Below the pieces are notes generated by a model. That model was not told the DNA's origin. It searched no databases and saw only the letters and a program-made list of their open reading frames with translations. From contig CAKZPT010000025.1 in assembly GCA_937139365.1 (NCBI GenBank), positions 1 to 37,763 of the forward strand: a stretch of 37,763 nt of DNA. Reading direction: 5' to 3'. Both the position numbers and the translations under genes were made by a program. Origin of the DNA: an uncultured bacterium. GTDB taxonomy: Bacteria > Verrucomicrobiota > Kiritimatiellia > PWTM01. Shown one piece after another: positions 1 through 37,763 of the stretch (the first letter of the stretch is position 1; every line of letters starts with the position of its first letter).

Positions 1-1067
1 CGCGCGGCGGACTCGAGCAGCTCGCGCTGGAGACGTGCGGCGGCGGCGACATCCTCCGGACGCTCACGCCAGCGCGCATCGGGCGCGCGCGCCCATGTGC
101 CGAGGCCAGCGCAAGGGGCGTCGAGAAGCACTCCGTCAAACGCGGTGTCGCCGGGCGGCGACCGGTGGGCGTCGTGGAGCAGCCATCGGATGCCCCGCGC
201 GTCGGTCCGCCGTGCGCGGCGCCGCCCCTCCGCGAGCGCCGCGGATCGCCGGTCGGTGGCCACGACAAGGCCGTGGTTTCCGATCGCGGTCGCGAGTGCA
301 AGCGCCTTCCCGCCGGCGCCGGCGCAAGCATCCCACCATCGTTCGCCGGGCCGAGCTCCGCAGAGCTGCCCGACCACCTGCGAAGCGATGTCCTGGACCT
401 CGTACAGCGGTCCGACGCGCCGTTCGAGATCGGGCAAGGAAGGGTAGTCCGGCAGGACGACAGCGCCCGGGACGCGCGGATCCGCGGCGGCGGCTTGGCC
501 GGCGTCGGCGAGCCGGCGGACGAGCGCGGGGCCATCGCCGTTGGCGGCGCGGAGCCACAGGGGCGGGCGCTGCTGAAGCGAGGCGATCCATCGGGCGGTC
601 CACTGAATGCGGTTAACACCGCTGGGGGTGGCGAGGGCGTCCAGCGCCCAGGCGGGCACGAGGTCCTCGATCCGCGCGCCAGGCTTCCAATGCTTGGAAA
701 CCCAGGCGGCCCGGTCTTCCAATCCTTGGAACGCGGGCGGCAGAGGGTGGGGGGGCGGCACGAGGACGTCCAACGCGGCCGGCGTCGGTTCGGCGGGCCG
801 GTCGAGCAGGTGGGCACGAAGCACCGCGAGAGGACCGTCGCTCTGGATGGAACCGCACCATCCCCGCCAGCGCCAAAGCGCAAAGACGCAGCCCGAAATG
901 AGCCGGCGGTCGCGGGAACCGAGTTCCGGGCGGGCGCGGTAGGCGGCCGCCAGCGTTTTGTCGGCCGGCTGCCGCGCGGCCACGGCCTCTTCGACCTCCA
1001 AGACGATTTCGAGCAGACGCGCGGCCTGCCGGGCGGCTCGCGGGCCGGGCGGGTTGCTTTCGGCCAT
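1..1067 (-). CDS. RsmB/NOL1-NOP2-Sun type rRNA (cytosine-C5) methyltransferase, 3' end cut by window
   Basis: Read on the minus strand, an uninterrupted frame of about 355 codons runs off the left edge. Its N-terminal ~110 residues resemble the NusB-like RNA-binding domain of RsmB (ARQAARLLEIVLEVEE, then SRDRRLISGCVFALWRW). The SAM-binding Rossmann part follows: DACAGAGGKALALA is a form of the family motif DxCAAPGGKT, then ATDRR. The catalytic motif IV DAPCAGLGTWARAPDARWR contains the Cys of the family signature DAPCSGLG. The motif VI TQC Cys lies beyond the edge. Enzymes of this family methylate C967 of 16S rRNA or related rRNA cytosines with SAM; I infer RsmB or a close relative. The start ATG at 1067 follows a weak GGCGG; an in-frame ATG at 1088 is an alternative. 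It is divergent from the NDK gene with a gap of about 77 bp. Confidence 0.85.
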   Translation of the reverse strand, partial: MAESNPPGPRAARQAARLLEIVLEVEEAVAARQPADKTLAAAYRARPELGSRDRRLISGCVFALWRWRGWCGSIQSDGPLAVLRAHLLDRPAEPTPAALDVLVPPPHPLPPAFQGLEDRAAWVSKHWKPGARIEDLVPAWALDALATPSGVNRIQWTARWIASLQQRPPLWLRAANGDGPALVRRLADAGQAAAADPRVPGAVVLPDYPSLPDLERRVGPLYEVQDIASQVVGQLCGARPGERWWDACAGAGGKALALATAIGNHGLVVATDRRSAALAEGRRRARRTDARGIRWLLHDAHRSPPGDTAFDGVLLDAPCAGLGTWARAPDARWRERPEDVAAAARLQRELLESAA

Positions 1068-1144
1068 GATGCCGCCTAGACTACTCATCCCCGTGGCGGG
1101 GGCAACCGGCGGGCCGCCGCACGCTGGGGGAAACGGAAAACGGC

Positions 1145-2311
1145 ATGGCACGGGAACTGGCGTTCGCACTGATCAACCCCTATTCCCTGAGCAAATCCCG
1201 GACCGGGGGCATCATCGGGCGGTTGGCAACACGGACGGGGATGGACCCAGTGGCCGCCCGCATGTTCGGCCCTTCCCGGGAGTTGGCGGAGCGGTACGCC
1301 GACCAGATCGCTGCGGAGGCCTGGCCGGACAACATGACGGCCCAGCTCCTCGCCGACTACGTCCGGCGGGCCTACGCCCCCGACCCCGCGACCGGGCGTC
1401 GCCGCCGTGTGTTGATGCTGCTCTTCGAGGGCGAGAATGCGGTCGAACGCGTGTTCCAGGCTGCGGGGCCGGTGCGGGCGAACAGCGTGTCGGGGCAGAC
1501 GATCCGGGACACCTACGGCGATTTCATTCTCGGCGAGGACGGCCAGGTCCGGTACATGGAGCCGGCGATCATGGTGGCGCCCAACGTGGAGTCCTGCGTG
1601 CGCTCGCTGCGACTGTGGGCGGAGTACAGCGCCGCCGACGGCGGGCTGGTGGAGAACGCCGTGGACGTCGAGGCGGCCGCGATGATCGAGCGGACGCTGG
1701 TGCTCATCAAACCCGAGAACTTTCGGTTCCCCAGTGCCCGCACGGGGCACATCATCGACATGTTCTCCCGGTCCGGCCTCCGGATCGTCGGAGCGAAGAT
1801 CCACCGGATGAACGTGGCCGAGGCCGAGGAATTCTACGGCCCGGTGCGGGCGGTTTTGCGGGAGAAGCTCAAGCGGGTGGCGGCTGACCGCGCGGCCTAC
1901 GTCATCGAGCGGGAGCTACCGATGGAGGTACCCGAGGAATTGCGCGCGAAGCTGGGCGACTTGCTCGGTCCCTACTACGCCGACCAGCAATTCTACAATA
2001 TCGTCCACTTCATGACCGGTCGTTGGCCCCAGCGGTGCACGCCAGAGGCCAAGCACGAACCCGGCACCGAGCGGTGCTTGACCCTGGTGTACCGCGGCGT
2101 CGACGCCGTCGCCAAGATCCGCAGCATCCTCGGCCCGACCGATCCCGACAAGGCCGAACCCGGCACCGTCCGGCGGGAACTGGGGCAAAACATCATGATC
2201 AACGCCGCGCACGCCTCGGACTCGCCCGAGAGCGCCGCGCGGGAAATGGCGATCGTGAAGGTCGAAGAGGACCTCGTCACTCCCTGGATCGAAAAATACT
2301 ACGGCAGATAA
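1145..2311 (+). CDS. Two-domain nucleoside-diphosphate kinase family protein (N-terminal domain degenerate)
   Basis: 388 aa, more than twice a normal NDK (~140-150 aa). The C-terminal half, from about residue 180, starts with RTLVLIKPENF and RTGHIIDMFSRSGLRIVGAK. It ends with GPTDPDKAEPGTVRRELG and NAAHASDSPESAAREM, which holds the phospho-accepting His (about H356; canonical NxxHGSDS). Between these is an insertion of about 50-60 residues. The N-terminal half also follows the NDK plan (FALINPYSLSKSRTGGII, then FEGENAVERVF), but the stretch matching the active-site loop reads EPAIMVAPNVES, with no His. I infer one catalytic domain plus one pseudo-domain. NDKs move phosphate between nucleoside tri- and diphosphates in the cytoplasm. 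The next gene begins 4 bp after the stop, so they are probably co-transcribed. Confidence 0.85.
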   Translation: MARELAFALINPYSLSKSRTGGIIGRLATRTGMDPVAARMFGPSRELAERYADQIAAEAWPDNMTAQLLADYVRRAYAPDPATGRRRRVLMLLFEGENAVERVFQAAGPVRANSVSGQTIRDTYGDFILGEDGQVRYMEPAIMVAPNVESCVRSLRLWAEYSAADGGLVENAVDVEAAAMIERTLVLIKPENFRFPSARTGHIIDMFSRSGLRIVGAKIHRMNVAEAEEFYGPVRAVLREKLKRVAADRAAYVIERELPMEVPEELRAKLGDLLGPYYADQQFYNIVHFMTGRWPQRCTPEAKHEPGTERCLTLVYRGVDAVAKIRSILGPTDPDKAEPGTVRRELGQNIMINAAHASDSPESAAREMAIVKVEEDLVTPWIEKYYGR

Positions 2312-2315
2312 ACCT

Positions 2316-3521
2316 ATGTGGCGCGATACCCAACCGGCACCTCCGGACCCGATCCTTGGCCTCACCGAGGCGTGGAAGGCCGACCCGAATCCGCAGAAGG
2401 TCAATCTGGGAGTCGGCGTGTATCAGGACGAACAGGGACGCACGCCCGTGCTGCCGTCGGTCAAGGCGGCCGAGGCGGCGCTGCTGGGCCGCGAGACGAC
2501 GAAGGCCTATTTGCCCATAGCCGGCGAGCCGGAATACGCGCGGCGTGTTGAGGAACTGGTCTTCGGCGCCGGCGATCGGCCGGCCGGCGGCGGGCGGGTC
2601 CGCACAGCCTATGCGCCGGGCGGAACGGGGGCGTTGCGCGTGGCGGGAGACCTGGCGGCCGCCCTGGGCGGGCGCGGCCACACCGTCTGGCTGAGCACTC
2701 CGACATGGCCGAACCACCGCGGCATCTTCTCGGCGGCGGGGCTGGAGACGAGGGAATACCCGTATTTTCACGCCGCCACGGGCAGCCTCGACCGAGACGG
2801 ATTCCGGGCGGCGCTCGAGCGGGTGCCGGTGGGCGACCTCGTTGTTCTCCACGCCGGGTGTCACAACCCAACCGGTGTGGATCTTGAGGAACCGGACTGG
2901 GAATGGGTCGCCGCCACCGCGCAGGCCAGGGGATGGATCCCGGTCGTCGATGCCGCGTACCTGGGGTTCGCCGGCACCGTCGAGCAGGACGCGGCGCCGC
3001 TGCGGCGGCTGCTCGCAGCGGGCGTCAATTTCCTCGTCGCGGTTTCGTTTTCGAAAAACATGAGCCTCTATCGCGAGCGCGTGGGGGCGCTGGTGTTGGC
3101 GGCGGCGGACACGGGGTCGGCCGACGCGATCTTCAGCCACGTGAAACGCGTGATCCGAGTCCTCTATTCGAACCCGGCCGCCCATGGGGCGCTGACGGCC
3201 ACCGCAGTGCTCTCCGATGCCCTGTTGCGCTCGATGTGGGACCGGGAGGTGGCGGAGATGCGCGCTCGGCTGGCCGCCGTCCGCACGGCCTTCTCCGACG
3301 CCCTTTCGGCGCGAATGCCCGATCGCGATTTCGGGTTCATCCGGCGGCAACGGGGCTTGTTCTCGTTCACCGGCCTGACCCCGGCCCAGACGACGCGGCT
3401 GCGGGAGCGGTACGGCATTTACATGACGGTCGACGGGCGCGTGAACGTCGTGGGTCTGACGCCGGCCAACCTCGACTACGTTGCCGACGCGATCGCGGAG
3501 ACGATCCGCGCGGTCGCTTGA
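2316..3521 (+). CDS. Class I aspartate/aromatic aminotransferase (AspC/TyrB group)
   Basis: 401 aa, close to the ~396 aa of E. coli AspC, and collinear with it. Seen: KVNLGVGVYQDEQGRTPVLP at the N-terminus, the AGCHNPTGVDL substrate/PLP loop, PVVDAAYLGF with the PLP-ring Asp, and VSFSKNMSLYRERVG carrying the Schiff-base Lys (K247). Near the C-terminus MTVDGRVNVVGLTPAN carries the Arg that binds the substrate alpha-carboxylate. Family members exchange the amino group between aspartate (or aromatic amino acids) and 2-oxoglutarate using PLP. Aspartate versus aromatic preference cannot be read from sequence alone. The start ATG is 4 bp behind the NDK stop with only a weak ribosome-binding site, which suggests translational coupling. 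It ends 7 bp from the convergent DUF1080 gene. Confidence 0.88.
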   Translation: MWRDTQPAPPDPILGLTEAWKADPNPQKVNLGVGVYQDEQGRTPVLPSVKAAEAALLGRETTKAYLPIAGEPEYARRVEELVFGAGDRPAGGGRVRTAYAPGGTGALRVAGDLAAALGGRGHTVWLSTPTWPNHRGIFSAAGLETREYPYFHAATGSLDRDGFRAALERVPVGDLVVLHAGCHNPTGVDLEEPDWEWVAATAQARGWIPVVDAAYLGFAGTVEQDAAPLRRLLAAGVNFLVAVSFSKNMSLYRERVGALVLAAADTGSADAIFSHVKRVIRVLYSNPAAHGALTATAVLSDALLRSMWDREVAEMRARLAAVRTAFSDALSARMPDRDFGFIRRQRGLFSFTGLTPAQTTRLRERYGIYMTVDGRVNVVGLTPANLDYVADAIAETIRAVA

Positions 3522-3528
3522 ACGTTCG

Positions 3529-4218
3529 TCAGGGCAACGGCTCGTCGGGCGTCAACGGACGCCAGCGGACGTTGCGGAAAAAGATATCCGCCCCGCCATG
3601 CCGGCCCTGCAGGCCGATTCGGCCTTTCGTCGGCAGTTCGGCAGGGGCCTGGGATAGCCACGGCGGCGCGTCGCTTCCGTCGGGGTTTTTCGAGGCCGAA
3701 GTCCACCGGCGCAAATCCATCCGAGCGACGGTCTGGCCGTTTAACACGACGGCGATGTGCGGGCCGCGGGCATAAATGCTCATCCGGTTCCATTCGCCGG
3801 CGGGCCGGACGGCGGATCCGGACGGGGCGAGGCGGCCGAACACGCCGCCGCATTTCCATGTCGGCGGCACGTCCTTCCACTTCGGCGCCGCATCGTCGAG
3901 GATCTGGATCTCAAGGGAGTTGGGGATCCAGTTCTTCACGTCGCTGCAGTACAGGATGACGCCGCTGTTGGCCGCCGGGCCGAGACGGAACTCGAGGTCG
4001 AGGACGAAGTTCTCGTAGTCGTCGCGGGTCCAGAGACACTGGTCCTCCGACGCCGTCAGTTCGCCGTCTCGCACGGTCCAGACGCGGGCGGGATCGTCGG
4101 CGTCGGCGAGATTGGGGGCGAAGAGCGGTCGCCATTCGGACCCGGAGTCGGCGGCGATGGCCAGGAGGGCGGCCAACCCTCCAGCGGCCGCGATTTGAAC
4201 GGGCGGAAACCGGTGCAT
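3529..4218 (-). CDS. Secreted DUF1080 (3-keto-disaccharide hydrolase-type) protein
   Basis: 229 aa. After a hydrophobic N-terminal segment (IAAAGGLAALLAIAA, a weakly charged signal peptide) comes a single DUF1080 jelly-roll domain. Typical features are FAPNLADADDPARVWTVRDG, FVLDLEFRLGPAANSGV, SLEIQILDD, KCGGVFGRLAPSG, EWNRMSIYARGPHIAVVLNG and GRIGLQGRHGGADIFFRNVR. The domain is concanavalin-like and extremely abundant in PVC bacteria; characterised members hydrolyse 3-keto-glycosides. Substrate is not predictable here. A much longer open frame extends upstream to 5148, but that part is the antisense of rtcB, so I begin at the ATG at 4218, where the signal peptide starts. It is divergent from the RtcB gene and convergent with the aminotransferase. 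Confidence 0.85.
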   Translation of the reverse strand: MHRFPPVQIAAAGGLAALLAIAADSGSEWRPLFAPNLADADDPARVWTVRDGELTASEDQCLWTRDDYENFVLDLEFRLGPAANSGVILYCSDVKNWIPNSLEIQILDDAAPKWKDVPPTWKCGGVFGRLAPSGSAVRPAGEWNRMSIYARGPHIAVVLNGQTVARMDLRRWTSASKNPDGSDAPPWLSQAPAELPTKGRIGLQGRHGGADIFFRNVRWRPLTPDEPLP

Positions 4219-4320
4219 GATATATTGGCTCCTGCGGCGAGCGCGATGTCTGGGCGCCGCGGAGGGCATGGTATCAGAAAAGTGCCGGCGGCGGAGGCAT
4301 CGCCGGCGGAGATCGCGACG

Positions 4321-5526
4321 GTGAAGTGGACGCGGAAGGACTGGGGGCGGGTGCCTGTGATCTCGTGGTGCGAGCAGCCCGACCCGAAGGCGGCCGAGCA
4401 GGCGGCGAACCTGGCCCGCCATCCGGCCGTCGAGCGGCATGTCGCGCTGATGCCTGACTGCCACGTCGGCTTCGGGATGCCGATCGGAGCGGTTATCTTC
4501 TGCCCCCGCGACATTCTGCCGAACGCGGTGGGCGTAGACATCGGTTGCGGGATGCGGGCCGTGCGGACCTCCATACCCGTCGAACGGATGACGTCGCCGC
4601 TGGTGCGGGCGATTCTGGACGACCTGAAGCGCGCGGTGCCGATCGGGGAGGGGAGGTCGCACCGGGGACCGCAGAAGTGGGAGGGGTTCGAGGAGTACGA
4701 CGCCGCGCCTCCGTGGAAGACGCGGGACGCGTGGGACCTGGCCCTGCGGAGCCTTGGCACGCTGGGCGGGGGGAACCATTTCCTGGAACTGCAGGCCGGA
4801 GAGGACGGGCGGGTGTGGTTCATGATCCATTCCGGATCCCGCAATCTCGGCTTGAGGATCGCGCATCACTACCAGGAGGTGGCGCGCCGCCTGTGCGAAC
4901 GTCGGCGCGTCGGGCTGCCCGACCGCGATCTCGCCCATCTCCCCGTCGATTCGGAGGAGGGGCGGCAGTACCTGCGGGACATGGAGTTCGCGTTGCGGTT
5001 CGCGCGCGAGAACCGGCGACGGATGAGCGAACGGTTTCGCGAGGCGGTGGCCCGTCATGTGCCGGAGGCGGACTTCGAGCCCGATCTCGACGTGCACCAC
5101 AATTACGCCGTGCTCGAACGCCATTTCGGGGAGGCGGGATGGGTGCACCGCAAGGGGGCGACGGCGGCCGCGGCCGGCGCATTGGGGATTGTACCGGGGA
5201 GCATGGGATCGCCGTCGTACATCGTTCGCGGGTTAGGCCACCCCGACTCCTTTTCCTCCTCCGCCCATGGCGCGGGGCGGAGGATGGGCCGGATGGAGGC
5301 GTGCCGGTCGCTCAGCCGGGAGGAGTGCGACGCGGCGATGCGCGGGATCGTCTTCGACGGCTGGCGCCGCCTGCCGGGAGCGGGCCGCCGGCGCGACCGG
5401 CCGGGCGAGTACGACCTGGAGGAGGCCCCGCAGGCGTACAAGCCGATCGAGGGGGTCATGGAGGCGCAGCGCGATTTGGTCGAACCGGTGGTGCGGCTGC
5501 GACCACTGGGCGTCGTCAAAGGTTGA
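4321..5526 (+). CDS. RtcB-family RNA ligase, short form
   Basis: About 401 aa, compared with 408 for E. coli RtcB and ~480 for archaeal RtcB. All signature blocks are present. VGVDIGCGMRAV carries the metal-binding Asp and Cys (C76), GTLGGGNHFLEL and HSGSRNLGLRIAHHY follow, then VHHNYA and VHRKGATAAAAGALGI. SAHGAGRRMGR contains the guanylate-accepting His (H316), and EAPQAYKPIEGVMEAQ lies near the C-terminus. RtcB joins RNA 2',3'-cyclic phosphate or 3'-phosphate ends to 5'-OH using GTP and Mn2+. I chose GTG at 4321 because GGAG lies 8 bp upstream and it leaves 13 residues before ISWCEQ, as in known RtcB proteins. An in-frame ATG at 4246 would leave only 27 bp to the divergent gene. There is no archease or RtcR neighbour, so the role (RNA repair or tRNA splicing) is open. 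Confidence 0.88.
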   Translation: MKWTRKDWGRVPVISWCEQPDPKAAEQAANLARHPAVERHVALMPDCHVGFGMPIGAVIFCPRDILPNAVGVDIGCGMRAVRTSIPVERMTSPLVRAILDDLKRAVPIGEGRSHRGPQKWEGFEEYDAAPPWKTRDAWDLALRSLGTLGGGNHFLELQAGEDGRVWFMIHSGSRNLGLRIAHHYQEVARRLCERRRVGLPDRDLAHLPVDSEEGRQYLRDMEFALRFARENRRRMSERFREAVARHVPEADFEPDLDVHHNYAVLERHFGEAGWVHRKGATAAAAGALGIVPGSMGSPSYIVRGLGHPDSFSSSAHGAGRRMGRMEACRSLSREECDAAMRGIVFDGWRRLPGAGRRRDRPGEYDLEEAPQAYKPIEGVMEAQRDLVEPVVRLRPLGVVKG

Positions 5527-5555
5527 GCGGCACGGCGACCGGCAAACGCCGCAGG

Positions 5556-7811
5556 TCAGGATTTTCCCCGCGAGACGATCTCGAAGGGAATCGCCGGCAG
5601 GAATCCAACCGGCACCCTCCGGCCGCCGCCCAACCCCTCGCCGAACACTTCGATGATCAGATTGCCCCGGGCGCCCACCCGGGCCTTCTCGGGGTCCGCT
5701 TTGAACACCAGCTCGATTTGGTCGGTCCCCCAGTTCGTCTTCTCGAGCGACACCCCGTCCGGCGGCTCGTTTAGTTCGAGGTGCCATCGCCGGCGGTTGG
5801 AGATCAGCGGCAGGCGCATCCGGATGGATGACGTGGCGCCAGGGACGATCTGCATGGGCGCGGCGACGGCGGGCGGCGGAAGGGGAGGGGACCGGAAGTC
5901 GGTGCGCGGGGCAAAGGCCAGCCAGGACGCGGCCGGAACGAGGTGGCGGTAGAAGAACGCTTGCATCATGTCGTCGGCCGGCGCCGCACACCGGCTGACC
6001 TGCCGCCCGCCGATCGTCGCGGTCCCCTCGAGCGTCAGCGGAATGGGTTCGCCGGATCGCTGGCCGACGCAGGTCAACGTGACGCGCACCTTGTCCTCCC
6101 CGGCCGGAATGCGCGAACCGGCGAGGGCAAACCCGTTCGTCGGTTTGAGCAGGGTCAGGTCGATCGGACCGTCAAAGCCATCTTTGCGAAGGGCGAAGAC
6201 CGTTGCGGCCACCGTGGCGCCGGCGCGGAAATTGAGGCTGGCGGGCGTCACCCACAGGGCGAAATCGGGCCGCGGGACACCAAGGCGGAGGCGGTAGGCA
6301 AAGTCCGGGCCGCCTTTGTTTTGCGTATCGCTTACGGTCAGGAAATAGACCCCGTTAGAGGGGATGACCGCCTCGAGGCGTGAATCGGCCTGATGGGTGA
6401 CCAGCCCAGCGCCCTTGTCGTCGTGGTCGTCGTTGACGGCCAGCTCGCGGCCTGCGGCGTCGGTCAGACGGAGGATCGAGTCGAGCGGAGAATTGAGGCG
6501 CCGCGCAATGACTTCGGCCACGACCTTGACGCCCGCGTTAGCGGAGAACTGGAGGATGTCCCGGTCGCCGCGGGCATCCATGCGGCCGTTGACGATGATC
6601 GGAGCCGAAACGCGCATGGCCGTGGCGGTGTCGTTGTTCGGCTCCCGTTCGGCGGTTTCCGGCCATGTGTCGGCCTGAAACGGCTGCCAGTTGGAGATCA
6701 GGTCTCCCGCCCGGACGGCGACGCGATGGACGCCCGGAGCGAGCGGGGCGAAGGGGATCTCCGGCGAGGGCAAGTTCCATCCCGTCAGCCGGACTGGCGT
6801 GGTCTGTCCGGCCGGCCCGCCGAGCGGATAAATGCCCGCGACAAAGGGGATGTTGCCGACGGCGATGCGGTAGACAAAGTCCTCCCGGCCCCGGTAGATC
6901 GAGTCCTTAATTTCGAGGTCATACTCGCCGTCGGCGGGGATTTCGACGGCGACAACAGGGTCGGGGTCGAAGCGGTTGTCGTCACAGTAGGCCAGCTCGC
7001 GGCCCTCGGTGTCGTATAGGCCGAGGGTGGCTTGGAACCAACCCGGAACGGCGTCGGCGAGGTAGGGGATCAGCGACCGGGCCTGCACCCAGGCGACCAG
7101 CCGATCGCCCTTCCTGGCGCGGATGCGGAAGCGATCAACGTCGCCCGGGAGGATCTGGCCGTTTAACACCAGCGGAAGGGCGCCGGAGACGACGTTCGGT
7201 CCGCTATCGTTCGGCTCCTTCTCTTGTTTTTCCGGGAGCACGCCGACCTGGAACTTGAGGGGGTTGGTCAGGCCCAGCGCGGCCTGCAGCCGTAGCTCGC
7301 GGTCACCGGGGGCGGCGTCGGGTGCAATCGTGATCTTCAGGCGCACCTGCTCGGAAATCGCCGGGTTCACCTGGCGCTTCGGGTCGCTCATCATGCGCCG
7401 GTAGTCCGCCAGGGCGCGCATGCTGAACTCGTCGATCCCGATCACGCGTAGTTGTTCGGTGATCCGCCGGCGAAGGTCCTCAGCCTCCTTTTTCCGCGCG
7501 GGGTCGGTGCGGCCCATCTGCTCGACCTGTACGTATTTTTCGAACAGGTTGCGCAAGTTGTTGAGCTGCTGGGGCGTCATCAACTTGACGTGCCGCACCA
7601 CCACCGCGCTCACGCCGCCGCCGGAGACCAGCAGGTTGGTTGCGCCGTCGAGGTACTGCCCGCCCAGCACAACGTCAAAGCTCGTCCCCCGGCCTCCCCC
7701 CGCGGGGTAGATGTAACCGGCGTGGGGTTCGCGCTGCCGGGCGGCCGCGCCAAGAGCGGCCAGGGCGAACACTCCGATCAGCCGTCCGGCGCGGTGGAGA
7801 CCGGGAATCAT
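5556..7811 (-). CDS. Secreted protein with PPC (pre-peptidase C-terminal) domains
   Basis: 751 aa with an N-terminal signal peptide (RLIGVFALAALGAAARQ). An early IPT/TIG-like stretch (YIYPAGGGRGTSFDVVLGG) is followed by a charged helical insertion (about residues 80-150). Two PPC-type beta-sandwich repeats follow, each opened by the usual phrase: EKEPNDSGPNVV...DVDRFRIRARKGD and EREPNNDTATAM...DRDILQFSANAGV, each followed by a D-x-N/D-rich turn (CDDNRFDPDP, NDDHDDKGAG). The C-terminal ~250 residues are beta-rich and unassigned. It is the third gene of the DUF1549/DUF1501 operon, 19 bp after the DUF1501 stop, with a GGAGG six bases before the ATG. PVC genomes often carry this trio; its role is not established, and extracellular or periplasmic binding of a substrate is inference. 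Confidence 0.8.
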   Translation of the reverse strand: MIPGLHRAGRLIGVFALAALGAAARQREPHAGYIYPAGGGRGTSFDVVLGGQYLDGATNLLVSGGGVSAVVVRHVKLMTPQQLNNLRNLFEKYVQVEQMGRTDPARKKEAEDLRRRITEQLRVIGIDEFSMRALADYRRMMSDPKRQVNPAISEQVRLKITIAPDAAPGDRELRLQAALGLTNPLKFQVGVLPEKQEKEPNDSGPNVVSGALPLVLNGQILPGDVDRFRIRARKGDRLVAWVQARSLIPYLADAVPGWFQATLGLYDTEGRELAYCDDNRFDPDPVVAVEIPADGEYDLEIKDSIYRGREDFVYRIAVGNIPFVAGIYPLGGPAGQTTPVRLTGWNLPSPEIPFAPLAPGVHRVAVRAGDLISNWQPFQADTWPETAEREPNNDTATAMRVSAPIIVNGRMDARGDRDILQFSANAGVKVVAEVIARRLNSPLDSILRLTDAAGRELAVNDDHDDKGAGLVTHQADSRLEAVIPSNGVYFLTVSDTQNKGGPDFAYRLRLGVPRPDFALWVTPASLNFRAGATVAATVFALRKDGFDGPIDLTLLKPTNGFALAGSRIPAGEDKVRVTLTCVGQRSGEPIPLTLEGTATIGGRQVSRCAAPADDMMQAFFYRHLVPAASWLAFAPRTDFRSPPLPPPAVAAPMQIVPGATSSIRMRLPLISNRRRWHLELNEPPDGVSLEKTNWGTDQIELVFKADPEKARVGARGNLIIEVFGEGLGGGRRVPVGFLPAIPFEIVSRGKS

Positions 7812-7830
7812 GGGTGGCCTCCGGACGGCT

Positions 7831-9168
7831 TCAGACGATCTCCGTCAGTAGGCCGCCGCCCTCGTACCCCTCGTCGGGCTGGGGGCTGACGTGGACGGTG
7901 CGGCCCTGGGGGTGGGGCAAGGTGGCCTTCCCGTCGATCCCGAGCAGCAGGTACATCGTGCCGATGAGATCCCAGGGATAGACCGGACGGGCGGCGACCG
8001 ACTCGCCCTTGTCGTCGGTGGCGCCTACCACGCGACCCCCCTTGAACCCGCCGCCGGCGACGACGTGGCAGAAGACGCGGCCGAAGTGATTGCGGCCCCC
8101 GTTCCATGGCGGCTCCCACTGGACGCGCGGGGTCCGCCCAAACTCGCCGCCCCACCAGACGATCGTCGTGTCGAGCAGCCCGCGTTGATGGAGGTCGTCG
8201 AGGAGCGTTCCGAAGCCCTTGTCCATCTCTGGCAGCATGCGCCGCATCGCGGTGAAGTGCTGCTTGTGGGTGTCCCATCCATCGTAGTTGATGGTGACGT
8301 AGGGCACGCCGCGTTCGATGAGGCGGCGGGCGACAAGACACGCCTGGCCGAACTTGGTCCGGCCGTAGCGGTCGCGCAGCTCGTCCTTTTCCTCGGAGAG
8401 GTCGAAGACCTTGCCGGCGTCGCCGAGGATGAGGTCGTAGGCCTGCTCGTCGGCCTTCGCCAGATCGACCATCTCGGGGTCGTCGGCCCGTTTGGCGCGG
8501 AGGGTATCGAGGCCCAGCATCAGGTCGCGACGGGCCCTCTGCCGCTCGGGCGTCAGGCCCTCGGCGACGACGCCCTCGACGACGAAGCGTGTTCGGCTCG
8601 AAGGGTCGCCGCCGGTGGCGAACGGCTTGTACTTGTTGCCCAGAAAGCCGGCCTCGGAGAACCGCCCCTGTGGCTTGGTCAGCACGATGTAGGGCGGCAG
8701 CAGGCCCTTGTAGCCGCGGCCATATCCCTTGAAGTAGGACACGACGGCGCCGACGCAGGGGTACACCTGTCCGTCCCCGGCCTTCCGTCCCGTCTGGACG
8801 ATGTAGGAGGCGGTCTCGTGCGCGTTGTTGCCGTGCGTCATCGATCGAATGACCGAGAACTTGTCCGCCTGCTTCGCTAGGAGCGGTAGGTTCTCGTTGA
8901 TCCGAATGCCGTCCACGTTGGTCGGGATGTCCTTCTCGAGCTGCCCCACGTAGTCGTAGCCCGCGTTCGGCTTCGGGTCGAACGTATCGATGTGGCAGGG
9001 GCCGCCCCACATCCAGATCTGGATCACCGATTTGGCTCGCCCGGCCGCCGCGGGCAGGGCCGTCGCCCCAGCGGCGCGGTCGGTCAGCCACCAACCGGCC
9101 GTCGCAATGAGGCCGGTCTTGAGCACATCGCGGCGCTGGACGCCGCCGTCATGGTGTATCGCGTTCAT
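7831..9168 (-). CDS. DUF1501 protein with Tat signal
   Basis: 445 aa. The N-terminus has a twin-arginine signal (QRRDVLKTGLIATAGWWL). The body shows the DUF1501 family, which belongs to the alkaline-phosphatase-like sulfatase superfamily: IQIWMWGGPCHIDTFDPKP, TRSMTHG-type turn IRSMTHGNNAHETASYI, NYDGWDTHKQHF, TIVWWGGEFGRTP and GRNHFGRVFCHVVAGGG with conserved His and Asp/Glu ligands. The start is ATG at 9168, preceded by GGGAG, and leaves a 38 bp gap to the upstream gene; an upstream in-frame start at 9249 would overlap that gene and lacks support. DUF1501 genes are almost always paired with DUF1549/DUF1553 genes, as here. The reaction is unknown; hydrolysis of sulfate or phosphate esters in the periplasm is only a superfamily-based guess. 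Confidence 0.87.
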   Translation of the reverse strand: MNAIHHDGGVQRRDVLKTGLIATAGWWLTDRAAGATALPAAAGRAKSVIQIWMWGGPCHIDTFDPKPNAGYDYVGQLEKDIPTNVDGIRINENLPLLAKQADKFSVIRSMTHGNNAHETASYIVQTGRKAGDGQVYPCVGAVVSYFKGYGRGYKGLLPPYIVLTKPQGRFSEAGFLGNKYKPFATGGDPSSRTRFVVEGVVAEGLTPERQRARRDLMLGLDTLRAKRADDPEMVDLAKADEQAYDLILGDAGKVFDLSEEKDELRDRYGRTKFGQACLVARRLIERGVPYVTINYDGWDTHKQHFTAMRRMLPEMDKGFGTLLDDLHQRGLLDTTIVWWGGEFGRTPRVQWEPPWNGGRNHFGRVFCHVVAGGGFKGGRVVGATDDKGESVAARPVYPWDLIGTMYLLLGIDGKATLPHPQGRTVHVSPQPDEGYEGGGLLTEIV

Positions 9169-9206
9169 GGCGTTCGGTCTCCCGTGGCGCGGTGCCGCGC
9201 CACCGT

Positions 9207-10778
9207 TCAGTGCCGGTACAGGAACTCCGTGCTGTTGAGGAGCGCCCATACGACATCGATCATCGCCTCCCGTCCCCGCCCGGTGGCGGCAACATGCTGC
9301 CGGATCCTCCGACGTTCCTCGTCGGTGGGCCGCCGCGACAGGATGAGGAGATAGGCCTTCGAAACCGCGTCCTCAGGATCCTTCAGAGTGTACAAAGCCA
9401 CCAGCGGCGGCCCCTGTTCGATCTTGCGCCGGATGTGGCTGGAGTTCAGGAGGTGGAGCCGCTGGTCGGCCGTGATGCGGTTGCTGCGTTCGGACTCCAG
9501 ACCCGTGTCCCGCGGCGGGCGGCCGAACATTTCGAGGAACGGGCTGCTGATGCTGCCGTCGGCTAGCTGTACTGACCGGATGGTCTTCGGGACGAACGTG
9601 AACGGCTCCGGGATCGGGCTTTGGTATTCCTCTTGCGTGCCGGATACCATGCAGATGGCGTCCATAAGCACCTCGGCCTCGAGCCGTCGCATGGGGTAGT
9701 ACGCGAACTGGGCGGCGGCCTGCGGATGCGAGCCGCCCGGCAGCGGCGAGAATTGGTACGTTTGCGAGTTGAGGATCCGCCGGAACAACTGGCGTAGATC
9801 GTATTGGGCGGCGCGAAATTCGGTTTCCAACAGGGCCAGCAACGCCGGGTTGGAAGGTGGGTTATCGTCTCGGATGTCGTCGGGCTCGTGAACGATGCCG
9901 CGCCCAAACAGCCAGGACCAGGCGCGGTTGACGATCGCGCGCGCGAACCACGGGTTGTCGGGCGCCAGCAGCCAGTCGGCGAAGACGACCCTCGGATCCT
10001 GTCCGGGCGAAATGCGGGCAGGGCGTCCATCGGGAAACACCGGTTGCGATGCGACGGCCGGGTTGGTGCAAGTCTTCGCCGGGTCGAAGAAGACGATGGT
10101 CTCCTTCCATTCGCCGGTGCCTTTGGCGCCGATCTTCGTGAAGAAGGCCGCCAGACCCGCCAGTTGTGCGGCCGGCATCCTGTCCGGCCGCATGCCCATC
10201 AGGGTCAGTGCCACCTGCCGGGCGACGGCCATCGGCTCACCCCCCTGCGCCGCGCGGTAAAAGTTGACGGCAGGATCGCGGAAGTTACTGCCGCTGGTCG
10301 TCAGCAGCGCCCGTACGAATTGGTCATACGGCAGATTGTTCTTGAGCGACTCCCGGATCCAGCGGTGATAGGCCTGCACGCCGTTCGGCCAGAGGTTGAC
10401 GGGGAATTCCGCTTTGACGCGGAGCAGATCGCACCACTTCATCGCCCAGTAGTCGGCGTATTCGTCGCGGGCCAGCAGTTCATCGATCAGCCGGGCCCGC
10501 TTGTCGGGTGCGGGGTCGTCCAGGAAACGGGCGGCCTCCTTCGCAGTAGGCAAGGTGCCGAGGACGTCTAGGTACACCCGGCGCACGAATACGGCGTCCG
10601 AGCAATCGCGTGCTAGCGGAATGCCCAGTTCCGCCAGGCGGCCAAATACGGTCTGGTCGATGCGGTTGCGCGGCCGGGCCGGCCCGCCGTCAAAAACCGG
10701 GTCCTGCGCCGCCGAGGCGACCGCCATCGCGGCAACCGCCACCCATCGCCATCCGTTCGTCCGGTAGGCGCGGATCAT
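9207..10778 (-). CDS. DUF1549 / DUF1553 protein without a cytochrome c domain
   Basis: 523 aa. A signal-like N-terminus (WRWVAVAAMAVASAAQ) is followed by DUF1549 (FVRRVYLDVLGTLPTAKEAARFL, then EYADYWAMKWCDLLRVK) and DUF1553 (FADWLLAPDNPWFARAIVNR, RAWSWLFGRGIVHEPDDIRD, RRILNSQTYQFS, then FLEMFGRPPRDTGLESERS, ending ALLNSTEFLYRH). Related planctomycete proteins often add PSCyt1 or CxxCH haem domains and reach 700-1000 aa. I see no CxxCH here, so this is the short, haem-less form. It is the first gene of the operon with DUF1501 and the PPC protein. Its function is unknown. It is divergent from the sensor kinase across about 90 bp, which must hold both promoters. Confidence 0.87.
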   Translation of the reverse strand: MIRAYRTNGWRWVAVAAMAVASAAQDPVFDGGPARPRNRIDQTVFGRLAELGIPLARDCSDAVFVRRVYLDVLGTLPTAKEAARFLDDPAPDKRARLIDELLARDEYADYWAMKWCDLLRVKAEFPVNLWPNGVQAYHRWIRESLKNNLPYDQFVRALLTTSGSNFRDPAVNFYRAAQGGEPMAVARQVALTLMGMRPDRMPAAQLAGLAAFFTKIGAKGTGEWKETIVFFDPAKTCTNPAVASQPVFPDGRPARISPGQDPRVVFADWLLAPDNPWFARAIVNRAWSWLFGRGIVHEPDDIRDDNPPSNPALLALLETEFRAAQYDLRQLFRRILNSQTYQFSPLPGGSHPQAAAQFAYYPMRRLEAEVLMDAICMVSGTQEEYQSPIPEPFTFVPKTIRSVQLADGSISSPFLEMFGRPPRDTGLESERSNRITADQRLHLLNSSHIRRKIEQGPPLVALYTLKDPEDAVSKAYLLILSRRPTDEERRRIRQHVAATGRGREAMIDVVWALLNSTEFLYRH

Positions 10779-10869
10779 CTTCGTATAGTTAACGAAGCAG
10801 AGGCGGGCGATATTGCATCCGGGGTTGCGCTTGTGTTGGGCTCCGGGCTGGGGTAGGTGTCACGGTGTC

Positions 10870-12762
10870 GTGAAAGAACCCACAGAAAACGGACCTTCGA
10901 AGGTGGAGAGGGAAGTTCTCGAGCGGCTGCCGGCGCTGGTTCTTTGGTTCGATGACCATGGGTGCCCGGTGGCGGCCAACGCCGCGATGCGGGCATTGAG
11001 CGGATGGCCTCCGGAGGCCGGCGCGCCGGGACAGATGGAGGAGGGGTGCATCCACCCGGCCGATCGAGAGACCATGCTGAATGCCGTGACACGCTTGGGA
11101 AGGGGGGAACCGACGGTCTACTTCCAGGCGCGCTGCCGCGACCGACTGGGGCGATGGCGCATCATCTCGTGGGGGGCTACGTGCTCCGACACATGCGGGA
11201 TGGTGGTGGCCGTCGGCCGGGACATCTCCCCGATGCTGGCCGTGGAGGCCCAGATGCGGGAACTGGCGGCCGCCGTCGAGGCGGCGGCCAACGGCATTGT
11301 GATCACCGACGCGGAGGGCCGCATCCTGTGGGCCAACCCGGCCTTCAGCGCGATGACCCAGTACTCGGGCGAAGAGGTCATAGGCCAGAACCCCAGGATT
11401 CTGAAGTCCGGCCGCCAGGACGAGGCTTTTTACCGCGTGTTGTGGTCGACCGTCGTGGGCGGCTCCGTGTGGCGCGGCACGCTCGTCAACCGCCGGAAAG
11501 ACGGCGAGCTGTATACCGAGCAGATGACCATCACTCCGTTGCGCGGCGAGAATGGCCAGATCAGCCGGTTCATCGCCGTGAAAGAGGACGTCACGGAGAT
11601 GCAGCGGCTGCGGGAACAGCTCGCCCATGCCGCAAAAATGGAAAGCATCGGGCGGCTGGCCGGTGGGGTGGCGCACGACTTTAACAACCTGCTGCAAACC
11701 ATTTCCGGCTTTTCGGAGTTGCTGATCGCCCGTCTGCCCGAGACGGATGAGAAACGAAAGGATGCCGAGATGATCCAAGCAGCGGCCCGGCAGGCGGCGG
11801 ATCTAACCCGGCGGCTTCTGGCCTTCAGCCGCCGTCAGATCATCGAGCCCCGTCCCCTCAATCTGAACGAGATCGCACACAGCACTGTGGAGCTTTCGCG
11901 ACGAGTGGTCGGGGAACACATCGAGGTCGTCGAGAATCTGGACGATGCGACGCCGTCCGTCGTGGCGGATCCCGGGCAGATTCAGTCGGTGATTCTGAAC
12001 CTTATTGTTAATGCTCGCGACGCGATGCCCGATGGTGGCCGCATCATCGTTTCGACCCGTCCGGCGTCCTTTGCAAAAAAGGAGGCTAACGAGCTCGGTG
12101 GGCTCCCCGGACGGTTTGCCTGCCTTTCTGTGGCCGATACCGGCCCAGGCATCCCCGATGAGGTCCGCGCGCATTTGTTCGAGCCGTTCTTCACCACCAA
12201 GGGTGGGGGGCGGGGAACGGGGCTGGGATTGGCCACTGCTTACGGGATTGTGGAACAGCACAAAGGCTGGATCCACGTGTACAGCGAGAAGGGGTATGGG
12301 GCCTGTTTCCGCGTATATCTGCCCGCGGCGGAGCTATCGGCTCAGCCGCTGTCTCCGCCGCCCCCGCCGTGCGAGCCGTCGGTGCCGTCCGCACGGCTGA
12401 TCCTGGTCGTCGAAGACGACGAGAACATCTGCCATCTGGCCGCTTGTTCCCTGATCGGCCACGGTTACCGGATCGAGCTGGCCCGGAACGTGGCGGAGGC
12501 GCGCAAGGTGTGGGAGCGGAGGGGGATGGACGTTGACCTGCTTTTCTGCGACGTCGTTCTGCCGGACGGCAACGGCGTGGATCTGGTGAACGAGTTTCTC
12601 CGCCGTCGCCCCGACGTTCCGGTGTTGATGGTGAGCGGTTATCCCGACGAGTACGCCCGTTGGGAGACCATTCGAGAGCGCGGGTTTACGTTCCTTCAAA
12701 AACCGTATCCGGTCGCCGAAATGCTCAGGGCGGTGCGGCTGGCGTTGGGCGGCCGTGAGTAG
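10870..12762 (+). CDS. Hybrid PAS-PAS sensor histidine kinase with C-terminal receiver
   Basis: About 630 aa, no transmembrane segment, so probably a cytoplasmic sensor. In order: a PAS-like domain (~10-110), a second PAS (VEAAANGIVITDAEGRILWA, ~115-235) with its PAC tail, and HisKA with the phosphorylated His in GRLAGGVAHDFNNLLQ (H269). The HATPase domain has N box VILNLIVNARDAMPDGG, G1 DTGPGIP, F box FEPFFTTK and G2 GRGTGLGLATAYGIV. A proline-rich linker leads to a receiver with VVEDDEN, phospho-acceptor D561 in LLFCDVVLPDGNG and K611 in FLQKP. I chose GTG at 10870, which sits right before the first PAS; a TTG at 10813 is a possible earlier start with a better GAGG. No DNA-binding partner is adjacent. 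It converges on the radical SAM gene, 21 bp away. Confidence 0.88.
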   Translation: MKEPTENGPSKVEREVLERLPALVLWFDDHGCPVAANAAMRALSGWPPEAGAPGQMEEGCIHPADRETMLNAVTRLGRGEPTVYFQARCRDRLGRWRIISWGATCSDTCGMVVAVGRDISPMLAVEAQMRELAAAVEAAANGIVITDAEGRILWANPAFSAMTQYSGEEVIGQNPRILKSGRQDEAFYRVLWSTVVGGSVWRGTLVNRRKDGELYTEQMTITPLRGENGQISRFIAVKEDVTEMQRLREQLAHAAKMESIGRLAGGVAHDFNNLLQTISGFSELLIARLPETDEKRKDAEMIQAAARQAADLTRRLLAFSRRQIIEPRPLNLNEIAHSTVELSRRVVGEHIEVVENLDDATPSVVADPGQIQSVILNLIVNARDAMPDGGRIIVSTRPASFAKKEANELGGLPGRFACLSVADTGPGIPDEVRAHLFEPFFTTKGGGRGTGLGLATAYGIVEQHKGWIHVYSEKGYGACFRVYLPAAELSAQPLSPPPPPCEPSVPSARLILVVEDDENICHLAACSLIGHGYRIELARNVAEARKVWERRGMDVDLLFCDVVLPDGNGVDLVNEFLRRRPDVPVLMVSGYPDEYARWETIRERGFTFLQKPYPVAEMLRAVRLALGGRE

Positions 12763-12783
12763 CAGCACCAGTCCTGCTGGGCT

Positions 12784-14277
12784 TCAGGAACGGAGCGGGC
12801 GGGGCGGCCGGATGTTCGCAGCGGCCAGATCGTCGCGCAGAGCCGCGGCGATGAAGTGCCGGGCGATTCCGCGCGCGACGGCGTGATCAAGCATGGCGGC
12901 CGCCAGTTCCTCCGGCGCGATCGAGTGGGTCCGGCCCAGCCGCTCGTGCAGCCGCTCGCAGAGCTCGAAGGTCGCGAGGAACGGCGATGGGCCGGCCGAC
13001 CAGACGATCGGTAGCGATCGGCGGAAACGACCGCGGTTGTGGAGCAATTCCCAATACCTTTCGAACCTCCGCATGGCCAGCAACCCGCCGGCCGGCCAGT
13101 CGGGAGTCTCAATTACCGCGTAGGGCGGATCGCGGTCGAACACCATCCCCCATTCCTCGGCGTGGCGGTCCAGCGGCGCGCCGGGCAGACGTTTCAGGAT
13201 GTTGACCTGCAACTCGTCAGGCTGGAGAGACAACAGACGGTCAAAGCCCGCCGCAAACGACGCCGGCGTCTCCCCCGGCAACCCCGCGATGAGATCCGCG
13301 TGAACCACGGCGCCGGCGGCGCGAAGCGCGCGGATCACCCTCTCTGCTTCAGCCGAGTCGGGACGGCGTCCGATGCGGCGCGCGACGAGGGGATTGAACG
13401 TCTGCACGCCCACCTCGACCCGTAGCGCTCCCGGACGAAATGCGTGAATGGCGTCCATCAGCGCGCCGTCCAGCCTCGAGGGAACCATCTCCACCTGGAC
13501 CACCCCATCCGGCGGAAGACCACGGGCGAACAGGAGGAGCAGCCGCGCAGCGCGCTGGGGATCGGCGTTGAAGGTGCGGTCCACGACCTTGATCCGTCGC
13601 GCCCCCCTCGCCAGCAGGCGGGTCCACATTGTCTCCACCTGTTCGATCGGCCGGAAGCGGACGCCGGGGCGGGCGGCCGACAGGCAGTAGACACAGGCAT
13701 TGGGGCACCCCCTTGAGCTTTCGAGGTAGACGATCCTGTGACGCAGGTCGTTATCGGCGTACTCCTCCTCCGGGCCGGCCATCCGGTCAACGGAGGCCGG
13801 CGGGGCGTTTAGCCGGCGCGGAAGAGGCGCGCCGTACAGCACCGCCTCGCACAGACCTCGGAACACGGTTTCCCCCTCGCCATGCACGGTGCAGTCGGCT
13901 AGGTCCGCGGCGCGACACCGGTCCGGGCCGCCGTCCAGTTCGGGCCCGCCCAGCACGATGGCGCACCGGGGCATCGCGGCACGCAGCAGCGGAACGACGC
14001 GGGCCATCGCCGTCGAATTCCAGATGTAAACCCCCAGGCCGCATACGCGGGGGGAACACCGCGCGATGGCTTCCGCGACCGTTTCCGGCCGCGCGCGGCC
14101 GTCGAACTCCAGCAGACGGCACCGATCGCGCAGCGGCCCCAGGCTGGCGCGGAGGCAGCGGAGGCCGAGCGAGGCGTGCGCGTAGCCGGCGTTGATCGTG
14201 GCGAGCACGATATCGGTATGCCCGGCGGCAGGGCCGTCCACGTCGAGGCTCGAGGAAATGGTCGGCACGGCCATCAT
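12784..14277 (-). CDS. B12-binding-type radical SAM protein with DUF4080
   Basis: 497 aa. The N-terminal ~150 residues look like a cobalamin-binding Rossmann fold (TDIVLATINAGYAHASLGLR, IVLGGPE), without the DxHxxG of base-off binders. The radical SAM core has SRGCPNACVYCLS with the 4Fe-4S ligands C191, C195 and C198 (CxxxCxxC). It is followed by IKVVDRTFNADP, RVEVGVQTFNP and VHADLIAGLPGET. The C-terminal ~170 residues (ELQVNILKRLPGAPLDRH, GLLAMRRFERYWELLHN) match the DUF4080 domain often fused to this type. The substrate is unknown. The start is one of two adjacent ATGs (14277 or 14274). It is transcribed away from the TIM-barrel gene at 14404 and towards the sensor kinase. Confidence 0.85.
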   Translation of the reverse strand: MMAVPTISSSLDVDGPAAGHTDIVLATINAGYAHASLGLRCLRASLGPLRDRCRLLEFDGRARPETVAEAIARCSPRVCGLGVYIWNSTAMARVVPLLRAAMPRCAIVLGGPELDGGPDRCRAADLADCTVHGEGETVFRGLCEAVLYGAPLPRRLNAPPASVDRMAGPEEEYADNDLRHRIVYLESSRGCPNACVYCLSAARPGVRFRPIEQVETMWTRLLARGARRIKVVDRTFNADPQRAARLLLLFARGLPPDGVVQVEMVPSRLDGALMDAIHAFRPGALRVEVGVQTFNPLVARRIGRRPDSAEAERVIRALRAAGAVVHADLIAGLPGETPASFAAGFDRLLSLQPDELQVNILKRLPGAPLDRHAEEWGMVFDRDPPYAVIETPDWPAGGLLAMRRFERYWELLHNRGRFRRSLPIVWSAGPSPFLATFELCERLHERLGRTHSIAPEELAAAMLDHAVARGIARHFIAAALRDDLAAANIRPPRPLRS

Positions 14278-14391
14278 CCTGCGTCCGGTTCCCGAAGGCT
14301 TGCAAGGCTCGGATTGATTCCGTCAGAAATCTGTTTGTATTCTCACAAAAGAGTGAGGGAGCAAAGCCGAACGATGATGGCTTTGCGCTTT

Positions 14392-14397
14392 AGGAGG
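14392..14397 (+). promoter_or_regulatory. Strong Shine-Dalgarno that fixes a GTG start
   Basis: AGGAGG lies 6 bases before the GTG at 14404. The frame stays open well upstream, but this site, together with a signal peptide beginning exactly at that GTG (MKRGPWLAVGLAAVGAVAA), decides the start. Confidence 0.8.
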
Positions 14398-14403
14398 TGC
14401 GCC

Positions 14404-15396
14404 GTGAAGAGAGGACCATGGCTGGCCGTCGGGCTGGCTGCCGTTGGAGCGGTGGCCGCCCCACCGGAGCCGACCGGAAATCCCAAGGACTTCCGGTTCA
14501 AGACATGTCTCCATTCGATTAGCTTTGCCGGGATCTGGCGCGGGCAAGCCACGTTGACGGTGGATGAGTTCCTCGAAAAGGCCAAGGTGCTGGGCTATGA
14601 CGGCGTGATGCTGGTGGCCAAGCGGCCGCACGTTTCGCCGCTGGACTACGACGCCGAGGCCCGGGCGAAGTTGCGCCGGAGGATCGAGTCACTCGGCCTG
14701 AAGCTCGTATGCATGGCCGGCTACACGGATTTCAGCGGCGGGATCGATCGGGGTGGAATTCCGCACACGGAGATCCAGGCGGCGTACGTCGGCGAACTGG
14801 CGAAGCTGGCGCGCGACCTGGGCACGGACATGATCCGGGTGTTCACCGGGTACGAGCGGCCGGGCATTCCGTACGACCGCCAATACGCGTCGGTGCTCGA
14901 GGGCCTGCGGCTGGCCGGCCTTGAGGCCGCCAAACAGGGGGTCACGCTGGCCGTCCAGAATCACCACGATATCGCGCTGCACCACGCCGCGATGTCCTGG
15001 CTGCTTCGGGAGGTGGCGCTTCCCAACGTGCGGGCGGCGTTCGATGCGTGGGCGCCGACGCTGCAGGGCCAGTCGCCGGTGGAGATCGCCGAAGGTGTGC
15101 GCGCACTTGCGCCCTTCATTGTCCACACCACCGTCGCGCAGTACGAACGCCACCCAAGGTACCGCTACGACGCCCCGCTCACCAACTACCTGCGGCAGGA
15201 CGACGTCATCCGAGCCGTCCCGATGGACCGCGCGGGCATCATCGACTACGACGCCTTTTTCGCCGCGCTGAAGGCGATCGGCTACCGCGGGTACGTCGCG
15301 TACGAAATGTGCGAAGTGCTCGACGGCGGCGGCAGCGTCGAGAACCTCGACCGCGCGGCCCGAGCGTTCGTCGAGTACGCACGGAAGTGGCAGTGA
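14404..15396 (+). CDS. Exported sugar-phosphate isomerase/epimerase-like TIM-barrel protein
   Basis: 330 aa with a cleavable signal peptide (RGPWLAVGLAAVGAVAA). The mature part is an AP-endonuclease-2/xylose-isomerase-like TIM barrel. Seen: LEKAKVLGYDGVMLVA, GLKLVCMAGYTDF, LARDLGTDMIRVFTGY, GVTLAVQNHHDIALH, VRAAFDAWAPTLQG, VHTTVAQYERH and IGYRGYVAYEMCE. The Gln-Asn-His-His and Asp/Glu residues at strand ends are the likely metal site of this superfamily. Members convert keto-sugars, inositols or 3-keto-glycosides; the substrate is not readable here. The stop overlaps the GTG of the next gene in the tetranucleotide GTGA, indicating translational coupling with the hydrolase pseudogene. Confidence 0.82.
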   Translation: MKRGPWLAVGLAAVGAVAAPPEPTGNPKDFRFKTCLHSISFAGIWRGQATLTVDEFLEKAKVLGYDGVMLVAKRPHVSPLDYDAEARAKLRRRIESLGLKLVCMAGYTDFSGGIDRGGIPHTEIQAAYVGELAKLARDLGTDMIRVFTGYERPGIPYDRQYASVLEGLRLAGLEAAKQGVTLAVQNHHDIALHHAAMSWLLREVALPNVRAAFDAWAPTLQGQSPVEIAEGVRALAPFIVHTTVAQYERHPRYRYDAPLTNYLRQDDVIRAVPMDRAGIIDYDAFFAALKAIGYRGYVAYEMCEVLDGGGSVENLDRAARAFVEYARKWQ

Positions 15397-17480
15397 TTGC
15401 ACAAGCGCTTGAGAGGGTCCGCCGGCAGGTGGCGGGGCGCGGCCTATGGCGCGCCGCGTTGGCGGCCGCTGCAGTGGCGGCCGCCGTCGGCCGCGGGGAG
15501 GTGGTCCGCTTCGAGATTCGCGAGCGAGATCCCTTTGCCGGCGGGCGCTCGTTCGGACCGGCCGGCCCTTATGAACGGATCGTCGGGCGGCTGCATTTCG
15601 AGACCGATCCCTCGTTGCCGGCCAATGGGCGGATTTGCGATCTGAAGTTCGCCCCCCGCAACGAGCGCGGACGGGTGGAGTCGTGGGCCGACTTTTTCCC
15701 GCTGGCCCCTGCCGATCCTGCCCGCGGCAACCGGCGCCTCGTTTACGACATCAACAACCGCGGCAATAAGCTCGTGTTATCGACGCTGAACGGCAGCGAG
15801 CGGTCCAACGATCCCCGTGACGAACCGCACGCGGGCAACGGCTTTCTGATGCGCCACGGCTACGCCGTGTTCTGGAGCGGCTGGAACAGCGAGGTGATGG
15901 ACGACGGCCAGCGGCGGCTGTTGTGCGGCGTGCCCGTGGCCACCGAGAGCGGCCGGACGATCACCGGCCGCGTCCACCTGGAGTTTGCGGTCGACGAGCC
16001 CGCGTTCAGCCGCGTGTTCGGATGGAGTCCGTGGGGCGTGGCCAACGCCTTTCCGGCGGCGTCGCTCGACGCCCGGGAAGCGTCCCTGACGATGCGGCCG
16101 ACACGGGACGAGCCGGCCGTGGAGATCCCGCCCGACGCCTGGGCGTTCGAACGCTGGGAGGAGGGCCGGGTCGTGCCCGATCCGCGCAGCCTGTATGTTC
16201 GGGACGGTTTCCGGCCGGCTGTACGATCTGGTCTACGTCGCGCGCGATCCGCGTGTGGCGGGGCTGGGTCTGGCGGCGATCCGCGATGCCGTCGCCTTTT
16301 TCCGGTACGAGGGGGTGGACCGAGCCGGCGCCGTCAATCCCCTGGCTGGCGCGAGCGAGGCCGCCTTCGTCTTTGGCATCTCCCAGTCTGGCCGGGTAGG
16401 GCACCACCTGATCTACGAGGGGTTGAACGCCGACGAACGCGGTCGGATCGTGTTTGACGGCGCGCTGTTGCACGGGGCCGGTGCGGGCAAGGGGCACTTC
16501 AACCATCGCTTCCGGCTGTCCACCGATTTCGGTTCACCTCACGAGGGGCACCTCTCAGGTTCGGAGTTCTTCCCGATGGCGCCGGTCGAGGTCGTGGACC
16601 CGGTCACGGGCGAGCGCGGCGACACGCTGGCGCGCGCCCGCGCGTCAGGCCGCCCCCTGAAGATCATCTTCACCCAGTCCTCGACCGAGTACTGGTGCCG
16701 CGGTGCGTCGCTGTTGCACACCGATCTCGAGGGGCGGCGGGATTTGGAGCTGCCCCCAGAGGTGCGGGTCTACCTCGTCGCCGGGTCGCAGCACCTTGGT
16801 GGTGGGCCGCACACGCCCGGCATCGCGCAGCAGCCGCGAAATATCCTCGACGATCGCTGGCCGATCTTGCGAGCCATGCTCCTGGCGCTGGACGCCTGGG
16901 CCACACGGGGCGTGGAACCGCCGCGCAACCGTCACCCGAGGATCGACGACGGCACCCTGGTGCCGGTGGAGCGGTTCAGCGAACGATTTCCGCGGTATCC
17001 CCGGCGTCAACCTGCCCGTCTACTGCTTCCGGCCGCCGCGGCTGGACTTCGGTCCGCGCTTCTATGCGGGGGGCGTTGCCGACGTCATTCCGCCCTCGAT
17101 GGGCTCGCGCTACATCGCCCTGGTTCCGCATGTGGATGCCGACGGCAACGAGGTCGCCGGCGTACGCCTGCCGGATGTCGCCGTTCCGCTCGGCACCTAC
17201 ACGGGATGGAACCTCCGGTCGCCAGCGGCTGGCGCCCCCTACATGCTCACCCACCCGCCACGACGGCATGTTCCTGCCCTTCGAGGGGACCGCCGGGGAG
17301 CGAAAGGCGCGCGGCGATCCACGGCTATCCGTCCGGGAACGGTATCCGACCCAAGCAGACTACATCGCCCGCGTGACCGCCGCGGCCCTTTCCTTGCAGC
17401 GGGAGGGGTTCCTGCTGCCGGAGGACGCCCTGGCAGCCATTGAGCAAGCCTCCCAGCGCAGGCTCTTGGATGCTCCGTAA
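15393..17480 (+). pseudogene. Alpha/beta-hydrolase-domain protein (Abhydrolase_10-like), interrupted by three frameshifts
   Basis: Four consecutive frames join into one protein of ~695 aa. Frame 1 (from 15393) carries a signal-like N-terminus, VRFEIRERDPFAGGRSFG, GPYERIVGRLHFE and DINNRGNKL. Near 16208-16218 coding passes to GRLYDLVYVARDPRVAGLGL and the nucleophile elbow FGISQSGRVGHHL, NADERGRIVFDGALLHG and SQHLGGGPHTPG. Near 16980-16995 it passes to FRGIPGVNLPVYCFRPP, and near 17250-17266 to HDGMFLPFEGTAGERKARG and RLSVRERYPTQADYI. All three shifts are in the same direction (+1 base, or loss of 2 or 5). At the first, a 5 bp loss in a CGGCC-type repeat would explain the join. The family comprises secreted serine hydrolases of unknown substrate. 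The start GTG overlaps the previous stop (GTGA). Either a true pseudogene or repeated sequence errors. Confidence 0.8.
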
Positions 17481-17815
17481 TCTGCGGCGGCCACACGGCG
17501 ATGTGAATTGGGGCCGCGGGCCGGGTATCGACGCCAGCCGGCAACTGACGGCGATCCTAGGGACCGTAAAGATCCGTACCATTCCATCTCGAACCCAGCG
17601 TTGCCGGGCCTATCCGGCACGCTAAACCATTACCGCGTGCCATTCTGGCGCGAATTCAAGCGACATAAAAATGGCTAAAAACGTGGAGAAAGAATGTTGT
17701 AATTGGTTGATGGTGAATTTAATCAGTTTATATGTGTTGTCCTGGCCCGTGGTTGTATGCCGGAATTTGGCACCGGATCTGCTGCCATAGAGCAGCGCAT
17801 TTTAAGGAGCGGGTC
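17481..17815. other. Intergenic region before dnaK
   Basis: About 335 bp without a convincing gene. The left half is GC-rich with a weak GC inverted repeat (GCGGCC/GGCCGC) and no T-run. A short stretch near 17570-17600 resembles loop C of 5S rRNA but lacks the rest of that RNA. The right half (from ~17630) turns abruptly AT-rich, unlike the surroundings, and holds the likely dnaK promoter. No CIRCE element is visible. Confidence 0.6.
17707..17734 (+). promoter_or_regulatory. Candidate sigma-70-type promoter for dnaK
   Basis: TTGATG at 17707-17712 and TATATG at 17729-17734 are separated by 16 bp inside the AT-rich stretch, about 80 bp before the dnaK start. This is a pattern match only; a heat-shock sigma promoter elsewhere in the same stretch is equally possible. 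Confidence 0.35.
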
Positions 17816-19762
17816 ATGTCAAAAGTTTTGGGGATCGATTTGGGCACGACGAACTCGTGCATGGCGGTGATGGAAGGCGGCGAGCCGGTGGTGGTCCAGA
17901 ACGCCGAGGGCGGACGGACGACGCCGTCAGTAGTGGCCTTTATGAAAAGCGGGGAGCGCCTGGTCGGGCAGGCGGCCAAGCGGCAGGCGGTGACCAACCC
18001 CAAGGGCACGATTTTCTCGATCAAGCGATTCATGGGCCGCAAGTACGACGAGGTCCAGCATGAGATCAAGCTAGTGCCGTACGAGGTCGTGCGGGCCTCC
18101 AACGGCGATGCCCACGTCCGGGTCGGCGAGCGGGTCTATTCCCCGCCCGAGATCTCGGCAATGATCCTCCAGAAACTGAAGGCGGACGCCGAGGCGTACC
18201 TCGGCGAGAAGATCACGCAGGCGGTGATCACGGTCCCCGCGTACTTCAACGACAGCCAGCGGCAGGCGACCAAGGACGCGGGTCGGATCGCAGGCCTCGA
18301 GGTGCTGCGGATCATCAACGAGCCGACGGCGGCCTCGCTGGCGTACGGGCTGGACAAGAAGAAGGACGAAACCATCGCTGTCTACGACCTCGGCGGCGGG
18401 ACCTTCGACATCTCGATTCTCGAAATCGGCGAGGGGGTGTTCGAGGTCAAGGCGACCAACGGCGACACGCATCTGGGTGGCGACGATTTCGACCAGGTCA
18501 TTATCCAGTGGATGCTGGACGAGTTCCGGCGTGATCAGGGCATCGACCTGTCCAAGGATCCGATGGCGCTGCAGCGGCTCAAGGAGGCCGCGGAGAAGGC
18601 CAAGTGCGAACTGTCCAGCTCGTTGCAGACCGAAATCAACCTGCCGTTCATCACGGCGGATGCGTCCGGGCCGAAGCACCTGAACATGACGCTGACCCGC
18701 TCGAAACTCGAGCAGTTGGTGGACCATCTGGTCGAGCGCAGCGTTTCGCCGGTGGAGAACTGCATGCGCGACGCCGGCCTGCGGTACACGGACATTGACG
18801 AGGTCGTGCTGGTCGGAGGAATGACGCGGATGCCGCGGGTCCAGGAGCGCGTCCGCGGCCTGTTCGGGCGCGATCCCCACAAGGGGGTGAATCCGGACGA
18901 GGTCGTCGCGGTCGGCGCCGCCATTCAGGGCGGCGTGCTGAAGGGCGAGGTCAAGGACGTCCTCCTGCTCGACGTGACGCCGCTGACGCTCGGCATCGAG
19001 ACCCTGGGCGGGGTGGCAACGCCGTTGATCGAACGGAACACGACCATCCCGACTCGGAAAAGCCAAATCTTCAGTACCGCCGCCGACGGACAGACCAGCG
19101 TGGAGATCCACGTCCTCCAAGGCGAGCGGAAAATGGCCGCCGACAACCGCACGATCGGCCGCTTCATTCTGGACGGCATCCCGCCCGCCCCGCGCGGCGT
19201 CCCGCAGATCGAAGTGACCTTCGACATTGACGCCAACGGCATCCTGCACGTGGCCGCGAAGGATCTGGGCACCGGCAAGGAGCAAAAAATCACCATCACC
19301 GCCTCCAGCGGACTGGAGAAGAGCGAAGTGGAGCGCCTGGTGAAGGAGGCCGAAGCGCACGCCGCGGAGGACCAGCGACGCCGGGAGGAGGTCGAGGCCC
19401 GCAACCAGGCGGACACGTTGGCCTACCAAACCGAACGGACGCTGAAGGACCTGGGCGACAAGGTGGCCGCGGAACCCCGCCGACGAGTCGAGGACGCCGT
19501 CCGACGGCTTCGCGAGGCGCTGGACCGGAAAGAGCCGACGGAGGCGATCCGACGGGCGATGGACGAGGTCAACCGCGAGATGCAGGCCGTTTCCACCGAG
19601 TTGTACACCCGCGCGCGGCAGTCCGCGCCGGGCGCGAAGGGGGCGGCCGGCGGCGCGTCGGCGGCCAGCGGGGGCGACGGCAGTCACGCCCGCGATCGCC
19701 GTGACGAAGCGATCGACGCCGAGTTCACGATGGTCGACGACCGGGACAAGAAGAAGAAATGA
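17816..19762 (+). CDS. dnaK: Chaperone DnaK (Hsp70)
   Basis: 648 aa, full length. The ATPase domain has [19 protein letters not shown] at the N-terminus, then [52 protein letters not shown] and [16 protein letters not shown]. The linker [19 protein letters not shown] leads to the substrate-binding domain ([32 protein letters not shown]). The C-terminal tail ends [15 protein letters not shown]. DnaK binds unfolded segments and releases them through its ATP cycle with DnaJ and GrpE, neither of which is encoded nearby. The start ATG at 17816 has AAGGAG 6 bases upstream. It is followed by groES after 88 bp, an arrangement placing both major chaperone systems together. Confidence 0.98.
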
Positions 19763-19850
19763 GTTTCAGGGGGCCGGGCGGCCGGAGGGGTCCGACCGCG
19801 ACGGCCGTTGCGTGGAACCAACCCCGGAAAGAAGAGGAGACCGATAGAGC

Positions 19851-20141
19851 ATGAAAATCCAGCCGCTCTCCGATCGGGTCCTGGTGGAACCGATCAAAGA
19901 GGAGGAACAGCGGAAGGGCGGGATCATCATCCCCGACACCGCGAAGGAAAAGCCCACCAGCGGCAAGGTCATCGCGGTGGGCACCGGCAAAATCGACGAG
20001 AAAGGGAACAAGATCCCCTTCAACGTTAAGGTCGGCGACAAGGTCCTGATGCCGAAGTACGGCGGGACCGAGGTCAAGTTGGACGACAAGGAATACCAGA
20101 TCATCCGCGAGGAGGACATCCTCGGGGTGATCCAGGAGTGA
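19851..20141 (+). CDS. groES: Co-chaperonin GroES (Hsp10)
   Basis: 96 aa, the usual length. It starts [19 protein letters not shown], the mobile loop reads [16 protein letters not shown], and the rest has [19 protein letters not shown] and [11 protein letters not shown]. GroES heptamers cap GroEL and close the folding chamber. GAGGAG lies about a dozen bases before the ATG. The gene stands 28 bp before groEL, the normal bicistronic order. No CIRCE repeat precedes it. Confidence 0.98.
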
Positions 20142-20169
20142 TTCCGACCCTCACCAAAGGAGAAACCAC

Positions 20170-21792
<1,623 letters not shown>

Positions 21793-21813
21793 TCCGAAAC
21801 GGAATTACTCCGA

Positions 21814-21841
21814 GGGGCGCTCCTCGCGGGGCGCCCCTTTT
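21814..21841 (+). terminator. Rho-independent terminator after groEL
   Basis: GGGGCGC (21814-21820) pairs perfectly with GCGCCCC (21831-21837) around a 10 base loop and is followed by TTTT, 22 bp after the groEL stop. Confidence 0.88.
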
Positions 21842-22012
21842 CGTTGGGCCGTGGGAAGCTTGGCGGATGTTCGGGCTACGGCCGGCGTCGCCCTGACGAA
21901 CACCCCCCCCGGAAATTCCCGAAGTCGGCCACCTGGCCCACGGAACACAGGACGGCGCGCCTGGCGGTCCGTCATCGCCCGCGTTGGAAAGGCCGCCCTG
22001 CGCCGCCCGCCG

Positions 22013-22426
22013 TTACGGTACTGGCAACTGTCGAACCGTCGCGACGGCCTCGTACCGGTTACCCGAGTCGCGGACGTGGATGTAATTGACCCCCTCGGCG
22101 GCACCGTTCCGCTCGTAGATCGCCGAGAGGCCGCCGCCTGCGCGGATGACGCCCAGGTCCGGATCGCTGACCCCCCATCGCAGCGGCAGCAGGACCGGTG
22201 GCCCGCTAACCGGATTGGTGGAGGTGCCCACGGTAATGCCCAAATTGTCGACGGTGTTCACCACCGCCTGGAACACCACCGTTTCGCCGGCGGCGGTCAG
22301 GTTGGTGGAGGAGGGCACGATGGTCAGAACCTTGTCGAAGGACTCGACGGTTTCGCAACTTACCGTCCCCAGGAACGCCACCGCCCCCACCACACTCGCC
22401 GACGCCCACCACGCCCGAAGTGACAT
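22013..22426 (-). CDS. Small exported Ig-like (BIG2-type) protein, possible lipoprotein
   Basis: 137 aa. The N-terminus is a hydrophobic signal ending in a Cys (VGAVAFLGTVSCETVES), a non-ideal lipobox because -3 is Thr. The rest reads like a single bacterial Ig-like domain: LTIVPSSTNLTAAGETVVFQ, PLRWGVSDPDLGVI, GGLSAIYERN, GVNYIHVRDSGNRYEAVATV. The ATG at 22426 has GGAGG 7 bases upstream. The longer open frame towards 22531 is antisense or intergenic sequence. It is the last gene of the pilus-like locus, 19 bp behind the PilX-like gene. A role as a surface or envelope anchor for that machine is inference. Confidence 0.72.
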   Translation of the reverse strand: MSLRAWWASASVVGAVAFLGTVSCETVESFDKVLTIVPSSTNLTAAGETVVFQAVVNTVDNLGITVGTSTNPVSGPPVLLPLRWGVSDPDLGVIRAGGGLSAIYERNGAAEGVNYIHVRDSGNRYEAVATVRQLPVP

Positions 22427-22445
22427 CGCCCGACCTCCGTGCTGC

Positions 22446-23762
22446 TCAGAGCTCCCGCCACCGCCGCGCATGCAGGCGCACGACCGGGTTTGTGTTAAGC
22501 CCAGGTGGAAGGAGAAACGGCAGCACGCCACGATTATAGTGGATGCTTACGCTCTGGGAAAGGATGGCGCGGCGGCCGGCGAAACTCAATCCCCGGAGGA
22601 CGACGGATTGCGACAGGTCGAGGGTGTCGCCCGCATAGATGAAGCCCGAGGCTTGCGCCGCCTGTTTCATGTCGATCGTGCCCGGGGTGATGAGCGAGCA
22701 TCCGGTCGCCACGATGCCGCTCTGTTTCATCTCGATCCGGTTGCGGGCGTAGATGATGCAGTTGCTGCCGACCCGCGTGCTCTGGAACATCCGGAATTGG
22801 TCGGCGCAAATCACCGTGACGCCCGAGCCGATCTGGCAGGCCTGCTGGATGGTGAACGTGCCGTTGACGGCCAGCACTCCGCCAGGCGGGGTGCTAGTGA
22901 GGGTCTTGACCTGCTTCAACGACCGACTGCCGTTCGCGAAATTGTTCGTTCCGCCAAGGTTAATGCTCTCGTTGAAGTTCAGTCCAGAGTCACGCGTGGC
23001 CGCCTGGGCCAGAAGGCTTTCGTACCAGGCCCAGTCGATCGCGGGGACCTGCGGCGGCGAGGCTGCGTAGGGATTGCCTGGGCTGTCGAAGGGGTAATAT
23101 CCCCCGTAGATCGTCGAGCCCTGCCTGAGGCTGACGGTGCCTCCGACGAACGCCTGGTCGGAGACCGCGGCGCTCTGGCTCATGTCGAGGTTTCCCAGAC
23201 AGTAGAGGGTCTCGAAGATGCCCGCCGACTGGCTCATCGAGATGCTGCCGCTGGTGAAGACATCCCCATAGATGGACACGCTCTGCGCCATCCCGATGCC
23301 GTCCCCGCCGGCGATCAGCGCAAAATCGTCCCAGTAGTCGTACGACTCCACAACAAACTCCTGGAGCAGTCGCCTTGACTGGCGGGTGTAGGCATTGGAA
23401 CTCCCCGCGAACACGGTGTACACGTTGCCGGTCCGGCCGACGACCGCTGCGCCCATCGTCAGCCCGTTTGTAAATGCGATGGGCGTGGGAGTCTGCCGAA
23501 AGGCGGGATCGGTGTACAGCCTGGTGCGTGCGACCGCCAACGCGGATTCCGCATGCCAGAAACACTGCAGTGACTGCTGGCGCCGGACGGCCTCTGTGCG
23601 GGCGACGCCCGAAGTGGCCAGCAGACCCGTCCCGACAATGGATACGACGACCATTACCCCCAAAACAAGGGGCAACGAGGCGCCGCGCCGGGGCCGGCGC
23701 TGGGCCGCGGGCCCCGGCGAAGGGGCCGGCGAACCTGTCCGGAGAGCAGGGTGCGAGTTCAT
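22446..23762 (-). CDS. PilX-like minor pseudopilin with Gln-ladder beta-solenoid (copy 2)
   Basis: 438 aa. A basic leader ends at RRG, followed by a class III-like hydrophobic helix (ASLPLVLGVMVVVSIVGTGL) without Glu5, then EAVRRQQSLQCFWHAESALA, the PilX/GspK N-terminal pattern. From residue ~155 the chain is built of short repeats with a Gln at 160, 178, 196, 214, 307, 327, 347, 367, 385 and 403, usually as [ML]-x-Q-S (MAQSVSIYGDV, MSQSAGI, MKQSGI, LSQSVSI). This predicts a right-handed beta-solenoid with a Gln/Ser ladder. An insertion with WYESLLAQAA separates the two blocks. The start ATG overlaps the upstream paralogue's stop (ATGA), with GGAGGG just before it. A helix-plus-solenoid minor pilin at the pilus tip is inference. 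Confidence 0.8.
   Translation of the reverse strand: MNSHPALRTGSPAPSPGPAAQRRPRRGASLPLVLGVMVVVSIVGTGLLATSGVARTEAVRRQQSLQCFWHAESALAVARTRLYTDPAFRQTPTPIAFTNGLTMGAAVVGRTGNVYTVFAGSSNAYTRQSRRLLQEFVVESYDYWDDFALIAGGDGIGMAQSVSIYGDVFTSGSISMSQSAGIFETLYCLGNLDMSQSAAVSDQAFVGGTVSLRQGSTIYGGYYPFDSPGNPYAASPPQVPAIDWAWYESLLAQAATRDSGLNFNESINLGGTNNFANGSRSLKQVKTLTSTPPGGVLAVNGTFTIQQACQIGSGVTVICADQFRMFQSTRVGSNCIIYARNRIEMKQSGIVATGCSLITPGTIDMKQAAQASGFIYAGDTLDLSQSVVLRGLSFAGRRAILSQSVSIHYNRGVLPFLLPPGLNTNPVVRLHARRWREL
22533..23300 (-). repeat. Protein-level Gln-ladder repeats, copy 2
   Basis: Encodes about ten repeats of 18 or 20 residues (roughly residues 155-410 of the protein), each with a Gln in the same place. Spacing of the Gln is 18, 18, 18, then after an insertion 20, 20, 20, 18, 18. 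Confidence 0.75.
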
Positions 23763-25042
23763 AGTTCCCTCCAATCGGATGGTGTAATGACGACCGCCTG
23801 GTTGGTCTGAAGGCCGGGCGGCAGCGTGAACGGCAGAGCAGATGGCGCATAGCTAATCGTGACGCTCTGGGAAAGCAACGCCCTTTGTCCGGCGTAACAA
23901 AGCCCGCGGATCTGGATACCCTGCGAGAGGTCCAGCAGCGTGCCGGCGTACACAAAGCCCGTCGCCTGCGCGGCCTGTTTCATGTCGATCGTGCCGGGCG
24001 TCACCAGCGAAGCGCCGGTGGCCACGATGCCCGACTGCTTCATTTCGATCCGGTTTCGCGCGTAGATGATGGCATTGCTGTGCACCTGCGTGTTCTGGCC
24101 CATCCAAAACCGATCGCCGCACACGACCGTGACCCCGGGGCCGATCCAGCACTGCTGTTGGATCTCGAACATGTCTCTCACCACGAGGACTCCCCCCGGC
24201 GGCGTGCTGGTCAGGGACTTCATCTGGCGGAGGGCCGCGCTGCCGCGGACGAAGCGGACCTGGTTGCTCAGGTCCACGTTGTTGTTGAAGTCCAGGCCGG
24301 AATCCTGCACAGCCGCCTGGGCCAGGAGGGATTCGTACCACGTCCAGTCGAAGGTCGGCACCTCCGGCTGAACGGCGTAGTAGGGATTGGCGGGGCTGCT
24401 GAAGGGATAGGAGCCGCCGTAGATCACCGACGAGCCGCCGAGGTTGATGGAGCCGCCGATGAAGGCCTGATCGTAAATGGCGGCGCTCTGGCTCATTTGA
24501 AGGCTGCCCAAACAGTACAGGGTTTCGAAGATCGCCGCCGACTGGCTCATTCGGACGCTGCCGATCGAGTACACATCCCCATAGATGGCCACGCTCTGCG
24601 CGAGGTCAAGGCCCTGACCGCCCACGAGGAGCGCGAAGTCGTCCCAATAGTCGTACCGTTGTACTCGGAACTGTTGCCGCACTCGGCGGCTGAGGCGGCT
24701 GGCAGGATTCGTACCGCGGGCCTGGACCGTGTAGACGTTGGCCGACACCGTGACCGTGGCCTCGCCCACCACCCAACGCCCGGTGACCGTCACCGGCGAC
24801 GGCGCGGCGCGATAGGCCGGGTCGCCAAACAGGCGGCAGCGGACTAACGCAAGGGCTGACTCGGCGCCCCAGAAGCACTGCAGCGCCTGCTGGCGGCGGA
24901 CGGCCTCGGTCCGTCCGGCCCCGGAGGTCGCCAGAAGGCCAGACCCCACCACGACGAGCACAAGGCCCAGCCCGGTGACCAGCGGCAGGGAGGCGCCCCG
25001 ACATCGCCGCCGGGGCGGAATGGCGGAGGGCATCGCGTTCAT
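23759..25042 (-). CDS. PilX-like minor pseudopilin with Gln-ladder beta-solenoid (copy 1)
   Basis: 427 aa, collinear paralogue of the next gene. The leader ends RCRG, the membrane helix is ASLPLVTGLGLVLVVVGSGL, then EAVRRQQALQCFWGAESALA and RYDYWDDFALLVGGQGLDLA. Solenoid Gln residues stand at 149, 167, 185, then 296, 316, 336, 356, 374 and 392; at the expected position 203 there is Gly (NLGGSSVIYGG). The strongest matches between copies are the rungs (MSQSAAIF, YARNRIEMKQSGIVATG, TPGTIDMKQAAQA), while the leader and the 75-125 region differ. The ATG at 25042 has GAGGAGG about ten bases upstream. It sits 14 bp after the PilW-like gene. The best family comparison is PilX with a bactofilin-like or DUF-type solenoid; I cannot assign an exact family. 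Confidence 0.8.
   Translation of the reverse strand: MNAMPSAIPPRRRCRGASLPLVTGLGLVLVVVGSGLLATSGAGRTEAVRRQQALQCFWGAESALALVRCRLFGDPAYRAAPSPVTVTGRWVVGEATVTVSANVYTVQARGTNPASRLSRRVRQQFRVQRYDYWDDFALLVGGQGLDLAQSVAIYGDVYSIGSVRMSQSAAIFETLYCLGSLQMSQSAAIYDQAFIGGSINLGGSSVIYGGSYPFSSPANPYYAVQPEVPTFDWTWYESLLAQAAVQDSGLDFNNNVDLSNQVRFVRGSAALRQMKSLTSTPPGGVLVVRDMFEIQQQCWIGPGVTVVCGDRFWMGQNTQVHSNAIIYARNRIEMKQSGIVATGASLVTPGTIDMKQAAQATGFVYAGTLLDLSQGIQIRGLCYAGQRALLSQSVTISYAPSALPFTLPPGLQTNQAVVITPSDWREL
23843..24613 (-). repeat. Protein-level Gln-ladder repeats, copy 1
   Basis: Encodes roughly residues 144-400. It has the same 18/18/18 and 20/20/20/18/18 register as the downstream copy, with one rung (residue 203) having Gly in place of Gln. 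Confidence 0.75.
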
Positions 25043-25056
25043 GGCTTCACGCCTCC

Positions 25057-25530
25057 TCAGTTTCGCATGGTGATGGAGTTGGAAATCGCCAGCACTTGGC
25101 CAGCTCCCGTGATGACCGACAGCTCCAGGACAATCCGGCTTCCCTCCACCGAGGGCTTGAACAGGACGAGCCGGTCGTCGATCAGCGTCCGCTCGTCGCC
25201 GCCGACGGCCATGTTGGGATCGAACACGAAGTCGCCGGTGCGGTTGTCGTAAAAACGGCAGCGGACGTTCCGGAACAGATTTGTTCCGAACGTGATCGAG
25301 CCGGAAGCGATCGTGATTTCCGAGGGCGACGCGCTGCGTCCGATCCGCTGGATCTGATCCACGGCGTCAGCGAGATCGCGCTGCAGCGCCAGCACCTCGT
25401 TGGCCCGACGCAGCGCCGCGTAGGAAAAATAGAGGACCGAGCCCATCGCCACCGCCAGCACGGCCGCGGCCACAGCCGCCGCCAGCAGTTCGACGATCGT
25501 GAAGCCGCGGCGATGTTCCACAGAGCTCAT
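25057..25530 (-). CDS. PilW/GspJ-like minor pseudopilin
   Basis: 157 aa. The prepilin cleavage motif is HRRG|FTIVELLAAAVAAAVLA with Glu5 present, followed by a long amphipathic helix (RRANEVLALQRDLADAVDQI) and a beta-rich C-terminal head containing CRFYDNRTGDFVFD. Such proteins prime or cap pilus and type II pseudopilus assembly. The ATG at 25530 overlaps the stop of the PilV-like gene in ATGA, so the two are translationally coupled; the in-frame start at 25548 lies inside the upstream gene and is less likely. Assignment to PilW rather than GspJ rests on the separate PilM/PilN genes nearby. Confidence 0.78.
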   Translation of the reverse strand: MSSVEHRRGFTIVELLAAAVAAAVLAVAMGSVLYFSYAALRRANEVLALQRDLADAVDQIQRIGRSASPSEITIASGSITFGTNLFRNVRCRFYDNRTGDFVFDPNMAVGGDERTLIDDRLVLFKPSVEGSRIVLELSVITGAGQVLAISNSITMRN

Positions 25531-26006
25531 GGCCCAAGGTATGCCCACAGGCGGACGGTGTTCGGCTCTTGAACGCGGTAGCGAACGGCGACGTTCACCT
25601 GGACAACGTCATAGGACGGCGCGCCCCCGTCGATGTCGACGTACTGGATCGTGGTGAAAATTGGATAATCCCAGCCGAGCATGCGAACGGTTTCGCCGGG
25701 ATCGGACGAAAAATGATCCCATCCGCCACCGGCACGCGGCCGGACGTAAAAAACGGCGTAGCTTTGCGTCGGCGGCTTGATCGAGTTGAATCCCGCCGAC
25801 CGGAGATCTTCGAGACGGCTGTTGGCGATTTCGACAGCGGTGCGCTGATTGCGTGACACGGCCATCATGCCGGAGGAGAGGGAAACGAATGTTCCCGCAG
25901 CGATCGCAAGCACCGTCAGCAGAATGACGGCCCACAGAACCTCGACGAGGGTGGTGCCCCGTTGGGGCCGGCGGGACAAGTCACGGCGGAGGAATGGGGG
26001 CTTCAT
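25527..26006 (-). CDS. PilV/GspI-like minor pseudopilin
   Basis: 159 aa. The leader is basic (RRDLSRRPQRG) and is cleaved before TTLVEVLWAVILLTVLAIAAG, with Glu5 present. Then comes the helix continuation (MMAVSRNQRTAVEIANSRLEDLRSAG in two parts), typical of PilV/GspI, and a beta head with Trp/Tyr-rich segments (MLGWDYPIFTTIQYVDIDG). The gene starts inside the end of the PilP-like gene (26 bp overlap) with GGAG nine bases upstream, and overlaps the following PilW-like gene by 4 bp. Confidence 0.78.
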   Translation of the reverse strand: MKPPFLRRDLSRRPQRGTTLVEVLWAVILLTVLAIAAGTFVSLSSGMMAVSRNQRTAVEIANSRLEDLRSAGFNSIKPPTQSYAVFYVRPRAGGGWDHFSSDPGETVRMLGWDYPIFTTIQYVDIDGGAPSYDVVQVNVAVRYRVQEPNTVRLWAYLGP

Positions 26007-26538
26007 ATTGGCGTAGCTCCACCGGCGCCCCGTCGGGGCCGATCAGGACCACGCGGTCGTCCAAGATGCGTTCAACCCGATAGCCGTCCACTCCTTCCCC
26101 GACGCCAACCGTCCGCCCACCGAGGATGACCAGCGGCTCGCGGGGATGGCGTAGGATGCCCCGCAGCCGGGGCGGCCCCTTCTCGGAGGGCGCTACCTGC
26201 TCCGGCGACGACGGGGCCGCCGTATCACCGCGCGCAAGGGAGGAAGAGGACGAGAGATCCGTCGGCGCCGGCGCGTGCGGGGGTTCCGGCTCCTGCGGGG
26301 GCTGAAGCATTTTCAGGCCGGCAATCAGTGCAGCGATGTCGCTTGCAGATTCGATGGCCATGCGTCGCGCTTCGAGGTCGCGGACGTTACGAAGTACAGC
26401 CTCGGCCGTTGCGCGGTGCTCGGTGAACGGCTCGATCCTCTCGCGACGGCATCCCGTTACCCACAGCGCCGCCACGGCCAGGGCGACCGCCCCGTGGGGC
26501 CACCGCGGCTTCCGCCCGCCGCTGGGAGATCCGCTCAT
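25981..26538 (-). CDS. PilP/GspC-like lipoprotein
   Basis: 185 aa. The signal peptide ends in a lipobox (ALWVTGCRRER), so an acylated Cys at about residue 30 is predicted. A helical region (TAEAVLRNVRDLEARRMAIE) and a Pro/Ser-rich linker (residues ~80-120) lead to a C-terminal domain PPRLRGILRHPREPLVILGG, VGVGEGVDGYRVERI, DDRVVLIGPDGAPVEL. This has the layout of the PilP C-terminal / GspC homology region, which in known systems contacts the secretin. The homology is weak at residue level, and position between the PilO-like gene and the minor pseudopilins supports it. No secretin gene lies in the window. Confidence 0.72.
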   Translation of the reverse strand: MSGSPSGGRKPRWPHGAVALAVAALWVTGCRRERIEPFTEHRATAEAVLRNVRDLEARRMAIESASDIAALIAGLKMLQPPQEPEPPHAPAPTDLSSSSSLARGDTAAPSSPEQVAPSEKGPPRLRGILRHPREPLVILGGRTVGVGEGVDGYRVERILDDRVVLIGPDGAPVELRQYEAPIPPP

Positions 26539-26545
26539 TCTCGCC

Positions 26546-27061
26546 TCACCTGGGATTGTACGTGTAGTGGAACGTCATCTCCACCTGGTAGATTGGATCG
26601 GCGACCGGCTGCATTGCGGACAGGTTCGCTTTGGCGAGAACGACGAGATGAGCGGGGCGCTCGGCTTCCTGCATGAAAGCGAGGATACTAGAGAGACGCC
26701 CGTCGCCTCGAACGACGGCCACGAGGGCGCGCGGGTCCGCCTTGGATTCTTCGATCTGGATCGACTGCAGCGTGAAGGCGCACGACTGGGCGATCCGGGA
26801 GAGCAGGCCGCTAATGCGTTCCCGCGCCTCGCTGGGGCTGCGCGCAGTGTGGAAGCTGTTTGTCACCATGGCCCGAGCGTGGTCGAGGGTCGCGCGCAGT
26901 TCCGGCATGGTTTCGAAAAAACTGGTGCGCCATTCCGCGTCGCTCCGCAGACGAGCGCACAGAGCAGCCCCGCCGGCCGATGCGACCGTCAGCAGGACCA
27001 CCGGGGCTGCGCACCATGCCCCCCAGAGCCATTTCGATCGGAGGAAAATAGCCGCGTCCAT
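26546..27061 (-). CDS. PilO/GspM-like inner-membrane alignment protein
   Basis: 171 aa. One N-terminal membrane segment (WLWGAWCAAPVVLLTVASAGGA) follows a short cytoplasmic stretch. A helical part (ELRATLDHARAMVTNSFHTA) leads to a ferredoxin-like domain (LLSRIAQSCAFTLQSIQIE, DGRLSSILAFMQEAERP, VEMTFHYTYNPR). This is the PilO/GspM plan. Identity is inferred mainly from size, topology and its place directly after the PilN-like gene (3 bp gap). In known systems PilO pairs with PilN in the periplasm and links the cytoplasmic PilM ring to PilP. Confidence 0.68.
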   Translation of the reverse strand: MDAAIFLRSKWLWGAWCAAPVVLLTVASAGGAALCARLRSDAEWRTSFFETMPELRATLDHARAMVTNSFHTARSPSEARERISGLLSRIAQSCAFTLQSIQIEESKADPRALVAVVRGDGRLSSILAFMQEAERPAHLVVLAKANLSAMQPVADPIYQVEMTFHYTYNPR

Positions 27062-27064
27062 CGG

Positions 27065-27688
27065 TCAAGGTCCCCCTTCGCCGCGTCCCTCAGACAACAG
27101 ACCGCTGAATGTGAGCACGTATTCAAAGCCGGTTGGCCCCCGGGCGCGATGAGTCCCGGTGAGGGCAATGCTGCGCAAGCGGGTTTTGAGCAAGGGATTC
27201 CCATTCCACGCGGCGAGGATGTCCCCCTCGCCTCGGCTGCGGCGTTCAAACAGCCAGGTCGGGAACGCCACCTCAAAGTTGATCGTCTTCTTCTCGCGAT
27301 CCATGGAAAAGGACAACAGGCGCATACCGGGGGACATCGGCTCCAGCAGGGCGGCCATGAGGGGCGACAGATCGGTCCGCCGCCGGATGACCTGTTGCAC
27401 CGCCGTCAACTGGTCACGGCATACGCTCAGCCCCATGCGCAGGTCGTCCGCAAACTCGCTTAGGCGGCCGAATGCTGGATATTGGCGGCGGAACCAGCGT
27501 TCTTGGGCGTCCACGACGCGATTGGCCGACCACAGCCGGACCGCCAGTCGCGCATGGTGACCCAGCACGGCCACCGTCGCCCCACCGGTCGCGAGGAAGT
27601 ACGCGATCATGAGCGAGTACAACCGCCGCCGGCGCTCGGGGGAAGGCGCCAAGCCGCGAATCAGGTTAATCTTAAACAGCGTTGCCAT
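27065..27688 (-). CDS. PilN-like inner-membrane alignment protein
   Basis: 207 aa. It begins with FKINLIRG, the short cytoplasmic motif through which PilN proteins dock into PilM. One membrane helix follows (LMIAYFLATGGATVAVLG), then a coiled-coil-like stretch and a periplasmic ferredoxin-like domain (LTAVQQVIRRRTDLSPLMAA, GMRLLSFSMDREKKTINFEV, GFEYVLTFSGLL). The start ATG lies 17 bp inside the end of the PilM-like gene. Order PilM-PilN-PilO-PilP is the classical type IVa arrangement. Confidence 0.74.
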   Translation of the reverse strand: MATLFKINLIRGLAPSPERRRRLYSLMIAYFLATGGATVAVLGHHARLAVRLWSANRVVDAQERWFRRQYPAFGRLSEFADDLRMGLSVCRDQLTAVQQVIRRRTDLSPLMAALLEPMSPGMRLLSFSMDREKKTINFEVAFPTWLFERRSRGEGDILAAWNGNPLLKTRLRSIALTGTHRARGPTGFEYVLTFSGLLSEGRGEGGP

Positions 27689-28622
27689 CGAGCCCCCGCA
27701 AGGCCAGCCCCAGGCTGACCGTCATACGCCGTGCGATCGCCAGATCGTCAGAGACCACGCGGACCCGTCCGGCTTTTCGAACCGACGGATCGGCCAGGGG
27801 GGTCCACGCCTCCACCCCCAGTTCGGTCGCGGCGGCGAGGCGATCCATCATCGCCGGGTCCGCCGGGGTTTCGCCAGTGAGAAGCACTTTCCTCGTTGGC
27901 GCAAACCCGAGGTTCGTCTCGGCGTATTCGATCTGGCTAAGAATGTTCTCGGCCAGATAGTCAAGAGAACCGGTCCAGTCGGACGAGCCGCACACGACGG
28001 TGCGCGGATACGCGCGGCCGCCGCGGTCGAGGATCACCATGTGGGCCTGCCGGTGGGTCAGGTTGATTGCGAAGACCACCTCGTCCCCCTCCCGGCCGGC
28101 ATTCAGGTAGAGCCAAAGGTTGCAAACCGCCATCGCGCCCACATCCACCAGCACGGGAAAGAGGCCGGCTTCGGCCAGGAGGCGAACGAGGCCATTGACT
28201 GCATCACGTGGCGCGGCCACCATCAACCCCTCCAACGCTTCACACCGACCCTCACCGCTGTTGCCCGGGGCGCGAACCAAGTGGACATCGGTGCAGAGGT
28301 CCTTCGCCGGGATTTGAAGGGACTCCTCCGCCTCCAGGCGGAGGGCGGAACGGGCTTCGTCCTCGGACAAACCTTCGTAGCGGAAATGCCGGACCAGCAG
28401 GGCGCCGCTGTTCAGTGCGGCCGCGACCGTCCGCGTACGGAAACCGCCCCGGTGCCACACCTTGCGAATCCGGTGAGCCACCTCCGCTGAAGGCGCCTCG
28501 GGAGGCAATGGCTCGAACCACGCATGGGTGACCACCACTCCCCCACGTGCCGACGCGATGCAGGCGGCGGCCACCCCGGTCTCCGTGATGTCGATGCCGG
28601 CTACCTGTTCACGAATCGCCAT
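27672..28622 (-). CDS. PilM-like actin-fold ATPase
   Basis: 316 aa, no signal or membrane segment. It starts VAGIDITETGVAAACI, the phosphate-1 strand-turn of actin-like ATPases. FRTRTVAAALNSGALLVRHF and EARSALRLEAEESLQIPAKD match the PilM region after it. Later come LFPVLVDVGAMAVCNLWLYL and FAINLTHRQAHMVILDRGGR (phosphate 2), then RKVLLTGETPADPAMMDRL (adenosine loop). PilM forms a cytoplasmic ring that binds the PilN N-terminus in known type IV pilus machines. It begins 3 bp after the stop of the broken third pseudopilin, so it lies in the same transcript. Confidence 0.78.
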   Translation of the reverse strand: MAIREQVAGIDITETGVAAACIASARGGVVVTHAWFEPLPPEAPSAEVAHRIRKVWHRGGFRTRTVAAALNSGALLVRHFRYEGLSEDEARSALRLEAEESLQIPAKDLCTDVHLVRAPGNSGEGRCEALEGLMVAAPRDAVNGLVRLLAEAGLFPVLVDVGAMAVCNLWLYLNAGREGDEVVFAINLTHRQAHMVILDRGGRAYPRTVVCGSSDWTGSLDYLAENILSQIEYAETNLGFAPTRKVLLTGETPADPAMMDRLAAATELGVEAWTPLADPSVRKAGRVRVVSDDLAIARRMTVSLGLALRGLDGNAV

Positions 28623-28625
28623 GAC

Positions 28626-29073
28626 TCAGATCGGGCGGCTTGGAACGGCCTGCGGACCGCACATCTGAAAGACGCCATCCTGGTCAGGCGTCACCACCAC
28701 ACCGGCGGCCGTGCCGGTCGCCCCACCACATTGAAGCAGGAATCGCGCCGGAGCGACATCCAGGATCACGTAATTATCGGACGCAAAAAACCGCCCATCC
28801 AGATCCACAGGCCCAATGCCCGGCACCACCAGAGCGGGTCCGGAACCGATTGCGATACCGTCCGGCGCTTTGGAGTAGTCCCGGGTCGCCGCATACACCG
28901 GCCCGCCACGCCCCCCGGATTGTTCCCAGGGCGGCCTGGGCCTCCGACGCCATTGCGCGTTGGCCGTTAACCTCCTCCATCAGCGGAATGGCGACCGCGG
29001 CCAGGATCGCGACAATCACCGCTACCGCCATGTGCTCAACCAGCGTGAAACCGGGATAGCCATCTCTTTTCAC
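28626..29073 (-). pseudogene. Third GspG/PilA-like pseudopilin, frameshifted
   Basis: From the GTG at 29073 the frame reads VKRDGYPG|FTLVEHMAVAVIVAILAA, then AMASEAQAALGTIRGAWRA, after which it leaves the family pattern. One base further the other frame resumes exactly where the paralogues do: VYAATRDYSKAPDG, VPGIGPVDLDGRFFASDNYV, TGTAAGVVVTPDQDGVFQMC. One extra G at about 28899-28903 accounts for this. The membrane helix also carries His where both paralogues have Leu just after Glu5 (VEHM against VELM), and there is a longer C-terminal tail. GGAG stands about ten bases before the GTG. Either a decaying copy or a base-call error; the PilM-like gene downstream is intact. Confidence 0.78.
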
Positions 29074-29115
29074 GCTTGGGATTCTCCACAAGGCAGGCTC
29101 TTCCCACAAGCGCCA

Positions 29116-29151
29116 CGGGCGGCGGGAGCCCCTGGGGCTCTCCGCCGCCCG
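29116..29151. other. Long GC-rich hairpin between pseudopilin genes
   Basis: A 36 base inverted repeat (arms of about 16 bases with one mismatch, 3-base loop) lies between the second pseudopilin stop and the third pseudopilin start. No T-run follows in the direction of pilin transcription, so it looks like an mRNA stabilising or attenuating structure rather than a simple terminator. Confidence 0.65.
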
Positions 29152-29178
29152 TCCTTCTTTCAACTTTCCCGAGACTGT

Positions 29179-29601
29179 TTACAGCCCCTGTCGGGTGAAC
29201 TGTCCATCCTGATTGAGGATGATCGTGACCCCTGCGACATCGCCTGTGCTGCCTGCCGCCTGGATTTCATAGGTTGTGACGCCGATGCTCCTGATCGTAT
29301 AGTCGCCGGCTTTGAAGTACTTGCCCTCCAAATCCTCCGCCGTGACACCGGGGATGTTGGTGCAAGACGTACCCGCCAAGATGGTGCCGCCATTGGGATC
29401 CCGGTTGTAGGCCTTCGTCTCCGCGTACATGGCCCGCAACGCGGTCCGAATGCTGCCCAGCGCCGCCTCGGCCTCCGTGGCCATCGCCCGTCTCTTGTTC
29501 CCGCTCATCAACGGAATGGCCACCGCCGCCAGGATCGCGACGATCACCGCCACGACCATCAGTTCCACGAGCGTGAACCCGCTCTTCCGTGTCCTCTTCA
29601 T
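29179..29601 (-). CDS. GspG/PilA-like pseudopilin (second of three)
   Basis: 140 aa. The leader is MKRTRKSG|FTLVELMVVAVIVAILAA with Glu5, a textbook prepilin site. The helix continues with RRAMATEAEAALGSIRTALR, then a small beta head (MYAETKAYNRDPNGG, IPGVTAEDLEGKYFKAGDY, STGDVAGVTIILNQDGQF). It is very similar to the first pseudopilin over its whole length, so a tandem duplication. The ATG has GGAGAGGG close upstream. The probable product is a main or abundant fibre subunit, judged by its place at the promoter-proximal end. Confidence 0.85.
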   Translation of the reverse strand: MKRTRKSGFTLVELMVVAVIVAILAAVAIPLMSGNKRRAMATEAEAALGSIRTALRAMYAETKAYNRDPNGGTILAGTSCTNIPGVTAEDLEGKYFKAGDYTIRSIGVTTYEIQAAGSTGDVAGVTIILNQDGQFTRQGL

Positions 29602-29620
29602 CGTTCCCTCTCCACTTCAT

Positions 29621-29640
29621 CCTCCGGCACCCGCCGGAGG
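29621..29640. other. Short hairpin in the pseudopilin spacer
   Basis: CCTCCGGC and GCCGGAGG form a perfect 8 bp stem with a 4-base loop in the 156 bp spacer between the first and second pseudopilins, 20 bases before the second ATG. A second, weaker stem (CCGGACGGCGAAAGCCGG) is near 29715-29740. Confidence 0.55.
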
Positions 29641-29757
29641 GCCGGTTCTCTCATCTTCTCAGCGCCTGCGCACCCGCGCCTGCGCCCGCCCTCTCCCGAG
29701 GGCCATCCCCTTTCTCCTTCGCGTCCGGCTTTCGCCGTCCGGTTCCCTCAAATCACA

Positions 29758-30207
29758 TCAAATCCCCTGGGTCTGCAAATTGCCCGCCTGGTCAAGTCGG
29801 ATCACCACACCTGCGACCTCGCCCGTGCTTCCTGCACACTTCAGCACGTAGGTCTGCCGACTTATGCTCTCGATGCTGTAATCGCCTTCCTTGAAATACT
29901 TGCCCGCCAACTCCGCCGCGGTCACCCCCGGGATGGACGTCAAGGGGTCCATCGGCGCTAGCGTCTCACCCGAGGGCGTTTGGGTATAGTCTCGTGTCTC
30001 CGCGTACATGGTCCGAAGGGAGGTCCGGGCGGTCCCCAGCGCAGCCACCGCCTCGGTCGCCATCGCCTTTTTCTTGCCGCCCGCCATCAGGGGGATGGCT
30101 GCCGCCGCCAAGATCGCGACAATGATCGCGACGACCATCAGCTCGATCAGCGTCAGGCCGCTTCTCCCGCCCTGCCTTCCTTGCCCCTTCGGCTTCATCG
30201 GCGACAT
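29758..30207 (-). CDS. GspG/PilA-like pseudopilin (first of three)
   Basis: 149 aa. Basic leader ending RQGGRSG|, then LTLIELMVVAIIVAILAAAA with Glu5, KKKAMATEAVAALGTARTSL, and a head with MYAETRDYTQTPSG, IPGVTAAELAGKYFKEGDYS and STGEVAGVVIRLDQAGNL. The first gene of the locus, preceded by a sigma-54-like site. ATG 30207 is preferred because AGG lies nine bases upstream; ATG 30198 (three codons later) is possible. Prepilin peptidase would remove about 16 residues. Fibre subunit by inference from family and position. Confidence 0.85.
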   Translation of the reverse strand: MSPMKPKGQGRQGGRSGLTLIELMVVAIIVAILAAAAIPLMAGGKKKAMATEAVAALGTARTSLRTMYAETRDYTQTPSGETLAPMDPLTSIPGVTAAELAGKYFKEGDYSIESISRQTYVLKCAGSTGEVAGVVIRLDQAGNLQTQGI

Positions 30208-30231
30208 GGCCTTAAATCCTGTCCCTTGACG

Positions 30232-30247
30232 AGCATGCTATGTGCCA
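30232..30247 (-). promoter_or_regulatory. Candidate sigma-54 (RpoN) promoter of the pilus-like locus
   Basis: On the minus strand TGGCACATAGCATGCT matches the -24/-12 consensus TGGCACG-N4-TTGCW at all positions but two, with GG and GC correctly 10 bases apart. It lies 25 bp upstream of the first pseudopilin start codon, which leaves a short leader of about 15 bases. RpoN control of pilin genes is common in other bacteria. Confidence 0.45.
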
Positions 30248-30482
30248 GACGGCACACCCCGCGTATTCCCCGTGCCAGGGTGCCGATTCCATCAGGCGGG
30301 ACAGGCCGGCCTTGGGCATGGGATTATCGGTTTTGAAAACGGTTGCATATATGAAAATTCTACTTATTCACGACCCAAGATTGCGCTGCAGCCCACCCTT
30401 TCGGTCTGCCCTTAGCTATTGCGTCGAAGCTTCGTTCCGTTGTATACAGGTTCGCGTGTATATCCATAGGGGGAACCAGAGC

Positions 30483-31310
30483 ATGAAATGTTCGCGTCGT
30501 CAATTCCTCGCCAGCGCATCGGCGATCAGTGTCGCTTCGCTCGGCAGAGCAGTCGGCGTGAAAGCCGCCTCCAGTATCCGCGTCGGAACGTGTACCCTCG
30601 GCCTCCGACAGGCCAGGGAGGCCGGACTGGACGGCGTGGAGATTCGGGCCGGCAATCCATCTGATACGCTGGACATCGCCGACCCCGCCCGTCGCGCTTC
30701 GTGGAAGGCGGAGATGCAGGAGACCGGTCTGGTGATCTGTTCGATCATGATGGGCCTGTTGAACCAATGTCCGCTGGCGACCGATCCGCGCGCGCCGGCC
30801 TGGCTCGAGCAGACGATCGACGGCGCTCGGGACTTGGGGGCCAAAAACATCCTCGTCGCCTTCTTTGGAAAGGGGAGCCTCCTGGAGAACGGAAAGCTGA
30901 AGGAGGACGACTTCCGCTCCGTGGTGGATCGCCTCAAGGACGCCGCGCCCCGAGCCGCGGACGCTGGTGTGATCCTGGCGGTGGAGAACACGCTGACGGC
31001 CGAGCAGAACGAGCGGCTACTCGACGCCGTCGGCCATCCGGCTGTTCGCATCTACTACGACGTCTACAATACCCGCAGCTACGGCGTGCCGGGCGAACTG
31101 CGGCGACTGAAGGACCGGATTTCGCAACTGCACTTCAAGAACGGACCGAAATACCTGGACGAAGACGCCCCCATCTTCGAGGAAATCGCTGCGGCGGTGC
31201 GCGACATCGGTTATTCCGGATGGATCGTGCTGGAGACGTCGAGCCCGTCGAAGGACGGCGTGGCCGACGCGCGGCGCAACGGGCACTACGTCCGAAAACT
31301 CTTCGCCTGA
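30483..31310 (+). CDS. Tat-exported sugar-phosphate isomerase/epimerase-like TIM-barrel protein
   Basis: 275 aa. The N-terminus is a twin-arginine signal (MKCSRRQFLASASAISVASL), so the protein is exported folded, likely with its metal bound. The barrel shows LRQAREAGLDGVEIRAG, GARDLGAKNILVAFFGKGS, APRAADAGVILAVENTLTAE, HPAVRIYYDVYNTRSYG, RISQLHFKNGP and YSGWIVLETSSPS, with the Glu, Asp, His and Glu of the usual metal site. AGGGGGA lies nine bases before the ATG; the open frame begins earlier, at 30240, but without a signal or ribosome-binding site. It is not closely similar to the TIM barrel at 14.4 kb. The substrate is not assignable. Confidence 0.82.
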   Translation: MKCSRRQFLASASAISVASLGRAVGVKAASSIRVGTCTLGLRQAREAGLDGVEIRAGNPSDTLDIADPARRASWKAEMQETGLVICSIMMGLLNQCPLATDPRAPAWLEQTIDGARDLGAKNILVAFFGKGSLLENGKLKEDDFRSVVDRLKDAAPRAADAGVILAVENTLTAEQNERLLDAVGHPAVRIYYDVYNTRSYGVPGELRRLKDRISQLHFKNGPKYLDEDAPIFEEIAAAVRDIGYSGWIVLETSSPSKDGVADARRNGHYVRKLFA

Positions 31311-31312
31311 CG

Positions 31313-31893
31313 TCACCGCGGCAGCGGCATTTCGATCGCCGGCGCGCCGCCGAACGGCTGGATGCTGACCTCCTCCAGCGGCGCCGTTAGGTCGTCGGCG
31401 CCTCGACGGTCGTCCCCGACGGATCGGTAAGGGTGACGCGCGCCCCCTCGCCGCCGGAGCCGGAGCACACGGCGAGATCCGCGCGGTGCCGCAACTGTCC
31501 TCCGACGGCACGAACGCGTGCGGCCGGCGTTTCCGGGGATCGAACGGCACGCGCGCCAGTTTGGCCGCGGGGAGGCTGAGATTCCACTCTGCGACCAGGT
31601 CGGCCGAGTGGATGAGACGGCGCTTGGTGTCGTCGGCGCCGACGATGGTCAGCCGTCCCGCGAGATTCAAGGCCGGCCGCAGCGGCCCCTCGTAATGCCA
31701 TCGGACAGGAAAGCCCCGACCGGCGCGACGGGGGTCGAATTCTGGAAAGGCAGGCCCCTCGCGTCACCCGGATGATCGCGCCGGACGACTGTGCCGCCCG
31801 CACGATCTAGGTCGCGTCGTCCAGCCGCCAAGTGGCGTCGTCGAGCACGATCTCGCCGTCGCCCGCCGCGACGCCAAGGGCGGCGGCGACCTC
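31313..31893 (-). pseudogene. Relic of an unidentified coding sequence, several disruptions
   Basis: Protein-like segments appear in different minus-strand frames and in consistent order. First AAGDGEIVLDDATWRLDDAT followed by a stop, then IVRAAQSSGAIIRVTR. After a shift comes REGPAFPEFDPRRAGRGFPV, RWHYEGPLRPALNLAGRLTI, VGADDTKRRLIHSADLVAEW and LPAAKLARVPFDPRKRRPHA. After another shift, GARVTLTDPSGTTVEAP, and after a last one APLEEVSIQPFGGAPAIEMP ending in a normal stop at 31313. So at least one nonsense and three frame changes in 580 bp. I do not recognise the family; the beta-rich character would suit the C-terminal part of a secreted or carbohydrate-active protein. It lies directly behind cimA. 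Confidence 0.55.
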
Positions 31894-31897
31894 CGCC

Positions 31898-33505
31898 TTA
31901 CTGCGCGTCCGTGTCCCCGCCCGTCGCGCCGGCCACCTGTTCATCGAGGAACAACTTGTATTCGATGCCGTCCACGAGGGCCTCCCACGACGCCTCGATG
32001 ATGTTGTCCGAGACGCCGACGGTGTTCCAGTTCTCGCCGCCGGCGGCCGATTCGATCAGCACGCGGGTCTTGGCGGCCGTGGCAGCCTTGGGATCCAGGA
32101 TGCGCACGCTGAAGTCCACCAGCCGGACGTCGCGGACGGCGGGGTAGAACGGTTCCAACGCCTTGCGCAGTGCGTGGTTCAGGGCGTCCACGGGGCCGTC
32201 GCCCTCGCCGACGGTATGGACGGGCCGGTCGCCGACGCGCAATTTCACGGTGGCTTCGGAGATGCACGGCTCGCCGGCGCGGCGTTTCTCGACAATGACC
32301 CGGAACCCCTCGAGATAGAAAAAGGCCCGGTGGCGCTTGAGGAGCTTCTGAATCAGCAGCCGGAAGGAGGCGTCGGCGGCCTCAAACTGGTACCCGAGTT
32401 TTTCGAGGCGCTCCAACTCCTTCAGCACCGCCCGCACCTCGGCGGAGTCGCGGTCCATCGAAAGGCCCATTTCGTGGGCTTTGAGAAAGACGTTGCTTGC
32501 GCCGGAGAGTTCGGAGATCAGCACGCGGCGGCGGTTCCCGACGGCGGCGGGCTCGATGTGTTCGTAGGCGCGCGGGTTCTTCCGGACGGCGTCGGCGTGG
32601 ACGCCGGCCTTGTGGGCGAAGGCGCTGTCGCCGACGAACGGCTGGCGCGGGTCGGGCCGCAGGTCGGCGATCTCGGAAACGAAGCGCGAGACCTCGCGCA
32701 ATTCGGCGAGGGCGCCGGGCGGGAGGCAGTCCATGCCCATCTTCAGCGCGAGATTGGCGGCGATCGAGACGAGGTTGGCGTTGCCGCAGCGCTCGCCGAT
32801 GCCGTTGACGGTGCCCTGAACGTGAACGGCCCCCGCCCGGACGGCGGCCAGCGAGTTGGCGACGCCGAGCTCCGCGTCGTTGTGGGCGTGGATCCCGATG
32901 CGTCCGCCGAACGTCCGCACGACCTCCCGTGTGACCTCTGCGACCCGGTCGGGCAGCGTGCCGCCGTTGGTATCGCAGAGCACCAGCGCATCGGCCCCCG
33001 CCCCGCGGGCGACCTCGAGCGCGCGCATCGCATAGGCGGGCTTGTCCGCGTATCCGTCGAAGAAATGCTCCGCGTCGAAAATCACCTCCCGGCCGGCCGC
33101 CTTTAGGAACCGGACGCTGTCGGCGATCATTCGCAGGTTTTCCTCCTCGCTGACACGCAACACGTCGCGGACGTGGAGCCGCCACGCTTTGCCGAAGACG
33201 GTGACCACGGGCGTGCCGGCGTCCAACAGGGCGGCGAGGCCGGGGTCCGAACCGGCGCCATGCCGGGCGCGGCGCGTGCTGCCGAAGGCGACGAGCCGGG
33301 CGGTCCCAAGGGACAGCCGTCGCGCCTCGCGGAAGAATTCGTCCTCCTTCTCGTTGGCGCCGGCGTAGCCGCCCTCGATGTACTCCATCCCGAAGGCGGC
33401 CAGCCGCTGTGCGATCTGCAGTTTGCCCGCGACGGTGAAGAACACGCCTTCGGCCTGCGCGCCGTCGCGCAGCGTGGTGTCGTACAACTCGACACGCGTG
33501 CTCAT
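31898..33505 (-). CDS. cimA: (R)-citramalate synthase
   Basis: 535 aa, the length of the CimA group (TIGR00977), not the shorter LeuA/NifV. The HMGL-like catalytic barrel has LYDTTLRDGAQAEGVFF, GMEYIEGGYAGANEKEDEFF, FDAEHFFDGY, LCDTNGGTLPD, GIHAHNDAELGVANS and NGIGERCGNANL (metal-binding His-x-His and Asn). The C-terminal regulatory (LeuA dimer) domain has SEATVKLRVGDRPVHTVGEG and DGPVDALNHALRKALE. CimA condenses acetyl-CoA and pyruvate to citramalate, giving 2-oxobutyrate for isoleucine without threonine deaminase. The ATG overlaps the lysC stop by 4 bp (ATGA), so hom, lysC and cimA form one unit. Confidence 0.93.
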   Translation of the reverse strand: MSTRVELYDTTLRDGAQAEGVFFTVAGKLQIAQRLAAFGMEYIEGGYAGANEKEDEFFREARRLSLGTARLVAFGSTRRARHGAGSDPGLAALLDAGTPVVTVFGKAWRLHVRDVLRVSEEENLRMIADSVRFLKAAGREVIFDAEHFFDGYADKPAYAMRALEVARGAGADALVLCDTNGGTLPDRVAEVTREVVRTFGGRIGIHAHNDAELGVANSLAAVRAGAVHVQGTVNGIGERCGNANLVSIAANLALKMGMDCLPPGALAELREVSRFVSEIADLRPDPRQPFVGDSAFAHKAGVHADAVRKNPRAYEHIEPAAVGNRRRVLISELSGASNVFLKAHEMGLSMDRDSAEVRAVLKELERLEKLGYQFEAADASFRLLIQKLLKRHRAFFYLEGFRVIVEKRRAGEPCISEATVKLRVGDRPVHTVGEGDGPVDALNHALRKALEPFYPAVRDVRLVDFSVRILDPKAATAAKTRVLIESAAGGENWNTVGVSDNIIEASWEALVDGIEYKLFLDEQVAGATGGDTDAQ

Positions 33506-34764
33506 CGGCGCCGTCGGCGCCGTGGGGCCGGCGCGGCCGGCTCGGGGCCGCGGTCCAGCCGGAACTCGCGGTGCAGCGCGCGCACGGCATCGTCCGCCTG
33601 CGGCTTCGAAATGACGACCGAGATCTTGATTTCCGAGGTCGAGATCATCTGAATGTCGATGCCCTGGCGGGCCAACGCGGAGAACATCCGCGCCGCGATG
33701 CCGGAATGGCTGCGCATACCGACGCCGACGATGCTGACCTTCGCGATGTCCGCGTCGTGCGTCACCCCCGCCGAGTCCACCTCCGGCACGACTTTGCGCA
33801 CCGCCTCAAGGGCGGTCTTCAGGTCGCCCTCCGGCACCGTGAACGACAGGTCCGCCAACTGGCCCTGCGCGCTGACGTTCAGGACGATCATGTCCACGTT
33901 CACGTTCGCCTTGCTGACGGCCGTGAAGATGCTGGCGGCGATCCCGGGACGGTCCGGCACCTTCAGCAACGTGACCTTGGCCTGTTTCTTGTCCGCGGCG
34001 AGGCCGCGCACCACGATCTTTTCCATGGCATCCACCTCTTCACGGACCAGCGTGCCCGGCCGGTCCTCGAAGCTCGACCGCACCTCGAGGGGCACTCCGT
34101 ATGCCTTGGCGAACTCGACCGCGCGGGACTGCAGCACCGCCGCGCCCATGCTCGCCAACTCGAGCATCTCATCATACGAAATTTCGTCCAGTTTGCGCGC
34201 ATCCGGAACGACGCGGGGGTCGGCCGTGAAGACGCCGGTGACGTCCTTGAAGAACTGGCACCGGTCGGCCTTCAGCGCCCAGGCCAACGCCACCGCCGTC
34301 ATGTCGGACCCGCCGCGGCCCAGCGTGACGATGTCGTCTTTCGAATCCAGTCCCTGGAAACCGGCCACGATGACGACTTTGTTTTCCCTCAGCGCCTCCC
34401 AGATGCGCTTGGGACGCACGTCGAGGATACGGCCCTTCAGGTGAACGCTTTCGGCAAAAATGCCCGCCTGAGGGCCGGTGAGCGAGATCGCCGGAACCCC
34501 CACCCGGTGCAGGGCCATCGTCAGGATCGCGATGGAGACCTGCTCGCCGGTGGCCAGCAGCATATCCATCTCGCGCGGATCGGGGTCGGGGTTGACCTGC
34601 CGGGCCAGTTCGATGAGGTCGTCTGTCGCATCGCCCATCGCGCTGACGACGACGACGAGCTGATGCCCCTCGTCGCGCGCCCGGCGAATGCGGTCGGCGA
34701 CGTTCATCATGCAGGCGGCGTCGGCCACGGAGCTGCCGCCGTACTTTTGCACCCACAACGCCAT
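33502..34764 (-). CDS. lysC: Aspartate kinase
   Basis: 420 aa. The kinase domain has VQKYGGSSVADAACM, QLVVVVSAMGDATDDLIELA, MDMLLATGEQVSIAIL, TLGRGGSDMTAVALA and FFKDVTGVFTADPRVVPDA. Two ACT domains follow (VTLLKVPDRPGIAASIFTAV and KVSIVGVGMRSHSGIAARMF, then GIDIQMISTSEIKISVVI), the layout of feedback-controlled aspartate kinases. The enzyme phosphorylates aspartate, the first step towards lysine, methionine, threonine and isoleucine. The C-terminus is unusual: after FRLDRGPEPAAPAP it ends in six Arg. The ATG has GGAAGGAG close upstream and follows the hom stop by 21 bp. Confidence 0.95.
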   Translation of the reverse strand: MALWVQKYGGSSVADAACMMNVADRIRRARDEGHQLVVVVSAMGDATDDLIELARQVNPDPDPREMDMLLATGEQVSIAILTMALHRVGVPAISLTGPQAGIFAESVHLKGRILDVRPKRIWEALRENKVVIVAGFQGLDSKDDIVTLGRGGSDMTAVALAWALKADRCQFFKDVTGVFTADPRVVPDARKLDEISYDEMLELASMGAAVLQSRAVEFAKAYGVPLEVRSSFEDRPGTLVREEVDAMEKIVVRGLAADKKQAKVTLLKVPDRPGIAASIFTAVSKANVNVDMIVLNVSAQGQLADLSFTVPEGDLKTALEAVRKVVPEVDSAGVTHDADIAKVSIVGVGMRSHSGIAARMFSALARQGIDIQMISTSEIKISVVISKPQADDAVRALHREFRLDRGPEPAAPAPRRRRRR

Positions 34765-34785
34765 CTCCTTCCTCTCCTTCCTGTT

Positions 34786-36096
34786 TCATCCGGCGGGTTC
34801 GCCGTCGAGGTCCTCGATCCGGAAACACACGGGCGGGGCGCCCACGCCTTCCATTCTCGCCAGTTCCCGCACGGCCCGACGGACGGCGCCATAGGCGGCC
34901 CGGTGCGTGAGGAACAATACCGGCACGTGCGGCTCGCGCGGCCCCTCGCGTTGGACGACCGAGGCCAGGCTGATGTCGTGCCGGCCGATCACCTCCGCCG
35001 CGCGCGCGAGCATGCCCGGCCGGTCGAGCAACATCAGCCGCAGGTACCAGCGGGCCCGGTCGTACGCGTCGGCGCGGATCTTCGGGGGGTCCGGCAGGTA
35101 CGGCGGAGGCAGCGACCGTCCGGCCGCGCGGCGCTGGGCCGCCTCGACAATGTCCCCGACGATCGCGCTGGCCGTCGGGTAGCGGCCGGCCCCGCGTCCG
35201 CAGTACAACGTGTCGCCCGCCGCGTCGCACTTGACCAACACCGCGTTGAACACCTCCCGCACCTGCCCCAGGAGATGGCCCTGGGGCACCAGGCACGGCC
35301 CCACGTGTACGCTCACCCCACCCGGATCGTTGCGGATCACCGCCAGCAGCTTGATGCGGTACCCCAGCTCGCGGGCGTAGTCGAGATCGAGGTTCGAAAC
35401 GTCGCGGATGCCCTCGACCCCCACGGCGGACAACGGCACCGCGCGACCGCAGGCCAGCGAGGCCAGGATCGCCGCCTTGTGGGCCGTGTCGTGTCCGTCC
35501 ACGTCAAGGGTGGGGTCCGCCTCCGCATAGCCGGAGGTCTGGGCCTCGCGCAACACGGTCTCGAACGGCGCGCGTTCCTCCTCCATCCGCGTCAGGATGT
35601 AGTTGCAGGTGCCGTTCAGAATCCCGAAGATGCGCGGCACGCGGTTGGCGACCAGCCCCTGTCGCAGCGCGCGGATGATCGGGATCCCGCCGGCGACGGC
35701 CGCCTCGAAATAGACCCCGCCGTCGCGCGCCGCCGCGAAGAGCTCCGGTCCTCGCTCGGCCAACAGCGCCTTGTTGGCCGTGACGACCGACTTGCCGCGG
35801 CCGAGCGCCGCCAACGTCAGCTCATACGCCGGGCCGGTGCCGCCGATCGTTTCCACGACGATCTCCACGTCGTCGCGGGCGACCGCCGCGGCGGCATCGG
35901 TGGTCAGCAGGCCGCGGTCGATCCGGATGCCGCGCGGTCGGGCCAGGTCGAGGTCCGCCACCGCGCGCAGCACGGGGCGGACGCCGGCCCGCTCCGCCAG
36001 TAGGTCACCCTGCCGGAGCAACAGGTCCGCCACCCCAGCGCCAACGGTGCCGAATCCCAGGATCCCGACACCCACCACATGGACATCCGCGGCCAT
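34786..36096 (-). CDS. hom: Homoserine dehydrogenase
   Basis: 436 aa. N-terminal NAD(P)-binding fold GILGFGTVGAGVADLLL. The catalytic domain has VVTANKALLAERG, FEAAVAGGIPIIRALRQGL, GILNGTCNYILTRME, SGYAEADPTLDVDGHDTAHK with the conserved Glu, Asp and Lys, and KCDAAGDTLYCGRGAGRYPT. A C-terminal ACT domain (LMLLDRPGMLARAAEVIGRH) suggests threonine feedback control. It reduces aspartate semialdehyde to homoserine. I start at ATG 36096, which stands directly before the Rossmann strand and has AGG upstream; the open frame continues to 36159 without family support. First gene of hom-lysC-cimA; thrB and thrC are not here. Confidence 0.94.
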   Translation of the reverse strand: MAADVHVVGVGILGFGTVGAGVADLLLRQGDLLAERAGVRPVLRAVADLDLARPRGIRIDRGLLTTDAAAAVARDDVEIVVETIGGTGPAYELTLAALGRGKSVVTANKALLAERGPELFAAARDGGVYFEAAVAGGIPIIRALRQGLVANRVPRIFGILNGTCNYILTRMEEERAPFETVLREAQTSGYAEADPTLDVDGHDTAHKAAILASLACGRAVPLSAVGVEGIRDVSNLDLDYARELGYRIKLLAVIRNDPGGVSVHVGPCLVPQGHLLGQVREVFNAVLVKCDAAGDTLYCGRGAGRYPTASAIVGDIVEAAQRRAAGRSLPPPYLPDPPKIRADAYDRARWYLRLMLLDRPGMLARAAEVIGRHDISLASVVQREGPREPHVPVLFLTHRAAYGAVRRAVRELARMEGVGAPPVCFRIEDLDGEPAG

Positions 36097-36276
36097 GCCT
36101 GCCTGCAAACGCTTCCCTGAACCCAAGCTGACCCTTCGTAGCCGGCCCCCGGCTGCCACGCCCTGAAGGCCGGCCTCCGTCTTTCAGCACGCCGAAAATG
36201 GGCGCAAACAGTAGCGAATTGGAGGCTTTCGCGCAAGACGGGTGGGTGATCCGCCCGCCCGCCGCACGACGGCGGT

Positions 36277-37603
36277 TCAGGCGTCCGTGGCCGGCGCCCA
36301 CCGGGCGGCGCCGAGCGCCGCCTCCTCCGTGGCCGCCCGGATGCACAGCGGCCGGCCGAATTCCTCGACGGCCGTGCGTCGCAACAGGGCCGAACGTCGA
36401 AGTGCGTTTCCGCTGCCGACCAGCCGACTCCGCCCCTTCATTGCCGAGGCGGGCAGCATCGAGGCCAGGTTGCGCATTAGCCCCCGCGCGAAGCCGCGGG
36501 CCAGAGGTCCAAGACCGGTCAGCTCCGGCGTCCAGCCGCAGACCGTCACGCGGCGCCCGGGCTGGCGTCGCTCTCCCAGATCGCGGGATCGACTTCGAGT
36601 TCATCGCGACTGCGCAGGCCCAAGCGGTCGAGCCGGCGGTACGCCTCCCGGATCGAAGGCGGCCGCCCTCCCATGTTCGAGCACCACCGCCGCGTCGCGC
36701 GGACCAGCCATGCCCATGCCGCGCCGCCGTTGGGGCTGGCGGCCACCAGCAGGCGGCGGCCGCCGGGATGGGGGCGTAACTCGCAGCGGCAGCCCGGCGG
36801 CATCCGAAAACCGCGCGGCACCACCACGGAGGCCTGGGCGCCGGTGCCGACGGTGAGTGCGATGTCCCGCACCGGCTCGCGCACCGTGGCCAGGACGGCG
36901 GCCTGGTTGTCGCCGAGTGCGGCCGACACCGGTGCGTGGGCGGACACCCCCCATGCGTCCGCGACGTCGTCGGTCAGCCGCCCGATCGGCCAGCCCTCGG
37001 CCGCGATCGGCGGCATCCAGTCCGGCGGAATCCCAGCCGCCCGCACGGCCTGGAGGTCCCAGACGCCGGTCCCCAAGTCATACAGGCCCCACGCCGCGGC
37101 CATGGAGGCGTCCATGAGGGGCCGGCGCGCCCGACGCAGCGTGCCGCGATCCAGTCGGGACCGCCTGCGGCCGCCACGACGCTGCGGCGCCGGGTGCCCC
37201 CGAAAGCCGCCAGCCAGGCAAGCGTGGCCCCACCGTAGCCATCGCAAAGGTCCCGTCCCGTCCGCCGTCGCAACCGCTCGAGAAAATTCGCCGTCTCGCT
37301 GCAACGCCGGTCCTGCCATGTGATCAACGGCGTCCGCGGCCGGCCTCGCCCGTCCAGCAGCAGAACGCCGTGCATCTGGCCGGCGATACCCACTGCGCGC
37401 ACGCGGCGGCGCAACCCCGCCGGCAGCGAACGGACAGCGCGGCCAGCGGCCTCCCAGAGCGCTTTGGGGTCCTGTTCGGCCCGGCCCGCCGGAGCGGGGC
37501 GGCCGGCGCGGTGGACGATCGAACGCACGGCCCAGGCCCGCCCACGTCCGTCCACAAGCACGGCCGCAATCTTCGTCGTCCCGATGTCGAGCCCCAACCG
37601 CAC
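36277..37603 (-). pseudogene. Sedoheptulokinase-like FGGY carbohydrate kinase with two frameshifts
   Basis: Three frames give one kinase of ~440 aa. Part 1 (GTG at 37603) has RLGLDIGTTKIAAVLVDG, GRAEQDPKALWEAAGRAV, AVGIAGQMHGVLLLDG and PLITWQDRR. Near 37117-37127 coding moves to RPLMDASMAAAWGLYDLGTG and carries on through VSAALGDNQAAVLATV and TVGTGAQASVVVP. Near 36546-36556 it moves again to VTVCGWTPELTGLGPLARGF, RLVGSGNALRRSALLRRTAV and FGRPLCIRAATEEAALGAA. The GSGNALRR...FG.PL...EEAALGAA ending is that of the SHPK group (phosphorylates sedoheptulose or a similar ketose). Loss of a single base explains each join. It starts 10 bp behind the isomerase-like gene, with GAGG eight bases upstream. 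Confidence 0.82.
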
Positions 37604-37613
37604 CGGCGCCGCC

Positions 37614-37763
37614 TCAAAATTCCATCAGGCGCAACCCGAACACCGCCGCCAGCACGCGCATCTCCGGAATGCGGTCGCCGTACACCAGCACGACGTGTTC
37701 GCGGGAAATGTCGGCGACGAACCCTTCGAGATCGCGGAACCCGAGCAGGGCCGTCCGTTCACA
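37614..37763 (-). CDS. C-terminal end of a fucose-isomerase-like sugar isomerase (5' part outside window)
   Basis: The last 49 codons of a gene entering from the right edge: LLGFRDLEGFVADISREHVV, LVYGDRIPEMRVLAAVFGLR, then a stop. The pattern [H]xVVxVYGD...EL..LA..LG is seen at the C-terminus of L-fucose/arabinose isomerase family proteins (COG2407). The fragment is short, so this is tentative. A sugar isomerase directly before a ketose kinase makes metabolic sense: aldose to ketose, then phosphorylation. Confidence 0.45.
   Translation of the reverse strand, partial: CERTALLGFRDLEGFVADISREHVVLVYGDRIPEMRVLAAVFGLRLMEF

Follow-up and report, generated by a model that had tools for sequence, protein, structure and literature searches.

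A conserved glutamine ladder in a tandem pair of putative ComZ-like minor pilins from an uncultured Kiritimatiellia bacterium, and its lysine counterpart in distant homologues

A pilus locus with two adjacent PilX-like genes

The window, by which we mean the entire analyzed stretch of 37,763 nucleotides (contig CAKZPT010000025.1, assembly GCA_937139365.1) from an uncultured bacterium of the Kiritimatiellia, carries a pilus locus on its minus strand (Table 1). It features two neighboring PilX-like genes, whose products align without gaps over 423 residues at 63% identity and, judged by sequence, are tandem paralogues. For the downstream copy, the most likely start is ATG 23762, which overlaps the stop of the upstream gene as ATGA and is preceded by GGAGGGA; the TTG at 23774 given in the ORF list would fall inside its leader. 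In both copies the mature +5 residue is Leu, whereas the neighboring pilins have Glu at this position.

Table 1. Features of the pilus locus and overlapping reading frames in the window.
Feature	Position	Strand	Remarks
Small lipoprotein-like ORF	22013..22531	-	VSC lipobox-like motif; directly after the pair
Second (downstream) PilX/ComZ-like minor pilin, tandem paralogue	22446..23762	-	438 aa from ATG 23762; 10/10 Gln rungs
First (upstream) PilX/ComZ-like minor pilin	23759..25042	-	427 aa; 9/10 Gln rungs
PilW-like minor pilin	25057..25548	-	Prepilin motif GFTIVE; Glu5 present
PilV-like minor pilin	25527..26006	-	Prepilin motif GTTLVE; Glu5 present
Assembly-gene block as a whole	25981..28622	-
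PilP-like position	25981-26538	-	Named by gene order only
PilO-like position	26546-27061	-	Named by gene order only
PilN-like position	27065-27688	-	Named by gene order only
PilM	27672-28622	-	Pfam PilM_2, 1.2e-14
Three tandem major-pilin-like genes	28774-29163, 29179-29601, 29758-30207	-	Locus context
Antisense ORF opposite the downstream pilin gene	22146-23378	+	410 aa
Antisense ORF opposite the upstream pilin gene	23885-24847	+	320 aa

The ORF directly after the pair is likely a small lipoprotein, to go by its lipobox-like motif, with its true start probably at an internal ATG; a family search with it gave no match. The long antisense ORFs opposite both pilin genes are probably a by-product of high G+C codon use. 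The corresponding region of relatives likewise holds two or three major-pilin-like genes. Elsewhere in the genome, we found PilT (three matches above the cut-off) and ComEC, while a search for PilY1 returned no match and was uninformative, as its controls were equally silent. In genome G000, two separate ComEC competence-domain matches lie at C14:9508-10308 and C41:15427-16389, in ORFs of 876 and 1171 aa.

The glutamine ladder

Both proteins contain a series of Gln residues set at regular intervals. In the upstream copy (23759-25042, minus) these are found at positions 149, 167, 185, 296, 316, 336, 356, 374 and 392, with the fourth of the ten rungs occupied by Gly203, and in the downstream copy (22446-23774, minus) at 164, 182, 200, 218, 311, 331, 351, 371, 389 and 407. 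The rung spacing is 18, 18, 18, 93, 20, 20, 20, 18 and 18 in both copies, and on recount the spacing and the numbers of Gln rungs given by an earlier sequence-only reading proved exact. The two copies share this spacing because they are homologous paralogues; hence, their agreement is inherited rather than independent evidence, and convergence of the two copies is ruled out. When the solenoid regions were shuffled, a ladder score as high as the real one, at lags of 18 and 20 residues picked after the data were seen, was reached 2 times in 20,000 trials with one copy and 107 times in 20,000 with the other.

To place the ladder in a wider setting, we compared the pair with its closest relatives. 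The Gln-type set consists of 10 proteins from five genomes, namely the four sampled genomes of the genus (the window's included), all of which have the pair, and one of another genus in the same family. Gln occupies 93 of the 100 rung cells in this set: rung 4 is weak (5/10), with the remaining nine rungs having Gln in 88 of 90 cells. In every member, Gln is enriched at the rung columns (hypergeometric p 1e-8 to 4e-14), and the ladder exceeds chance. A candidate eleventh rung that had been proposed at an LKQ/LRQ motif (residue 273/288) fared differently, with Gln in only 5 of the 10 family members, and is not conserved. The order of the locus, from the major pilins through PilM, the assembly genes, PilV, PilW and the PilX-like pair to the lipoprotein-like gene, is kept across the five genomes; the last gene lies beside the pair in all five and is also found near two of the Lys-type loci described below. 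In one relative (G003), the second pilin gene (L014, 1501-3033) codes for three extra 20-residue coils located in the 20-residue part, each with a hydrophobic-x-Q-S turn. Thus, the coil is a modular unit, and coils are gained as such units.

Predicted structure and relationship to known systems

AlphaFold2 models of both proteins, built on four-sequence alignments, have mean pLDDT values of 84.5 and 83.4, with the solenoid mostly above 90. Both are predicted to begin with a long N-terminal helix, followed by pilin-like strands, a β-solenoid and a last long C-terminal strand. In the upstream copy these elements correspond to residues 19-73 (helix), 84-130 (pilin strands), 136-213 and 262-397 (solenoid) and 416-426 (C-terminal strand), and the downstream copy shows the same layout. 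A further helix is predicted at 234-243, inside the 93-residue gap of the ladder.

Foldseek searches against the PDB recovered ComZ of Thermus thermophilus (6QVI) as the top match for both models (E 6.8e-8 and 4.3e-8; probability 1.00), followed by the DUF3494 ice-binding proteins. The models and the fold search therefore agree with the earlier expectation of a pilin-like N-terminus joined to a β-solenoid, and every rung lies at an equivalent structural position. The suggestion that such a pseudopilin with a rod was an undescribed architecture does not stand: ComZ, a GspK-like pilin with a β-solenoid inserted before its last strand, was described in 2019, and it has been proposed to serve as the receptor for DNA at the tip of the pilus; the two ends of its solenoid are bridged by a long loop and a short helix (PMC6561018). 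The order of elements in both predicted models is that of ComZ, i.e., helix and sheet with the solenoid before the last strand, and the two systems further share a large solenoid resembling that of ice-binding proteins and a setting in a minor pilin locus. Their differences are also considerable. First, they are only about 13% identical in the structural alignment. Second, the ComZ solenoid is longer and more irregular, and no Gln ladder has been reported for it. Third, the DNA-binding lysines of ComZ sit between domains and not in a ladder. Superposed globally, the models fit ComZ poorly (TM 0.24-0.32, rmsd 14-16 Å), and the match is thus a local one of shared topology.

At the sequence level, the family profile matched ComZ and a Caldicellulosiruptor adhesin non-significantly (E 0.23 and 0.18), a PDB sequence search with one of the two proteins gave nothing useful, and Pfam and NCBIfam searches with both yielded nothing above cut-off. 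Of the domains anticipated from sequence, PilX_N (PF14341) and DUF7305 (PF23981) match neither window protein, and DUF7305 is absent from the matches of their own genome; some more distant homologues of the class that share the architecture do match DUF7305 and PilX_N, the latter in 2 of the 10 members of the homologue set. The DUF3494 proteins (FfIBP 4NU2, 7BWX) likewise have a solenoid along which a helix or loop packs; they differ in lacking a pilin part and in having their ice-binding residues on a flat face. Pfam found no DUF3494 sequence match in the window proteins, and the likeness is one of fold only.

The models also locate the rungs. All 20 rung positions, ten per model, lie in non-strand turns immediately after a strand, which places them at a corner of the solenoid rather than on a flat face. 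The sequence-only reading had envisaged a flat-face Gln ladder of the ice-binding or amyloid kind; with 20 of 20 rungs in turns and with homologues carrying Lys, Pro-Asn or Gly-Asn/Asp at the corresponding position, we reject it.

Lysine and other turn residues in distant homologues

A profile search of 338 genomes of the class produced matches in 74, many of which covered just the N-terminal part. For comparison of the rungs, we used ten alignable distant proteins that were full-length or nearly so. Of the 79 occupied rung cells in these, 38 hold Lys and 5 hold Gln; Lys at these columns is far above composition in most of the proteins (p down to 6e-9), and the residue after it is in many cases Asp or Glu. 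The Lys-type loci (L009, L023, L024, L026, L027 and L030) are of the same locus type, and their proteins are co-linear with those of the window and use the same rung columns; they differ in that Lys and a usually acidic residue replace Gln-Ser, and in having fewer N-terminal coils. Two members, L008 and L029, are without a Lys ladder. In a midpoint-rooted tree, which does not fix the direction of change, the Gln type forms a single clade with support of 100/100 on a long stem, and the Lys types fall in three further families (f25, f49 and f30).

The DUF7305- and PilX_N-type pilus proteins of the class differ again: in place of Gln-Ser, the DUF7305-matching ones display pairs such as Pro-Asn, Gly-Asn and Gly-Asp at the corresponding site, which was located by motif rather than by alignment. 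Pro-Asn, Gly-Asn and Gly-Asp are typical turn pairs, and their presence here fits the corner placement of the rungs.

The ladder is real, conserved and structurally sensible. What is new is the concerted contrast between Gln and Lys ladders, in which whole lineages swap the corner residue together; a limited literature search found no description of it, and searches concerning DUF7305, or tapirins in connection with type IV pili, found nothing useful.

A proposed role at the pilus tip

GspK and other tip pseudopilins have no Glu5. Taking the models, the missing Glu5 and the locus together, we consider it probable, though well short of assured, that both proteins are minor pilins of the ComZ kind, located at the tip of a type IV pilus and exposing a Gln/Ser corner ladder on their surface. 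The N-terminal helix, together with the pilin sheet, would integrate each protein into the pilus; without Glu5, both would sit at its tip, as GspK does, with the β-solenoid held outward as a receptor or adhesin. This placement and role are suggested by the ComZ-like order of parts, the missing Glu5, the type IV pilus locus and the presence of PilT and ComEC. The 93-residue gap would be no interruption of the ladder but a loop with a helix linking the solenoid ends, as in ComZ. If so, the rungs would form one column in the order 5-6-7-8-9-10-1-2-3-4, with successive coil lengths of 20, 20, 20, 18 and 18 and then 18, 18 and 18. Each rung Gln would stand at a corner turn between two strands, most likely pointing outward, and the resulting ridge of stacked amides and hydroxyls from Gln and Ser would stabilize the corner and may contact a ligand.

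The outward direction has as its main rival an internal ladder, whose Gln side chains would face inward at the corner and form hydrogen bonds with the backbone of neighboring coils, like the Asn ladders of β-helix enzymes, serving as a structural staple without a binding role. The immediate surroundings of the rung speak for it: positions -4, -2, +2 and +4 carry small or hydrophobic residues, of the kind expected to face the core, and strand alternation alone puts the rung at inward parity. There is also a parallel in the ice nucleation protein of Pseudomonas borealis, an unrelated protein with stacked Gln and Ser in a β-helix, whose ladders were modeled as internal, with reference to Asn ladders as precedents (PMC3196904). 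However, the Lys substitutions at the same column in several lineages, often followed by an acidic residue, disfavor a buried site, since five or six lysines buried in one column would be unlikely, and the turn pairs of the DUF7305-type relatives point the same way. We hence regard an internal ladder as unlikely, if worth serious attention.

Less plausible still, the uniformity of the ladder could stem mainly from one turn sequence being spread within the gene by duplication of coils or by gene conversion, in which case Gln would have no selected role. In favor of this are the three extra coils of the G003 protein and the repeated use of a single turn dipeptide (PN, GN, KD) in the coils of other lineages, too. 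Yet the coils are otherwise well diverged while nine rungs retain Gln almost throughout, and most coils of the Lys-type homologues can be aligned co-linearly, so that the residue changed coil by coil without general re-amplification. An assignment of the two proteins to a type II secretion system as pseudopilins, to which the weak GspK NCBIfam match of one copy (20.6 bits against an equivalog cut-off of 130, E 2.7e-4) and the GspG best match of the window's major pilins (below cut-off) might point, is highly improbable given PilM and the PilV/PilW-type genes in the operon and the PilT retraction ATPases in the genome.

Returning to the tip pilin with an exposed ladder, the pair extends the ComZ-like pilin-plus-solenoid design to an uncharacterized bacterial class, as a conserved tandem pair. 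The Gln and Lys ladders on what seems to be the same scaffold offer a natural contrast for asking whether corner ladders serve stability or the choice of ligand at the pilus tip. On a speculative view to which we attach little weight, the corner is a selectable ligand-binding ridge whose chemistry changes wholesale from one lineage to another, so that replacing one residue per coil changes the specificity of the pilus; a Lys-acid ladder would then suit polyanions, e.g., DNA, and a Gln-Ser ladder a neutral polymer, e.g., a polysaccharide.

At several homologous loci, too, a second, divergent PilX-like pilin of 443-525 aa accompanies the pilin (L050 5351-6925, L053 10776-12134 and L052 10324-11652); the presence of two tip-type pilins in a locus may thus be general.
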